DNA of 64,000 nt from Pseudomonas sp. KU43P (GTDB taxonomy: Bacteria; Pseudomonadota; Gammaproteobacteria; Pseudomonadales; Pseudomonadaceae). The stretch covers positions 1 to 64,000 of the forward strand of contig NZ_AP019365.1 in assembly GCF_033095865.1 (NCBI RefSeq). Reading direction: 5' to 3'. The notes below the pieces were generated by a model. The model saw only the letters and a list, made by a program, of their open reading frames with translations, made no database searches and was not told where the DNA came from. The translations under genes and the position numbers were made by a program. This document shows, one piece after another, positions 1-64,000 of the stretch. The first letter of the stretch is position 1. Every line of letters begins with the position of its first letter.

Positions 1-100
1 CATGGCTCAGAATGTTTCCACATGTGGATAACTGAGCGCTCGACCGGTACAATGGCGGTTTGTTTTTGCCTCATCCGGCTTTCAAACTCAGGGGATATCC
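1..100 (+). promoter_or_regulatory. dnaA promoter region and edge of oriC, with DnaA box
   Basis: A perfect DnaA box lies at 23-31 (TGTGGATAA, the complement of TTATCCACA). A plausible -10 (TACAAT, 48-53) has a weak -35 (TGGATA, 25-30) 17 bp upstream, so the box overlaps the -35. That would suit autorepression of dnaA by DnaA. In Pseudomonas the origin lies between rpmH and dnaA, so the window probably begins inside or beside oriC. The rest of the origin is outside the window. The box is seen directly; the promoter is inferred. Confidence 0.6.
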
Positions 101-1636
101 GTGTCAGTGGAACTTTGGCAGCAGTGCGTGGAGCTTCTGCGCGATGAACTGCCTGCCCAGCAATTCAACACCTGGATCCGTCCGCTACAGGTCGAAGCCG
201 AAGGCGACGAGTTGCGCGTCTATGCGCCTAACCGTTTCGTTCTCGATTGGGTGAATGAAAAGTACCTCGGCCGCCTGCTCGAACTGTTGGGTGAGAACGG
301 CAGCGGTATCGCGCCTGCCCTTTCCTTATTAATAGGTAGCCGTCGCAGCTCCGCGCCGCGTGCCGCACCCAACGCCCCAGTCAGTGCCGCAGTGGCTGCA
401 TCGCTCGCACAAAGCCAACCGCAAGGCACCGCTGTGCCCGCCGCAGCCGTTTCCGAGCCGGTCACGGCCCCAGTAGTCGAACCCGTGCTTGTCACTGACA
501 GCGCCGAGTCGTCTTCCCGTGACAGCTTCGATGCCATGGCCGACAGCAACTCGGCACCTGCTGCTAGCGGGCGCACTGAACAGCGTACCGTCCAGGTCGA
601 AGGTGCGCTCAAGCACACCAGTTACCTGAACCGCACCTTCACTTTCGAAACCTTTGTCGAAGGTAAGTCGAACCAATTGGCACGCGCTGCTGCCTGGCAG
701 GTAGCCGACAACCCCAAGCACGGTTACAACCCACTGTTCCTTTATGGTGGTGTGGGCCTGGGCAAGACACACCTGATGCACGCTGTGGGTAACCACCTGC
801 TGAAGAAGAATCCGAATGCCAAGGTCGTCTACCTGCATTCCGAACGCTTCGTTGCGGACATGGTGAAGGCGCTGCAGCTCAACGCGATCAACGAATTCAA
901 GCGTTTCTACCGCTCGGTGGATGCGTTGCTGATCGACGACATCCAGTTCTTTGCCCGCAAGGAGCGTTCGCAGGAAGAGTTTTTCCACACCTTCAACGCC
1001 TTGCTCGAAGGCGGCCAGCAGGTGATTCTCACCAGCGACCGCTACCCCAAGGAGATTGAAGGTCTTGAAGAGCGTCTGAAGTCGCGCTTCGGCTGGGGCC
1101 TGACAGTGGCCGTGGAGCCGCCAGAACTGGAAACCCGTGTCGCGATCTTGATGAAGAAAGCGGACCAGGCAAAGGTCGAGCTGCCGCATGACGCAGCCTT
1201 CTTCATTGCCCAGCGCATCAGGTCCAATGTGCGAGAACTGGAAGGTGCCCTCAAGCGGGTTATCGCTCACTCGCACTTCATGGGCCGCGATATCACCATC
1301 GAACTGATTCGCGAATCGCTCAAGGATCTGCTGGCGCTGCAAGACAAACTGGTCAGTGTGGATAACATTCAGCGCACGGTGGCCGAGTACTACAAGATCA
1401 AGATCGCCGATCTGTTGTCCAAGCGCCGCTCGCGCTCTGTCGCGCGCCCGCGCCAGGTAGCCATGGCGTTGTCCAAAGAGCTGACCAACCACAGTTTGCC
1501 GGAAATCGGTGACATGTTTGGCGGCCGTGACCACACCACCGTTTTGCACGCCTGTCGCAAGATCAACGAATTGAAGGAATCCGACGCGGACATCCGCGAG
1601 GACTACAAGAACCTCCTGCGGACGCTGACGACCTGA
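101..1636 (+). CDS. dnaA: Chromosomal replication initiator protein DnaA
   Basis: DnaA binds 9-mer boxes at oriC and melts the duplex to load the replicative helicase. The 511-residue product has an N-terminal interaction domain beginning [16 protein letters not shown], then an Ala/Pro/Ser-rich linker of about 100 residues. The AAA+ core carries Walker [10 protein letters not shown] (residues 216-224) and Walker [10 protein letters not shown]. The C-terminal DNA-binding domain contains the signature [11 protein letters not shown]. The start is GTG, preceded by a GGGGATA ribosome site. A DnaA box lies inside the gene at 1357-1365. Gene order dnaA-dnaN-recF-gyrB is the standard pseudomonad arrangement. 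Confidence 0.99.
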
Positions 1637-1676
1637 TGGCCGTCAGCCCAGCTAATTGAAGGCAAGGGACTAGACC

Positions 1677-2780
1677 ATGCATTTCACCATTCAACGCGAA
1701 GCCCTGTTGAAACCCCTGCAACTGGTCGCCGGTGTCGTCGAGCGCCGCCAGACCTTGCCGGTCCTGTCCAACGTACTGCTGGTCGTACAAGGCCAGCAGC
1801 TGTCGTTGACCGGTACCGACCTGGAAGTCGAACTGGTAGGCCGTGTGCAACTGGAAGAGCCGGCTGAACCCGGCGAAATCACTGTCCCGGCGCGCAAGCT
1901 GATGGACATCTGCAAGAGCCTGCCGAACGACGTTCTGATCGATATCAAGGTCGATGAGCAGAAGCTTTTGGTCAAGGCCGGCCGTAGCCGTTTCACCCTG
2001 TCGACCTTGCCTGCCAATGACTTCCCGACTGTGGAAGAAGGCCCAGGTTCGCTCACTTGCAACCTGGAGCAAAGCAAGCTGCGCCGACTGATCGAGCGCA
2101 CCAGCTTCGCCATGGCCCAGCAAGATGTGCGCTACTACCTCAACGGCATGCTGCTGGAAGTGTCGCGCAACACCCTGCGTGCGGTGTCCACCGATGGCCA
2201 CCGCCTGGCCCTGTGCTCGATGAGCGCAGCGATCGAGCAAGATGAGCGCCACCAGGTCATCGTGCCTCGCAAGGGTATTCTCGAGCTGGCCCGCCTGCTC
2301 ACTGACCCTGAAGGCATGGTGAGCATCGTGTTGGGGCAGCATCACATTCGTGCGACTACCGGTGAGTTCACCTTCACCTCGAAATTGGTCGATGGCAAAT
2401 TCCCTGACTACGAGCGTGTATTGCCCAAGGGGGGTGACAAACTGGTAGTTGGCGATCGCCAGGCACTGCGCGAAGCCTTCAGCCGTACCGCGATTCTGTC
2501 CAATGAAAAGTATCGCGGTATCCGTCTGCAGTTGGCTGCCGGCCAACTGAAGATCCAGGCCAACAACCCTGAGCAGGAAGAAGCCGAAGAGGAAATCAGC
2601 GTTGACTACGAAGGTAGCTCGCTGGAAATCGGTTTCAACGTCAGCTACCTGCTGGACGTGTTGGGCGTGATGACTACCGAGCAAGTTCGTCTGATCCTGT
2701 CCGACTCCAACAGCAGTGCCCTGCTGCAGGAAGCGGGCAATGACGATTCTTCCTACGTAGTCATGCCGATGCGCCTGTAA
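1677..2780 (+). CDS. dnaN: DNA polymerase III beta sliding clamp
   Basis: This is the ring-shaped processivity clamp that tethers DNA polymerase III to the template. The product is 367 residues, the usual length. It starts [15 protein letters not shown] and ends SYVVMPMRL, the conserved C-terminus that forms part of the partner-binding cleft. Three repeated clamp domains of about 120 residues each fit the length. It lies 40 bp after dnaA and 13 bp before recF, consistent with one transcription unit. Confidence 0.99.
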
Positions 2781-2793
2781 CGTAGCAGGCCAA

Positions 2794-6322
<3,529 letters not shown>

Positions 6323-6407
6323 TCAGGTGAGGTTCACAGAATAGCTGCACGGTTTCACAAATAGTTGACCGGCCGGGCTCCAACCCTGGTCCCTGTCGGT
6401 CACCATC

Positions 6408-6432
6408 AGCCCGCCCTCGCGGGCTTTTTTTT
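6408..6432 (+). terminator. Rho-independent terminator of the dnaA-gyrB block
   Basis: A 7-bp stem AGCCCGC/GCGGGCT with a 4-nt loop is followed directly by seven more T residues. It lies 85 bp after the gyrB stop. The next 140 bp (6433-6572) show no gene. Confidence 0.9.
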
Positions 6433-6572
6433 GCTTGGAGTTCCGCCGGTACGCCCTACTCCGCTCATTGGAAATTTAGGAGGGTAGGAATGCATTGAGC
6501 AAGAGATCTGATGGGCGGCCGAGAAAGCTCAAAAGGTCATAGGGTGGACCTTAGGTGTTGAGGAACATCACC

Positions 6573-6604
6573 ATGAAAAAGCCCGCGTAAGCGGGCTTTT
6601 TCAT
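6573..6604. terminator. Bidirectional terminator between gyrB and the membrane-protein gene
   Basis: The inverted repeat AAAAAGCCCGC/GCGGGCTTTTT has a 4-nt loop, so it has T tracts in both directions. It is placed to stop read-through from gyrB and to end the minus-strand gene that stops at 6638. Confidence 0.85.
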
Positions 6605-6637
6605 GTGAGCAGGATTCAGTATTGCAGACGCTTGGAC

Positions 6638-7075
6638 TCAAGGTTGCGTGAAGGTGCCCCAGACTTGCACCACTCCCACCAGATGCACTAGGCCGTATAC
6701 CAGGCAGATCGCAGAGCTGACCCAGATAAAACGGCTACTGCGGCCTGTGCCGGCCAATGCAAATGGGCCCAGCATACCCCGGAGGAGATAAACCAAGGTT
6801 ATGGCGCAAAGTGCTGGCCCTAGCAGAGGCAGCGGTGCAATCAAACCTGCACCGGAGAGTCCATAGGCTGCCCAGGCAGCAAGAACCAGTGCAATACCCG
6901 CCGTTACCACAGCCGGGAACCAACGGCCTGCTTGTGCCGCGCGAACAAAACCCTCGCCTGCGCCAAACAGGCGATACCACGATGGCCCTACCATTATCAC
7001 CCCCACATGCATCAAGGATGCTAAGAGGCTGAGCCCTGCACCGATCGCTAAGGCCAAGTTGTATTCAGTTGCCAC
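6638..7075 (-). CDS. Small integral membrane protein, unknown function
   Basis: The family is not recognised. The chosen GTG start follows a GAGGAG ribosome site by 7 nt and gives about 145 residues (VATEYNLALAIGAGLSLLAS). Longer upstream frames are open but lack a matching ribosome site. The sequence has about four hydrophobic segments: residues about 5-25, 45-68, 75-98 and 113-135. The short loops contain few charged residues. There is no catalytic motif. It stands alone on the minus strand, ending before a bidirectional terminator. The neighbouring segment is a rearrangement scar, so it may be a survivor of a larger cluster. Confidence 0.6.
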   Translation of the reverse strand: MATEYNLALAIGAGLSLLASLMHVGVIMVGPSWYRLFGAGEGFVRAAQAGRWFPAVVTAGIALVLAAWAAYGLSGAGLIAPLPLLGPALCAITLVYLLRGMLGPFALAGTGRSSRFIWVSSAICLVYGLVHLVGVVQVWGTFTQP

Positions 7076-7170
7076 GTCATCGCTCCTCGATGGAATGCAG
7101 CTATGAGCCCTATGAGAATTGCCGAATGCAGCATAGTCGCCACTGTGCATGCGAGGCGCCCATAAGATCG

Positions 7171-7560
7171 TCAAAGGCTCGTCTGGGCCTCAGCGCGGGT
7201 ACCGATATCCATGATCTGATAACGCACCTTGCGGCCACTGACGGCTGCGGCGGCCTCCACGCCTCCGGTCATGGCGCCGAATATGCCATGGCCAGTACGG
7301 GTGGAAGCGCCACACAGGTATAAGTTTCGAATCTCGGTTTTTGTGCCTGGGCGATTGTGCAGGAAGTATTTGGGGGTAAGCGCCAGGCCATAGGAAGAGT
7401 GGATACCCATGAAATCCCCGACCTGTTGCAGCATTTTGAAGTATCGGTTGATTCCGGTCTTTTCTTTGGGGAATGCTTCGATGAGCCGTTCACGGAAACA
7501 TTCATAGCCGCGTGGGATGGCATCTACCACTTCTGTAACTGCTGAGCCAACCGGTGGGAT
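7171..7560 (-). pseudogene. Remnant of an FAD-dependent (CrtI/retinol saturase-like) oxidoreductase
   Basis: This is a broken gene. The readable frame has TEVVDAIPRGYECFRERLIE, then FPKEKTGINRYFKMLQQV, and soon afterwards the C-terminal FAD-site motif NLYLCGASTRTGHGIFGAM. In the phytoene desaturase/retinol saturase family the first two segments normally sit near residue 150-190 and the last near residue 470, so some 280 residues appear to be missing internally. No N-terminal dinucleotide-binding motif is attached, and a stop lies just upstream in frame. A likely N-terminal scrap lies inverted at 7992. The family assignment rests mainly on the C-terminal motif. Confidence 0.65.
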
Positions 7561-7602
7561 AGTTTGAAACTATGATCGGCGCTGCTTCGCGATTGTTGGG
7601 CG

Positions 7603-7890
7603 TTGCGAAATATGCATAGTTTATTACCTGCAGATCACCCATTTGCATCGGCGGATATTCAAAGATGGCCTGTTGAAAGTCCAGTGGCCGCACCTCAGCC
7701 AGAGCATCTACCTGAGGAGATAGGGCCTGAGTTGGTATCAACGATGGCCAGGGGCAGAGGGCGAAAGGATCTGGGGGAACTGGCGCAAGCACTAGAGCAG
7801 TTCAAGGGCTCACGCAGCGAGCTTGCCGCGCATCTGGGTCTGAGCGAACGCACCTTGTACCGGCGCTTGAAAGCACTTGGATTGAATTAG
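7603..7890 (+). pseudogene. Detached C-terminal Fis-type HTH of the neighbouring sigma-54 regulator, inverted
   Basis: The last 45 residues (KDLGELAQALEQF, then GSRSELAAHLGLSERTLYRR) form a Fis-type helix-turn-helix, as found at the end of NtrC-family activators. There is no receiver or AAA+ domain in front of it. The adjacent minus-strand sigma-54 regulator ends abruptly after its AAA+ domain and has no such tail. The simplest reading is that this is its missing end, turned round by an inversion. The TTG at 7603 is nominal. The true left edge of the inverted piece is somewhere in about 7552-7640. Confidence 0.7.
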
Positions 7891-7991
7891 GCCGGTAGGT
7901 ATCTGAAGCGGGGCGCCAGCGCCAGTGTAGAGCGGTTTTATTATTCAGTAGGCAACAGTACATCGATTCAAGACACTGCTTTGCTACCGTC

Positions 7992-8015
7992 ATGAAAACA
8001 GCATATGACGTGATC
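7992..8015 (+). pseudogene. Probable N-terminal scrap of the FAD oxidoreductase
   Basis: An ATG opens MKTAYDVI, the kind of N-terminus that precedes the VIGAG dinucleotide-binding motif in CrtI-like oxidoreductases. It then runs into the antisense of the regulator, with no family sequence. Reversing the segment of about 0.47 kb between roughly 7555 and 8030 would place this scrap directly in front of the minus-strand remnant at 7171-7560. The scrap is only eight codons, so the assignment is inference from position and sequence style. Confidence 0.4.
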
Positions 8016-8027
8016 TATTCTTTGATC

Positions 8028-9110
8028 TCACCGCACCCTTTCCAGAACGTTGCGCAACTCGCGTATGTTGCCTGGGAATGGATGCAGGCTCAGACGTTGC
8101 AGCACCTCATCAGTCAAACTCGGCGGCGGCGCTCCTGGCATGCGCTGTAGCAGGCTTTGCGCCAGCAGCGGCAGATCTTCCAGACGCTCGCGTAACGCTG
8201 GCAAGCGAATGGGGAACCCGCTGATTCTGTAATACAGGTCTTCACGGAAATTGCCGTTTGCCACCATATTCTTCAGGGGTTTATGGGTCGCCGATACCAA
8301 ACGAAAGTCTGAGTGCACCGTACGTAGGCTACCCACTGGGCGGAAGCTGCCCGATTCGATCAAACGCAACAACTTGACCTGCATGGCCAGCGGCACCTCA
8401 CCGATTTCATCGAGAAACAGCGTGCCGCCATGGGCCGCTTCGGCAAGGCCGATCTTGCGCTGGTTGGCGCCTGTGAAGGCGCCTTTCTCGTAGCCAAACA
8501 GTTCACTTTCGAACAACGACTCCGTCAGGCCGGTACAGTCCACCACCACCAAAGGGCCGTTGGCCCGAGGGCTGCCCATGTGGATCGCACGGGCGAAGAG
8601 TTCCTTTCCAGTACCCGATTCCCCTTGGAGCAGCACCGGGATTTGTGCGGGCGCCGCACGCTGTAGGCTGGCCAATGCATGCTTGAAGGCAGGCGCGCGC
8701 CCGACCAGACCCTGCTGCTGAGGTTGTGCCGAGGCTAAGGTCACGGTAGTCAGGCGCTCGACGAAGGCCACCACCTTGCCCTGCTCATCGAGGATGGGCC
8801 GCAGTTCCACATCCACATGTTCGGGCCCGCGCGGGGTATGGTGAATATGCAGTACACGTTCCGGCAACTTGCTGTCCCAAGCCTTGCGCATCGGGCAATG
8901 CTCACCGGCCTGGTCGCAGGGCACGGCATAGTGATGCGAGACGCGGTGACACTTCTCGCCCAGAGGCGCTTGCTGGTCACGGCCGAACAACCGGCGATAG
9001 GCCGCGTTGGCCGCGAGGATGTTGTAGTCGGTATCCAGCACGATCGTAGGCAGCGCATCGTGTTCGAGGTAGGAAACCAGAGCTAGGATGATGGAACGGG
9101 ATTCAGGCAT
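8028..9110 (-). CDS. FisR-like sigma-54-dependent sulfide-responsive regulator, C-terminally truncated
   Basis: The 360-residue product starts [24 protein letters not shown]-like sensor domain (residues about 15-120) holds Cys54, Cys65 and Cys72. This 11/7 spacing matches the three persulfide-sensing cysteines described for FisR of Cupriavidus, offset by one. The AAA+ domain has Walker A GESGTGKE, the sigma-54 contact loop GAFTGA, Walker [12 protein letters not shown] and PGNIRELRN. The protein stops at LERVR, so the Fis-type HTH is missing; a matching HTH lies inverted at 7603-7890. It is divergent from the persulfide dioxygenase operon, its expected target. Without the HTH it may be inactive or act without binding enhancer sites. 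Confidence 0.85.
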
Positions 9111-9147
9111 GACGGCACCGATGGATGACGCACGCAGGGTAACAAGG

Positions 9148-9221
9148 ACTGCCAAGCACTGCCATTGGCTGACAGTCGACTGCCATCCCGGCTGCCAATC
9201 TGCCAAACGCCAAGCCGGCAG
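9148..9221 (+). promoter_or_regulatory. Cluster of CTGCCA repeats, candidate enhancer sites for the FisR-like regulator
   Basis: Five direct copies of CTGCCA start at 9149, 9159, 9180, 9192 and 9200. An imperfect palindrome ACTGCCA-N5-TGACAGT lies at 9158-9176, and GGCAG in the opposite sense at 9217-9221. The cluster lies roughly 40-135 bp upstream of two candidate sigma-54 promoters, where enhancer sites for such activators are usual. The repeats are seen directly; binding by the FisR-like protein is inferred. Confidence 0.5.
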
Positions 9222-9257
9222 TGGCCAATTTTCCTGGCTTTCAGGGCTCCAACAGCC

Positions 9258-9297
9258 TGGCATGCATCTTGATAAACCTCCTGGCACCGCCTACGCC
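9258..9297 (+). promoter_or_regulatory. Candidate -24/-12 sigma-54 promoters of the sulfide-oxidation operon
   Basis: Two overlapping candidates are visible. TGGCATG-CATC-TTGAT (9258-9273) fits the consensus closely but has GA in place of the -12 GC. TGGCACC-N5-CGCC (9282-9297) keeps the GG-N10-GC spacing (9283-9284 and 9295-9296) but lacks TT before GC. Either would start transcription 25-60 bp before the dioxygenase start codon at 9333. A sigma-54 activator gene lies next door, which supports this type of promoter. Confidence 0.45.
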
Positions 9298-9332
9298 TCT
9301 ATCAAGGCGCGGTGGATTATTTGGAGAACGTG

Positions 9333-10217
9333 ATGATCATCGGCAACAACCTTCACGTGGAAGCCTTCTTCGACAAGGCAACCTCGACCATCAGCTACCT
9401 GGTCATGGACGGCGAGACGCGCAAGTGCGCATTGATCGACAGCGTCCTCGACTACGATCCCAAGTCCGGACGCACCTGCACCGCCTCGGCCGACCTGCTG
9501 ATTGCCCGGGTAAAGGCACTCGGTGCCGAGGTGCAGTGGGTGCTGGAAACCCACGTGCATGCCGACCACCTTTCGGCTGCGGCGTATCTCAAGGAACACC
9601 TGGGTGGCCATACCGCCATTGGTGCGCACATCACCCAGGTGCAGAAGGTATTCGGTTCGCTGTTCAACGCGGAACCTGACTTCGCCCGCGACGGCAGCCA
9701 GTTCGATGTGCTGCTCGAAGATGAAGAAGGCTTCCGTATCGGCAACCTGCACGCCCGTGCCCTGCACACCCCTGGGCATACCCCGGCCTGCATGAGCTAT
9801 GTGGTTCAGGATGCTGGGGAAAAGGCGGTGTTCGTTGGCGACACCCTGTTCATGCCGGATTACGGCACCGCGCGCTGCGACTTCCCCGGCGCCGATGCCA
9901 GAACGCTGTATCGCTCCATCCGCCGTTTGCTGGCCTTCCCAGACCAGACTCAACTGTTCATGTGCCACGACTACCTGCCAGGTGGCCGGGACGTGCAGTA
10001 CGCGACCACCGTGGCCGAACAGCGCGCCAACAACATCCACATCCATCAAGGCATCGACGAAGACAGCTTCGTGGCCATGCGCGAAGCCCGCGACAAGACC
10101 CTCGACATGCCCGTGCTGATCCTGCCTTCGGTGCAGGTGAACATGCGCAGCGGTCATTTCCCCGAGCCGGAGGAAAACGGCGTGAGCTATCTGAAGATCC
10201 CGCTGAACAAGCTTTGA
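9333..10217 (+). CDS. Persulfide dioxygenase (ETHE1/Blh-like metallo-beta-lactamase fold)
   Basis: The enzyme oxidises glutathione persulfide to sulfite with O2 and a single iron. The metallo-beta-lactamase motifs are THVHADHLSAA (metal ligands), HTPGHTPACMSY and VFVGDTLF, followed by CDFPGADARTLYRSI as in bacterial Blh proteins. The ATG at 9333 follows a TTGGAG site by 6 nt and gives 294 residues; an in-frame GTG at 9312 lacks a good site. It is the first gene of a three-gene operon with an SQR-like flavoprotein and a TauE/SafE exporter, matching a sulfide to persulfide to sulfite detoxification route. Confidence 0.88.
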   Translation: MIIGNNLHVEAFFDKATSTISYLVMDGETRKCALIDSVLDYDPKSGRTCTASADLLIARVKALGAEVQWVLETHVHADHLSAAAYLKEHLGGHTAIGAHITQVQKVFGSLFNAEPDFARDGSQFDVLLEDEEGFRIGNLHARALHTPGHTPACMSYVVQDAGEKAVFVGDTLFMPDYGTARCDFPGADARTLYRSIRRLLAFPDQTQLFMCHDYLPGGRDVQYATTVAEQRANNIHIHQGIDEDSFVAMREARDKTLDMPVLILPSVQVNMRSGHFPEPEENGVSYLKIPLNKL

Positions 10218-10256
10218 ACGCCCTGCTCCATCATTAGAAATTCAGGAAATACTGTC

Positions 10257-11525
10257 ATGCCTGCCTTGTTGTCCCCAACTCATGCCGACCACCACAAAGT
10301 GGTCATCGTCGGCGCCGGTGCCGCGGGTATCGCCACCGCCTCCAGCCTGATCAGCCGCGACCCGTCTCTGGACATTGCCCTGATCGATCCCGCCGACGTG
10401 CATTATTACCAGCCCGGCTGGACCATGGTCGGCGCAGGTGTATTCAAAGCGCCAAGCACTGCGCGCACCATGGCGTCGGCCATTCCTCGCGGTGTGCATT
10501 GGGTGAAAGCTCGCGTTCAAGGTTTTGACCCTTCGGCCCAACTGGTCATGCTCGAGGACGGCCGCGCCATCAGTTATGAACAGCTGGTGGTCTGCCCTGG
10601 CCTGAAGCTCGACTGGGAAGCCATTGCCGGGCTCAGTGAAACACTGGGTCGCAATGGTGTGACCTCCAACTACCGTTATGACCTGGCGCCCTACACCTGG
10701 CAGCTTGTGCAAATGCTCAAGCAAGGACGTGCGCTGTTCACTCAACCGCCCATGCCGATCAAATGCGCCGGCGCGCCACAAAAGGCGCTGTACCTGTCCT
10801 GCGACCATTGGCTGCGCCATGGCCACCTTGGCAACGTCAAAGCCAGCTTCTTCAATGCGGGCGCCGTGCTGTTCGGGGTGCCCGACTATGTACCCGCGCT
10901 GATGGCCTACATCGACAAGTATGGTGTCGACCTCAACTACAACCACCGCCTGGTTGCCGTGGACGGCCCGAACAAGCGCGCGACCTTCGCCCGCACCCTC
11001 GCCGATGGCAGCAGCGAAACCCGCACTGAAACTTTCGACATGTTGCACGTCGTGCCGTCGCAGGTGGCTCCCGATTTCATTCGGCAGAGCCCGTTGGCCG
11101 ATGCCGCTGGCTGGGTCGATGTCGACCCTCGGACCTTGCGCCATCGCCAGTTCGCCAACGTCCATGCCTTGGGTGACGTAGCCAACACCAGCAACGCCAA
11201 GACCGCTGCAGCGGCGCGCAAGCAGGCGCCGGTGGTGGCCAACAATGTGCTGGTGGCGCTTGGCAGGCTGCCTACCCTGGCCGAGTACGATGGCTACGGC
11301 TCCTGCCCGCTGACCGTCGAGCGCGGCAAGATCGTGCTGGCCGAGTTCACCTACGGCGGCAAGGTCGCGCCCAGTTTTCCACGCTGGCTGCTCGACGGCC
11401 GCAAGCCGACCCGCTTGGCCTGGCTCCTCAAGGCGCGGGTACTGCCCCCGCTGTACTGGCAAGGCATGCTCAAGGGGCGCGAATGGATGGCGCGGCCCCA
11501 GCCACTGGTCGAGGCTCGCCAGTGA
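10257..11525 (+). CDS. Sulfide:quinone oxidoreductase-like FAD-dependent protein
   Basis: The 422-residue flavoprotein has an N-terminal FAD-binding motif VVIVGAGAAGIATA near residue 15 and YYQPGWTMVGAGVF, typical of SQR-like proteins. A second nucleotide-binding region contains IKCAGAPQKALYLSCDHW with a candidate redox cysteine, and a C-terminal segment ends ALGDVANTSNAKTAAAARKQ. In the pathway it oxidises sulfide to persulfide and passes electrons to quinone. It lies 39 bp after the persulfide dioxygenase, and its stop overlaps the next start. The exact SQR type is not settled by eye. Confidence 0.82.
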   Translation: MPALLSPTHADHHKVVIVGAGAAGIATASSLISRDPSLDIALIDPADVHYYQPGWTMVGAGVFKAPSTARTMASAIPRGVHWVKARVQGFDPSAQLVMLEDGRAISYEQLVVCPGLKLDWEAIAGLSETLGRNGVTSNYRYDLAPYTWQLVQMLKQGRALFTQPPMPIKCAGAPQKALYLSCDHWLRHGHLGNVKASFFNAGAVLFGVPDYVPALMAYIDKYGVDLNYNHRLVAVDGPNKRATFARTLADGSSETRTETFDMLHVVPSQVAPDFIRQSPLADAAGWVDVDPRTLRHRQFANVHALGDVANTSNAKTAAAARKQAPVVANNVLVALGRLPTLAEYDGYGSCPLTVERGKIVLAEFTYGGKVAPSFPRWLLDGRKPTRLAWLLKARVLPPLYWQGMLKGREWMARPQPLVEARQ

Positions 11526-12340
11526 TCGAACATGAACTGCTGGGCGCTGGCCTCGGCGCTGTCATTGGTGCGGTGCTGGCGCTGACGGGGGCCGGCGGTG
11601 GAATCCTGGCGGTACCGCTGCTGGTGTTCGGCCTGGGACTGTCGATGGTCGAAGCGGCGCCTATCGGGTTGTTGGCGGTGGGCCTGGCGGCGGCTGTGGG
11701 GGCGGTGCTGGGGTTGCGTCAGGGGCTGGTGCGCTACCGCGCCGCCCTGTTCATCGCCCTTATCGGTATTGCTGCTGCTCCGTTCGGGCTGATGCTCGCC
11801 CACCGTTTGCCTAACACACCCCTGGCCCTGGTGTTCGCGGTAGTGCTGGTCTATGCCTGCCTGCGCATCTGGCGCAAGGCAGCCAAGGACCTACGTGGCG
11901 AAACTTCCGAAGCGCACCGCTACATCGAACCTTGCGTACTCAATCCGCTGCAGGGCCGTTTGCGCTGGACGCTGCCTTGCGCGCGAGCCCTGGCCTTCAC
12001 GGGTGCATTGTCGGGGCTGTTGTCCGGATTGCTGGGAGTGGGTGGGGGATTCGTGATCATTCCGGCCTTGAACCGCTACACCAACCTGCGCATGAAAAGC
12101 ATCGTCTCCACCTCGCTGGCAGTGATCGCGCTGGTTTCCATGGGCAGCGTAGTCAGCGCCAGCCTGGCAGGGGTCATGCATTGGCGGGTGGGTGCACCCT
12201 TTGCCGTCGGCGCGGTTCTCGGCTTGCTGGCGGCCCGGCCGCTTGCCGCAAAACTCGCCGGGCCACGTCTGCAGCAGATGTTTGCCGTGGCCGGCTGGTC
12301 GGCTGCCCTACTGTTGGCGGGCAAGGCGCTACTCGGCTAG
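11522..12340 (+). CDS. TauE/SafE family sulfite/anion exporter
   Basis: This 272-residue protein is almost entirely hydrophobic and has the internal duplication of the TauE/SafE family. The two halves carry TGAGGGILAVPLLV near residue 20 and LLGVGGGFVIIPAL near residue 170. It starts at GTG inside the stop of the preceding gene (GTGA overlap), so it is translationally coupled. In context it probably exports sulfite or a related anion made by the dioxygenase. Its end overlaps the convergent LysR gene by 12 bp. Confidence 0.85.
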   Translation: MIEHELLGAGLGAVIGAVLALTGAGGGILAVPLLVFGLGLSMVEAAPIGLLAVGLAAAVGAVLGLRQGLVRYRAALFIALIGIAAAPFGLMLAHRLPNTPLALVFAVVLVYACLRIWRKAAKDLRGETSEAHRYIEPCVLNPLQGRLRWTLPCARALAFTGALSGLLSGLLGVGGGFVIIPALNRYTNLRMKSIVSTSLAVIALVSMGSVVSASLAGVMHWRVGAPFAVGAVLGLLAARPLAAKLAGPRLQQMFAVAGWSAALLLAGKALLG

Positions 12341-13216
12341 CAGCTCGCCTTGTTCCGCGGCACACAGCGCCAGCAGGTAGTCCCACACTACCCGCAGGCG
12401 CACCGACTTGTGCAGCTCGCGGCGGGTGCAGATCCAGTAGCTGCGCTGGATGGTCTCGCTGGGCAGCACACGCACCAGTGTCGGGTCGTGGCGGGCCATG
12501 TAGTTGGGCAGCACGGCAATGCCTAGTCCTGCGCGTGCAGCGGTTTGCTGGGCAATCACGCTGGTGCTGCGAAAAGCCACGTTGGGCGCCCGGCAGAAGC
12601 TGTTGAGGAACAGCAGCTCCTGGCTGAACAGCAGGTCATCGACGTAACCGATCCAGCTGTGCTGGGCCAGGTCGTCGCGGTTGCGCAAGGGCGGAGCACG
12701 GTCCAGGTAGGCCTGGCTAGCGTACAACGCCAGGCGGTAATCGGTGAGTTTGCGGGTTATCAACAGGTCGGCGCTGGGCCGTTCCAGGTGGATGCTGATT
12801 TCTGCTTCGCGGTTGAGGATGCTGACGAAGCGCGGTACTGCCACCAGTTCCACTTCCAGGCCTGGGTAGCGTTCGAACAGCTCGCGCATGCGCGGAGTGA
12901 AGAACATGATGCCGATGCCTTCGGTGACCCCCAGACGGATCTTGCCCAGTGGAGTGATGGCCTGGGTGATCTCTTCCTGCGCCAGCAGGGCGACATTCTC
13001 CATGGCTTCGGCGTGCTTGAGCAGTGCCTGACCGGAGGACGTCAGCTCGTAGCCCTGGGCATGTTGCACGAACAGCGGCGTGCCGAGGCTTTTCTCGATG
13101 CTTTCGATATGCCGGGCGACGGTGCTGTGAGTGGTGTTGAGGCGTTTGGCGGCGGTGAGCAAGCGGCCGCTGCGCTGCAACTCGAGGAAAAACCGCAGAT
13201 CATTCCAGTCGAACAT
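12329..13216 (-). CDS. LysR-family transcriptional regulator
   Basis: The 295-residue product has an N-terminal winged HTH (MFDWNDLRFFLELQRSGRLL, then LNTTHSTVARHIESIE) and a C-terminal periplasmic-binding-like effector domain. The start follows an AAGGGACC ribosome site; the upstream in-frame extension runs into a REP element and is rejected. The gene is divergent from the GMC dehydrogenase and MFS pair, which it probably controls. The inducer is unknown. It overlaps the 3' end of the TauE/SafE gene. Confidence 0.9.
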   Translation of the reverse strand: MFDWNDLRFFLELQRSGRLLTAAKRLNTTHSTVARHIESIEKSLGTPLFVQHAQGYELTSSGQALLKHAEAMENVALLAQEEITQAITPLGKIRLGVTEGIGIMFFTPRMRELFERYPGLEVELVAVPRFVSILNREAEISIHLERPSADLLITRKLTDYRLALYASQAYLDRAPPLRNRDDLAQHSWIGYVDDLLFSQELLFLNSFCRAPNVAFRSTSVIAQQTAARAGLGIAVLPNYMARHDPTLVRVLPSETIQRSYWICTRRELHKSVRLRVVWDYLLALCAAEQGELLAE

Positions 13217-13246
13217 GCTGGTCCCTTGTGCTGTTCGTTCTCGCCC

Positions 13247-13328
13247 AATCGCCGGCAAGCCGGCTCCCACATGCACCCCACAAGTCTTGAACCTGTGGGC
13301 TACTTATGGGAGCCGGCTTGCCGGCGAC
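13247..13328. repeat. Paired REP element
   Basis: Two inverted half-sites face each other: ATCGCCGGCAAGCCGGCTCC (13248-13267) and GGAGCCGGCTTGCCGGCGA (13309-13327). About 41 bp separate them. This is the common P. putida REP arrangement. It sits in the divergent intergenic region between the LysR gene and the GMC dehydrogenase. Confidence 0.9.
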
Positions 13329-13454
13329 AGGGCCAGTCCAGGCCTACCACTGTGCTAAAACGCACAACGGCTGCGCGAAATCTCGTGTTTCCTCTGCGAA
13401 ATTAATCAATAAGATGTAGGACGACAAGAACAATAATCAGGCGCGAGGTTGCAC

Positions 13455-15101
13455 ATGCCGTCAGCCGATTCTGTCTTCGATTACGTGGTCGTAGGTGCCG
13501 GTCCCGCCGGCTGCCTGTTGGCCAATCGTCTGTCCGCCGACCCAGCCTGCCGTGTACTGTTACTCGAAGCGGGCGGCCGCGACAACTATCCCTGGATTCA
13601 CATCCCCGTCGGTTACCTCTACTGCATCGGCAACCCGCGCACCGATTGGTGCTTCAAGACCGAGGCACAAACGGGCCTGGGCGGTCGTAGCCTGGGCTAT
13701 CCACGTGGCAAGGTGCTGGGTGGCTGCTCCTCCATCAACGGCATGATCTATATGCGCGGCCAGGCCGCCGACTATGACCGATGGGCCGAGCAAGGCAACG
13801 ATGGCTGGGCATGGAAGGACGTGCTGCCGCTGTTCAAGGCCAGCGAAAGCCACTTTGCCGGCAGCAGCGCGCACCATGGCGCCAGCGGCGAATGGCGAGT
13901 TGAACGCCAGCGCTACAGCTGGCCCATCCTCGATGCCTTCCGCGATGCGGCCGAGCAGACCGGCATCGGCAAGGTCGACGATTTCAACACCGGTGACAAC
14001 CAAGGCTGTGGATATTTTCAGGTCAACCAGCGCAGCGGCGTGCGTTGGAATGCTTCCAAGGCATTCCTGCGGCCGATAAAGGACCGCCCCAACCTCACTG
14101 TGCTCACCGATGTGCAGGTCGACCAGGTGCTGTTGAACAACACCCGTGCGCGAGCGGTGAAAGCACGCTGGCAAGGTGCCTGGCACGAGTTCGCTGCGCG
14201 CCGCGAGATCATCCTGTGCGCTGGCGCCGTAGGTTCCCCCGGTATTTTGCAGCGTTCTGGCATTGGTCCGCGCAAGCTGCTGGAAGGCCTGGGAATAGCT
14301 GTACGCCATGACATGCCAGGCGTCGGTGGCAACCTGCAGGACCATTTGCAGCTACGGCTGATCTACCAGATCCGCAACGCCCGCACCCTCAATCAGATGG
14401 CTAACAGCCTGTGGGGCAAGATGGGCATGGGCCTGCGCTACCTGTACGACCGCAGCGGCCCGCTGGCCATGGCGCCAAGCCAGCTGGGTGCGTTTGTGCG
14501 CTCGAGCCCCGAACAGGTCACGGCCAACCTGCAGTACCACGTACAACCGCTTTCACTGGAGCGCTTCGGCGAGCCATTGCACCAGTTCCCGGCCTTTACC
14601 GCCTCGGTTTGCAACCTGCGCCCGGCGAGCCGGGGACGCATCGACATCGCCAGCGCGGACATGCTCAGCGCTCCGCTGATCGACCCCAATTACCTGAGCG
14701 ATCCCCAGGACCTGCGCGTCGCCGCCGATGCTATTCGCCTCACCCGGCGTATCGTCCAGGCCCCTGCCCTCGCCGCGTTCGCACCCGAGGAATACCTGCC
14801 AGGCCCGGCGTTGCAGACGGAAGAGCAACTGTTCGAAGCCGCCGGCAAGATCGGCACCACCATCTTCCACCCGGTTGGCACCTGCCGCATGGGCAATGGT
14901 CCCCTGGACGTTGTGGATAACCAGCTCCGCGTGCATGGCATCCCCGGCCTGCGCGTGGCGGACGCTTCGATCATGCCGCAGATCACCTCCGGCAATACCT
15001 GTTCACCCACCCTCATGATCGCCGAGAAGGCGGCGCAACTGATCCTCAAAGGAGCGGCTACCCAGACCAACTTGAACGAAGACGCGATACCGACGCCCTG
15101 A
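13455..15101 (+). CDS. GMC-family FAD-dependent dehydrogenase (choline/alcohol dehydrogenase-like)
   Basis: The 548-residue product has the N-terminal FAD motif FDYVVVGAGPAGCLLANRLS and GMC signatures YPRGKVLGGCSSINGMIYMRG and GAVGSPGILQRSGIG. The C-terminus has the catalytic-site region FHPVGTCRMG and the ending TSGNTCSPTLMIAEKAA. The ATG follows GAGG by 6 nt; an in-frame TTG lies two codons earlier. Such genes are often labelled choline dehydrogenase, but betaine genes are absent here. With an MFS transporter next door, an unknown alcohol or polyol substrate is as likely. Confidence 0.85.
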   Translation: MPSADSVFDYVVVGAGPAGCLLANRLSADPACRVLLLEAGGRDNYPWIHIPVGYLYCIGNPRTDWCFKTEAQTGLGGRSLGYPRGKVLGGCSSINGMIYMRGQAADYDRWAEQGNDGWAWKDVLPLFKASESHFAGSSAHHGASGEWRVERQRYSWPILDAFRDAAEQTGIGKVDDFNTGDNQGCGYFQVNQRSGVRWNASKAFLRPIKDRPNLTVLTDVQVDQVLLNNTRARAVKARWQGAWHEFAARREIILCAGAVGSPGILQRSGIGPRKLLEGLGIAVRHDMPGVGGNLQDHLQLRLIYQIRNARTLNQMANSLWGKMGMGLRYLYDRSGPLAMAPSQLGAFVRSSPEQVTANLQYHVQPLSLERFGEPLHQFPAFTASVCNLRPASRGRIDIASADMLSAPLIDPNYLSDPQDLRVAADAIRLTRRIVQAPALAAFAPEEYLPGPALQTEEQLFEAAGKIGTTIFHPVGTCRMGNGPLDVVDNQLRVHGIPGLRVADASIMPQITSGNTCSPTLMIAEKAAQLILKGAATQTNLNEDAIPTP

Positions 15102-15198
15102 CCCGGGTGCGTGCAGTACCGGCGGCTTGCGGTCAGAGGCTGCCGACAGTGGAACAAAAAGAATAATCACTGTGGCCTGTGGGCCGAGGACAGCAACG

Positions 15199-16818
15199 AT
15201 GTCGGATTACATTCAAGAGCAGGGGGCGACGGCGAGCAGCCCCAGCCGTCGTGAAGAACGCAAGATCATTTTCGCGTCATCCCTCGGGACCGTTTTCGAG
15301 TGGTATGACTTTTTTCTTTATGGAGCGTTGGCAGCGGTCATCAGCAAGCAGTTCTTCGCTGGCGTGAATGACACGACCGCCTTCATCTTCGCCCTGATGG
15401 CCTTTGCCGCCGGCTTCCTGGTGCGGCCTTTCGGCGCGCTGGTGTTCGGTCGCCTGGGTGACATGATCGGGCGCAAGTACACCTTCCTGGTCACCATCGT
15501 GCTGATGGGCCTGTCCACCTTTGCGGTCGGCCTGCTACCCACCTACGCCAGCATCGGCATTGCGGCGCCGATCATCCTGGTGGTGCTGCGCATGCTCCAG
15601 GGCCTGGCGCTGGGCGGCGAATATGGCGGTGCCGCCACCTACGTGGCGGAACATGCTCCCGCTGGCAAGCGCGGTTTCCACACCGGTTTCATCCAGTCCA
15701 CCGCTACCCTCGGCCTGCTGTTGTCGCTGCTGGTAGTGCTGGGTAGCCGCTACATCAGTGGCGATCAGTTCGAAACTTGGGGTTGGCGCCTGCCGTTCCT
15801 GCTGTCGATCGTGCTACTGGCGATTTCCACCTGGATCCGCATGAGCATGCACGAGTCGCCGGCCTTCGTGAAAATGAAGGCCCAGGGCAAGGTCAGCAAA
15901 TCGCCTATCCGTGAGTCGTTCACTTCCTGGCCGAACCTTAAGGTGGTGCTTACTGCGCTGTTCAGCATCAACGCAGGGCAGGCTGTGACCTTCTATACCG
16001 CGCAGTTCTACGTGCTGTTCTTCATGACCCAGATGCTCAAGATGGACCCCGCCCAAGCCAACACCTTGCTGATCATCAGCGTGGTGATCGGGGCGCCGTT
16101 CTTCGTGTTCTTCGGCTGGCTGTCCGACCGCATCGGCCGCAAGCCGATCCTGATGTTGGGGCTGCTTCTGGCCACGGTGCTGTACTTCCCGCTGTTCAAG
16201 GCGCTGAGCCACTACGCCAACCCGCAGATCGACGCTGCCAGTCGCCAGGCGCCGATCGTGGTCACTGCCGATCCGCAGAGCTGCACCTTCCAGTTCGACC
16301 CGGTCGGCAAGGCGCGCTTCGACAGCCCCTGCGACAAGGTCAAGACGTTCCTGGTGAAACAAGGCCTGCCGTATAGCTCGGTGGATGTGGCCGGTAGCCA
16401 GGTGGTGGTGAATATTGGCGACAAGACCATCAACGGCTTCGACGAAGCGGCGTTGCGTACGGCAGTGGAGCAAGCGGGCTACCCCGCCAAGGCCGACCCG
16501 GCGCAGGTGAACCAGGTGATGGTGGTGGTGCTGATCGTGGCGATGATCCTGATCGCTACCATGACCTACGGGCCGTTGGCTGCGGTGATGGTCGAGCTGT
16601 TCCCGACGCGGATCCGCTATACCTCGATGTCGTTGCCTTATCACATTGGTAATGGCTGGTTCGGTGGGTTTTTGCCGACGGTATCGTTCGCGCTGGTGGT
16701 GTATACCGGGGATATCTTCTACGGGCTCTGGTACCCGGTGCTGGTGACCGGGATCAGCCTGGTGGTGGGGATCTTCTGCCTCAAAGAAACCAAGGATGTG
16801 GATATCGACAAGGTTTGA
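15199..16818 (+). CDS. MFS transporter, metabolite:H+ symporter subfamily
   Basis: The 539-residue protein starts MSDYIQEQGATASS after a GAGGA site. It has FEWYDFFLYG in the first membrane segment and the MFS loop motif GRLGDMIGRKYTF, repeated as GWLSDRIGRKPILML in the second half. A hydrophilic insert of about 100 residues (roughly 335-437) lies between membrane segments and contains two cysteines (QSCTF and SPCDK). Such an insert occurs in some members of this subfamily. It probably imports the substrate of the upstream GMC dehydrogenase. Transcription ends at the 16938-16968 terminator. Confidence 0.88.
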   Translation: MSDYIQEQGATASSPSRREERKIIFASSLGTVFEWYDFFLYGALAAVISKQFFAGVNDTTAFIFALMAFAAGFLVRPFGALVFGRLGDMIGRKYTFLVTIVLMGLSTFAVGLLPTYASIGIAAPIILVVLRMLQGLALGGEYGGAATYVAEHAPAGKRGFHTGFIQSTATLGLLLSLLVVLGSRYISGDQFETWGWRLPFLLSIVLLAISTWIRMSMHESPAFVKMKAQGKVSKSPIRESFTSWPNLKVVLTALFSINAGQAVTFYTAQFYVLFFMTQMLKMDPAQANTLLIISVVIGAPFFVFFGWLSDRIGRKPILMLGLLLATVLYFPLFKALSHYANPQIDAASRQAPIVVTADPQSCTFQFDPVGKARFDSPCDKVKTFLVKQGLPYSSVDVAGSQVVVNIGDKTINGFDEAALRTAVEQAGYPAKADPAQVNQVMVVVLIVAMILIATMTYGPLAAVMVELFPTRIRYTSMSLPYHIGNGWFGGFLPTVSFALVVYTGDIFYGLWYPVLVTGISLVVGIFCLKETKDVDIDKV

Positions 16819-16837
16819 GGGTGTGGCTGCTGGCCCT

Positions 16838-16925
16838 ATCGCCGGTAAGCCGGTTCCCACAGGTTCACCACGCCCTTGGGCACTGTGGGGGCCCCTGTGG
16901 GAGCCTGCTTGCCGGCGATGAGGCC
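16838..16925. repeat. Paired REP element, diverged
   Basis: Inverted half-sites ATCGCCGGTAAGCCGGTTCC and GGAGCCTGCTTGCCGGCGAT flank about 45 bp. Each carries substitutions relative to the common form. It lies just after the MFS stop. Confidence 0.8.
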
Positions 16926-16937
16926 ATCGAAGCCCAT

Positions 16938-16968
16938 AAAAAAACCGGCTGTAAAAGCCGGTTTTCTT
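16938..16968. terminator. Bidirectional terminator between convergent MFS and plsC-like genes
   Basis: The 10-bp stem AAAACCGGCT/AGCCGGTTTT has a 5-nt loop. T runs leave on both strands (TTTTCTT on plus, TTTTTTTAT on minus), so it can stop both convergent transcripts. Confidence 0.9.
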
Positions 16969-16969
16969 A

Positions 16970-17097
16970 TGCCTCGAAAAAACTTATGCACGATTTTCAG
17001 AAAAATGTCATACAGAGAAATAAACAGCCAATTCAAACACTTAGCGATTACTTCCGGCATTTAGTCCAAAAATTGCTAACAACTTATCCACAGAAGG
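16970..17097. other. AT-rich intergenic island with DnaA boxes
   Basis: About 125 bp of clearly AT-rich sequence (roughly 37-40% GC by eye) lies between two convergent gene ends, where no promoter is needed. It holds a perfect DnaA box TTATCCACA at 17084-17092 and a near match TTATGCACG at 16984-16992. No ORF of note is present. A small RNA or a protein-binding site is possible but not demonstrated. Confidence 0.5.
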
Positions 17098-17868
17098 TCA
17101 GGCCATCTGCTCCTGCGGTTTTTCATCCACTGGCGGCAACGAACCCATGGCCCGCTGAGTCGCTTCGTTCCAGGCCGCAGCACGGTCGTTGAGTTCGGCG
17201 ATGGCGCGTGGGCCGGAGCCATTGGCATACATCGGCTCGCCGATCACCACCTCGATGGTGCCAGCACGCTTGCCCCAGCCAGTTTTCGGCCAGTACTTGC
17301 CTGCATTGTGCGCAATCGGCAGCACCGGCAACCCGGCATTCACCGCCAGCGCAGTACCACCACGGGAAAACTTGCCCACGGTGCCGAAAGGCACGCGGGT
17401 ACCCTCCGGGAAGATCAGCACCCACACTTTCTGCTTGAGCAACTCGTCACCTTTGCTGGCCACCTGGCGCAAGGCTTCCTTTGGGTTGTCGCGATTGATC
17501 GCGATCGGCCGCAGCATGGCCATTGCCCAGCCGAAGAACGGCACGTAGAGCAGCTCACGCTTGAGCACCTGGCTCAGGGGCGAGAAGTACGCCGAGAGGA
17601 AGAAGGTCTCCCAGGTGCTCTGGTGATTGGAGAGAATCACGCAGGGCTCTTTCGGCACGTTCTGGGCGCCGGTGATTTTATAGTCGATGCCGAGAATATT
17701 GCGCGCCAGGAACAACGCACAGCGGCACCAATAGACGTTGATGAACTTGTAGCGTTTGGGGAATGACAGGAATGGCGCAACGAAGAAGCTAAGCGAGCAC
17801 CACAACAGCGAACTGGTGCCCAGCAGCAGGTAAAAAAGAAAGATTCTGATCGCCTGCAGGATCGACAT
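17098..17868 (-). CDS. 1-acyl-sn-glycerol-3-phosphate acyltransferase (PlsC-like)
   Basis: The family acylates lysophosphatidate to phosphatidate at the inner membrane in phospholipid synthesis. The 256-residue protein has N-terminal hydrophobic segments (IRIFLFYLLLGTSSLLWC). The acyltransferase motif I is NHQSTWET (His-X4-acid with Glu) and the substrate-binding motif is FPEGTRVPFG, followed by LPVLPIAHNAG. It follows gmhB on the minus strand, but a terminator (17905-17927) separates them, so it probably has its own promoter. Which of several pseudomonad PlsC paralogues this is cannot be told. Confidence 0.9.
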   Translation of the reverse strand: MSILQAIRIFLFYLLLGTSSLLWCSLSFFVAPFLSFPKRYKFINVYWCRCALFLARNILGIDYKITGAQNVPKEPCVILSNHQSTWETFFLSAYFSPLSQVLKRELLYVPFFGWAMAMLRPIAINRDNPKEALRQVASKGDELLKQKVWVLIFPEGTRVPFGTVGKFSRGGTALAVNAGLPVLPIAHNAGKYWPKTGWGKRAGTIEVVIGEPMYANGSGPRAIAELNDRAAAWNEATQRAMGSLPPVDEKPQEQMA

Positions 17869-17904
17869 AGTGGCAAGTACCGTTGCGGGGCGTGCCCGCC
17901 TGAG

Positions 17905-17927
17905 AAAAATGCGCCCTCAGGCGCATT
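17905..17927 (-). terminator. Minus-strand terminator after gmhB
   Basis: The 8-bp stem AATGCGCC/GGCGCATT with a 4-nt loop reads on the minus strand into TTTTTCTC. It sits between gmhB, which ends at 17930, and the acyltransferase start at 17868. Confidence 0.8.
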
Positions 17928-17929
17928 GT

Positions 17930-18457
17930 TTAAATTAGTTCTCTGGCGATAGCTGCCAGATCGTCGAAAATCAGTGTAGTTTCAGCGACGCCTTTTTCCA
18001 GCGTCCGCTCGCCCTTGCCGGTTTTCACCAGCACGGGCTGTGCACCGACGGCCAGGGCGGCCTGCAGGTCACCTGTGCTGTCGCCGACGAACCAGACGCC
18101 GTGAAGGTCAGCCTGGTAGTGCTCGGCAATCGCCCGCAGCATGCCAGGTTTGGGCTTGCGGCAATCGCAGCCTTCGTCCGGCCCGTGCGGGCAATACACG
18201 ATGTGGCCCACCTCGCCGCCCTGCTCGGCCACCAGTGCGCGCAAGCGCGCATGCATGGCCTCCAGGGTTGCCAGCGAGTAGTAGCCACGGGCGATGCCGG
18301 ACTGGTTGGTGGCCACGGCCACCGTCCAGCCCGCCTTGCTCAACTGCGCGATCGCTTCGATCGAGCCGGGTATCGGGATCCACTCTTCCAGCGACTTGAT
18401 GTAGGCGTCGGAGTCCTGGTTGATCACCCCGTCACGATCGAGAATCAGCAGTTTCAA
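17930..18457 (-). CDS. gmhB: D-glycero-beta-D-manno-heptose-1,7-bisphosphate 7-phosphatase
   Basis: This HAD-family phosphatase acts in ADP-heptose synthesis for the LPS inner core. The 175-residue product starts MKLLILDRDGVINQD, with the nucleophile DRD. It has the characteristic zinc cluster CPHGPDEGCDCRKPKPGM and the acid motif FVGDSTGDLQAA. It begins 3 bp after the glyS stop, so it is co-transcribed with glyQS. Confidence 0.95.
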   Translation of the reverse strand: MKLLILDRDGVINQDSDAYIKSLEEWIPIPGSIEAIAQLSKAGWTVAVATNQSGIARGYYSLATLEAMHARLRALVAEQGGEVGHIVYCPHGPDEGCDCRKPKPGMLRAIAEHYQADLHGVWFVGDSTGDLQAALAVGAQPVLVKTGKGERTLEKGVAETTLIFDDLAAIARELI

Positions 18458-18460
18458 GGC

Positions 18461-20512
18461 TTACCCCAGCAGCGAAATGTCGGCAACGCCCAGGAACAGA
18501 CCGCGCAGGCGGCTGAGCAGGGCATAACGGTTGGCACGCACCTTGGCGTCCTCGGCGTTGACCATCACCGCCTCGAAGAAGGCGTCGACCGGGTCACGCA
18601 GAGCAGCCAGGCGGGCCAGCGATTCGCTGTACTGGCGTGCGGCAGCCATCGGTTGCACGGCCTGGTCGGCCTGCTGGATGGCCGAGTACAGCGAGAACTC
18701 GTTGGCGTTGTCGAAGTACTTCGGCTCTACCTGGTCGGCGATGGCGCCTTCAGCCTTGCTCAGCAGGTTCGATACACGCTTGTTCACCGCAGCCAGGGCT
18801 TCAGCTTCCGGCAGCTTGCGGAAGGCCTGCACAGCCTGCACGCGCTGGTCGAAGTCCAGGGCCGAGCCCGGCTTGAGGGCACGTACCGACAGGTAGGTGG
18901 CCACATCGATGCCTTCGTCTTCGTAGCGCGCACGCAGGCGGTCGAAGATGAACTCCAGCACCTGCTCAGACAGGCCGGCAGCCTTGACCTTGGCGCCGAA
19001 TTGCTTGACCGCGAACTCGACCGCGGTGGTCAGATCCAGGTCCAGCTGCTTCTCGATCAGGATGCGCAGCACGCCGAGGGCGGCGCGGCGCAGGGCGTAC
19101 GGATCCTTGCTGCCGGTAGGCAGCATGCCGATGCCGAAAATGCCGACCAGGGTGTCGAGCTTGTCGGCGATGGCCACGGCCGCGCCGGTGAGGGTCTGCG
19201 GCAGCTCGGCGCCAGCACCGCGCGGCATGTACTGCTCGTTCAGGGCCAGGGCGACGTCTTGCGGCTCGCCATCGTTGAGCGCGTAGTAGTAACCGGCAAC
19301 ACCCTGCATCTCAGGGAACTCGCCGACCATCTCGGTGGCCAGGTCGCACTTCGACAACAGGCCGGCACGACTTGCGCGCTGGGCGTCGCCGCCGATCAGC
19401 GGGGCAATGAACGCGGCCAGCTTGGAAACACGCTCGGCCTTGTCATAGACGGTGCCCAGTTGGGCCTGGAATACCACGTTCTTCAAGCGTTCGTTGAAGG
19501 TTTCCAGCGGCTGCTTCTTGTCTTGCTTGAAGAAGAACTCGGCGTCGGTCAGGCGCGGGCGCACGACCTTCTCGTTACCCTGCACGATCTGCTTGGGGTC
19601 ACGGCTCTCGACGTTGGCCACGGTGATGAAGCGCGGCAGCAGCTTGCCTTCGCTGTCCAGCAGGCAGAAGTACTTCTGGTTGTCCTGCATGGTGGTGATC
19701 AGGGCTTCCTGCGGCACGTCGAGGAAACGCTCCTCGAACGAGCACACCAGCGGCACCGGCCACTCGACCAGCGCGGTCACTTCGTCCAGCAATGCCGGCG
19801 GCACGATGGCAGTGCCTTCCTGCTGCAGGGCCAGTTCGGCGGTACGCTTGCTGATCAGTTCGCGGCGCTCGGCGAAGTCGGCCAGCACGTAGGCTTTGCG
19901 CAGGTCTTCGACGTAGTTGGCCGGGGTGGTGATAACCACGTTTTCCGGGTGGTGGAAACGGTGGCCACGGGATTCACGGCCGGCCTGCTGCGACAGGATG
20001 GTGCAGTCGACCACCTGGTCGCCGAGCAGCATCACCAGCCATTGGGTCGGGCGCACGAACTCTTCACGGCTGGCCGCCCAGCGCATGCGCTTGGGGATCG
20101 GCAGGTCGTTGAGCGAATCTTCGACGATGGTCGGCAGCAGGCTTGCGGTGGCCTTGCCCGGAATGTGCTGGGAGAAGCGCAGCTTGGCGCCGCTCTGGTC
20201 GATTTCCGACAGCTCTACGCCGCATTTCTTGGCAAAGCCCAGGGCGGCCTGGGTCGGTTCGCCGTCTTTGAAAGCAGCCTGCATGGGCGGGCCATCGATG
20301 TTGATGCTGCGGTCCGGCTGCTGCACGTCGAGCTGGCGGATCAGCACGGCCAGGCGGCGCGGCGCGGCGTACACCTGCTTGCCGGTGTAGTTCAGGCCAG
20401 CGGCCTGCAGGCCTTTCTCGATACCGGCCAGGAAGGCGTCGCCGAGGGTGGCCAAGGCTTTGGGTGGCAGCTCTTCGGTGCCCAGTTCAACCAGGAAATC
20501 TTGAGCACTCAT
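18461..20512 (-). CDS. glyS: Glycine--tRNA ligase beta subunit
   Basis: GlyS is the large subunit of the alpha2-beta2 bacterial glycyl-tRNA synthetase and contributes tRNA binding. The 683-residue product starts [20 protein letters not shown], the diagnostic N-terminus. The C-terminal anticodon-binding region ends VADISLLG. Its ATG overlaps the glyQ stop (ATGA), showing translational coupling within glyQ-glyS-gmhB. Confidence 0.98.
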
Positions 20513-21456
20513 TGTGCAGCCTCCAGCTTCGCCAACACTTCGTCACGCAGTTCAGGGGTGGCCATCGGGAAGCCCAGGCGTGCGCGGGCTTGCAGATAGC
20601 TTTGCGCCACGTCCCGGGCGAGGGTACGGACACGCAGGATGTAACGCTGGCGCTCGGTCACCGAGATGGCGCGGCGGGCGTCCAGCAGGTTGAAGGTGTG
20701 CGAGGCCTTCAGCACCATTTCATAGGTCGGCAGCGGTAGGTCCAACTTGATCAGGCGGTTCGCTTCGCTTTCGTAGAAGTCGAACAGTTCGAACAGCTTC
20801 TCGACGTTGGCGTGCTCGAAGTTGTAGGTCGACTGCTCCACTTCGTTCTGGTGGAACACGTCGCCGTAGGTGACCTTGCCGAACGGGCCGTCGGCCCATA
20901 CCAGGTCGTACACCGAGTCGACGCCCTGGATGTACATGGCCAGGCGCTCCAGGCCATAGGTGATTTCACCGGTGACCGGGTAGCACTCGATGCCACCGAC
21001 TTGCTGGAAGTAGGTGAACTGGGTCACTTCCATGCCGTTGAGCCAGATTTCCCAGCCCAGGCCCCAGGCGCCCAGGGTCGGCGATTCCCAGTTGTCTTCG
21101 ACGAAGCGGATATCGTGGACCAGCGGATCCAGGCCGATGGCTTTCAGCGAGCCGAGGTACAGCTCCTGGAAGTTGGCCGGGTTCGGCTTGAGCACCACCT
21201 GGAACTGGTAGTAGTGCTGCAGGCGGTTGGGGTTTTCGCCATACCGCCCGTCGGCAGGGCGACGGCTGGGCTGCACGTAGGCAGCGTTCCAGGTCTCTGG
21301 GCCGACGGCGCGCAGGAATGTAGCGGTGTGGAAAGTGCCGGCGCCTACTTCCATATCGTAGGGCTGAAGCACCACACAACCTTGCTCGGCCCAGTAGTTC
21401 TGCAGGGCGAGGATCAGGTCTTGGAAGGTACGCACGGCTGGCGTAGGCTGGCTCAC
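20509..21456 (-). CDS. glyQ: Glycine--tRNA ligase alpha subunit
   Basis: GlyQ is the catalytic class II synthetase subunit. The chosen GTG gives 315 residues starting [19 protein letters not shown], with AGGTGA five nt upstream. Another in-frame GTG nine bases earlier overlaps that ribosome site and is less likely. Conserved segments include [37 protein letters not shown] and the region around [19 protein letters not shown]. It is divergent from tag. Confidence 0.97.
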
Positions 21457-21539
21457 GAAATTCACCTGTATCTGGGGATGCGGATGTAAAGAGCGGGAGT
21501 ATAACCTGATTCGCCTCGCCCTCTACTCATTGGAGCCTT

Positions 21540-22091
21540 ATGCCACGCTGCTTTTGGTGTACCGACGATCCGTTGTACCAGGCCTACCACGACCAGGAAT
21601 GGGGAACGCCGCAGCGTGACCCGGCGTTGCTCTTCGAGATGCTTTTGCTCGAAGGGTTCCAGGCGGGGTTGTCATGGATCACAGTGCTGCGCAAACGCGA
21701 GCGCTATCGCGAGGTGCTGCACGGCTTCGACCCGCACAGGCTGGCGCAGATGAGCGACGAACGGGTCGAGGAGCTGATGCTCGATACCGGCATCATCCGC
21801 AACCGCCTCAAGCTCAAGGCCATAAGGCGCAATGCCCAGGCCTGGCTGGCGCTGGAAAACCCCGCCGAATGGCTGTGGTCGTTCGTCGGCGGCGAGCCGA
21901 AGATCAACCACTTCAAAACCCGCAGCGAAGTCCCGGCCGTCACCGACGAGGCCAAGGCGATGAGCAAGGCCCTGCAGAAAGCCGGCTTCACCTTCGTCGG
22001 CCCGACCATCTGCTACGCCTTCATGCAGGCCACCGGCATGGTCATGGACCACACCACCGACTGCGATCGCTACGCCGCCTTGCGGCGCTGA
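21540..22091 (+). CDS. tag: DNA-3-methyladenine glycosylase I
   Basis: Tag excises 3-methyladenine from alkylated DNA. The 183-residue product starts MPRCFWCTDDPLYQAYHDQE, with the zinc-binding N-terminal cysteine, and has EWGTPQRDPALLFEMLLLEG and the catalytic-region GLSWITVLRKRERYR. The C-terminal zinc ligands fall in DHTTDCDRY. It is followed 41 bp later by the lipid A acyltransferase gene. Confidence 0.97.
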   Translation: MPRCFWCTDDPLYQAYHDQEWGTPQRDPALLFEMLLLEGFQAGLSWITVLRKRERYREVLHGFDPHRLAQMSDERVEELMLDTGIIRNRLKLKAIRRNAQAWLALENPAEWLWSFVGGEPKINHFKTRSEVPAVTDEAKAMSKALQKAGFTFVGPTICYAFMQATGMVMDHTTDCDRYAALRR

Positions 22092-22132
22092 GGGGTTACA
22101 ATGCGCGCCTTGCTGAAATAAGGAATTCGCCT

Positions 22133-23020
22133 GTGGAAAAGTTCAAGGGCGCCCTGATGGTCGGGGTGCTACGCCTGTTTGCCAAGCTGCCCTGGAGCGC
22201 TGTGCAGCGCGTTGGCGCCGGTATCGGCTGGCTGATGTGGAAAGTCCCCAATGGGTCGCGCAATGTGGTGCGGATCAACCTGGCCAAGTGCTTCCCGGAG
22301 ATGGACCCGGTTGAGCGCGAGCAGCTGGTGGGCCGCGCACTGAAAGATATTGGCAAGTCGTTCGTCGAAAGCGCCTGTGCCTGGATCTGGCCGCCGCAGC
22401 GCTCACTCGACCTGGTCAAGGAAGTGCACGGCCTGGAAGTGCTGGAGCAGGCCCTGGCCTCAGGCAAGGGTGTGGTCGGCATCACCAGCCACCTGGGCAA
22501 CTGGGAAGTGCTCAACCACTTCTACTGCAACCAGTGCAAACCGATCATTTTCTACCGCCCGCCGAAGCTGAAGGCAGTGGATGACCTGCTGCGCGAGCAG
22601 CGCGTGCAGATGGGCAACCGCGTGGCGCCTTCGACCAAGGAAGGCATCCTCAGCGTGATCAAGGAAGTGCGCCGGGGTGGGCAGGTGGGCATTCCAGCCG
22701 ACCCGGAGCCGGCGGAGTCGGCCGGTGTGTTCGTGCCGTTCCTCGGGACGCAGGCGCTGACCAGCAAGTTCGTACCGAACATGCTGGCCGGTGGCAAGGC
22801 GGTGGGGGTGTTCCTGCATGCCCTGCGGCTGCCGGATGGATCGGGCTTCAAGGTGTTTCTGGAGGCGGCGCCGGAGGAAATGTACAGCACCGACGTGAAC
22901 GTGTCGGCGGCGGCCATGAGCAAGGTGGTCGAGCGGTATGTGCGTGAGTACCCGAGCCAGTACATGTGGAGCATGAAGCGCTTCAAGAAGCGCCCGGCTG
23001 GAGAGGCGCGCTGGTATTGA
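22133..23020 (+). CDS. Lipid A biosynthesis lauroyl-type acyltransferase (LpxL/HtrB family)
   Basis: The family adds a secondary acyl chain to Kdo-lipid IVA at the inner membrane. The GTG at 22133 follows AAGGAA and gives a 295-residue protein, VEKFKGALMVGVLRLFAKL. The frame is open upstream, but that part is the antisense-like overlap with tag and is rejected. The acyltransferase motif is HLGNWEVLNHF (His-X4-acid pattern), and a later motif is GIPADPEPAESAGVFVPFLG. Whether it is the LpxL or LpxM type is not decided. Confidence 0.92.
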   Translation: MEKFKGALMVGVLRLFAKLPWSAVQRVGAGIGWLMWKVPNGSRNVVRINLAKCFPEMDPVEREQLVGRALKDIGKSFVESACAWIWPPQRSLDLVKEVHGLEVLEQALASGKGVVGITSHLGNWEVLNHFYCNQCKPIIFYRPPKLKAVDDLLREQRVQMGNRVAPSTKEGILSVIKEVRRGGQVGIPADPEPAESAGVFVPFLGTQALTSKFVPNMLAGGKAVGVFLHALRLPDGSGFKVFLEAAPEEMYSTDVNVSAAAMSKVVERYVREYPSQYMWSMKRFKKRPAGEARWY

Positions 23021-23026
23021 GGTTTT

Positions 23027-23131
23027 GGGGGCGCTTTGCGCCCCCTTCGCTGGCAAGCCAGCCCATATTGACCGCAGTGTACATAGGGCATTCTGGGAGC
23101 TGGCTTGCCAGCGATGGGCTGCAAAGCAGCC
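23027..23131. repeat. Terminator hairpin and variant REP pair
   Basis: GGGGGCGC/GCGCCCCC (23027-23045, TTT loop) follows the acyltransferase stop and may act as a terminator, although only two T residues follow. Next come inverted half-sites CGCTGGCAAGCCAGC (23048-23062) and GCTGGCTTGCCAGCG (23099-23113). This is the REP form with TGG/CCA in place of CGG/CCG, changed compensatorily on both arms. Confidence 0.75.
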
Positions 23132-23138
23132 CAGGGTC

Positions 23139-23447
23139 TCAAACCTTGTTCAGCTTCTTGAGGAACACCGCCATTTCCTTCTCGGCCTGTTTGTCCCCAT
23201 GGGCCTGCGCCGCCACGATCCCGTCTTCCCAAGCCTTGCGCGCTGCCGCTACGTCACCTTGCAACTGATAGGCCTTGCCCAGCAGTTTCCAGGCCGCCGA
23301 ATACTTCGGATCCTGCTCCACACAGCGAGCCAAGTGCACGGCCGCCTCGGCCCCGTTGCCCTCATCCAGCCAGGCCTTGCCCAGGCCAAACCGCAGCAGG
23401 GGGTTATCCACACCCTTGGCCAGCATCTTCTCCAGCGATTCGCGCAT
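23139..23447 (-). CDS. Small tetratricopeptide-repeat protein
   Basis: The 102-residue protein has TPR-like helical repeats: NPLLRFGLGKAWLDEGNGAE, then AAVHLARCVEQDPKYSAAWK and KLLGKAYQLQGDVAAARKAW. There is no signal peptide, so it is probably cytoplasmic and a protein-interaction module. It lies 11 bp after trkA on the same strand. A DnaA box occurs inside it at 23404-23412. Function unknown. Confidence 0.85.
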   Translation of the reverse strand: MRESLEKMLAKGVDNPLLRFGLGKAWLDEGNGAEAAVHLARCVEQDPKYSAAWKLLGKAYQLQGDVAAARKAWEDGIVAAQAHGDKQAEKEMAVFLKKLNKV

Positions 23448-23458
23448 GCCCTCTTCTC

Positions 23459-24832
23459 CTAGAAGAAACTCAAGCCGACGTGGAACAGCTTCTCCACATC
23501 CCGAATATGCTTTTTATCCACAACGAACAGAATCACATGGTCACCCGACTCGATCACCGTATCGTCATGGGCGATGAGTACCTCTTCATCGCGAATGATC
23601 GCGCCGATGGTGGTACCCGGCGGCAGGGTGATGTCTTCGATGGCCTTGCCGACCACCTTGCTCGACTTCGCATCACCATGCGCCACCGCTTCGATGGCCT
23701 CCGCTGCGCCGCGGCGCAGGGAGTGCACGCTGACGATATCGCCCCGGCGCACGTGCGCCAGCAAGGTGCCGATGGTGGCCAGCTGCGGGCTGATGGCGAT
23801 ATCGATGTCGCCACCTTGCACCAGGTCGACGTAGGCCGGGTTGTTGATGATGGTCATCACCTTGCGCGCGCCCAGGCGCTTGGCCAGCAGCGACGACATG
23901 ATGTTGGCCTCGTCGTCGTTGGTCAGGGCCAGGAAGATGTCGGCATCGGCGATGTTCTCTTCGAGCATCAGATCCTTGTCCGAGGCGCTGCCTTGAAGCA
24001 CCACGGTGCTTTCCAGGGTGTCGGAGAGGTGGCGGCAGCGCGCCGGGCTCATCTCGATGATCTTCACCTGATAGCGGCTTTCGATGGCCTCGGCCAGGCG
24101 CTCGCCAATCTGCCCACCACCGGCGATGACCACGCGCTTGTTGGTTTCGTCGATGCGCCGCAGTTCGCCCATCACGGCGCGGATGTCCTTACGTGCGGCA
24201 ATGAAGAACACCTCGTCGTCCGCTTCGATCACAGTATCGCCGCGTGGGGTTATTGGCCGGTCGCGGCGGAAGATCGCGGCCACGCGGGTGTCGACGTTGG
24301 GCATGTGCGCGCGGATCTGGCGCAGTTGCTGGCCCACCAGCGGGCCGCCGTAGTACGCCTTGACCGCCACTAGCTGGGCCTTGCCTTCGGCGAAGTCGAT
24401 CACCTGCAGCGATCCTGGGTGTTCGATCAGGCGCTTGATGTAGTTGGTCACTACCTGCTCGGGGCTGATCAGCACGTCCACCGGGATGTGGTCGTTGTCG
24501 AACAGCTCCTCGCGGGTGAGGTAGGCCGATTCGCGCACCCGGGCGATCTTGGTCGGGGTGTGGAACAGCGAATAGGCCACCTGGCAGGCGACCATGTTGG
24601 TTTCGTCGCTGTTGGTCACCGCCACCAGCATGTCGGCGTCGTCGGCGCCGGCCTGGCGCAGCACCGTGGGCAGTGAGCCACGGCCCTGCACGGTGCGGAT
24701 GTCGAGACGGTCGCCAAGGTCGCGCAGGCGCTCGCCGTCGGTGTCGACCACGGTGATGTCGTTGGCTTCGCTCGCCAGGTGCTCCGCCAGCGTACCGCCC
24801 ACCTGCCCTGCGCCGAGGATGATGATCTTCAT
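23459..24832 (-). CDS. trkA: Trk system potassium uptake protein TrkA
   Basis: TrkA is the peripheral NAD(H)-binding regulator of the TrkH/TrkG potassium channel. The 457-residue product holds two RCK units. Their Rossmann motifs are [17 protein letters not shown] at the N-terminus and [17 protein letters not shown] near residue 235, each followed by a TrkA-C domain. It continues the fmt-rsmB transcription unit and starts 21 bp after rsmB. A DnaA box lies near its 3' end at 23514-23522. Confidence 0.97.
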
Positions 24833-24853
24833 CCGCTACTCCCTAACGTTTTC

Positions 24854-26164
24854 TTACCCGCGCGAGGCGGCGATCTTGATCAGCTTGGCATAGTAGAAAC
24901 CGTCGTGGCCGCCTTCCTGGGCCAACAACTGGCGGCCGTGGGGCTGGCGCAGGCCGGCCTCGGTGGCCAGGTCCAGCTCGCGGGCACCGGGGGTGCGGGC
25001 GAGGAAGGCCTCGATCACTTCGGTGTTCTCGGTCGGTAGGCTGGAGCAGGTGGCGTACAGCAGCATGCCGCCCACTTCCAGGGTTGGCCACAGGGCATCG
25101 AGCAGCTCGCCTTGCAGCGCCGCCAGGGCCGGGATGTCGTCGGCCTGGCGGGTCAGCTTGATGTCCGGGTGGCGGCGAATCACGCCGGTGGCCGAGCACG
25201 GGGCGTCGAGCAGGATGCGCTGGAAGGGTTTGCCGTCCCACCAGCTGGCGGTGTCACGGGCGTCGCAGGCGATCAGCTCGGCCTCCAGCTTGAGGCGGTC
25301 GAGGTTTTCGCGCACACGGGTCAGGCGCTTGGCTTCCAGGTCAATGGCTACCACATGCGCCAGGCCCGCCTCGGCTTCGAGCAGGTGGCAAGTCTTGCCG
25401 CCGGGGGCGCAGCAGGCATCGAGCACGCGCTGGCCGGGCGCCAGTTCGAGCAGGTCGGCGCAAAGCTGCGCCGCTTCGTCCTGCACACTGACCCAGCCTT
25501 CGGCGAAGCCCGGCAGGCCGCGCACATCGCAGGCTTCGACCAGGACGATGCCGTCGCGGCTGAATGGGCAGGCGCTGGCACTGACGCCCGCTTCGGCCAG
25601 CAGCGCCAGGTAGGCATCGCGGCTGCGGTGGCGGCGGTTGACCCGCAGGATCATCGGCGGGTGCGCGTTGTTGGCGGCGCAGATTGCCTCCCACTGCTCC
25701 GGCCAGAAGGCTTTCAATTGCTTTTGCAGCCAGCGTGGGTGGGCGGTGCGCACCACCGGGTCACGCTCCATGCCGGCGAGCAGCGCCTCGCCTTCACGCT
25801 GGGCGCGGCGCAGCACGGCGTTAAGCAGGCCCTTGGCCCAGGGCTTCTTGAGCTTGTCGGCGCAACCGACGGTTTCGCCGATGGCGGCGTGGGCCGGGAT
25901 GCGCGTGTAGAACAACTGATACAGGCCCACCAGCAGCAAGGCCTGCACATCAGCATCGGCGGCCTTGAAAGGTTTTTGCAGCAACTGCGCGGCGAGCAGG
26001 TCGAGGCGCGGCTGCCAGCGAGCGGTGCCGAAGGCCAGGTCTTGGGTCAGGCCACGGTCGCGCTCATCGACCTTGTCCAGTTGCGCCGGCAGCGAGCTGT
26101 TCAGCGAGGCCTTGCCGCTGAGAACAGCGGCCAAGGCACGGGCGGCGGCGAGGCGTGGGTTCAT
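24854..26164 (-). CDS. rsmB: 16S rRNA (cytosine967-C5)-methyltransferase
   Basis: RsmB (Sun/Fmu) methylates C967 of 16S rRNA using SAM. The 436-residue protein has an N-terminal NusB-like RNA-binding domain (residues about 5-130). The methyltransferase carries the SAM motif [16 protein letters not shown], the motif [17 protein letters not shown], and the second catalytic cysteine in [13 protein letters not shown]. Its start overlaps the fmt stop (ATGA). Confidence 0.97.
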
Positions 26165-27093
26165 TGGCCAAGCACCTTGCCACTGGCGAACTTCTCGCGG
26201 CGGCTGTTGAACAGGTCGCTGAAGGCCAACGCCTTGCCACCGGGCAACTGCAGTCGGGTCAGGCTCAGTGCCTGGTCAGCGCAGGCAACCACCAGGCCGT
26301 CCTTGCTGGCGGACAGAATCTCGCCTGGAGCGCCTTTGCCTGTGGACAACTTGGCGGCCAGCACCTTCACGCTCTCGCCGTCCAGGGTGCTGTGGCACAC
26401 CGGCCAGGGGTTGAAGGCACGAATCAGGCGCTCCAGCTCCACGGCCGGGCGGTTCCAGTCGATGCGCGCCTCGTCCTTGTTCAGCTTGTGTGCATAAGTG
26501 GCCAGGGCATCGTCCTGAACCTCGCCCTGCAGGCTGCCATCGGCCAGGCCGGCAATGGCCTGCAGCACCGCAGGCGGGCCCATTTCGGCGAGGCGGTCGT
26601 GCAGGCTACCACCCGTGTCGTCGGCGCTGATCGGGGTGACCACCTTGAGCAGCATGGGGCCGGTATCCAGGCCTGCTTCCATGCGCATCACGGTCACGCC
26701 GCTTTCGGCGTCGCCGGCTTCGACGGAGCGCTGGATCGGCGCTGCACCGCGCCAGCGTGGCAGCAGCGAGGCGTGGCTGTTGATGCAGCCCAGGCGTGGG
26801 ATATCCAGCACCACCTGGGGCAGGATCAGGCCATAGGCGACCACCACCATCAGGTCGGGCTTGAGTGCGGCGAGTTCGGCCTGTGCTTCGGCGTTGCGCA
26901 GGGTTGGCGGCTGGAACACCGGGATGTCATGGGCCACGGCCAATTGCTTGACCGGGCTCGGCATGAGCTTCTGGCCACGGCCAGCGGGGCGGTCGGGCTG
27001 GGTGTAGACAGCCACGATCTCGTAGGGGCTGTCGAGCAGGGCCTTGAGGTGTTCGGCGGCAAACTCTGGAGTGCCTGCAAAGACGATGCGCAT
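26161..27093 (-). CDS. fmt: Methionyl-tRNA formyltransferase
   Basis: Fmt formylates initiator Met-tRNA with 10-formyltetrahydrofolate. The 310-residue product starts [20 protein letters not shown]. It has the catalytic and folate-binding signature [18 protein letters not shown] and a C-terminal OB-like tRNA-binding domain. It sits between def and rsmB on the minus strand, as in many bacteria, but a strong terminator lies between def and fmt. Confidence 0.98.
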
Positions 27094-27106
27094 GGAGTTC
27101 TCGCTT

Positions 27107-27139
27107 CAAAAAAGAAAAAGGCTTGCCGGAGCAAGCCTT
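27107..27139 (-). terminator. Strong terminator between def and fmt
   Basis: Read on the minus strand, a 9-bp stem AAGGCTTGC/GCAAGCCTT with a 4-nt loop runs into TTTTTCTTTTTT. It ends 14 bp before the fmt start, within what is usually a def-fmt operon. It may act as an attenuator, or fmt may have its own promoter. Confidence 0.88.
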
Positions 27140-27153
27140 CTGGAAGGTAGGGA

Positions 27154-27660
27154 TCAGGCTTGCTGGCGGTGCTGCTTTTCCAGCTTCTTCTTGATCCGGT
27201 CGCGTTTGAGCTGCGACAGGTAGTCGACGAACAGCTTGCCGTTGAGGTGATCGAACTCGTGCTGTACGCACACCGCCAGCAGGCCTTCGCATTCCAGCTC
27301 GAACGGCTTGCCGTCGCGGTCCTGGGCCTTGACCCGAACGCGCAGTGGGCGGTCGACGTTCTCGTAGAAGCCCGGTACCGACAGGCAGCCTTCCTGGTAC
27401 TGGCCCATGTCGTGAGTCAGCTCTTCGACAGTGGGGTTGATGAAGACGCGCGGCTCGCTGCGGTCTTCGCTCAGGTCCATGACCACGACCTGTTTGTGCA
27501 CGTTGACCTGGGTAGCGGCCAGGCCGATGCCAGGGGCTTCGTACATGGTTTCAAACATGTCGTCGATCAGCTGACGCAGGGCGTCGTCGAACTCCGTCAC
27601 CGGTTTGGCAAGGGTACGCAGGCGCGGGTCCGGGAATTCGAGAATGTTCAAGATGGCCAT
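27154..27660 (-). CDS. def: Peptide deformylase
   Basis: Def is an Fe2+ hydrolase that removes the N-formyl group from nascent proteins. The 168-residue protein starts [20 protein letters not shown]. All three family motifs are present: [26 protein letters not shown] with the metal Cys, and [16 protein letters not shown] with the HExxH-type ligands. It is divergent from dprA. Confidence 0.98.
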
Positions 27661-27800
27661 AAGGTCAGGCAGTCACTGTGCGTTCGGTTGAAAACTGAGC
27701 ACACATAATAAAGGGAATCGACGATTTCGGCACCTGGCAAGCTCGTCTAGGGTGACTATGGGCTTGATAGCCTGCATTTCATGGACAGCTTTTCAAAGTG

Positions 27801-27821
27801 TTACCCACACAGTTATCCACA
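27801..27821 (+). promoter_or_regulatory. Two adjacent DnaA boxes upstream of dprA
   Basis: TTACCCACA (27801-27809, one mismatch) and a perfect TTATCCACA (27813-27821) lie in the same orientation, 45-66 bp before the dprA start and in the def/dprA divergent region. A DnaA-responsive promoter is possible. Confidence 0.55.
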
Positions 27822-27866
27822 GCTTGTGCCACGTAGATGGCCCTGTTTCGATCAAGGATGATCCCC

Positions 27867-28964
27867 ATGCCATGTCACCATCCGTCGCATTGTTCGCCTG
27901 CCGAACTGGAGGCCCGATTACGCCTGCATTGCCTGCCGGAAACCGGATTACGGCGTTTTCATACCCTGCTGCAAGCCTTCGGCAGTGCCTCTTCTGCACT
28001 CAGTGCCCCGGCTGGCGCCTGGCGGGCGCTGGGCATGGGGCAGGCCGCCGTCGATGCCCGGCGCAGTGCCGACGTGCGCGAGGCTGCACTGGCTGCAATG
28101 GCCTGGCTAGAGCGGCCCGGCCAGCATTTACTGATGTGGGACAGCCCTGGCTACCCGGCCCTGCTGGCGGAAATCGACGATCCGCCGCCGTTGCTGTTCG
28201 TCGCTGGCGACCCTGCTTTGCTCGAGCGACCGCAGCTTGCGGTTGTGGGCAGCAGGCGTGCTTCACCCCCGGCCCTGGACACCGCCAGGGCATTCTCGCG
28301 TTACCTGGCGCAAGCCGGCTTCACCATTACCAGTGGCCTTGCCCTGGGCATCGACGGCGCCGCTCATCGGGCGGCGTTGCAGGTTGGAGGGGGCACGATC
28401 GGGGTGCTTGGCACGGGCCTGCAAAAACTTTATCCACAGCGCCACCGCGACTTGGCCAAGGCGATGATCGACAGCGGTGGCGCGCTGGTTTCCGAATACC
28501 CGCTGGATGCCGGCCCGCTGCCGGGCAACTTTCCCCGGCGCAATCGCATCATCAGTGGCCTGTCGCTGGGGGTGCTGGTGGTCGAGGCGAGCCTGGCCAG
28601 CGGCTCGTTGATAACCGCCCGCCTTGCAGCCGAACAGGGCCGCGAGGTGTATGCCATCCCCGGCTCCATCCACCACCCGGGAGCCAAGGGTTGCCACCAG
28701 TTGATCCGCGATGGTGCGTTGCTGGTGGAGAGCGTGGAACAGATCCTGGAAAGCTTGCAGGGTTGGCAGAATTTGCCGCCGGCGGTTGTGGATAAACCGT
28801 CCCATCCCCTGCTCGCTTTGCTGCTTGCCGCGCCGCAGACCAGCGAGGCGCTGGCCGTTTGCAGCGAACTGCCCTTGGCCCAGGTGCTGGCGCAATTGAC
28901 CGAGCTGGAACTCGAAGGCCGGGTGTGTAATGAAGCGGGGCGTTGGTTTGCCCGCGTGGGCTAA
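27867..28964 (+). CDS. dprA: DNA processing protein DprA (Smf)
   Basis: DprA binds incoming single-stranded DNA and loads RecA in transformation. The ATG at 27867 (MPCHHPSHCSPAELEARLRL) follows AAGGA by 8 nt and gives 365 residues; an earlier in-frame ATG at 27858 overlaps that site. The Rossmann-like core has AVVGSRRASPPALDTARAFS, TSGLALGIDGAAHRAAL and FPRRNRIISGLSLGVLVVEA. A C-terminal winged-helix (about residues 300-365) follows. Two further DnaA boxes occur in the coding sequence, at 28430 and 28787. Confidence 0.95.
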   Translation: MPCHHPSHCSPAELEARLRLHCLPETGLRRFHTLLQAFGSASSALSAPAGAWRALGMGQAAVDARRSADVREAALAAMAWLERPGQHLLMWDSPGYPALLAEIDDPPPLLFVAGDPALLERPQLAVVGSRRASPPALDTARAFSRYLAQAGFTITSGLALGIDGAAHRAALQVGGGTIGVLGTGLQKLYPQRHRDLAKAMIDSGGALVSEYPLDAGPLPGNFPRRNRIISGLSLGVLVVEASLASGSLITARLAAEQGREVYAIPGSIHHPGAKGCHQLIRDGALLVESVEQILESLQGWQNLPPAVVDKPSHPLLALLLAAPQTSEALAVCSELPLAQVLAQLTELELEGRVCNEAGRWFARVG

Positions 28965-29000
28965 GTAAACTGCGCCCATGGCTTAATGCGGAGAGACAAA

Positions 29001-29558
29001 ATGGTGAGCAGTTGGCGTGTGCAACAAGCCGCACGTGAGATCCGGGCCGGCGCGGTAATCGCCTATCCGACGGAAGCGGTGTGGGGCCTGGGCTGCGACC
29101 CCTGGAACGAGGACGCGGTGTATCGCCTGCTGGCGCTCAAGTCGCGGCCTGTGGATAAAGGGCTGATTCTGGTCGCCGACAACATCCGCCAGTTCGACTT
29201 CTTGTTCGAGGATTTCCCTGAAGACTGGATCGACCGCATGGGCAGCACCTGGCCTGGGCCCAACACCTGGCTGGTGCCGCACCAGGACCTGTTGCCGGAG
29301 TGGGTGACGGGCCAGCATGACACGGTGGCCCTGCGGGTCAGCGACCATCCGCAGGTGCGTGAGTTGTGTGCGTTGGTGGGGCCGTTGATTTCCACCTCGT
29401 GCAACCCGGGCGGGCGGCCGGCGGCGAAGACGCGGTTGCGGGTAGAGCAGTATTTCCACGGGCAGCTGGACTTGGTACTCGGTGGGGCGCTGGGTGGGCG
29501 GAAGAACCCGAGTGTGATTCGTGATCTGGTGACCGGCGAGGTCGTGCGCCCGGGCTGA
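29001..29558 (+). CDS. tsaC: L-threonylcarbamoyladenylate synthase (TsaC/YrdC family)
   Basis: The enzyme makes threonylcarbamoyl-AMP for the t6A modification of ANN-decoding tRNAs. The 185-residue product begins [19 protein letters not shown] after a GGAGAG site. It has the YrdC-fold motifs [33 protein letters not shown] and [11 protein letters not shown]. It follows dprA by 36 bp and is probably co-transcribed. A DnaA box lies in the coding sequence at 29150-29158. Confidence 0.96.
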
Positions 29559-29719
29559 AATAGGGGCTGACTGTATTGGGGGCTGTGGGAGCCGAGTTGC
29601 CTGGGACTTTTCTGATTTCCTATCTAAAGGGCTACCTGGGCTTTAATTTGGGAAATTTCCTACAACTCGTATCGAATACCATCACCTTCTCAGTAGGAAC
29701 TCCTGCCTCTAGGCTTCAG

Positions 29720-29913
29720 ACCGTCGCCGAATAACTTGGCGATCGGGTGTGGTAGCCCGGATGCAGTTTTTCCATGACAGTCTATGGCGGCTGTGCGTGG
29801 GAGGCTTTCGAGCCTGCCTGGATTGGAAAATGCCTGGGTCTACCACCTCGCGTACAGTCGCCACCCAATTCACGTGGTAGTGATGGGGTGGCGGCCTTGA
29901 GGAGCATTTTCCA
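29720..29913 (+). ncRNA. Structured, potentially bistable 5' leader of the DUF3077-like gene
   Basis: State A: a long helix pairs 29749-29773 with 29825-29846, about 21 pairs with small bulges (GTGGTAG with CTACCAC, CCC with GGG, GCA with TGC, TTTTCC with GGAAAA). State B: 29823-29833 (TTGGAAAATGC) pairs perfectly over 11 bp with 29904-29914 (GCATTTTCCAA), which fills the gap between the ribosome site GAGGAG (29899-29904) and the ATG. The two states exclude each other. A further stem CGCCACCC/GGGTGGCG (29859-29866 with 29886-29893) has GTGGTAG in its loop, able to pair with 29840-29846 as a pseudoknot. Base pairing is read directly; RNA function is inference. Confidence 0.6.
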
Positions 29914-30216
29914 ATGGCTAGAAAGATAGTCCCCGACCCACCAATCCCCTGCACTTCCACCCGCCCCTTCGGCCGCTGCGACGCCGGCCACCCTCCACTC
30001 TTCACCGTAAACCCCGACATCTCCGCCGCCGACGCCCTGGTCCACGTGGCCCTGTACCTGCGCTGCGCCTACGAGACGGGTTACAAGACCCTCGATTACC
30101 TGCGCGAAGAAGGCCGCGGCATGTACTGGTCGAGCCTGCATGCGATCGAAATGGCGGAGGGATTGGTAGAGGCGATGCTCGATGGCATCGAGTCAGCGCC
30201 TGTGGCGCAGAGGTAG
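29914..30216 (+). CDS. Small DUF3077-like protein
   Basis: The 100-residue protein starts MARKIVPDPPIPCTSTRPFG and has a C-terminal helical part (DALVHVALYLRCAYETGYK, then IEMAEGLVEAMLDGI). From memory this matches the small DUF3077 family that occurs in several copies in P. putida-group genomes. No function is known to me. There is no signal peptide, membrane segment or catalytic motif. The start follows GAGGAG by 9 nt, inside the leader structure described separately. It is alone in its transcription unit, convergent with the quinone oxidoreductase gene. Confidence 0.7.
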   Translation: MARKIVPDPPIPCTSTRPFGRCDAGHPPLFTVNPDISAADALVHVALYLRCAYETGYKTLDYLREEGRGMYWSSLHAIEMAEGLVEAMLDGIESAPVAQR

Positions 30217-30261
30217 GTGTGAGGCTTACGGGTGCTTGCCTCGGTTTTTGCATTGTTGCGT

Positions 30262-30293
30262 AGATCGAGCGCCGCCCGCGCGGCGCTCGATCT
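30262..30293. repeat. Perfect 14-bp palindrome between convergent genes
   Basis: AGATCGAGCGCCGC and its exact complement GCGGCGCTCGATCT flank a 4-nt loop (30276-30279). There is no T tract, so it is not a standard terminator. It differs in sequence from the REP elements in this window and may belong to another dispersed palindrome family. Confidence 0.8.
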
Positions 30294-30310
30294 CAAAGGC
30301 GCCATAACAC

Positions 30311-31288
30311 TCAAGGCAACAAAACAGTCGACCCCACAGTCCGCCGCGCCGACAGCTCGGTCTGCGCCTTGGCCGCCTCACTCAGCGGATACCGCTGCTG
30401 GATATCTACCACCAGCTTGCCACTGCCAATCATGGCAAACAGATCATCCGCCATGGCCTGGGTGTTCTCGGCATTGTTGGCATAGCCGGCCAAGGTCGGC
30501 CGGGTGACATACAGCGAGCCCTTCTGCGACAGGATCCCCAGGTTCACCCCGGTCACCGCGCCGGACGCATTGCCAAAGCTCACCATCAACCCGCGCGGCT
30601 GCAGGCAGTCGAGCGAGGTCAACCAGGTGTCGGCGCCCACGCCGTCATACACCACCGGGCATTTCTTGCCGTCGGTCAGCTCCAGCACGCGCTTGGCCAC
30701 GTCTTCGCGGCTGTAGTCGATGGTCGCCCACGCCCCCAGTGCCTTGGCTCGCTCGGCCTTCTCGGTGGAGCTCACCGTACCGATCAGCTTGGCGCCGAGT
30801 GCCTTGGCCCATTGGCACGCCAGCGAGCCGACGCCCCCGGCCGCGGCGTGGAACAGGATCACATCGCCCGGCTGCACGGCGTAGGTCTGCTTGAGCAGGT
30901 ACTGCACGGTCAAACCCTTGAGCATCACTGCCGCTGCCTGCTCGAAGCTGATGTTGTCGGGCAGTTTCACCAGGTTGGCTTCGGGCAGCGTGTGCACTTC
31001 GCTGTAGGCGCCTAGCGGGCCGACGGCATAGGCGACGCGGTCACCCACTTTCAGGCGGGAAACGCCCTCACCCACCGCCTCGACCACCCCAGCGCCTTCG
31101 GTGCCCAGGCCAGACGGCAGTGCGGGTGGTGCGTACAGCCCGCTGCGGAAATAGGTGTCGATGAAGTTCAAGCCCACCGCATGGTTGCGCACGCGCACTT
31201 GCTGCGGGCCGGGCGCTACCGGGTCGAACTCCACAAGCTGCAGCACTTCCGGGCCGCCATGCTGGCTGAACTGGATACGCTTGGCCAT
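30311..31288 (-). CDS. NADPH:quinone oxidoreductase (zinc-independent MDR family)
   Basis: The 325-residue medium-chain dehydrogenase/reductase reduces quinones with NADPH. The chosen ATG (MAKRIQFSQHGGPEVLQLVE) follows a CAGGAG site; the longer frame has no site. Family motifs are VGLNFIDTYFRSGLY, the quinone oxidoreductase signature around VMLKGLTVQYLLKQTY and the NADPH-binding HAAAGGVGSLACQWAK. No structural zinc cysteines are present. It is divergent from hemF. Confidence 0.93.
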   Translation of the reverse strand: MAKRIQFSQHGGPEVLQLVEFDPVAPGPQQVRVRNHAVGLNFIDTYFRSGLYAPPALPSGLGTEGAGVVEAVGEGVSRLKVGDRVAYAVGPLGAYSEVHTLPEANLVKLPDNISFEQAAAVMLKGLTVQYLLKQTYAVQPGDVILFHAAAGGVGSLACQWAKALGAKLIGTVSSTEKAERAKALGAWATIDYSREDVAKRVLELTDGKKCPVVYDGVGADTWLTSLDCLQPRGLMVSFGNASGAVTGVNLGILSQKGSLYVTRPTLAGYANNAENTQAMADDLFAMIGSGKLVVDIQQRYPLSEAAKAQTELSARRTVGSTVLLP

Positions 31289-31344
31289 CTCGCACTCCTG
31301 TTGTCGGGATCGGGAAAGGCCTTCTATCGGACGCCTTTGCTTGA

Positions 31345-32334
<990 letters not shown>

Positions 32335-32338
32335 GCCC

Positions 32339-32347
32339 TGTGGATAA
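32339..32347 (-). promoter_or_regulatory. DnaA box between hemF and aroE
   Basis: A perfect box (TGTGGATAA on plus) starts 5 bp after the hemF stop and ends 13 bp before the aroE ATG, just upstream of its AGGAG ribosome site. Confidence 0.6.
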
Positions 32348-32360
32348 CCGAGGAGCCCCC

Positions 32361-33185
32361 ATGGACCAGTACGTCGTTTTCGGCAACCCCATCGGCCACA
32401 GCAAGTCGCCGTTGATTCACCGGCTGTTCGCCGAGCAGACCGGACAGGACCTGGAATACACCACCCTGCTGGCGCCGCTGGACGAGTTCAGCGACTGCGC
32501 CCGCGGCTTCTTCAAGCAAGGCAGCGGCGCCAACGTGACCGTGCCATTCAAGGAAGAGGCCTATCGCCTGTGCGACAGCCTCACCCCACGCGCGCAGCGT
32601 GCTGGCGCGGTGAATACCTTGAGCAAGCTGGCTGACGGCACGTTGCAGGGCGACAACACCGACGGCGCCGGCCTGGTACGTGACCTGACGGTGAACGCCG
32701 GGGTCGAGCTGACCGGCAAGCGCATTCTCATCCTGGGTGCCGGTGGTGCGGTGCGTGGTGTGCTGGAACCGATCCTGGCGCTGGACCCGCAGTCGCTGGT
32801 GGTCGCCAACCGCACCGTGGAAAAGGCCGAGCAGCTGGCGCGCGAGTTCTCCGAGCTGGGGCCGGTGGTAGCGAGTGGCTACAGCTGGTTGCAGGAGCCG
32901 GTGGACGTGATCATCAATGCCACTTCGGCGAGCCTGTCTGGCGAGTTGCCGCCGATTGCCGAAAGCCTGGTCGAGGCTGGGCGCACGGTGTGCTACGACA
33001 TGATGTATGGCAAAGAGCCGACGCCGTTTTGCCAGTGGGCCAGTAAACTCGGGGCGGCGAAGGTGCTGGATGGGCTGGGGATGCTGGCTGAGCAGGCGGC
33101 CGAGGCGTTCTTTATCTGGCGTGGGGTACGGCCGGATACGGGGCCGGTGTTGGACGAGCTGCGTCGGCAATTGGCCCGCGGTTGA
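32361..33185 (+). CDS. aroE: Shikimate dehydrogenase
   Basis: AroE reduces 3-dehydroshikimate to shikimate with NADPH. The 274-residue product starts [20 protein letters not shown], with the substrate-binding SKS motif, after an AGGAG site. It has [15 protein letters not shown] with the catalytic Lys, [12 protein letters not shown], and the NADP-binding motif [16 protein letters not shown] followed by VANRTVEKA. The conserved tail [19 protein letters not shown] is present. It probably shares a transcript with hemF. Confidence 0.98.
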
Positions 33186-33191
33186 GAATCT

Positions 33192-33210
33192 GGGGCCGCA
33201 AAGCGGCCCC
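33192..33210. terminator. GC-rich hairpin after aroE
   Basis: GGGGCCGC-AAA-GCGGCCCC is a perfect 8-bp stem between the convergent ends of aroE and the SulP gene, without a T run. Similar hairpins follow DUF1161 (45596-45614) and the aminopeptidase gene (47666-47683). Confidence 0.6.
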
Positions 33211-33215
33211 CGTCA

Positions 33216-34781
33216 TCACTCAGCGAATTGAATGGGGCACAGCTCCACCCCCTCCAGCTTCTGCAATTCCTCGATCACCTGCGGCCTGGCCCGCTGCAAC
33301 GTCAAACTGCCCCCCGCGCGCCGCAACCGCCGCGCCTCCCGGTGCAACATATCCACACCCGAATAATCGATGAAGTTCACCTGCCGCGCATCGATCACCA
33401 CGTGCGGCCCCTGGCAGCGCTGCAAACGCACCTGCAGGTAATGCGCTGCGCCGAAGAAGATCGACCCGCCCACTCGCAATACATCGGCCTGCCCTTCCCT
33501 GCTCTGCTGCACCCGTGGCCGAGACGTGCGCTTGAGGTAGAAGAACAGCGACGCCAGCACCCCCGCATAAATGGCCGTCTGCAGCTCCAGCAACAAGGTT
33601 GCCGCTGCGGTCAGCGCCATCACCAGGAACTCCGACCGGCTGACCCGGAACAGCGCACGAATCGCCCGGTGGTCCACCAGCCCCCAGCAGATCAGTAAAA
33701 TGCTGCCGGCCATGGCCGGGATCGGCAGGTGCGCGATCAAGCCGGCCCCGGTCACCGCGAACAATGCCACCCAAAGGGCCGAGAACACACCAGCCAGCGG
33801 CGAACGGGCTCCGGCGTCGTAGCTCAGGCCCGAGCGGGTGAACGAGCCGGAAGACAGATAGCCAGAGAAGAATGCGCCAACGATGTTCGACAGGCCCTGA
33901 GCGCGAATTTCCTGATCGGCGTCGATCAGTTGCTCCGAGCGCGCCGACAGCGAGCGGGCGATCGACAGGCTGGTCACCAGGCCAAGCATGCCGACCGCAA
34001 CGGCACTGGGCAGCAGGCGCAGAATCAGTTCCAGGTCCAGCAACGGCAGTGGGCTGAGCGGCGGCAGTTGGCCAGTGAAAGCCGGTACCCGGGCTACATG
34101 GCCGAAGAAGCCCGGCATCAGCCAGGCGAACAGACTGACCAGCACCAGGCTTATCAACAGGCTCGGCCAGCGTGGGCGCCAGAGCTTGAAGGCCATGCCG
34201 ATGACCACGGTGGCCAGGCCAAGCAGCAGCGAAGGCAGGTCTACTTCACCGGCGTGGCTGGCCAGGTCCTGTACGGTCTTAAGAGCCGTCGCCTGGCTTG
34301 GCAGGTCCATGCCCAGCAGGTTGGGCAACTGGCCGAGGGCGATGACGATGGCCGCGCCGAGGGTGAACCCGAGCACCACCGAATGGGAAACGAAATTGAC
34401 CAGCGCGCCGAAGCGCAGCAGGCCGAGCAGCAATTGGAAGATGCCACCGAGGAAGGTCAACAGCAGCACCAGCGTGATGTAGTCGCTGCTCCCGGCCACG
34501 GCCAAGGGGCTGATGCTGGCGTAGAGGACGATTGAGATCGCGGCGGTCGGGCCGCAGATCAGGTGCCAGGAGGAGCCCCACAAGCAGGCCACCAGCACCG
34601 GCACGATGGCAGCGTACAGGCCGTACTCGGCGGGCAGGCCGGCGATCAGGGCGTAGGCGATCGATTGTGGCAGGGCGAGGATCGCACCGCTCAGGCCCAC
34701 CAGCAGATCCTGGCGCAGGCTGCGGCCCGATTGGCGGGGCAGCCAGGTGAGGAAGGGCAGCAGGTGAGTCAGGTGAATCAT
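33216..34781 (-). CDS. SulP family anion transporter with STAS domain
   Basis: The chosen start MIHLTHLLPFLTWLPRQSGR gives 521 residues. The longer frame reads through a REP element and is rejected. The hydrophobic transporter core has LPQSIAYALIAGLPAEYGLY (SulP signature), and SSGSFTRSGLSYDAGARSPL mid-way. A cytoplasmic STAS domain occupies about residues 410-521 (VDARQVNFIDYSGVDMLHRE). The substrate is probably sulfate or another anion. Downstream of choX and betC, it may handle sulfate released from choline sulfate, but a REP pair intervenes. Confidence 0.88.
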   Translation of the reverse strand: MIHLTHLLPFLTWLPRQSGRSLRQDLLVGLSGAILALPQSIAYALIAGLPAEYGLYAAIVPVLVACLWGSSWHLICGPTAAISIVLYASISPLAVAGSSDYITLVLLLTFLGGIFQLLLGLLRFGALVNFVSHSVVLGFTLGAAIVIALGQLPNLLGMDLPSQATALKTVQDLASHAGEVDLPSLLLGLATVVIGMAFKLWRPRWPSLLISLVLVSLFAWLMPGFFGHVARVPAFTGQLPPLSPLPLLDLELILRLLPSAVAVGMLGLVTSLSIARSLSARSEQLIDADQEIRAQGLSNIVGAFFSGYLSSGSFTRSGLSYDAGARSPLAGVFSALWVALFAVTGAGLIAHLPIPAMAGSILLICWGLVDHRAIRALFRVSRSEFLVMALTAAATLLLELQTAIYAGVLASLFFYLKRTSRPRVQQSREGQADVLRVGGSIFFGAAHYLQVRLQRCQGPHVVIDARQVNFIDYSGVDMLHREARRLRRAGGSLTLQRARPQVIEELQKLEGVELCPIQFAE

Positions 34782-34818
34782 CGGGTAACTCGCATTGGGT
34801 TCTTGTGCGGGTTGGAGC

Positions 34819-34903
34819 GGCCTCATCGCCGGCAAGCCGGCTCCCACAGATACAGCAGTGTGTGAAATCCCTGTGGGAGCCGGCTTGCCGGCGATGAGGC
34901 CGC
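34819..34903. repeat. Paired REP element, long perfect form
   Basis: GCCTCATCGCCGGCAAGCCG continues through GCTCCCACAG, and the exact complement returns from 34871 to 34900. The arms are 30 nt each around a 20-nt centre. It lies between the SulP start and the choX end. Confidence 0.92.
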
Positions 34904-34911
34904 TACAGGTT

Positions 34912-35820
34912 CTACAAATCCAGGGCACTGCCTCCAGCCAGGGTAGTCACCCCAGCCAACCAACCCTCGACTACCTGGGGATTCGCCTTGACCCAAGCCT
35001 TGGCCGCCTCATCGAAGCTGATCTTCTTATCCACAACCTCAGCCATGATGCTGTTTTCCATGCCCAAGGTAAATTTCAGGTTGCTCAGCAGCTTAGCCGC
35101 ATTCGGGCAGGCTTGTGGATAACCCTTGCGGGTCAACGTATAGACCTCGCCCTTGCTGCCGAACCACTGCTCCCCACCCGACAGGTAATGCATCTTCAAC
35201 TTCACGTTCATCGGGTGCGGTGTCCAGCCCAGGAAGGTGATGAACTGGTTCTTCTTTACCGCTCGGTCTACCTGCGCCAGCATCGCCTGTTCGCTCGACT
35301 CCACCAGCTTCCATTGGCCGAGGTTGAACTCATTCTTGTCGATGATCTCCTTCAGCGACAAGTTGGCGGGGGCGCCGGAGCCGATCCCGTAAAGCTTCTT
35401 GTCGAAGCGGTCGGCCTGTTTCTGCAGATCGGCAAAATCCTTCACGCCGGCATTCCACACGTAGTCGGGCACCGCTAGGGTGAACTCGGTTCCCTCCAGG
35501 TTGCGCGAGAGCTGCTGAACATCGCCATTGGCGACGAACTTGTCATGAAAGCCCTGCTGCGCCGGCATCCAGTTGCCGAGGAAGGCATCAACCTTGCCGT
35601 CTTTCAGGCCGCCATAGATGATCGGCACCGCCAGGCTGTCGATCTTGACCTGATAGCCCAGGCGCTCCAGGAGCAGGCGGGCAACAGCGTTGGTGGAGGC
35701 AATGTCGCTCCAGCCGGGGTCAGCCAGTTTCACGGTGCTGCATTGCGCGTCGTCGGCGTGGGCCGTGAGGGTAGTCAGGCCGAGGGCCAGGGCGAACACG
35801 GCGGTGGAAAACTTGGGCAT
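34912..35820 (-). CDS. Choline/glycine-betaine-type ABC substrate-binding protein (ChoX-like)
   Basis: This periplasmic solute-binding protein of the OpuAC fold has 302 residues. It has a cleaved signal peptide (MPKFSTAVFALALGLTTLTA, cut near AHA-DD). Ligand-site features typical of ChoX are LADPGWSDIASTNAVARLLL, FLGNWMPAQQGF and FLGWTPHPMNVKLKM, with aromatic residues to cage a quaternary ammonium. It follows betC by 15 bp on the minus strand. No permease or ATPase gene is nearby, so it must use a transporter encoded elsewhere. Two DnaA boxes lie inside. Confidence 0.9.
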   Translation of the reverse strand: MPKFSTAVFALALGLTTLTAHADDAQCSTVKLADPGWSDIASTNAVARLLLERLGYQVKIDSLAVPIIYGGLKDGKVDAFLGNWMPAQQGFHDKFVANGDVQQLSRNLEGTEFTLAVPDYVWNAGVKDFADLQKQADRFDKKLYGIGSGAPANLSLKEIIDKNEFNLGQWKLVESSEQAMLAQVDRAVKKNQFITFLGWTPHPMNVKLKMHYLSGGEQWFGSKGEVYTLTRKGYPQACPNAAKLLSNLKFTLGMENSIMAEVVDKKISFDEAAKAWVKANPQVVEGWLAGVTTLAGGSALDL

Positions 35821-35835
35821 GGCGGCCTCTCTTCA

Positions 35836-37353
35836 TCAATCCATGGGGGCGGGCTGTGGATAACGTGCCTTACGCTCGAGGTCGTCGAGATCGATGTGGT
35901 TGCGCATGTACTGTTGGCTGGCGTCCACCCAGGGTTGGTGGTCCCAGCTTTTCAGCGTGCCGACGGCCAGCGCTTCGGCCACCAGGCGGCGCCGCCGTTG
36001 GCTGGCCAGTACCTGCTGGCGCAGGCTGGGGATATCCCAACGCTGCCGGGCTTCATCGACAAATGCCTGCAGCAGCGCCTGGTGGTCGGGGCTGCCGGTG
36101 AGGTTCTCCCGCTCGTGCGGGTCGCGGTTCAGGTCATAGAGTAGACAGGGGTCCTCTTCGCTGTATACGAACTTGTAGGCGCCGCGACGGATCATCATCA
36201 GCGGGCCGACCGTGCCTTCGGCCATGTACTCGCCAATCACCTCATCGTGCCCGCCCTGCCCTTGCAGATGGCCGAGCAGCGAACGGCCGTCCAGGTGCAG
36301 GGATTTATCCACAGCCCCACCGGCCAGTTCGACCAGGGTCGGTAGCAAGTCGCAGGTCGATACCGAGGCGCTCACCCGCGCTGGGGCAAAGCGTTTTGGC
36401 GCGTGAATCAGCAGTGGCACCCGTGCCGACATCTCGAACCAGTGCATCTTGTACCAGAGCCCGCGCTCGCCAAGCATGTCGCCGTGGTCGCCGGAGAACA
36501 CGATGAGGGTGTCGTCGGCCAGGTTGCACTCTTCCAGGGTCTGCAACAGTTGGCCGATGTTGTCGTCAATGTAGCTGCAGGCGCCGAAGTAGGCGCGGCG
36601 TGCGTCGCGGATCTTGTCCACAGGCACAGGCTTGTTCCACAGGTCGTAGACCTTGAGCAGGCGTTGGGAGTGTGGGTCGAGTTCTGCCTGGCTGAATTCG
36701 GCCCGGGGCATGGGGATATCCACACCTTCGTAGCGATCCCAGTAGCGCCTGGGGATGGTGTACGGGTCGTGCGGGTGGGTCATGGACACGGTCAGGCAGA
36801 ACGGTCGGCCATCGTTTTCGCGCACATGGTCGTAGAGGTACTGGCGGGCTTTGAACACCACTTCTTCGTCGAAATCCAGCTGGTTGGTGCGCACGCAAGG
36901 GCCGGCCTGCAGCACCGACGACATGTTGTGGTACCAGCTCGGGCGTTCGTCCGGGGCGTCCCAGTTGACTGCCCAGCCGTAGTCGGCAGGGTAGATATCG
37001 CTGGTCAGTCGCTGTTCGTAGCCGTGCAGCTGGTCCGGGCCGCAGAAATGCATCTTGCCTGACAGCGCCGTGCGGTAGCCGAGGCGGCGCAGGTAGTGGG
37101 CGTAAGTCGGGATGTCGGCGGGGAAGTCGGCGGCGTTGTCGTAGGCGCCGATGCGGCTGGGCAGCTGGCCGCTGACCAGGGTGAAGCGGGACGGCGCGCA
37201 CAAGGGGCTGTTGCAGTAGGCCGAATCGAACACCACTGCCTGTTCGGCCAGGCGGCTCAGGTGCGGCATCTGGATGGGGGATGGGGCGTAGATGGGCAAC
37301 AGCGGGGCGGCCATCTGGTCGGCCATGATGAACAGGATATTCGGGCGCGTCAT
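35836..37353 (-). CDS. betC: Choline-sulfatase
   Basis: BetC hydrolyses choline-O-sulfate to choline and sulfate. The 505-residue sulfatase starts MTRPNILFIMADQMAAPLLP, with metal-binding Asp. The formylglycine motif is NSPLCAPSRFTLVSGQLPS (C-A-P-S-R). FSGDHGDMLGERGLWYKMHW carries further metal ligands, and the choline-sulfatase C-terminal extension is present. It is divergent from a LysR gene and followed by the ChoX-like gene. DnaA boxes occur at 35855 and 36305. Confidence 0.96.
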   Translation of the reverse strand: MTRPNILFIMADQMAAPLLPIYAPSPIQMPHLSRLAEQAVVFDSAYCNSPLCAPSRFTLVSGQLPSRIGAYDNAADFPADIPTYAHYLRRLGYRTALSGKMHFCGPDQLHGYEQRLTSDIYPADYGWAVNWDAPDERPSWYHNMSSVLQAGPCVRTNQLDFDEEVVFKARQYLYDHVRENDGRPFCLTVSMTHPHDPYTIPRRYWDRYEGVDIPMPRAEFSQAELDPHSQRLLKVYDLWNKPVPVDKIRDARRAYFGACSYIDDNIGQLLQTLEECNLADDTLIVFSGDHGDMLGERGLWYKMHWFEMSARVPLLIHAPKRFAPARVSASVSTCDLLPTLVELAGGAVDKSLHLDGRSLLGHLQGQGGHDEVIGEYMAEGTVGPLMMIRRGAYKFVYSEEDPCLLYDLNRDPHERENLTGSPDHQALLQAFVDEARQRWDIPSLRQQVLASQRRRRLVAEALAVGTLKSWDHQPWVDASQQYMRNHIDLDDLERKARYPQPAPMD

Positions 37354-37462
37354 GGGAGGCTTCCATTGTTTGGGGTTATGCGAACCGCTTGCCTATCAAG
37401 ATGCGACTGTGGCTAACATGGGTAAAGCCCATGGCGGGCAATGACTGGGATTAGCCAAGCTT

Positions 37463-38362
37463 ATGTTTGATCACCTTGCCCACCTGTCACTGGATGCCTT
37501 GCGCGTGTTCGAGGCTGCTGCCCGCCTGCGCGGTTTCACCGCCGCTGCCCTTGAACTGGGCACCACGCAGCCGGCAGTGAGCCAGCAGGTCAAGCGCCTG
37601 GAAGCACAACTTGGTACGCGCTTGTTCGACCGTATCTACCGAGGCATCGAACTGACCGAAGCGGGCCAGTTACTGTTCGATCAGGTGCATCAGGGCTTGC
37701 AGGCCATGGACGATGGCATTGCCTCAGTCAGCGGGCGCGGCCAGCGGGAAGTGCTGCAGGTGGCAACCGACTTTGCCTTTGCGGCGTTCTGGCTGATGCC
37801 GCGTCTGCAGCGCTTTCATGAGGCTTATCCACAGGTGGATGTGAGCCTGGTGACGGGCGAGCGCAGCCAGGCCATGCTGCGGCCGGATATCGACGTGGCG
37901 GTGCTGTTTGGCGATGGGCGATTTCATCAGGGCGAGAGCCGGTGGCTGTTCGATGAGGAAGTCTTTCCCGTCTGCAGCCCTCGGCTAATTCATGGCAAAC
38001 CCTTGTCAGCCGCGGCTTTGCAGCGTTTTCCGTTGCTTCATTTGCGTGGCGAACAGGCCAGCCGCTGGTTCGATTGGGCGGGCGTGTTTCGCGGGTTTGG
38101 AGTGACCAGCCCGCCTCCGCCGGGGCAGTTGCGGTTCGATAACTACACCTTGCTGATCCAGGCGGCGATTGCTGGGCAGGGGATGGCGATTGGCTGGGGG
38201 CATCTGGTGGATGGGTTGGTGGAGCAAGGGTTGTTGTGCCGCCCTTTGGAGGGGAGTTTGCGGTCCAAGCGGGGGTATTACGCGGTGCTGCCGCCGCGCA
38301 AGCGGCGGGGGGCGCTGATCGAGCGGTTCGTGGACTGGCTGGAGCAGGAGCGGGGGCTGTGA
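37463..38362 (+). CDS. LysR regulator of choline-sulfate utilisation
   Basis: The 299-residue LysR protein (MFDHLAHLSLDALRVFEAAA, then ELGTTQPAVSQQVKRLEAQL) resembles the GcvA-like subgroup. It is divergent from betC with a 109-bp shared control region, the usual position for the regulator of betC-choX. A DnaA box lies in its coding sequence at 37825-37833. The inducer is presumably choline sulfate or choline, by context. Confidence 0.88.
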   Translation: MFDHLAHLSLDALRVFEAAARLRGFTAAALELGTTQPAVSQQVKRLEAQLGTRLFDRIYRGIELTEAGQLLFDQVHQGLQAMDDGIASVSGRGQREVLQVATDFAFAAFWLMPRLQRFHEAYPQVDVSLVTGERSQAMLRPDIDVAVLFGDGRFHQGESRWLFDEEVFPVCSPRLIHGKPLSAAALQRFPLLHLRGEQASRWFDWAGVFRGFGVTSPPPPGQLRFDNYTLLIQAAIAGQGMAIGWGHLVDGLVEQGLLCRPLEGSLRSKRGYYAVLPPRKRRGALIERFVDWLEQERGL

Positions 38363-38377
38363 TGGGGGCTGCTGAGC

Positions 38378-38463
38378 AGCCCATCGCCGGCAAGCCGGCT
38401 CCCACAGGTTCACCACAGGCTTTGAAAGCGCTGTAGGAGCCGGCTTGCCGGCGATGAGGCCTC
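38378..38463. repeat. Paired REP element
   Basis: CATCGCCGGCAAGCCGGCTC (38382-38401) faces GAGCCGGCTTGCCGGCGATG (38437-38456). It lies between the LysR stop and the convergent reductase-like gene, whose last codons touch its edge. Confidence 0.9.
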
Positions 38464-39082
38464 AGGATACGAAGTTCAGATGCTCGCCCCGGTGCAGCCC
38501 CAGCTCCAGCATGTCGACCATCCCCGCCGCCACCCCGGCCAAGCGCCGCAGTGGCGCATCCAGCTCCGGCTCCACCGTGCCGCTGGCCGTGCGAAAGTGC
38601 TCCATGCCCATGCCAGGCCAATCCGCTGGCGCATTGATCAGCGTCCAGTGCAAGGCACTGCGCTGCAGCGCATCGACCACCTGGTCCGCCCCGACGCGCT
38701 GTTCATCACTGTAGCGGCCTGGCGTATCCAGCACGGCAAAATCGCCCACCAGCAATAGCTGGCGTATAGTCGTGCGGCCAAGCCCGGCAATCAGCGCTTC
38801 GCTCATGCGCCATTGGGCCGGCAGGTCTCCGGGCGCCAGCGCAGACAGCAGGGCGATTACCGCCGAGCCGCCTGCGGCGCCCTGCTCCGCCTGGTCAGCA
38901 CTCGCCAGCCCGCCTATCTTGAAATGCAGACCGGGACGCGGGGCATGGCGATTGAGGTCGTCGACCACCGCCGTGACCTCATGCTGGCGCGACAGCAGCT
39001 CGACCATCAGGGCACTGCCCAGGCTGCTTTCAGCCCCGAACAGCACCAGTTTGAACACTGGGGTTTCGGCATTTTTCACCAC
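38462..39082 (-). CDS. NAD(P)-binding Rossmann-fold protein (NmrA/YwnB-like)
   Basis: The 206-residue protein has the nucleotide-binding start FKLVLFGAESSLGSALMVEL and a segment VIALLSALAPG like atypical short-chain dehydrogenases. QLLLVGDFAVLDTPGR follows, with no classical YxxxK catalytic pair evident. It may be a sensor or reductase; its substrate is unknown. Two consecutive GTG codons (39082 and 39079) could start it after a GGGAG site. It is divergent from the DOPA-dioxygenase-like gene. Confidence 0.7.
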   Translation of the reverse strand: MVKNAETPVFKLVLFGAESSLGSALMVELLSRQHEVTAVVDDLNRHAPRPGLHFKIGGLASADQAEQGAAGGSAVIALLSALAPGDLPAQWRMSEALIAGLGRTTIRQLLLVGDFAVLDTPGRYSDEQRVGADQVVDALQRSALHWTLINAPADWPGMGMEHFRTASGTVEPELDAPLRRLAGVAAGMVDMLELGLHRGEHLNFVS

Positions 39083-39131
39083 GTCACTCCCTTCGCAGGT
39101 GGTGATGGTTTGACCGCAATCAGGAGTTATC

Positions 39132-39464
39132 GTGCAGAGGATAAAGGGCTACCACGCCCACGTTTACTATGACGCTAGCACCCTCGATCAGGCCCGTGAG
39201 CTGTGCGAGGAAGCGATGCGGCTGTTTCCCGTTACCATGGGTCGTATGCACCAGAAGCCGGTAGGGCCGCACCCCGACTGGAGCTGCCAGCTGGCGTTCG
39301 GGCCGGAGGTGGTGGGGGTGGTGTTGCCGTGGTTGGCGTTGTATCGGAAGGGGTTGGTGGTGTTTCTGCATCCGCTGACCGGGGATGAGCTGGCGGATCA
39401 CCGGGATCATGCGATCTGGATGGGGGCCGTGCGGCCTTTGGATCTGTCGATCTTTGAGGAATAG
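39132..39464 (+). CDS. DOPA 4,5-dioxygenase family protein
   Basis: The 110-residue protein starts at GTG after an AGGAG site. It has HAHVYYDASTLDQARELCEE near the N-terminus and KPVGPHPDWSCQLAF, then VFLHPLTGDELADHRDHAIW. This His pattern fits the short bacterial DOPA-dioxygenase-like family. The physiological substrate in pseudomonads is unknown. Confidence 0.85.
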   Translation: MQRIKGYHAHVYYDASTLDQARELCEEAMRLFPVTMGRMHQKPVGPHPDWSCQLAFGPEVVGVVLPWLALYRKGLVVFLHPLTGDELADHRDHAIWMGAVRPLDLSIFEE

Positions 39465-39478
39465 GTTGGTTTTGCTGG

Positions 39479-39561
39479 CCTTATCGCCGGCAAGCCGGCT
39501 TCCACAGTGGGCATGTGCAGCCCTAACCCTGTGGGAGCCGGCTTGCTGGCGATGAAGGCGA
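39479..39561. repeat. Paired REP element
   Basis: TTATCGCCGGCAAGCCGGCT (39481-39500) faces AGCCGGCTTGCTGGCGATGA (39537-39556), with one arm mutated. It lies between the dioxygenase-like gene and the convergent trpA. Confidence 0.85.
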
Positions 39562-39567
39562 CGCGGA

Positions 39568-40377
39568 TCAGCGGCGAGCGCCGCGCACCCCTTCAGCCAA
39601 GGCCGAGCACAGGCTCAATACATCGCCAACGGCCTGATCGGCATCTTTGGCCTGGGCAATTTTGTCGACCAGCGCCGAGCCCACCACCACACCGTCGGCC
39701 AACCGCGCGATCGCCGCAGCCTGCTCCGGCGTACGAATACCGAAACCAACGCTGATCGGCAGGTCGGTATGCCGGCGCAGACGGGTGATCGCCTCGGTCA
39801 CATGTTCGGTAGTCGCCGAACCGGCCCCGGTCACACCGGCCACCGACACGTAGTAAACGAACCCGGAGCTGCGCTCCAGCACGCGCGGCAGGCGCGCATC
39901 GTCGGTGGTCGGGGTGGTCAGGCGAATGAAATCGATGCCGGATGCCTGGGCTGGGGTGGCCAGTTCGGCGTCGTGCTCCGGTGGCAGGTCGACGATGATC
40001 AGGCCATCGACACCGGCCGCTTTCGCTTCAGCGACGAACTTTTCCACGCCAAAGCGGTGGATCGGGTTGTAGTAGCCCATCAGCACGATCGGCGTGGCCT
40101 GGTTGCCCACGCGGAATTCACGCACCATCTGCAGGGTCTTGGCCAGCGTCTGACCGGCTTCCAGTGCGCGCAGGGTGGCGAGCTGGATGGCCACGCCATC
40201 GGCCATCGGATCGGTGAACGGCATGCCCAGTTCGATCACGTCGGCACCGGCAGCCGGCAGGCCCTTGAGGATCTGCAGCGAGGCGTCGTAGCCAGGGTCA
40301 CCGGCGGTGACGAAGGTGACCAGGGCAGCGCGGCCTTCGGCCTTCAGCTCGGCGAAGCGTTGTTCAAGACGGCTCAT
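39568..40377 (-). CDS. trpA: Tryptophan synthase alpha chain
   Basis: TrpA cleaves indole-3-glycerol phosphate to indole, which is channelled to TrpB. The 269-residue product has the signature [19 protein letters not shown] (with the catalytic Glu), the catalytic Asp in [11 protein letters not shown], and [16 protein letters not shown]. Its start overlaps the trpB stop (ATGA), as is normal for trpBA. Confidence 0.98.
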
Positions 40378-41591
40378 GCCTGTTTCTCCTGGGCTGCCAT
40401 GTGGTTCATCACGGTTTGCATGTCTTTGTCGCCACGGCCGGACAGGCAGATCACCATCAGGTGGTCCTTGGGCAGGTTCGGTGCGCGCTTGATCGCTTCG
40501 GCCAGCGCGTGGGAGCTTTCTAGGGCCGGGATGATGCCTTCCAGGCGGCAGGTGGCGTGGAAGGCGTCGAGGGCTTCGTCGTCGGTGATGCTGACGTACT
40601 CCACACGCTTCACTTCGTGCAGGTAGGCGTGCTCCGGGCCGATGCCTGGGTAGTCGAGGCCTGCGGAAATCGAGTGGGCGTCGGTGATCTGGCCGTCGTC
40701 GTCCTGCAGCAGGTAGGTGCGGTTGCCGTGCAGCACGCCCGGTACCCCGCCGTTGAGGCTAGCGGCATGCTTGTCGGTATCGACGCCGTGGCCGCCGGCT
40801 TCGACGCCAATGATCTGCACACTGGCATCGTCGAGGAAGTCGTGGAACAGGCCCATGGCGTTGGAACCACCGCCCACGCAGGCGATCAGGCTATCAGGCA
40901 GGCGGCCTTCCTTTTCCTGCAGCTGGGCGCGGGTTTCCTTGCCGATGATCGACTGGAAGTCGCGGACCATGGCCGGGTAAGGGTGCGGGCCGGCGACGGT
41001 GCCGATCAGGTAGAAAGTGTCGTCGACATTGGTGACCCAGTCGCGCAGCGCCTCGTTCATGGCGTCTTTGAGGGTACCGGTACCGGCGGTGACCGGCACG
41101 ATCTCGGCGCCCAGCAGCTTCATGCGGAACACGTTGGCCTGCTGGCGCTCGATGTCGGTGGCACCCATGTAGATCACGCAGGGCAGGCCGAAGCGGGCAG
41201 CGACGGTGGCGGTTGCCACGCCGTGCATGCCGGCACCGGTTTCGGCGATCAGGCGCTTCTTGCCCATGCGCTTGGCCAGCAACACCTGGCCGATGCAGTT
41301 GTTCACCTTGTGCGCGCCGGTGTGGTTGAGCTCTTCACGCTTGAAGAAGATCTTCGCGCCGCCACAGTGTTCGGTCAGGCGCTCGGCGAAGTACAGCGGG
41401 TTGGGGCGGCCGATGTAGTCGCGCTGGAAGTAGGCCAGTTCTTCGAGGAACTTGGGGTCGGCCTTGGCGGCTTCGTATTCGCGGGCCAAGTCCAGCACCA
41501 GGGGCATCAGGGTTTCGGCCACGTAGCGGCCGCCGAACGAGCCGAACAGGCCGTTGGCGTCTGGGCCGGCGCGATATTGGGTCTGGGTCAT
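40374..41591 (-). CDS. trpB: Tryptophan synthase beta chain
   Basis: TrpB is the PLP enzyme that condenses indole with serine. The 405-residue product has [20 protein letters not shown], with the PLP lysine in AHKVN, and [15 protein letters not shown] for phosphate binding. It is divergent from trpI, whose product activates trpBA in pseudomonads in response to indoleglycerol phosphate. Confidence 0.98.
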
Positions 41592-41701
41592 GGGTCGCTC
41601 CAGGGCGTAATGAATGAGTGATGGGCTTTACTCTAACCACGGCAAGCCCGGCTGAAAACCGATAAGATTGCGCAAACCTGTCAGGAAAACTCACACGTCA
41701 A

Positions 41702-42598
41702 ATGGCCCAGGATCTCCCTCCCCTCAATGCACTGCGGGCCTTCGAGGCCACCGCCCGGCTGAACAGCGTCAGCCAGGCTGCCGAAGCGCTGCATGTGACT
41801 CATGGCGCCGTGAGCCGGCAGATTAAGGTGCTCGAGGCGTACTTGGGCGTGGCGCTGTTCGTCAAGGACGGGCGAGGCATCAAACTCACAGATGCAGGCG
41901 TCAGGCTCCGCGATGCCAGCGGCGAGGCATTCGACAAGCTGCGCGGTGTATGTGCCGAGCTGAGCCGGGACAACAGCGAAGCGCCCTTCGTGCTGGGTTG
42001 CTCCGGCAGCCTGCTGGCGCGCTGGTTCATCCCCAGGCTCGGACGGCTCAAGGCCGATTTGCCCGAGTTGCGCCTGCACCTGTCGGCCGGCGAAGGTGAC
42101 CTCGACCCGCGGCGGCCGGGGCTGGATGCGCTGCTGGTGTACGCCGAACCACCGTGGCCGGCAGACATGCAGGTGCATGTGCTGGCCGAGGAACGCATAG
42201 GGCCGGTACTCAGCCCACACTACGCGGGCTTCGAGCGCTTGCGTCGCGCGTCGGCCAAGGCTTTGCTCGGCGAAGCCTTGCTGCATACCACGTCGCGCCC
42301 GCAGGCATGGCCGACCTGGGCACAGGAGCAGGGGCTGAAGGTTGCTGAGCTGGAGTACGGCCAGGCCTTCGAGCACCTGTATTACCTGCTCGAAGCCGCA
42401 GTTGCCGGCCTTGGCGTGGCCATCGCGCCGCAACCACTGGTGGCGGACGACTTGCGCGCCGGGCGGCTATGTGCACCTTGGGGGTTTGCGCCGACGCCCG
42501 CAGCACTGGCGCTGTGGGTGCCACGGCGCGCCGCAGATGGGCGCGCCGAGCAGTTGGCGCAGTGGCTGCGCCGGGAACTGGAACGGCAGGTAGGTTAG
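41702..42598 (+). CDS. trpI: LysR-family activator of trpBA
   Basis: The 298-residue LysR protein starts [20 protein letters not shown] and has the [23 protein letters not shown]. Divergent placement from trpBA with a 110-bp intergenic region is the classical pseudomonad trpI arrangement. Its stop overlaps the stop of the convergent DUF883 gene by 4 bp. Confidence 0.95.
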
Positions 42599-42918
42599 TT
42601 GCGGCGGTACAGCAGGTAGGCCGCCAGCAGGCCGAGGGCGCCCAGCGCCACACCGGCGGTGGTGACCGGGTGCTCCTGAGCGTAATCGCGGGTGGCGATG
42701 CCGGTCTGGCGGGTGCGGGTCTTGACTTCCTCATAGGCATCGCTGAGCAGGCTGCGCGAGTGTTTCAGCGCACTTTCCGCGTTGCTGCGGATGGCCTTCA
42801 CCGACTTCTGGGATTCCTCGGAAGCATCGTGCTTGAGGTTTTCCAGGCTTTTCAGAAGGCTTTCGATCTCCGCTTCCATGCTCTCCAGGGATGTTTTACG
42901 CAGCGAGTTGCGGTGCAT
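42595..42918 (-). CDS. DUF883 (YqjD/ElaB-like) membrane-anchored protein
   Basis: The 107-residue protein has a helical N-terminal part rich in Glu, Lys and Ser ([20 protein letters not shown]). It ends with one membrane segment ([18 protein letters not shown]), as in the C-tail-anchored YqjD/ElaB family. In enterobacteria these proteins are stress or stationary-phase induced and some associate with ribosomes. An AlgU-like promoter lies 35 bp upstream, and it is divergent from dodecin. Confidence 0.85.
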
Positions 42919-42952
42919 GTTGACTCTCCTTTACAGAATGGACTGTAAGGAT

Positions 42953-43011
42953 TGCGACTGCGCGGTGGGGCGAAAGTGCGATCGAACTTTCGCCGAGGGC
43001 GACGGCTCGCA
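42953..43011. promoter_or_regulatory. Divergent AlgU-type promoters over an inverted repeat
   Basis: Plus strand: GAACTT (42984-42989), 17 nt, TCGCA (43007-43011), leading to dodecin. Minus strand: GCACTT (42979-42974), 16 nt, TCGCA (42957-42953), leading to the DUF883 gene. The two -35 elements lie within one inverted repeat, GGCGAAAGT/ACTTTCGCC (42969-42977 and 42986-42994). The AlgU consensus is GAACTT-N16/17-TCTGA. Confidence 0.55.
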
Positions 43012-43068
43012 GGTAAACCAGGCCTGCGCTGCTAGGCTCAATCTCACCGTCAATCAAGGAGAGCGCTC

Positions 43069-43284
43069 ATGTCCGATCATCACACCTACAAGAAGATCGA
43101 GCTGGTCGGTTCCTCGCCCACCAGTATCGAAGAGGCGATCAACAATGCCCTGGCCGAAGCAGGCAAGAGCATCAAGCACCTGGAATGGTTCGAGGTGGTC
43201 GACACCCGCGGCCATATCCGTGACAACAAGGCAGCGCACTTCCAGGTCACGATCAAAGTGGGCTTCCGTATCGCCAACAGCTGA
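43069..43284 (+). CDS. Dodecin, flavin-binding protein
   Basis: Dodecins form hollow dodecamers that store or buffer flavins. The 71-residue protein ([20 protein letters not shown], then [14 protein letters not shown] with the flavin-stacking Trp) has the family length and motifs. An AlgU-like promoter lies about 58 bp upstream and a terminator follows at 43330. Confidence 0.95.
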
Positions 43285-43329
43285 AACAGAGTCGGGCTGG
43301 CAATGCCCGGCGTGATGGCGTAATACACT

Positions 43330-43357
43330 CAAAGGGGCGCCCGGCCGGCGCCCTTTT
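43330..43357 (+). terminator. Terminator after dodecin
   Basis: A GC-rich inverted repeat, CAAAGGGGCGCC with GGCGCCCTTTT, surrounds a 5-nt loop with one bulged G and ends in TTTT. It lies 46 bp after the dodecin stop and 31 bp before the DUF1161 start. Confidence 0.75.
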
Positions 43358-43387
43358 CGATTTTCATCTGCACAAGGAACGCGAGTG

Positions 43388-43609
43388 ATGAAGAAACTGG
43401 TTTTAGCAGTAGGCCTGATGGTGCTGGCAGGTGGTGCGATGGCGGCTGGGAAGCCGTGCGAGGAACTCAAGGCGGAAATCGCCTCGAAGCTGGATGCCAA
43501 AGGCGTGAAGGGCTACACCCTGGAGATCGTCAAAAGGGGCGAGCCGGCCGGCAAGGTGGTGGGCACGTGTGAGGGTGGCACGAAGGAAATCGTCTATCGC
43601 CGAGGCTGA
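43388..43609 (+). CDS. DUF1161 small periplasmic protein (copy 1)
   Basis: The protein has 73 residues, with a signal peptide (MKKLVLAVGLMVLAGGAMAA) and a mature domain starting GKPCEELKAEIASKLDAKGV. It has two cysteines (KPCEE and GTCEGG) that may form a disulfide. A GTG one codon upstream is an alternative start. It is a paralogue of the gene at 45355. Function unknown. Confidence 0.88.
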   Translation: MKKLVLAVGLMVLAGGAMAAGKPCEELKAEIASKLDAKGVKGYTLEIVKRGEPAGKVVGTCEGGTKEIVYRRG

Positions 43610-43615
43610 GCGGTG

Positions 43616-43698
43616 GCCCGATCGCCGGCAAGCCGGCTCCCACAGGGTCTGCATTGCTGCAGTAAAGTGTGGGAGCCGGCTTGCCGGCGATTGCGGCC
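43616..43698. repeat. Paired REP element
   Basis: GATCGCCGGCAAGCCGGCTC (43620-43639) faces GAGCCGGCTTGCCGGCGATT (43673-43692). It fills the gap between the convergent DUF1161 and LLM-oxidoreductase genes. Confidence 0.9.
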
Positions 43699-44702
43699 TA
43701 CTCGGCCTTCAAGGCCTGCGCCAGCAACTCATAGGACCGCACTCGGTCCGCATGCTCATACAAGTCGCAGGTGAAGATCAGCTCATCCGCCCCGGTCTGC
43801 TCAAGCAACACTTCCACCTTTGCCCTTACCTTCTGTGGGCTGCCGACCATCGCCAGGCCCAGGAAGCTGCCGACCGCATCGCGCTCATGGGGCAGCCACA
43901 GCCCGTCCATGCTCGCCACCGGTGGCCGCTGCATCAGGCTCTGGCCACGAATCAGGGCCAGGATGCGCTGGTACACCGAGGTGGCCAGGTATTCAGCTTT
44001 CTCGTCGGTCTCGGCCACCACCATCGGAATGCCCAGCATCACGTAGGGCTTGTCCAGCGTGGTCGAAGGCTTGAAGTGGTCACGGTAGATGCGTATCGCC
44101 TCGTGCATGTAGCGCGGCGCGAAGTGCGAGGCAAAGGCGTAGGGCATGCCGCGCATCCCGGCCAGTTGGGCGCTGAACAGGCTGGAGCCCAGCAGCCACA
44201 TGGGCACTTCGGTGTCGTGCCCGGGCACGGCGATCACTTTTTGATCATCGGTACGCGGGCCCAGGTAGCGTGACAGCTCCTCGACATCGTCGGGGAAGTC
44301 GTCGGCACTGCCCGATCGCTCGCGGCGCAGGGCGCGGGCGGTCATCTGGTCGGAGCCTGGCGCACGGCCCAGGCCCAGGTCGATACGCCCCGGGTACAGG
44401 CTGGCCAGGGTGCCGAACTGCTCGGCGATCACCAGTGGCGCGTGGTTGGGCAGCATGACGCCGCCGGAGCCCACGCGAATGGTGGAGGTGCCGCCCGCCA
44501 GGTAACCGATCAGCACCGAGGTGGCCGAACTGGCGATGCCATCCATGTTGTGGTGCTCGGCCACCCAGAAGCGGTTGTACCCAAAGCGCTCAGCGTGCTG
44601 GGCCAAGTCCAGGGAATTGCGCAACGATTGCGCGGGCCCCATGTCGGCGCGCACGGGCACCAGGTCGAGAGTGGAAATTTTCAGGTCACGCAGCGTCGAC
44701 AT
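43698..44702 (-). CDS. Luciferase-like (LLM class) flavin-dependent monooxygenase
   Basis: The 334-residue product starts [20 protein letters not shown] after a GGAGG site. An ATG twelve bases upstream would use the ribosome site itself as codons and is rejected. The LLM fold is marked by [40 protein letters not shown] and [13 protein letters not shown]. No partner reductase or sulfonate genes are adjacent, so the substrate is unknown. A run of nine C residues lies in its 5' region. Confidence 0.9.
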
Positions 44703-44792
44703 CGAAGCCTCCATGAAGGGGGGGGGCCTAAGGCCTTTTCAACTCTGTATGGGCACATTCGGCGTATTCAATGCCTGTAGCGAGATTAGGCT

Positions 44793-44820
44793 GAACTTGC
44801 CGTAGGGCGCTGTCCTCTGA
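44793..44820 (+). promoter_or_regulatory. Consensus AlgU (sigma-22) promoter of osmC
   Basis: GAACTT (44793-44798), 17 nt, TCTGA (44816-44820) matches the AlgU consensus at every position. It lies 35 bp before the osmC start codon, so osmC is probably under envelope or osmotic stress control. Confidence 0.8.
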
Positions 44821-44855
44821 ACCTTAGGTAAGTAACCGAGTGACCAGGAGGCAGC

Positions 44856-45281
44856 ATGAAAAAGACAGCATCGGCGATCTGGCAAGGTGGCCTGAAGGAC
44901 GGCAAAGGCCTGCTCTCGACGGAGAGTGGCGCGCTCAAGCAAAACCCTTATGGCTTCAATACGCGGTTCGAAGGCTCGCCAGGGACCAACCCGGAAGAAC
45001 TCATCGGCGCGGCTCATGCCGGCTGCTTCTCCATGGCGCTGTCGATGATGCTCGGCGAGGCGGGGCTGACTGCGGAGCGGATCGACACCATTGCCGAAGT
45101 CACTCTCGACAAGCAGCCCGATGGCTTTGCCATTACCGCCGTGCACCTGATCCTCAAGGCCAAGGTGCCGGGTGCGAGCGAGGCGCAATTTCTGGAAATT
45201 GCCAACAAGGCCAAGGCTGGGTGCCCGGTGTCCAAGGTACTCAACGCCACCATCAGCTTGGATGCCACGCTGGTTGGCTAG
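44856..45281 (+). CDS. osmC: OsmC-type peroxiredoxin
   Basis: OsmC reduces organic hydroperoxides using two cysteines. The 141-residue protein has GSPGTNPEELIGAAHAGCFS with the peroxidatic Cys and AKAGCPVSKVLNATISLDAT with the resolving Cys. It is preceded by an AGGAGG site and a consensus AlgU promoter. Confidence 0.95.
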   Translation: MKKTASAIWQGGLKDGKGLLSTESGALKQNPYGFNTRFEGSPGTNPEELIGAAHAGCFSMALSMMLGEAGLTAERIDTIAEVTLDKQPDGFAITAVHLILKAKVPGASEAQFLEIANKAKAGCPVSKVLNATISLDATLVG

Positions 45282-45354
45282 GGAGCGCAACGGAGAAGGT
45301 TTCCTGTAGTCTAAAAGGTGTCGGCAGCCAAGCTGCCCTTCCAGGAGCCGTTCC

Positions 45355-45588
45355 ATGATTCGCATAGCAATCGTTGTGCTGGCATCTCTGCTGGCCACCT
45401 CTGCTCTGGCGGCGGTCAAACCGTGCGAGGAACTCAAGGCCGAGATCGAAGCGAAGATCCAGGCGCAGGGCGTGCCGTCCTACACCCTGGAGATCGTGCC
45501 CAACAGCGAGGTCAAGGACCAGAACATGGTCGTGGGCAGCTGCGACGGCGGGACCAAGAAGATCATCTACCAGAAGAATGGCCGGTAG
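45355..45588 (+). CDS. DUF1161 small periplasmic protein (copy 2)
   Basis: The 77-residue paralogue of the 43388 gene has a signal peptide MIRIAIVVLASLLATSALAA. The mature region VKPCEELKAEIEAKIQAQGV again has two cysteines (KPCEE and GSCDGG). A GC-rich hairpin follows. Function unknown. Confidence 0.88.
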   Translation: MIRIAIVVLASLLATSALAAVKPCEELKAEIEAKIQAQGVPSYTLEIVPNSEVKDQNMVVGSCDGGTKKIIYQKNGR

Positions 45589-45595
45589 GTTAGCC

Positions 45596-45614
45596 GGGGC
45601 CGCCTGGCGGCCCC
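45596..45614. terminator. GC-rich hairpin between convergent genes
   Basis: GGGGCCGC-CTG-GCGGCCCC is a perfect 8-bp stem without a T run. It sits 7 bp after the DUF1161 stop and 3 bp from the end of the minus-strand lipoprotein gene. Confidence 0.6.
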
Positions 45615-45617
45615 GCT

Positions 45618-46031
45618 TCACGGGATGCAGAACACATCACTGGGCTCGTTGACCAGGACCTTGCGGCTGGCGTCATACAGCAGCACCTGCGGTTCCATCA
45701 CCGGTGCGCGCGCTTCAAGGCGATAACGTTCGCCGGCCTTGAAGTCATCAAAGCGCACGGTCAGGTAGCAGGTGCGATCTTTCGGCGATGTCAGCATGCC
45801 GCCGGCGTAGATTTCATAATCGAAACGTACCACCAGCTCGTGCTTGCCAGGCGTGACCTGGAAGTAGCGGCCATCATCCAGGCGCTTGCCATCGAGTCGG
45901 TCGGCCATGATCACCCGGCCTGGGGTCATGGTGTAGAGATCGACCCAGGCCTGCTTGGGGTCGACAGGGGGCAAGGGGCTGGCGCAAGCCCCCAGTGCAC
46001 TGAGGGCGATCAGCATCATGGGCTGGCGCAT
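45618..46031 (-). CDS. Small lipoprotein (paralogue A)
   Basis: The 137-residue protein starts MRQPMMLIALSALGACASPL, with a lipobox-like ALGAC. The mature part has QAWVDLYTMTPGRVIMADRL, then a beta-rich segment with GRYFQVTPGKHELVVRFDY and YRLEARAPVMEPQVLLYDA. It shares layout and length with the next minus-strand gene, pointing to tandem duplication. No function recognised. Confidence 0.75.
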   Translation of the reverse strand: MRQPMMLIALSALGACASPLPPVDPKQAWVDLYTMTPGRVIMADRLDGKRLDDGRYFQVTPGKHELVVRFDYEIYAGGMLTSPKDRTCYLTVRFDDFKAGERYRLEARAPVMEPQVLLYDASRKVLVNEPSDVFCIP

Positions 46032-46086
46032 GGTGAAGCTCCCACTTGCAACTCACAAGCTACAAGCATAGCGCTGTTTGCACGGT

Positions 46087-46500
46087 TCAGGTGCGTTGGC
46101 AGCCTGCCGGCATGCCCTGACCGAGCAACTTCTGCTGCTGGTCATAGAGCTTGATCCACGGGCGGAAGCCGATGCTGCCCGCCTGCAGCTGGTAGCGCTG
46201 GCCGGCGTTGAAGTCCTTGAAGGTCAGGTTGAGCTGGCAGTCGCGCCACAGCGGTTCGTCGACCGGGCCGATATTGCTCGGTGTCACCGGGAACTGGTAG
46301 CGCACAGTCAGCTCGTGGCTGCCGGGCTGTACTTCGAAATAGCGGTTGTCCACCCAGTCGCGCTCGTCCACTTGAACGGCGTGCAGCGAAGTGTTGTCGT
46401 GCGGGGTGAGTTCGATCCAGGCCTGGTTCGGGTCCGGGTCGGGCAGGGTCGAACAGGCCGATACCAGTAACAGTGAACCGGCGACGAACAGTGCACGCAT
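46087..46500 (-). CDS. Small lipoprotein (paralogue B)
   Basis: The protein has 137 residues from the ATG preceded by GGGGGAG. It begins MRALFVAGSLLLVSACSTLP, with lipobox LVSAC. The mature part has QAWIELTPHDNTSLHAVQVD, NRYFEVQPGSHELTVRYQF and GQRYQLQAGSIGFRPWIKLY, matching paralogue A segment by segment. The longer upstream frame crosses the divergent gene and is rejected. Function unknown; outer-membrane anchoring is likely. Confidence 0.78.
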   Translation of the reverse strand: MRALFVAGSLLLVSACSTLPDPDPNQAWIELTPHDNTSLHAVQVDERDWVDNRYFEVQPGSHELTVRYQFPVTPSNIGPVDEPLWRDCQLNLTFKDFNAGQRYQLQAGSIGFRPWIKLYDQQQKLLGQGMPAGCQRT

Positions 46501-46567
46501 GGCGAAACTCCCCCTTGGCGAGATAGTCTTGGAGCGCATCGGCCGTGAGCGAGTGGGACAGCCCAAG

Positions 46568-47659
46568 ATGGTGTGGTTTTTTCTTTTGAAGCGCTCAGGC
46601 CCTGGGCCACTCGACCGCGTTTTCAGCGCTTTGGTTCCCGTGCTGGGCGCTTTTCTGCTGAGCGGTTGCTCCAACCTTGGCTATTACGGCCAGCTGGCAG
46701 AGGGTCAATGGCAGCTATTGCGCGCGCGCCAGCCGGTGGAAAAGGTGATTGCCGATCCACACAGCAGTGCTAAGTTGCGTGCACGTCTGCAGCACGCGGA
46801 GCAGGCCCGGGTGTTTGCCAGCCAGCATTTGGAGCTGCCCGACAACCGCAGCTACCGGGTGTATGCCGACCTGGGCCGCCCCTATGTGGTGTGGAACGTG
46901 TTCGCCACGCCCGAACTTTCGCTGCAGCCTGTGACCCATTGCTTCCCGATTGCCGGTTGCGTCGCCTATCGCGGCTATTACCGGCAGGGCGCGGCCCGCG
47001 GCGCGGCGGCGTTGATGCGTCAGGACGGTCTGGATGTTTATGTGGGTGGTGTGGAGGCCTATTCGACGCTGGGCTGGTTCGACGACCCGATCTTGTCGTC
47101 GATGCTGGGCTGGGGGGACGAACGGCTGGCCACTCTGATTTTCCATGAGCTGGCTCACCAGCGTTTCTATGTGCAGGACGACACCGAGTTCAACGAGTCA
47201 TTTGCCACCTTCGTCGAGCAGGAGGGAACGCGGCAATGGCGCGCGGCGCGTGGGCTTGCTGCGAACGACGAAAGCCAGAGCGCACAGCGGGACCAGTTCG
47301 TCCGCCTGGTGTTGGCGAGCCGCGAACGGTTGCAGGCGATTTATGCCGGGCCATTGGATGATGGGCATAAACGGGCGGCCAAGCAGGCGGAGTTCGAGCG
47401 GTTGCGGCGCGAGTATCGCCAGGTTCGTGATAGCCAGTGGGCTGGGGACAAGCGTTATGACGCGTGGATGTATGGGCCGATGAGCAATGCCAAGCTGTTG
47501 CCGTTCGGGCTGTATGACCAGTGGGTGCCGGCGTTTGCGGCGGTGTTTCGGGAGGCGGGAGGGGATTGGCAGCGGTTCTACGCACGGGTTGAAACGCTGG
47601 GGCGGCTGCCGGTTGAGAAGCGCAAGGCGGCGTTGGCGCGATTGGTGGAAAGTCAGTGA
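46568..47659 (+). CDS. Putative zinc aminopeptidase, lipoprotein
   Basis: The 363-residue protein has an N-terminal lipobox FLLSGC (Cys34) and then the conserved NLGYYGQLAEGQWQLLRARQ. The metalloprotease motif is FHELAHQRFYVQDDTEFNES (HExxH followed by a further Glu), matching the putative aminopeptidase family often named DUF2265. The start is uncertain: ATG at 46568 has only a weak ribosome site. It is divergent from the lipoprotein pair. Confidence 0.8.
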   Translation: MVWFFLLKRSGPGPLDRVFSALVPVLGAFLLSGCSNLGYYGQLAEGQWQLLRARQPVEKVIADPHSSAKLRARLQHAEQARVFASQHLELPDNRSYRVYADLGRPYVVWNVFATPELSLQPVTHCFPIAGCVAYRGYYRQGAARGAAALMRQDGLDVYVGGVEAYSTLGWFDDPILSSMLGWGDERLATLIFHELAHQRFYVQDDTEFNESFATFVEQEGTRQWRAARGLAANDESQSAQRDQFVRLVLASRERLQAIYAGPLDDGHKRAAKQAEFERLRREYRQVRDSQWAGDKRYDAWMYGPMSNAKLLPFGLYDQWVPAFAAVFREAGGDWQRFYARVETLGRLPVEKRKAALARLVESQ

Positions 47660-47665
47660 GATTTT

Positions 47666-47767
47666 GGGGCCGCTTTGCGGCCCATCGCCGGCAAGCCGGC
47701 TCTCACAGGAAGTCGACACGATACCTGTAGGAGCCGGCTTGCCGGCGATGGGCTGCAAAGCAGCCCC
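47666..47767. repeat. Hairpin and paired REP element
   Basis: GGGCCGCTTTGCGGCCC (47667-47683) adjoins inverted half-sites CATCGCCGGCAAGCCGGCTC (47683-47702) and GAGCCGGCTTGCCGGCGATG (47731-47750), followed by GGGCTGCAAAGCAGCCC. The block separates two convergent genes. Confidence 0.88.
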
Positions 47768-47774
47768 AATGTGC

Positions 47775-48425
47775 TCAGGCCTTGGTGAATGCCTGGTGCA
47801 TCTCTGCCACGGTGGCAAAGTGGAACGCCGGCGCCTCGGCCATCAGTTCTTCCCTGCTACCAAATCCGTACCCCACCGCCACCGCCTGCAACCCATTGCT
47901 GCGCGCGCCGATCAGGTCGTGCTTGCGGTCACCGATCATCAGCGTCTGCGCAGGGTCCAGCCCCTCTTCATCGAGCAGATGACGAATCAGCTCGACCTTG
48001 TTGGTGCGAGTGCCATCCAGTTCGCTGCCGTAAATGACCTTGAAGTGATGATCGAACTCAAAGTGCCGAGCGATCTCACGGGCGAACTCCCAAGGCTTGG
48101 AAGTGGCGACGTACAAGGTACGGCCCTGGCCATTCAACGCCTGGAGCAGCTCCGGCACACCGTCGAACACCAGGTTCTCGTACAAGCCGGTGACGCGGAA
48201 GCGTTCTCGGTAGAAGTTCACAGCGTCCCACGCCTTGGCTTCGTCAAAGTCGTAGAACTGCATGAAGGCCTGCAGCAGGGGTGGCCCGATGAAGTGCTCA
48301 AGGCGCGTCAGGTCCGGCTCGTCGATGCCCAGTTTGGCCAGGGCGTACTGGATCGAGCGGGTGATGCCCAGGCGCGGGTCGGTCAGGGTGCCGTCGAGGT
48401 CGAAAAGGATGTTCTGCTGGTGCAT
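47775..48425 (-). CDS. HAD-family phosphatase (phosphoglycolate phosphatase-like)
   Basis: The 216-residue protein starts MHQQNILFDLDGTLTDPRLG, with the HAD nucleophile DLDGT. It also has VATSKPWEFAREIARHF (motif II) and MIGDRKHDLIGARSNGLQAV (motifs III-IV). The long cap and PPLLQAF segment suggest the phosphoglycolate or pyrophosphatase subgroup. A TTG 18 nt upstream is an alternative start. It follows the gamma-carbonic anhydrase gene on the minus strand within 20 bp. Confidence 0.88.
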   Translation of the reverse strand: MHQQNILFDLDGTLTDPRLGITRSIQYALAKLGIDEPDLTRLEHFIGPPLLQAFMQFYDFDEAKAWDAVNFYRERFRVTGLYENLVFDGVPELLQALNGQGRTLYVATSKPWEFAREIARHFEFDHHFKVIYGSELDGTRTNKVELIRHLLDEEGLDPAQTLMIGDRKHDLIGARSNGLQAVAVGYGFGSREELMAEAPAFHFATVAEMHQAFTKA

Positions 48426-48444
48426 GTCTGAGGGTTCACTCAAG

Positions 48445-48993
48445 TCATTCAGGTTGGTCGTAGCCTTCGGCCAGGTGCTGGTCCTTGAGCTTCACGTAGT
48501 TGCTGGCGCTGTAAGGGAAAAAAGCGCGTTCCTTGTCGCTCAGCGGCCGCGCCTGTTTCACCGGGCTGCCCACGTACAGGTAGCCGCTTTCCAAGCGTTT
48601 TCCCGGTGGCACCAGGCTGCCGGCACCAATGATCACCTCGTCCTCGACGATGGCGCCGTCCATGATGGTGCTCCCCATGCCAACCAGGATACGGCTGCCC
48701 AGCGTACAGCCATGCAACATGACTTTGTGGCCGATGGTCACTTCGTCGCCGATGATCAGCGGAAAACCGTCCGGGTTGAACGGGCCGGCATGGGTGATGT
48801 GCAGCACGCTGCCGTCCTGCACACTGGTGCGGGCGCCGATGCGGATGCGGTGCATGTCGCCGCGGATTACCGTCAGCGGCCACACCGAGCTGTCTTCGCC
48901 GATTTCCACGTCGCCCAGCACCACCGCCGAACGGTCGACAAAGGCCCGTGCTGCAACTTTCGGAGTGTGTTGCTGGAAGCTTCGGATGGCCAT
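48445..48993 (-). CDS. Gamma-carbonic anhydrase family protein
   Basis: The 182-residue left-handed beta-helix protein has hexapeptide repeats (VVLGDVEIGEDSSVWPLTVI) and the metal-ligand positions in VTIGHKVMLHGCTLG. It is YrdA-like; a carbonic anhydrase activity is assigned by family only. The frame is open far upstream, but that part is antisense to prlC and is rejected. It is divergent from prlC. Confidence 0.93.
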   Translation of the reverse strand: MAIRSFQQHTPKVAARAFVDRSAVVLGDVEIGEDSSVWPLTVIRGDMHRIRIGARTSVQDGSVLHITHAGPFNPDGFPLIIGDEVTIGHKVMLHGCTLGSRILVGMGSTIMDGAIVEDEVIIGAGSLVPPGKRLESGYLYVGSPVKQARPLSDKERAFFPYSASNYVKLKDQHLAEGYDQPE

Positions 48994-49095
48994 GATAGCG
49001 TCTCTCATCTGTGCCGATAGGCAGGCTGCCTGCTGCGGTCGGCGTCGATTGTAATTAAGATGGGGCAGTGTTTCTTCTGCCAAGGTATCCAAACC

Positions 49096-51147
49096 GTGAG
49101 TGCCAACAACCCGCTTCTGCAATCCTATGATCTGCCGCCCTTCTCGGCGATCCGTGCCGAACACGTGCTGCCGGCCATCGAACAGATCCTGGCCGATAAC
49201 CGCAAGGCCATTGCCCAGATCCTCGAAAAGCAAGGCAAGAACCCCACCTGGGCCGGCCTGGTGCTGGCCATGGACGAACTGAACGACCGCCTGGGCGCCG
49301 CCTGGAGCCCGGTCAGCCACCTCAATGCGGTGTGCAACAGCCCTGAACTGCGCGATGCTTATGAGTCCTGCCTGCCGGCGCTGAGTGCCTACTCTACCGA
49401 ACTGGGCCAGAACCGTGCGCTGTTCGAGGCCTACGAGGCATTGATCAACAGCCAGGAGGCTGCGAGCTTCGACGTGGCGCAGAAAACCATCCTCGAGCAC
49501 GCCCTGCGTGACTTCCGCCTGTCGGGTATCGACCTGCCGGCCGACAAGCAGCAGCGCTACGCCGAAGTGCAGAGCAAGCTCAGCGAGCTGGGCAGCCGCT
49601 TCTCGAACCAACTGCTCGACGCCACTCAGGCCTGGACCAAGCACGTCACCGACGAATCCGCCCTCGCCGGCTTGACCGACTCGGCCAAGGCACAGATGGC
49701 CGCCGCCGCCCAGGCCAAGGGCCTCGAAGGCTGGCTGATTACCCTGGAGTTCCCCAGCTACTACGCGGTCATGACCTACGCCAGCGATCGCGCCCTGCGC
49801 GAAGAGTTGTACGCCGCCTACTGCACCCGCGCCTCCGACCAGGGCCCGAATGCCGGCCAGTTCGACAACGGCCCGGTGATGCGCGAAATCCTCGACCTGC
49901 GCCAGGAGCTGGCCCAGCTGCTGGGTTACCCGAACTACGCCGAACTGAGCCTGGCCACCAAGATGGCCGAGTCCAGCGACCAGGTGCTGAGCTTCCTGCG
50001 CGATCTGGCCAAGCGTTCCAAGCCATTCGCCGCCCAGGACCTGGAGCAGCTCAAGGCCTATGCCGCCGAACAGGGCTGTGCCGAGCTGGCCAGCTGGGAC
50101 GCCGGGTACTTTGGCGAAAAACTGCGCGAACAGCGTTACAGCGTGTCGCAGGAAGCCCTGCGCGCCTACTTCCCGATCGACAAGGTGCTGTCCGGCCTGT
50201 TCAGTATCGTCCAGCGCCTGTACGGCATCGAAATCGCCGAGCTCAAGGGCTTCGACAGTTGGCACCCGGATGTTCGCCTGTTCGAGATCAAGGAAAACGG
50301 CCAGCACGTCGGCCGTTTCTTCTTCGATCTCTATGCCCGCGCCAACAAGCGAGGCGGTGCCTGGATGGACGGTGCTCGCGATCGTCGCCGTACCGCTGAA
50401 GGGGCGTTGCAAAGCCCGGTGGCCAACCTGGTGTGCAACTTCACTCCAGCTGCGCCCGGTAAGCCTGCGCTGCTGACCCACGACGAAGTCACCACCCTGT
50501 TCCACGAGTTCGGCCACGGCCTGCACCACCTGCTGACCCGCATCGAGCATGCCGGCGTTTCCGGCATCAATGGCGTGGCCTGGGATGCGGTCGAGCTGCC
50601 GAGCCAGTTCATGGAAAACTGGTGCTGGGAGCCGGAAGGCCTGGCCCTGATCTCCGGCCACTACGAGACCGGCGCCGCACTGCCCCAGGACCTGCTGGAC
50701 AAGATGTTGGCTGCGAAGAACTTCCAGTCAGGCATGATGATGGTGCGCCAGCTGGAGTTCTCGCTGTTCGACTTCGAGCTGCATGCAAGCCACGGCGATG
50801 GCCGCAGCGTGCTGCAGGTGCTCGAAGGCGTGCGTGACGAGGTTTCGGTCATGCGCCCACCGGCGTACAACCGCTTCCCCAACAGCTTCGCGCACATTTT
50901 CGCGGGCGGTTATGCGGCCGGCTACTACAGCTACAAGTGGGCCGAAGTGCTGTCGGCGGATGCCTTCTCGCGCTTCGAGGAAGAGGGTGTACTCAACGCC
51001 GATACCGGCCGCGCCTTCCGTGAAGCGATCCTGGCCCGTGGCGGTTCCCGCGAGCCGATGGTGCTGTTCGTCGACTTCCGTGGCCGTGAGCCTTCCATCG
51101 ATGCACTGTTGCGCCACAGCGGCCTGAGCGAAGGCGCGGCGGCATGA
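49096..51147 (+). CDS. prlC: Oligopeptidase A
   Basis: PrlC is a cytoplasmic M3 zinc metallopeptidase that degrades peptides, including cleaved signal peptides. The GTG start gives 683 residues (VSANNPLLQSYDLPPFSAIR); the open frame upstream lacks family sequence. The active site is TTLFHEFGHGLHHLLTRIEH with HExxH. Its stop overlaps the next start (ATGA). Confidence 0.97.
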   Translation: MSANNPLLQSYDLPPFSAIRAEHVLPAIEQILADNRKAIAQILEKQGKNPTWAGLVLAMDELNDRLGAAWSPVSHLNAVCNSPELRDAYESCLPALSAYSTELGQNRALFEAYEALINSQEAASFDVAQKTILEHALRDFRLSGIDLPADKQQRYAEVQSKLSELGSRFSNQLLDATQAWTKHVTDESALAGLTDSAKAQMAAAAQAKGLEGWLITLEFPSYYAVMTYASDRALREELYAAYCTRASDQGPNAGQFDNGPVMREILDLRQELAQLLGYPNYAELSLATKMAESSDQVLSFLRDLAKRSKPFAAQDLEQLKAYAAEQGCAELASWDAGYFGEKLREQRYSVSQEALRAYFPIDKVLSGLFSIVQRLYGIEIAELKGFDSWHPDVRLFEIKENGQHVGRFFFDLYARANKRGGAWMDGARDRRRTAEGALQSPVANLVCNFTPAAPGKPALLTHDEVTTLFHEFGHGLHHLLTRIEHAGVSGINGVAWDAVELPSQFMENWCWEPEGLALISGHYETGAALPQDLLDKMLAAKNFQSGMMMVRQLEFSLFDFELHASHGDGRSVLQVLEGVRDEVSVMRPPAYNRFPNSFAHIFAGGYAAGYYSYKWAEVLSADAFSRFEEEGVLNADTGRAFREAILARGGSREPMVLFVDFRGREPSIDALLRHSGLSEGAAA

Positions 51148-51425
51148 GCGAGGTAGTTGTGAACAAGACCAAGAAGCGCTTCATTGCCGGGGCGGTTTGC
51201 CCGGCGTGCAGCGAGCCGGACAAGCTGATGATGTGGAACGAGGACGGTGTGCCACACCGCGAATGCGTGGCTTGCGGCTTCACCGATACCCTTAACGAAC
51301 AGGGCCTGTCGGTTCCCAAGGAGCTGGGTACCCGGGTCAACCATCTGGAGCCCAAGGCCGCCCCCGCCAAGGTGCAAACGGTGCAGTTCTTCCCTAATCC
51401 GAAGCTGAAGAAGCCGGCTGACTGA
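51144..51425 (+). CDS. YheV-family zinc-ribbon protein
   Basis: The 93-residue protein has two CxxC pairs (AVCPACSEPDKLMMWN and RECVACGFTD) forming a zinc ribbon, as in the YheV/DUF2387 family. It is translationally coupled to prlC, as in many gammaproteobacteria. Function unknown. Confidence 0.92.
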   Translation: MSEVVVNKTKKRFIAGAVCPACSEPDKLMMWNEDGVPHRECVACGFTDTLNEQGLSVPKELGTRVNHLEPKAAPAKVQTVQFFPNPKLKKPAD

Positions 51426-51470
51426 GCGTTGCCTGGCTGACCGAAGGTGCTGGAGGAATCGTGATTGTCG

Positions 51471-51496
51471 CGATACTGTATGTAGATACAGTATCG
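51471..51496. promoter_or_regulatory. Palindromic LexA (SOS) box
   Basis: CGATACTGTAT and its exact complement ATACAGTATCG flank GTAG. The core is CTGT-N8-ACAG (51476-51491), close to the consensus CTGTATATAAATACAG. It lies 10-35 bp upstream of the radical SAM start codon. Confidence 0.85.
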
Positions 51497-51505
51497 GGGT
51501 GGGCC

Positions 51506-52564
51506 ATGATTTCTCCAGCACCGCAAAAGGGCCGTGGCACGGCGCACAATCCGCACAATCGCTTTGCCCCGAGCCATTCGGTGGCGGAGGATGACGGCTG
51601 GTACCAGGAAGTGCCTTTCACTCAGGGCACCGAGGTCAGGATCGAAACGGCCAAGACCATCATCGCCCGTAATACTTCGCCTGACTTGCCCTTCGACCGT
51701 TCGATCAACCCCTACCGGGGCTGCGAGCATGGGTGCATCTACTGCTACGCCCGCCCCTCCCATGCCTATTGGGACCTTTCACCGGAGCTGGACTTCGAAA
51801 CCAAGCTGATCGCCAAGACCAATGCCGCCGATGTGCTCGCACAGCAGCTGAGCAAGCCGGGTTACGTCTGCGCGCCGATCAATCTGGGTTCCAACACCGA
51901 CCCCTATCAGCCGATCGAGCGCGAACAGCAATTAACCCGGCGCTTGCTCGAAGTGCTGCTGCGTTTCCGTCATCCGGTGACCATCGTCACCAAGGGCTCG
52001 CTGGTGCTGCGCGACCTTGACCTGCTGGCCGAGATGGCCAGACAACGGCTGGCGAGGGTGATGATCAGCCTGACCACCCTGGACGACGACCTCAAGCGAG
52101 TGCTCGAACCGCGTGCGGCATCACCCAAGGCGAGGTTGCGGGCGATCCGGGTGTTGCGCGAAGCGGGTATACCGGTTGGGGTGCTGTGCTCACCGATGAT
52201 TCCGATGATCAACGACAGTGAGCTGGAACGGCTGCTCGAAGCCGCCAAGGAGGCTGGCGCGCAAAGCGCGGCCTACATGATGCTGCGCCTGCCACTGGAA
52301 GTGGCGCCGTTGTTCGAGCAGTGGCTGCACGACCATTACCCGCAGCGAGCGGCACATGTGCTCAGTCTGATTCGGCAAAGCCGGGGTGGCGAGCTGTATG
52401 ACAGCCGATTCGGCACGCGGATGCGCGGAGAAGGTGTGTTCGCCGAACTGCTGGCGCAACGCTTCGCCAAGGCGATGCGTCGGCTGGAGTTCGAAGGGCG
52501 AGAGGCCCAGGCGCTGGATTGCTCGGCATTCTGCCCACCGGGCGGGCAGATGGCACTGTTTTGA
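51506..52564 (+). CDS. PA0069-family radical SAM protein, SOS-controlled
   Basis: The 352-residue product starts MISPAPQKGRGTAHNPHNRF. The radical SAM cluster motif is RGCEHGCIYCYARPSHAYW (CX3CX2C). It also has NLGSNTDPYQPIEREQQLTR, as in SplB-like proteins. The P. aeruginosa homologue PA0069 is, to my knowledge, part of the LexA regulon, which agrees with the LexA box here. A DNA-repair role is plausible but unproven. An in-frame start at 51461 would place the LexA box inside the gene and is rejected. Confidence 0.9.
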   Translation: MISPAPQKGRGTAHNPHNRFAPSHSVAEDDGWYQEVPFTQGTEVRIETAKTIIARNTSPDLPFDRSINPYRGCEHGCIYCYARPSHAYWDLSPELDFETKLIAKTNAADVLAQQLSKPGYVCAPINLGSNTDPYQPIEREQQLTRRLLEVLLRFRHPVTIVTKGSLVLRDLDLLAEMARQRLARVMISLTTLDDDLKRVLEPRAASPKARLRAIRVLREAGIPVGVLCSPMIPMINDSELERLLEAAKEAGAQSAAYMMLRLPLEVAPLFEQWLHDHYPQRAAHVLSLIRQSRGGELYDSRFGTRMRGEGVFAELLAQRFAKAMRRLEFEGREAQALDCSAFCPPGGQMALF

Positions 52565-52836
52565 TCCCTCAATCGCGCTCATCCAAGCACATAATTCTAT
52601 TCGAGGGTCTTGGCAGCTGATGCTTTTTTGCTATTATTCATCTCCCGCCTTTTCCTTCTGGAACGCCCGTTCTAGAGCCTTCGAATTAAGTTTCAGTTAA
52701 GTTTTCCCCGTTAGCGTAGGAAACCAGTCAACGAAGACTGTGATCTATGGCCCGTGCGTGTCATCTAAAACCCTGCATAGCCAGAATCTTTCACCGGTAA
52801 ACTGGATTTACCAAAACACCGTCAAGAGGATGAATC
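52565..52836 (+). promoter_or_regulatory. Intergenic region upstream of beta-carbonic anhydrase
   Basis: 272 bp without an evident gene, with AT-rich stretches at 52620-52640 and 52680-52720 that could hold the promoter of the carbonic anhydrase-SulP pair. No clear operator or terminator is visible. The ribosome site AGAGGATGA precedes the start codon. Confidence 0.4.
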
Positions 52837-53556
52837 ATGCCCGTCAAGGACCCATCCAAGGTCATTCCGCAGGCCCCGGCGGAAAGCGCCGATGCCGCCC
52901 TGAAGCACATCGTCGACGGCTTCCTGCGTTTTCACCATGACGTCTTTCCCGAGCAACAAGAGCTGTTCAAGAAGCTCGCCACCGCGCAAACCCCGCGCGC
53001 CATGTTCATTACCTGTGCCGACTCGCGCATCGTCCCCGAGCTGATTACCCAGAGCTCACCGGGCGACCTGTTCGTGACCCGTAACGTCGGTAATGTGGTA
53101 CCGCCCTATGGGCAGATGAACGGCGGCGTTTCTAGCGCCATCGAGTACGCTGTCTCGGCACTGAAGGTTCACCACATCATCATCTGCGGCCACTCCGACT
53201 GTGGTGCCATGCGCGCGGTGCTCAACCCGCAATCGCTGGCCAAGATGCCGACCGTTTCCGCCTGGCTGCGTCATGCCGAAGTGGCGCGTACCGTGGTCGA
53301 GAACAATTGCTCCTGCGGCAGCGAGCACGAAACCATGCAGGTGCTGACCAAGGAAAATGTCATCGCCCAGCTCCACCACCTGCGCACCCACCCTTCGGTG
53401 GCTTCGCGCCTTGCGGCTGGCGAGCTGTACATCCATGGCTGGGTCTACGACATCGAGACCAGCAAGATCGAAGCCTACGACGCCCTCAGCGACAGCTTCC
53501 TGCCACTGGCTGCTGGCGAGCCGGTCCCCTGCGCTACTCCGAGAGGCCGCTACTAA
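52837..53556 (+). CDS. Beta-carbonic anhydrase
   Basis: The enzyme interconverts CO2 and bicarbonate. The 239-residue product has the zinc-site motifs MFITCADSRIVPELITQSS and IIICGHSDCGAMRAVL. GDLFVTRNVGNVVPPYG is also conserved. It precedes a SulP transporter by 190 bp on the same strand; carbonic anhydrase-SulP pairs are often read as bicarbonate uptake modules. Confidence 0.95.
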   Translation: MPVKDPSKVIPQAPAESADAALKHIVDGFLRFHHDVFPEQQELFKKLATAQTPRAMFITCADSRIVPELITQSSPGDLFVTRNVGNVVPPYGQMNGGVSSAIEYAVSALKVHHIIICGHSDCGAMRAVLNPQSLAKMPTVSAWLRHAEVARTVVENNCSCGSEHETMQVLTKENVIAQLHHLRTHPSVASRLAAGELYIHGWVYDIETSKIEAYDALSDSFLPLAAGEPVPCATPRGRY

Positions 53557-53746
53557 GCGACCCATTCAACGCTAGAACCTAGATAGCCGGCTGCACCCTC
53601 ATGGGTGTGGCGCGGCCTTCTGCTGCCTTGAATTCCCTGACTGCCTTGCCGGCATGTTCGCCGGCGGCCTGCGCCTGCGCGTTCGTCAGGGGCCAACGTG
53701 CCCACGGCCAGAGGAATGGCCGTGCGACTGAGAAAGGAGAAATACG

Positions 53747-55273
53747 GTGAACATGACACAGTTGAAAGCGGCACTGCCGCGTGAGTTGCTGGCTTCGGTA
53801 GTGGTGTTTCTGGTCGCCCTGCCGTTGTGCATGGGCATTGCCATCGCCTCGGGCATGCCTCCGGCCAAGGGCCTGATAACGGGGATCATCGGCGGTATCG
53901 TGGTGGGCTTTCTGGCTGGCTCGCCGCTGCAGGTCAGTGGCCCCGCCGCAGGCCTGGCGGTGCTGGTATTCGAGCTGGTGCGCCAGCATGGCATGGCTAT
54001 GCTCGGGCCGATCCTGCTCCTCGCGGGGCTCTTGCAGTTGCTGGCCGGGCGATTGCAGTTGGGCTGCTGGTTTCGCGTTACGGCGCCTGCAGTGGTGTAC
54101 GGCATGTTGGCCGGCATTGGCGTATTGATCGTGCTGTCCCAGGTGCATGTGATGTTCGATACCGCGCCACAACCGTCCGGCATGCAGAACCTGCTGGAGT
54201 TTCCGGCGACAGTCGCCGCTGCTCTGCCGCTGGAGAGTCCAGGTTCCGGCTGGCAGGCCGGTGCCCTCGGGCTCGGTACCATCGCCATCATGTGGGGCTG
54301 GGAGCGCTGGCGGCCGCAGCGGCTGCGCTTCGTTCCAGGTGCCTTGCTTGGGGTGGCGGCAATGACGGTGATCAGCCTCTGGCTGGCGTTGCCGGTGAAC
54401 CGTGTGCAGGTGCCGGCGGACCTTTCCCAGGCCATCGACTGGGTTCGCCCAGATGACCTGATGAAGCTGGCCGACCCTACGCTGCTGGTTGCCGCCTTCG
54501 CCCTGGCCTTCATCGCCAGCGCCGAGACATTGCTTTCCGCTGCGGCAGTCGACCGCATGCACAGCGGCCAGCGCTCGGACTTCGACCGCGAGCTTTCGGC
54601 CCAGGGTATCGGCAACATGCTCTGCGGTGTGCTGGGAGCGTTGCCGATGACCGGTGTGATCGTACGCAGTTCGGCCAATGTCCAGGCGGGAGCACAGACC
54701 CGGGCTTCTGCCATCCTGCATGGTTTGTGGCTGCTGGCGTTCGTTGTGGTATTGAGCAGTGTGCTGCAGCAGATTCCGGTGGCGAGCCTGGCTGGGGTGC
54801 TGGTGTTCACAGGTATCAAGCTGGTGGACTTCAAGGCGTTCCGTGGCCTGGGACGGTATGGCCGGATGCCGATGTTCACTTATGCGGCCACCGCACTCGC
54901 GATCATCTTCACTGACCTGCTGACCGGTGTGCTGCTGGGCTTCGCCCTCACCTTGCTGAAGCTGGCACTGCAGGCAGCGCGATTGAAGATCAACCTGATC
55001 AGCCTGGACAAGCCTCGGCACATGGAACTGCGGCTCAGTGGTGCAGCCACATTCCTCAAGGTGCCTGCGCTGACCCAGGTGCTGGACAAGGTACCTGCCG
55101 GCACGCAACTGCACGTGCCGTTGACCAACCTCCATTACATCGACCATTCCGTACTGGAAATGCTGGAAGACTGGGGGCGCGCCCAACGCAGTGTCGGGTC
55201 GCGCCTGCTCATCGAGCAACGTGGGTTCAAGCGCAGGATAGAGGGGCGTGTGCGTACCGCGGCAGAGTGCTGA
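53747..55273 (+). CDS. SulP family transporter, possible bicarbonate transporter
   Basis: The GTG start follows AAGGAG by 7 nt and gives 508 residues. The core has the SulP N-terminal region VALPLCMGIAIASGMPPAKG and about ten hydrophobic segments. A weak C-terminal STAS-like region contains LHVPLTNLHYIDHSVLEMLE. Pairing with beta-carbonic anhydrase suggests bicarbonate as substrate, by inference. Its stop is only 2 bp from the end of the convergent unknown gene. Confidence 0.88.
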   Translation: MNMTQLKAALPRELLASVVVFLVALPLCMGIAIASGMPPAKGLITGIIGGIVVGFLAGSPLQVSGPAAGLAVLVFELVRQHGMAMLGPILLLAGLLQLLAGRLQLGCWFRVTAPAVVYGMLAGIGVLIVLSQVHVMFDTAPQPSGMQNLLEFPATVAAALPLESPGSGWQAGALGLGTIAIMWGWERWRPQRLRFVPGALLGVAAMTVISLWLALPVNRVQVPADLSQAIDWVRPDDLMKLADPTLLVAAFALAFIASAETLLSAAAVDRMHSGQRSDFDRELSAQGIGNMLCGVLGALPMTGVIVRSSANVQAGAQTRASAILHGLWLLAFVVVLSSVLQQIPVASLAGVLVFTGIKLVDFKAFRGLGRYGRMPMFTYAATALAIIFTDLLTGVLLGFALTLLKLALQAARLKINLISLDKPRHMELRLSGAATFLKVPALTQVLDKVPAGTQLHVPLTNLHYIDHSVLEMLEDWGRAQRSVGSRLLIEQRGFKRRIEGRVRTAAEC

Positions 55274-55275
55274 GG

Positions 55276-56364
55276 TCAGTCTTCTTCTACGACGTGAATG
55301 GAGGGCGAGCCGGGCCATGTACCGAGCAGGTTGATGGTCCGGCTACCGCCTACCCACTGGCTGAGCGGAGTAGCCCACTGCTTCGTGACCGCCTGGTTAT
55401 CGCCGAGATTGACGAACTCGGCCTTGAACTCCAGGTTCCTGGCTCCCATTGGAATGTCGAAGTTGGTCGACAGGCCTCCGGTAACGGTTATCGGGCCTTC
55501 TGTAATGCGACTCTTACCCGCCAGGTCATAGGCAATGGACACTTTGGTGGTATAGGTGGCAAAGGAGCTGGCCTTGCTGTCCACAGCCAGTTGCAGGCTG
55601 CCGATTTTCCGGACCCAGATCGGAATGATCAGCCTGTCGGGGCCAAAGGATGCAAAGCTGTAGGCTACGGGCAGGGGGATGGTTGCAATCTGGCCATCCT
55701 TTGCAGGCAGCGTATGCGATTCCACCGATGACGTATCGCGGTTGGAAATGAACGTTGCCCCGCCTTTGCCGGAAATGCCGTTTTCGCCCAGCAACGTGTT
55801 CATGCCACTGGCCGAGCCTGAAAGGGAAAACTTGGCGTTCTTGCTCTTTGCTCCGGCGTTCACGCCGCTGTCGGCCAGGATGACGCTGGTCACCACGCCG
55901 AATCCTTCTGCAATCCTTCCATTACTGGCCATGCCGACCTTTTCGGCCTGGGTGTACAGCCAGTCGTATTGGTCATGGATCAGGGCCAGGTCGCTTAACC
56001 GCTGTTCGCCATTGAGGGCAAACTCCGAAGCGATCGATTCTTCCTTGCCGAAGGTCCACTCCAGCGTCATATCTGGCTTGACCTGAACGCCCGAGGCGGG
56101 GTCCATTACCGTTCCGGATACATTCGCCTTGGTTTCCTTGCGGGAAACGTCTTTGGAACTGATGGCCCAGCGGCGTCCATGCTGAACGTTGGTGACTTGC
56201 ACGTTCGGGAGTGTTTCGCTGACCAGGGTGAAGTCTCCGGAAGCTGGGTCGATGATGCCTACCGCTCCTGGTTTGATAACCGGATTGAGTGCCCAGTTGC
56301 CCCATAGCGTAGAACGGCTGCCGCGTAGCAGGTCGGTATAAAGCCTGTTCCATTTGATGCTCAT
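55276..56364 (-). CDS. Unrecognised 362-residue protein
   Basis: No family is recognised. The chosen ATG (MSIKWNRLYTDLLRGSRSTL) follows GAGGAAG by 7 nt; an open extension to 56385 lacks a site. There is no signal peptide and no cysteine. Serine, glycine and beta-prone stretches dominate, with a central Ser/Gly/Ala-rich segment (SGSASGMNTLLGENGISG) and a C-terminal WVGGSRTINLLGTWPGSPSI. KPGAVGIIDPASGDFTLVSE lies near residue 35. Base composition looks slightly less GC-rich than its neighbours. An acquired gene or a secreted or membrane-active effector are possibilities only. Confidence 0.6.
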   Translation of the reverse strand: MSIKWNRLYTDLLRGSRSTLWGNWALNPVIKPGAVGIIDPASGDFTLVSETLPNVQVTNVQHGRRWAISSKDVSRKETKANVSGTVMDPASGVQVKPDMTLEWTFGKEESIASEFALNGEQRLSDLALIHDQYDWLYTQAEKVGMASNGRIAEGFGVVTSVILADSGVNAGAKSKNAKFSLSGSASGMNTLLGENGISGKGGATFISNRDTSSVESHTLPAKDGQIATIPLPVAYSFASFGPDRLIIPIWVRKIGSLQLAVDSKASSFATYTTKVSIAYDLAGKSRITEGPITVTGGLSTNFDIPMGARNLEFKAEFVNLGDNQAVTKQWATPLSQWVGGSRTINLLGTWPGSPSIHVVEED

Positions 56365-56463
56365 AGAATCTTCCTCGCCTATCAAGGGAAAGCCTCCGAA
56401 CGAAGGCGGGAAGAATCTATCCGTGCGCGGTACAGCAGATCAGTTGGAGCCCGTTCCCAATGG

Positions 56464-57105
56464 TCAGGCCGATTGGCCAAGCTCCACGCCCAGTTGGCGC
56501 GACAGGCACGGCCAGCGCTTCCATGCCTCGCCGGTCTGCGGGCTGCTGAGGGTTTCGCGATAGGCCTCCACCGACTCCACGGCGAAACTTTCGTCGTCCA
56601 GCATCTCATCCACCGAGTGGTGCACCACCTCATCCAGCTGGTTGGCGAAGGTTTCGCCGATCAAGTGGTGGGCGATCAGGTTGGCCACCGTGGTGTCCAC
56701 CGGGATCAGAGGCTGCTGGAAGTGGCGGATGTACAAGTCGTTGACCTCCTCTACCAGGCGATGCGCCAGGTAAGCCTCATCCAGCAGGCAGTCGAGGCCC
56801 ACATGCCCCTGCATCACACTCGGCGGCTGCAGGAAATAGGCCTCGGCAATTTTCAGCACAGGTTTGATCTGGGATTCGATTCCCGCTTCGCGGGCCACGG
56901 TGTGAGCGGCCTCCAGCATTTCCGGAACCTGTTCGATATAAGCGCTGACGAAGCGCGCCAAAGTACCCTGGGCGTCCTGCTCAGGCAGTTGGATCGAGGG
57001 GTGCAGGTGGGGCAGTTGCAGCTCGAGACGCTCTTTCAGTTGGCCGGTGCGGCTTTCGTGATCGTGGGCTTGGCTTATTTGCTCGCGTACAGCAGCGATG
57101 TTCAT
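56464..57105 (-). CDS. Conserved hypothetical protein next to the cytochrome oxidase operon
   Basis: The 213-residue protein (MNIAAVREQISQAHDHESRT, with a GGAG ribosome site) is acidic and helical, without signal or membrane segments. Segments DCLLDEAYLAHRLVEEVNDL and PVDTTVANLIAHHLIGETFA have scattered His, Asp and Glu residues. By position it corresponds to the P. aeruginosa gene between the SulP and coxB genes (PA0104), from memory. Function unknown. Confidence 0.75.
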   Translation of the reverse strand: MNIAAVREQISQAHDHESRTGQLKERLELQLPHLHPSIQLPEQDAQGTLARFVSAYIEQVPEMLEAAHTVAREAGIESQIKPVLKIAEAYFLQPPSVMQGHVGLDCLLDEAYLAHRLVEEVNDLYIRHFQQPLIPVDTTVANLIAHHLIGETFANQLDEVVHHSVDEMLDDESFAVESVEAYRETLSSPQTGEAWKRWPCLSRQLGVELGQSA

Positions 57106-57473
57106 GACAACTCCAGGGACAAGACGTTTCAAACGGAAGACACTAAATTAGCTCGGTATACCGAATACCTAAGACTCATTTGTTATAAACCACGCAAACG
57201 TGTGCGCTCTTGGCTATATTGAAGTGCCATTATTATGCCAGACCCTATCTAGCATGCGCTTTGCGCGGTATTTCACGAATTCGCCCAGTTCATTTCTCCC
57301 CTCGCATTGCGTGCCATTGGTCGGTGTCTATACTCGGGTTGAACGTGATTCGTTGATGAGGCCCGTCTGCTTTCGCAGGGGCTCGGTCGTCGAAGCCAGG
57401 CAGTCTTGACCGCCGTTCCCGCTTGCCGCAGGCCATGCCTTCGGGACAACAAGAATTAGAAGGGGAACCCGCA
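57106..57473. promoter_or_regulatory. Divergent control region upstream of coxB
   Basis: 368 bp without a convincing gene. It holds a perfect 12-nt palindrome TCGGTATACCGA at 57153-57164, near the start of the minus-strand hypothetical gene, and AT-rich sequence to about 57240. The coxB promoter must lie here. AGGGG at 57461-57465 serves as the ribosome site. Confidence 0.45.
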
Positions 57474-58601
57474 ATGATGCGACATCCACATGTCTGGATG
57501 GGCCTTCTGTTGTGGTCGGTTTTCGGTCAGGCCAACGCCGCCTGGACCGTGAACATGGCGCCAGGGGCGACGGAAGTCTCCAACGCCGTGTTCGACCTGC
57601 ACATGACCATCTTCTGGATCTGCGTGATCATCGGCATCGTGGTGTTCGGCGCGATGTTCTGGTCGATGGTCCTCCACCGCCGCTCCACCGGCCAGCAGGC
57701 CGCGCATTTCCACGAGCACACCTGGGTGGAAATTCTCTGGACCGTGGTCCCGTTCCTAATTCTGGTGGCTATGGCCATCCCCGCCACCAAGACCCTGATC
57801 GACATCTACGACGCCAGTGAGTCGGACATCGACATCCAGGTCACAGGCTACCAGTGGAAGTGGCATTACAAGTACCTGGGCCAGGACGTGGAATTCTTCA
57901 GCAACCTGGCCACGCCCGCCGACCAGATTCACAACAAGTCACCCAAGGACGAGCACTACCTTCTGGAGGTCGACCAGCCGCTGGTGCTGCCGGTGGGGGC
58001 GAAGGTGCGCTTCCTGGTGACTGCCGCCGACGTGATCCATTCCTGGTGGGTGCCAGCCTTTGCGGTCAAGCGTGACGCCATCCCCGGGTTCGTCAACGAA
58101 GCCTGGACGCGCATCGAGAAACCCGGCATCTACCGCGGCCAGTGCACCGAGTTGTGTGGCAAGGACCACGGCTTCATGCCGGTGGTGGTCGAGGTCAAGT
58201 CCAAGGCCGACTACGACACCTGGCTCGGTGAACGCAAGGCAGAGGCGGCCAAGCTCAAGGAGCTGACCAGCAAAGAATGGACCCTGCAGGAACTGGTCGA
58301 GCGTGGCGACAAGGTCTACCACACCACCTGTGTGGCCTGTCACCAAGCCGAAGGCCAGGGCCTGCCGCCGATGTTCCCAGCGCTCAAAGGCTCGAAGGTG
58401 GCGACCGGGCCGAAGGAAGAGCATTTGAGCGTGGTCTTCCATGGCCGCCCGGGCACGGCGATGGCCGCGTTCGGCAAGCAGCTCTCGGAAGTGGACATCG
58501 CCGCGGTGGTCACCTACGAGCGCAACGCCTGGGGCAACAACAAGGGCGACATGGTGACGCCGAAGGATGTGCTGGCGCTCAAGCAGGCAGAAGCGAAATG
58601 A
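57474..58601 (+). CDS. coxB: Cytochrome c oxidase subunit II with fused cytochrome c (caa3 type)
   Basis: Subunit II accepts electrons at the CuA centre. The 375-residue product has a signal peptide (MMRHPHVWMGLLLWSVFGQA), two membrane segments and the CuA motif GQCTELCGKDHGFMPVVVEV. A C-terminal cytochrome c domain carries heme-binding CVACHQAEGQGLPPMFPALK, which marks a caa3-type oxidase. ATG codons at 57474 and 57477 are both possible. It leads the operon. Confidence 0.97.
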   Translation: MMRHPHVWMGLLLWSVFGQANAAWTVNMAPGATEVSNAVFDLHMTIFWICVIIGIVVFGAMFWSMVLHRRSTGQQAAHFHEHTWVEILWTVVPFLILVAMAIPATKTLIDIYDASESDIDIQVTGYQWKWHYKYLGQDVEFFSNLATPADQIHNKSPKDEHYLLEVDQPLVLPVGAKVRFLVTAADVIHSWWVPAFAVKRDAIPGFVNEAWTRIEKPGIYRGQCTELCGKDHGFMPVVVEVKSKADYDTWLGERKAEAAKLKELTSKEWTLQELVERGDKVYHTTCVACHQAEGQGLPPMFPALKGSKVATGPKEEHLSVVFHGRPGTAMAAFGKQLSEVDIAAVVTYERNAWGNNKGDMVTPKDVLALKQAEAK

Positions 58602-58644
58602 GCCGGGCCATTCGCCGCAGTCAGTGGATTGCAGGAGACAGGAC

Positions 58645-60234
58645 ATGAGTGCAGTGATCGACGACCACGCCCACGGCCATGAGCATGCGCATGGCCCCGC
58701 CAAAGGCCTGATGCGCTGGGTGCTGACCACCAACCACAAGGACATCGGCACGATGTACCTGTGGTTCAGCTTCATGATGTTCCTGCTCGGCGGCTCGTTC
58801 GCCATGGTGATACGCGCCGAGCTGTTCCAGCCCGGGCTGCAGATCGTGGAGCCGGCGTTCTTCAACCAGATGACCACCATGCATGGCCTGATCATGGTGT
58901 TCGGTGCGGTGATGCCGGCCTTCGTCGGCCTGGCCAACTGGATGATCCCGCTGATGATCGGGGCACCGGACATGGCCTTGCCGCGGATGAACAACTTCAG
59001 CTTCTGGCTATTGCCGGCGGCGTTTCTGCTGCTGGTCTCGACCCTGTTCACCCCGGGCGGCGGGCCGAACTTCGGTTGGACCTTCTACGCCCCGCTGTCG
59101 ACCACCTACGCCCCGGCCAGCGTGACCTTCTTCATCTTCGCCATCCACCTCATGGGCATCAGCTCGATCATGGGTGCGATCAACGTGATCGCTACCATCC
59201 TCAACCTGCGCGCGCCCGGCATGACCCTGATGAAAATGCCCCTGTTCGTCTGGACCTGGCTGATTACCGCATTCCTGCTGATTGCGGTGATGCCGGTGCT
59301 GGCGGGCGTGGTGACCATGATGCTGATGGACATCCACTTCGGCACCAGCTTCTTCAGCGCCGCCGGGGGCGGTGACCCGGTACTGTTCCAGCACGTGTTC
59401 TGGTTCTTCGGCCATCCCGAGGTGTACATCATGATCCTGCCGGCCTTCGGTGCGGTCAGTTCGATCATCCCGGCGTTCTCGCGCAAGCCGCTGTTCGGCT
59501 ACACCTCGATGGTCTATGCCACCGGAGCGATTGCCTTCCTGTCGTTCATCGTCTGGGCTCACCACATGTTCGTGGTCGGCATCCCGGTGGTCGGCGAACT
59601 GTTCTTCATGTATGCCACCATGCTGATCGCCGTACCCACTGGGGTGAAGGTGTTCAACTGGGTCAGCACCATGTGGGAAGGTTCGCTGACCTTCGAGACG
59701 CCGATGCTGTTCGCCATCGCCTTCGTCATCCTGTTCACCATCGGTGGCTTCTCGGGGCTGATGCTGGCAATCGCTCCGGCCGACTTCCAGTACCACGACA
59801 CCTACTTCGTGGTGGCGCATTTCCACTACGTGCTGGTGCCGGGGGCGATCTTCGGCATCTTCGCCTCGGCCTATTACTGGCTGCCGAAGTGGACCGGGCA
59901 CATGTATGACGAAACCCTTGGCAAGCTGCACTTCTGGCTGTCGTTCATCGGTATGAACATGGCCTTCTTCCCCATGCATTTCGTTGGCCTGGCCGGCATG
60001 CCGCGGCGGATTCCGGACTATAACCTGCAGTTCGCCGACTTCAACATGGTGTCGTCGATCGGTGCCTTCATGTTCGGCGCCACGCAGATCTTCTTCCTGT
60101 TCATCGTCATCAAGTGCATCCGCGGTGGCGCGCCGGCACCCGCCAAGCCCTGGGATGGCGCCGAGGGCCTGGAGTGGTCGATCCCCTCGCCTGCGCCTTA
60201 CCACACCTTCCAGACACCCCCGGAAGTGAAATAG
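58645..60234 (+). CDS. ctaD: Cytochrome c oxidase subunit I
   Basis: This is the catalytic heme-copper subunit that reduces O2 and pumps protons. The 529-residue product starts MSAVIDDHAHGHEHAHGPAK, with a His-rich N-terminus. It has about 12 membrane segments, the CuB-site WFFGHPEVYIMILPAFGAVS, HHMFVVGIPVVGE, and heme ligands in FVVAHFHYVLVPGAIFGIFA. Confidence 0.98.
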   Translation: MSAVIDDHAHGHEHAHGPAKGLMRWVLTTNHKDIGTMYLWFSFMMFLLGGSFAMVIRAELFQPGLQIVEPAFFNQMTTMHGLIMVFGAVMPAFVGLANWMIPLMIGAPDMALPRMNNFSFWLLPAAFLLLVSTLFTPGGGPNFGWTFYAPLSTTYAPASVTFFIFAIHLMGISSIMGAINVIATILNLRAPGMTLMKMPLFVWTWLITAFLLIAVMPVLAGVVTMMLMDIHFGTSFFSAAGGGDPVLFQHVFWFFGHPEVYIMILPAFGAVSSIIPAFSRKPLFGYTSMVYATGAIAFLSFIVWAHHMFVVGIPVVGELFFMYATMLIAVPTGVKVFNWVSTMWEGSLTFETPMLFAIAFVILFTIGGFSGLMLAIAPADFQYHDTYFVVAHFHYVLVPGAIFGIFASAYYWLPKWTGHMYDETLGKLHFWLSFIGMNMAFFPMHFVGLAGMPRRIPDYNLQFADFNMVSSIGAFMFGATQIFFLFIVIKCIRGGAPAPAKPWDGAEGLEWSIPSPAPYHTFQTPPEVK

Positions 60235-60244
60235 GTATCCGCCC

Positions 60245-60811
60245 ATGAACGGCCAACCGCTAAAACGTCTGGTTCTGCGCCTTCTGATGCTGACGGTAGT
60301 GATGTTCGCCTTCGGCTTCGCCCTGGTGCCGATCTACGACGTGATGTGCAAGGCCTTCGGCATCAATGGCAAGACCGGCGGGCAGTACGAGGGCAGCCAG
60401 GTCAGCGACATCACGCGTTCGGTGCGGGTGCAGTTCATGTCGACCAATGCCAGCGACATGGTCTGGGACTTCTACTCCACCGCCGACCAGCTCGAGGTCA
60501 ACCCGGGTGCGGTCAATCAGATGATCTTCATCGCCCACAACCCGACCGACCGGCCCATGAGCGCCCAGGCCATCCCCAGCATCACCCCGGCCGAGGCGGC
60601 AGCGTACTTTCACAAGACCGAGTGCTTCTGCTTTACCCAGCAGGTGCTGCAGCCCGGCGAACGCATCGAGATGCCGGTGCGCTTCATCGTCGACCGCGAC
60701 CTGCCGGCCAGCGTGAAGCACCTGACACTGGCCTACACCTTGTTCGACATCACCGCTCGCCACCCGCCGGTCGCCCACATCGCGGCGCAGGACGTCCAGG
60801 GCGCCCGTTAA
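60245..60811 (+). CDS. ctaG: Cytochrome c oxidase assembly protein CtaG/Cox11
   Basis: CtaG is a membrane-anchored copper chaperone that delivers CuB to subunit I. The 188-residue product has one N-terminal membrane segment (LVLRLLMLTVVMFAFGFALV) and the copper-binding motif KTECFCFTQQVLQPGE. It starts 10 bp after ctaD. Confidence 0.97.
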   Translation: MNGQPLKRLVLRLLMLTVVMFAFGFALVPIYDVMCKAFGINGKTGGQYEGSQVSDITRSVRVQFMSTNASDMVWDFYSTADQLEVNPGAVNQMIFIAHNPTDRPMSAQAIPSITPAEAAAYFHKTECFCFTQQVLQPGERIEMPVRFIVDRDLPASVKHLTLAYTLFDITARHPPVAHIAAQDVQGAR

Positions 60812-60827
60812 GGGAAGGAGAACAGCA

Positions 60828-61715
60828 ATGGCAAGTCATGAGCACTACTATGTTCCGGCGCAGAGCAAGTGGCCGATCATCGCCACCATCGGCATGTTCA
60901 TCACGGTGTTCGGCCTGGGCACCTGGTTCAATGACCTCAAGGCGGGCCACCCCGACTCCCACGGGCCGCTTATCTTCTTCGTCGGCGCGCTGTTCCTGGC
61001 CTATATGCTGTTCGGCTGGTTCGGCTCGGTGGTCCGGGAAAGCCGTGCTGGGCTCTATAGCCCGCAGCTGGATCGATCGTTCCGCTGGGGCATGAGCTGG
61101 TTCATCTTTTCCGAAGTGATGTTCTTCATGGCCTTTTTCGGCGCGCTGTTCTATGTGCGCGTGCTGGCCGGGCCGTGGCTCGGTGGCGAGGGTGCCAAGG
61201 GGGTCGCGCACATGCTCTGGCCCAGCTTCGAGTTCACCTGGCCGTTGCTGCACACCCCAGACCCGAAACTGTTCCCGCCGCCCAAGGAAGTCATCGACCC
61301 CTGGCACCTGCCGCTGATCAACACCATCCTGCTGGTCAGTTCGAGCGTGACCATCACCATCGCCCACCATGCCCTGCGGCGTGACCATCGCGGTGCCTTG
61401 AAGCTGTGGATGGCGCTGACCATTGTGCTGGGTATCAGCTTCATCATCCTGCAGGCCTACGAGTACCACGAGGCCTACACCAAGCTGGGGCTGACTCTGG
61501 GTTCGGGGATCTATGGCGCGACCTTCTTCATGCTCACCGGCTTCCACGGTGCCCACGTGACGCTGGGCACCATCATCCTGATCGTCATGTTCGTGCGCAT
61601 CCTGCGCGGGCATTTCAACCCTGAGAAACACTTCGGCTTCGAAGCGGCAAGCTGGTACTGGCACTTCGTCGATGTGGTGTGGGTGGGGCTGTTCATCTTT
61701 GTATATGTGCTCTAG
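60828..61715 (+). CDS. coxC: Cytochrome c oxidase subunit III
   Basis: The 295-residue membrane subunit has about seven membrane segments. Typical sequences are WGMSWFIFSEVMFFMAFFGA, QAYEYHEAYTKLGLTLGSGI and FHGAHVTLGTIILIVMFVRI, and it ends ASWYWHFVDVVWVGLFIFVY. The ribosome site is AAGGAG. A REP half-site follows the stop. Confidence 0.98.
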   Translation: MASHEHYYVPAQSKWPIIATIGMFITVFGLGTWFNDLKAGHPDSHGPLIFFVGALFLAYMLFGWFGSVVRESRAGLYSPQLDRSFRWGMSWFIFSEVMFFMAFFGALFYVRVLAGPWLGGEGAKGVAHMLWPSFEFTWPLLHTPDPKLFPPPKEVIDPWHLPLINTILLVSSSVTITIAHHALRRDHRGALKLWMALTIVLGISFIILQAYEYHEAYTKLGLTLGSGIYGATFFMLTGFHGAHVTLGTIILIVMFVRILRGHFNPEKHFGFEAASWYWHFVDVVWVGLFIFVYVL

Positions 61716-61728
61716 GGCCCTATCGCCT

Positions 61729-61762
61729 TTGTGGGAGCCGGCTTGCCGGCGATGAGGCCGGT
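61729..61762. repeat. REP element, single intact half-site
   Basis: GGGAGCCGGCTTGCCGGCGA (61733-61752) lies with only a truncated partner, CCCTATCGCC (61718-61729), upstream. It is between coxC and the convergent DUF2909 gene. Confidence 0.8.
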
Positions 61763-61768
61763 ACAGAG

Positions 61769-61972
61769 TCAGAAGGGAGCATGAGATACAAGCTGGCCAC
61801 TGATGAACCCATATGCCACCAGCCCGATGGTCAGGCTGGCCAGGGTGACCCGCACGGTCAATGCCTTGAGTAGGCGGGTCGAGTTTTCATCGTCCTTGAC
61901 CAGAAACACCAGGCCACTGAACAGGCTGGCAACCGTGGCCAACAGCATCAGGACAATCGCGGCCTTGAGCAT
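61769..61972 (-). CDS. Twin transmembrane protein (DUF2909)
   Basis: The 67-residue protein has two membrane segments (AIVLMLLATVASLFSGLVFL and ALTVRVTLASLTIGLVAYGF) joined by a charged loop VKDDENSTR. It matches the small DUF2909 family found within cytochrome oxidase clusters. It is on the opposite strand to the cox genes. A role in oxidase assembly is a guess from context. Confidence 0.88.
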   Translation of the reverse strand: MLKAAIVLMLLATVASLFSGLVFLVKDDENSTRLLKALTVRVTLASLTIGLVAYGFISGQLVSHAPF

Positions 61973-61999
61973 GGCGACAACTCCAGGGAGATGCAGAGA

Positions 62000-62008
62000 T
62001 GTGGATAA
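62000..62008 (-). promoter_or_regulatory. DnaA box between DUF2909 and SURF1 genes
   Basis: A perfect box (TGTGGATAA on plus) lies midway in the 64-bp divergent gap, close to a TATAG sequence that could be a -10 for the SURF1 gene. Confidence 0.55.
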
Positions 62009-62036
62009 GTATAGCGTTTGACCTGGCGAGCCTCCG

Positions 62037-62780
62037 ATGAGGCCTTTTCGCCCCGGCTGGATACCAACCCTGGTGGTGCTTGCGCTGCTGCCGGGGTTGA
62101 TTGCACTGGGCTGCTGGCAACTCGGCCGGGCCGAAGAAAAGCGCGCACTTCTGGATACCTATGCCCAGCGCAATGCTGATGCGCCGCTGGCCACCTCCAT
62201 GCTGCTGCAAGGTGACGACACAGCCTTTCGCCGGGTCCACCTCTACGGCCGCTTCGATGCCGAGCACAGCCTACTGCTGGACAACCGCATGCGTGACGGC
62301 CAGGCCGGTGTCGAGCTGCTGCAACCCTTCCACGATCAGCCGAGCGGCTTGTGGCTGCTGATCAACCGCGGCTGGCTGGCATGGCCGGACCGCCGCGTGC
62401 CGGTGCATTTCGACACCCCGGCCCAGGCACTGGCCCTGGATGCCTCGGTGTACGTGGAGCCCGGCCGTACCTTCCAGCTACGGCCCGACCCGGAGGGCGG
62501 GCAGTGGCCGCACCTGCTGACGGCCATCCACCCTGAACAGCTATGGCAACAGCTGGGCCGCGAAGGTTTTGCCCATGAACTTCGCCTGGAACCTGGCCCG
62601 GCCAGCTATCGCCTGGACTGGCCGGTAGTTGCCTTGGGCCCGGAGAAACACCTGGGCTATGCCGTGCAGTGGTTCGCCCTGGCCACGGCGCTGGTGCTGC
62701 TCTACCTCTACTTCGGCTGGCACAACAGGAAAAAGGAGAATCACCATGGCCGCCGCCACCACTCCACTGGAAGTGCCTGA
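62037..62780 (+). CDS. SURF1-family cytochrome oxidase assembly protein
   Basis: SURF1 (Shy1) proteins help insert heme into subunit I. The 247-residue protein has an N-terminal membrane segment (IPTLVVLALLPGLIALGCWQ), the family motif LGRAEEKRALLDTY, LLDNRMRDGQAGVELLQPFH, and a second membrane segment near the C-terminus (WFALATALVLLYLYFGWHN). Its last 35 bases overlap the next gene and contain that gene's start codon, so coupling is likely. Confidence 0.93.
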   Translation: MRPFRPGWIPTLVVLALLPGLIALGCWQLGRAEEKRALLDTYAQRNADAPLATSMLLQGDDTAFRRVHLYGRFDAEHSLLLDNRMRDGQAGVELLQPFHDQPSGLWLLINRGWLAWPDRRVPVHFDTPAQALALDASVYVEPGRTFQLRPDPEGGQWPHLLTAIHPEQLWQQLGREGFAHELRLEPGPASYRLDWPVVALGPEKHLGYAVQWFALATALVLLYLYFGWHNRKKENHHGRRHHSTGSA

Positions 62781-63330
62781 ACGTCGCAAACCCAAGGCCC
62801 GCGGGCGCTTGCAGCTGATCTTGATCCTGCTGGTGGTGCTCGGCCCGATGATCCTGGCCACCAGCATGTACAAGCTCAAGTTCTGGGTGCCGGACGGTCG
62901 CAGCTATCACGGTGCGATGATCGGTAACGGTCAGACCCGGGCCGATATCGGCATTGCTGGCGAGGATGCGCGCTGGCAATTGCTGGTCAGCGCACCTGCA
63001 ACCTGCGCCGAGGACTGCCAGCAACTGGTGTACCTGGCCCGGCAGATCCAGGTCGGCCTGGGCCGTGATGCAAGCCGTGCCAGCCATGCCCTGGCGGCTG
63101 CCCAGCCATTGAGTGCGGATTACCAGGCGCTGCTGGGGCGTGAGTATCCGCAGTTGCAGCGCTACACCCTGGATGCCCAGCGATATGAGCAAAAGGTCGG
63201 CGAGCCTGGCCCGCAGCTGTGGATTGTCGACCCGCACGGCAACCTGGTGCTGCGCTACGACGCCAAGGTCAACGGCAAGCATGTGCTGGACGACCTGCGC
63301 CACCTGCTCAAGCTGTCCAACATCGGCTAG
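62746..63330 (+). CDS. Membrane-anchored thioredoxin-fold-like protein of the cox operon
   Basis: The 194-residue protein has one N-terminal membrane segment (LQLILILLVVLGPMILATSM). The outer domain contains WQLLVSAPATCAEDCQQLVY (CxxxC pair) and PQLWIVDPHGNLVLRYDAKV. The CxxxC pair and overall layout recall SCO-like copper chaperones. It lies between SURF1 and ctaA genes, supporting a role in oxidase assembly. Exact function is inferred. Confidence 0.7.
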   Translation: MAAATTPLEVPERRKPKARGRLQLILILLVVLGPMILATSMYKLKFWVPDGRSYHGAMIGNGQTRADIGIAGEDARWQLLVSAPATCAEDCQQLVYLARQIQVGLGRDASRASHALAAAQPLSADYQALLGREYPQLQRYTLDAQRYEQKVGEPGPQLWIVDPHGNLVLRYDAKVNGKHVLDDLRHLLKLSNIG

Positions 63331-63339
63331 GAGCCTGTC

Positions 63340-64000
63340 ATGGCCAGACCTGGATTTCGCCTCGCTGTGTTCGCCACCCTGCTGGCCCTGCTGGTCGTCT
63401 TGCTCGGGGCCTACACCCGCCTGACCCACGCTGGCCTTGGCTGCCCCGACTGGCCGGGTTGCTATGGCTTCATCAGCGTACCCAAGACCGACGCCCAGCT
63501 GGCCCATGCCGAATTGCACTTCCCCGAGCACCCGGTGGAAGAAGCCAAGGGCTGGGCCGAGATGGTCCATCGCTACTTCGCCGGCACGCTTGCCGTGGTG
63601 ATCGCCCTGCTGGCCTTCCAGGCGTTGCGGCGCCATGCCCGTGAAGGCCAGCCATATCGACTGCCGGTGCTGTTGCTGGGGGTGGTACTGGCCCAGGCGG
63701 CTTTCGGCATGTGGACGGTGACGCTGAAGCTGTGGCCGCAGGTGGTGACCGCCCACCTGCTCGGCGGCTTCACCACCCTGAGCCTCTTGTTCCTGCTATC
63801 GCTACGTCTATCCCGGGCCTTTGCGCCTTTGCCGAAACTGCCCTTGAGCTTGCGGCGAATAGCAGCCCTGGCACTGCTGGTGGTGATCGGCCAGATCGCC
63901 CTGGGCGGTTGGGTCAGCGCCAACTACGCGGCCGTTGCCTGCATCGACCTGCCCACCTGTCATGGCCAGTGGTGGCCGGCGGCAGACTTCAGCAACGGCT
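63340..64000 (+). CDS. ctaA: Heme A synthase, 3' end beyond the window
   Basis: CtaA/COX15 oxidises heme O to heme A for the oxidase. The frame is open from the ATG (MARPGFRLAVFATLLALLVV) to the window end, about 220 residues. Family motifs are LGAYTRLTHAGLGCPDWPGC, EMVHRYFAGTLAVVIALLAF and the second-half ALGGWVSANYAAVACIDLPT, with heme-ligand His and paired Cys residues. The stop is outside the window. Confidence 0.95.
   Translation, partial: MARPGFRLAVFATLLALLVVLLGAYTRLTHAGLGCPDWPGCYGFISVPKTDAQLAHAELHFPEHPVEEAKGWAEMVHRYFAGTLAVVIALLAFQALRRHAREGQPYRLPVLLLGVVLAQAAFGMWTVTLKLWPQVVTAHLLGGFTTLSLLFLLSLRLSRAFAPLPKLPLSLRRIAALALLVVIGQIALGGWVSANYAAVACIDLPTCHGQWWPAADFSNG

Follow-up and report, generated by a model that had tools for sequence, protein, structure and literature searches.

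The gene for a FisR-type activator lies in two pieces on opposite strands near the start of the Pseudomonas sp. KU43P genome. This arrangement is quite probably best explained by an inversion of about 336 bp that split fisR beside an eroded LuxI/LuxR-type cluster, with induction of the neighbouring pdo-sqr-tauE operon lost or very weak. The window, the whole stretch of 64,000 nucleotides that was analysed, covers the initial 64 kb of a genome of 5.87 Mb, which is present as a single complete contig.

A Regulator Gene Divided between Two Strands

8031..9110, minus strand: truncated FisR of 360 aa with PAS, sigma-54 AAA+ domain and an incomplete lid, from the ORF and Pfam domains
8028..8030, minus strand: premature FisR stop, supplied by the end of the inverted segment, from reading the ORF
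7696..7890, plus strand: C-terminal part of fisR with the Fis-type HTH, 64 codons and a stop, inverted (residues 422-484 of FisR in the relative G155)

The preliminary description of this DNA was right that the regulator ends early and that a Fis-type HTH lies on the plus strand. FisR starts at 9110 on the minus strand, its last codon is number 360 and the stop is at 8028-8030. The protein holds a sensory domain (PF08448, E 1.4e-21) and a sigma-54 AAA+ domain (PF00158, E 7.7e-65). The HTH, which a FisR-type activator carries in the same protein, is here encoded on the opposite strand, where a Pfam search found PF02954 (E 6.8e-10).

The pieces are complementary when aligned with FisR of G155, a reference of 484 residues that is numbered from an early start. 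Residues 50-413 correspond to minus-strand 8031-9122 and residues 422-484 to plus-strand 7696-7887, with zero overlap; eight fisR codons are absent between the two pieces. The alignment to relatives with an intact FisR, which had been proposed as a check, showed the AAA+ domain and the HTH within a single ORF in all 48 loci (one duplicate genome removed). Judged by these alignments, the plus-strand HTH is the missing C-terminus of the minus-strand FisR. An inversion that separated the sensor/ATPase from its DNA-binding domain is well supported by the complementary residues, the 48 intact relatives and the ancestor-like locus of G155. This part of the original claim is upheld, whereas the size of the inverted segment, its left end, the flanking repeat and the second gene said to be repaired by turning it back are not.

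Among the best 120 of 5545 FisR matches, as read from the table, all are annotated with a Fis HTH except P0107. This protein of 402 aa without the HTH is the sole comparable truncation among those 120, which were clustered at 90%, a step that could conceal another truncated one. The named matches include P. plecoglossicida, P. guariconensis and P. putida, and C54, C65 and C72 are invariant across 10 aligned FisR proteins. No intact fisR paralogue was found in the strain's own genome, which gave 20 matches including FisR itself, the next best being 49% identical in the AAA+ part alone. A search with the free-standing HTH ORF found no near-identical relatives among 18 proteins, the best having 76% identity over two thirds. 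No paper on an inversion splitting such an activator was found in a literature search. The inverted HTH sits in a 95-codon open frame (7603-7890) with possible TTG and ATG starts.

Probable Remains of a LuxI/LuxR-Type Cluster

6572..6605: terminator-like element with an inverted repeat, following gyrB; L246 has it between gyrB and fisR too
6659..7090, minus strand: small membrane protein, 73.6% identity to G155
7174..7395, minus strand: FAD oxidoreductase remnant, residues 473-546, 92% match
7396..7524, minus strand: FAD oxidoreductase remnant, residues 115-157, 88% match
7517..7645, minus strand: fragment of a LuxR-type regulator, autoinducer-binding domain, residues 26-68 (PF03472, G094, G155)
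7655..7687, minus strand: predicted luxR promoter region, matched upstream of luxR in G155 (0/300 shuffles as good)
7989..8017, plus strand: luxR-upstream-like DNA containing the reading frame MKTAYDVI, from the match to G155

The scraps in the gyrB-fisR spacer are likely what is left of a quorum-sensing gene cluster. The same interval in G155 begins with a membrane protein, an oxidoreductase, a second oxidoreductase, an SDR, a hydrolase and a third oxidoreductase, and continues with an AurF-like oxygenase, MaoC, a ketoacyl synthase, luxI, luxR, a small gene and fisR; about 10 kb of LuxI/LuxR-type biosynthetic genes thus lie between the oxidoreductase and luxR. The scraps in the window are collinear with it, in the order membrane protein, oxidoreductase, luxR and luxR-upstream DNA, and the G155 order is likely to be the ancestral one. 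Genes, order and place agree; the difference is that the cluster looks complete in G155 (13.4 kb), whereas the window has scraps alone. The small gene between luxR and fisR is an extra in G155.

The oxidoreductase remnant (7174-7524) consists of residues 115-157 fused to residues 473-546, with 315 codons gone between them. The deletion is in frame, and a 119-codon ORF at 7171-7530 could still be translated. The remnant protein was located on a single contig in a search among 5.8 billion proteins. Among 398 genomes sampled, matches at E 0.001 or better came from 10 further ones, of which four matched weakly and six have intact frames of 545-574 residues. In these six loci the small membrane protein also adjoins the oxidoreductase, and in three of them a LuxR gene lies about 10 kb away (LuxR was searched in 298 genomes). 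The rest of the oxidoreductase was not found in the strain's own genome, the sole weak match being to residues 17-72 (E 1e-3), and the ketoacyl synthase matches there are 38% and 35% identical. The LuxR fragment matches PF03472 at E 0.0052, under the curated cut-off, and aligns over 38 residues, at 66% identity, with a LuxR frame of 245 codons in G094 (E 4e-13). In G094 and G166, the related oxidoreductase and LuxR are about 10 kb apart but elsewhere in the genome.

The far side of the inverted segment is most likely the luxR-upstream DNA of this eroded cluster. Positions 7989-8017 match the DNA upstream of luxR in G155 with a score of 26, which 4 of 300 shuffles equalled over 1.7 kb. Against targets of 363 bp and 101 bp, both picked after the first match had been seen, 8 and 1 of 3000 shuffles were as good. 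If the segment is turned back in thought, this match and that of 7655-7687 come to lie 20 bases apart, compared with 26 in G155.

Both gyrB and fisR are on the stretch taken in 32 of 49 loci, with a spacing of 73 to 13,380 bp (under 90 bp in nine), and matches to cluster proteins occur in G155 alone of the 49. In G299, G361 and G332, the nearest species by the long fisR piece, the gap is 76-80 bp and holds no cluster. The case for the cluster's former presence is therefore made by the window's scraps and one more distant relative, in the face of nearest species that lack it. The terminator-like element is shared with L246, a relative without the cluster, and we infer that it marks the gyrB-side edge of the insertion.

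With its range of 73 bp to 13.4 kb among 32 loci, the gyrB-fisR spacer, at 6323-8030 in the window, resembles an insertion hot spot (L245-L264, L201-L220, L052 and L167 included). L167 (2522-14838) carries a LuxI/LuxR-type cluster of about 12 kb with an AurF-like oxygenase, a ketoacyl synthase, MaoC, an SDR and three FAD oxidoreductases. A tRNA search of 1-30000 found none. No title among the literature matches listed names the LuxI/LuxR-type cluster.

The Target Operon and the Truncated Activator

9147..9185: predicted enhancer sites for FisR, made up of ACTGCCA/TGACAGT repeats, with a core conserved in the alignment
9257..9273, plus strand: predicted -24/-12 sigma-54 promoter CTGGCATGCATCTTGAT of the sulfide operon, conserved, a sequence match
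9324..10217, plus strand: persulfide dioxygenase (PDO), dioxygenase part of the Blh model
10257..11525, plus strand: sulfide:quinone oxidoreductase (SQR), E 7e-92 to a solved SQR
11483..12340, plus strand: TauE/SafE-type exporter, PF01925, E 6.8e-41

Next to fisR, and divergent from it, lies pdo-sqr-tauE with a predicted sigma-54 promoter, which is a sequence match and not a measured start. PDO matches the dioxygenase part of the Blh model at E 5.3e-114, under that model's full-length cut-off. The stretch TGGCATGCATCTTGAT of the predicted promoter is identical in 13 of 16 relatives and the remaining three differ inside it; the conservation of promoter and enhancer was read from 17 of 50 alignment rows, namely the window and these 16 relatives. 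According to the available portion of one report, fisR of Acinetobacter baumannii has the same divergent layout with a sulfide-oxidation operon, and its deletion abolishes sulfide induction of that equivalent operon (PMC7315123). The same portion states in passing that Cupriavidus FisR uses cysteines of its regulatory domain, which A. baumannii FisR lacks (PMC7315123). The relatives of the window's protein resemble these two in having a sensor, an AAA+ domain and a Fis HTH and in being divergent from pdo-sqr-tauE with its predicted sigma-54 promoter. Here, in contrast, the opposite strand encodes the HTH, and the AAA+ domain lacks the last part of its lid.

The truncation affects more than DNA binding. 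The Pfam lid model is matched at positions 1-56 of 87, so that the complete AAA+ domain with lid of a FlgR-like activator is not present, and the FisR alignment falls about 21-40 residues short of where solved single-domain ATPase constructs end. Two AlphaFold models were too poor for use (mean pLDDT 39.5 and 42.4). Since the lid is clipped, the HTH is gone, the target sites are conserved and loss of fisR abolishes induction in A. baumannii, sulfide-inducible activation of pdo-sqr-tauE would most likely be lost or very weak. The earlier forecast for this locus, a sulfide sensor unable to bind enhancers, is a fair prediction, but with the lid end also clipped, plain loss of FisR function would be at least as likely.

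It is unlikely that the truncated FisR works as an enhancer-independent activator from solution in the manner of Helicobacter pylori FlgR. The reading is consistent with the strong conservation of the truncated protein and with its intact 14-residue and LFLDE stretches, both of which we presume to have their motif roles in FisR. As far as the accessible parts of two papers go, activators without a DNA-binding domain do function, natural and engineered ones alike, H. pylori FlgR and DctD250 being the examples, with expression from DctD250 nearly ten-fold below that from the cognate activator at the one promoter concerned (PMC3930126, PMC3844500). FisR would resemble FlgR and DctD250 as an AAA+ activator without HTH that could engage sigma-54 polymerase from solution. 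The difference is that those proteins work without DNA binding, whereas here the lid is cut short of the solved constructs and the target operon retains its enhancer sites. Because FlgR and DctD250 work without the DNA-binding part, weak residual activity of FisR is possible. It seems rather improbable that FisR might be an enhancer-blind activator, still responsive to sulfide and acting from solution on pdo-sqr and perhaps on further sigma-54 promoters. If it were so, the strain would be a natural experiment in which a specific activator becomes promiscuous.

Age of the Break and Divergence of the 3' End

Neither piece of fisR shows signs of decay. The long piece departs from its relatives at 1 of 209 invariant positions and the tail at 0 of 18; relatives left out one at a time gave 0-5 and 0-2. 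The dN/dS of the AAA+ part is 0.030-0.056 in comparison with the nearest 12 of 27 rows (one genome appearing twice), and that of the tail is 0.068-0.119 in the six of 12 rows where it was computable. The break is therefore probably recent, unless the protein is still used; the absence of decay would also fit continued use.

From codon 281 on (8031-8270 and 7696-7887), fisR is unusually divergent from its nearest relative L245, which suggests that the 3' third may have been imported, perhaps with the cluster, before the inversion. The ratio of 3' to 5' divergence to L245 is 2.61 and exceeds all 1128 pairs among the 48 relatives. Protein P0001 differs from its nearest protein P0002 at 2 places in residues 1-280 and at 16 in residues 281-360, whereas P0002 and P0005 differ at 6 and 4. 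In addition, the fisR tail is nearest to L202 and not to L245. These data are the grounds for an alternative account in which the HTH tail is foreign, having come with the cluster while the native end was lost, or in which the whole 3' third was imported with the cluster prior to inversion. We regard this account as rather doubtful. For L246, L249 and L220 the ratio is less extreme, with 17, 45 and 32 of the 1128 pairs as high, for L202, L051 and L248 it is ordinary, and native placement is not rejected by AU tests (p 0.661 with codons 281-424, p 0.385 with the tail). Moreover, the divergent zone begins about 80 codons before the break, so any import would predate the break. A recombination boundary may lie near fisR codon 281.

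The Probable Inverted Segment and Its Junctions

7695..8030: inverted segment, about 336 bp, with homology-defined ends
7688..7694: direct repeat CCGCACC at the left junction, from the sequence
8031..8037: direct repeat CCGCACC at the right junction, from the sequence

We infer a segment of about 336 bp and an event resembling a repair accident from the matches on either side of the junctions, the direct 7-bp repeat and the lack of an inverted repeat. A direct match as long as CCGCACC was seen in 2.1% of 4955 random place pairs, so the repeat is no more than suggestive as a signature of the event. Inverted matches at the junctions reach just 3 bp, too little for the inverted repeats of an invertible switch.

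That the junctions are an artefact of assembly or sequencing is quite improbable. The rearrangement is present in one assembly only, as an artefact would be, but that assembly is a single complete contig, and a repeat search of 7660-8060 found none longer than 17 bases. An artefact would also have to account for the loss of eight codons, the microhomology at both joints and the erosion of the neighbouring scraps.

The version first put forward, in which CGGTGGGAT (7552) and CGGTGAGAT (8025) bound an inversion of 0.47 kb and an oxidoreductase N-terminus, MKTAYDVI, was severed from its remnant as well, is very improbable, even though its half concerning the HTH and the regulator is correct. The left boundary lies near 7695 and not at 7552-7560. 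The proposed flanking repeat does not exceed chance: within 7501-8100 there are 2 inverted pairs of 9-mers that differ at one position or none and lie at least 300 apart, compared with 1-13 in 12 shuffles. Its left copy and the adjoining palindrome (7552-7573), taken as the inversion edge, are both codons of the LuxR fragment at 7517-7645, a fragment that sits between the remnant and the HTH. With the repeat at chance level and G155 contradicting it, the 0.47 kb segment with its inverted repeat and palindrome was rejected as the cause.

The N-terminal part of that version was rejected with less certainty. MKTAYDVI is probably not the start of the oxidoreductase, as intact N-termini differ and its DNA resembles the luxR-upstream region. 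The six intact oxidoreductases start with MQS or MQT, followed by (Y/F)DRFKTLES(D/E)TFDVIVVGAG, some after a few extra residues, and the intact enzyme behind the remnant likewise starts differently. When the residues were compared with the N-termini of OX1, OX2 and OX3, 75, 26 and 873 of 2000 shuffles were as good; for the DNA the numbers were 167, 1216 and 395. The resemblance to an OX2-type N-terminus in the residues thus speaks for the assignment, which is weakened by the remaining data. No ribosome-binding site was seen by eye ahead of the ATG of MKTAYDVI.

A reversible on/off switch of the sulfide response, to which an inversion exactly across the gene might point, is hardly credible and was rejected, since the repeats at the joints are direct rather than inverted and eight codons were lost. 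In Campylobacter jejuni, a gene of the same activator class, flgR, is also switched off by a local DNA change, but, in the portion of the source available, by reversible tract slippage (PMC3930126), in contrast to the present joint without inverted repeats.

Proposed History and Its Meaning

On the inversion account, a biosynthetic cluster of the LuxI/LuxR type, about 13 kb long, probably once lay between gyrB and fisR, as it does in G155. Judging from the collinearity, at least three deletions would have cut it to scraps. In the interval from gyrB to the sulfide-oxidation operon, a piece of about 336 bp was then likely turned round, comprising the fisR tail, its stop, a spacer and luxR-upstream DNA. 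The last 64 fisR codons with the Fis-type HTH would thereby have moved to the other strand, FisR would have come to end at codon 360, and about eight codons would have been lost at the break. Given the 7-base direct repeat and the lack of an inverted repeat at the joints, the likely cause is repair at microhomology, by end-joining or template switching. The remaining FisR presumably folds as a PAS sensor and an AAA+ ATPase that lacks the HTH and the end of the lid; it would have lost its binding to the conserved enhancer sites, and induction of pdo-sqr-tauE would be lost or very weak. Several findings count against this history: the rearrangement is known from one assembly, the nearest species are without the cluster, G155 has a small extra gene, the 3' part of fisR is divergent, and the lack of decay would also fit a protein still in use.

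The locus would then be a snapshot of how the loss of an accessory cluster can damage a chromosomal neighbour, in which the edge of an insertion took the DNA-binding domain of a conserved stress regulator. Conservation extends to the promoter, the enhancer core and the two halves of FisR, so that the strain would be a clean system in which to ask if any sulfide control persists in a sensor-ATPase that lacks its HTH.
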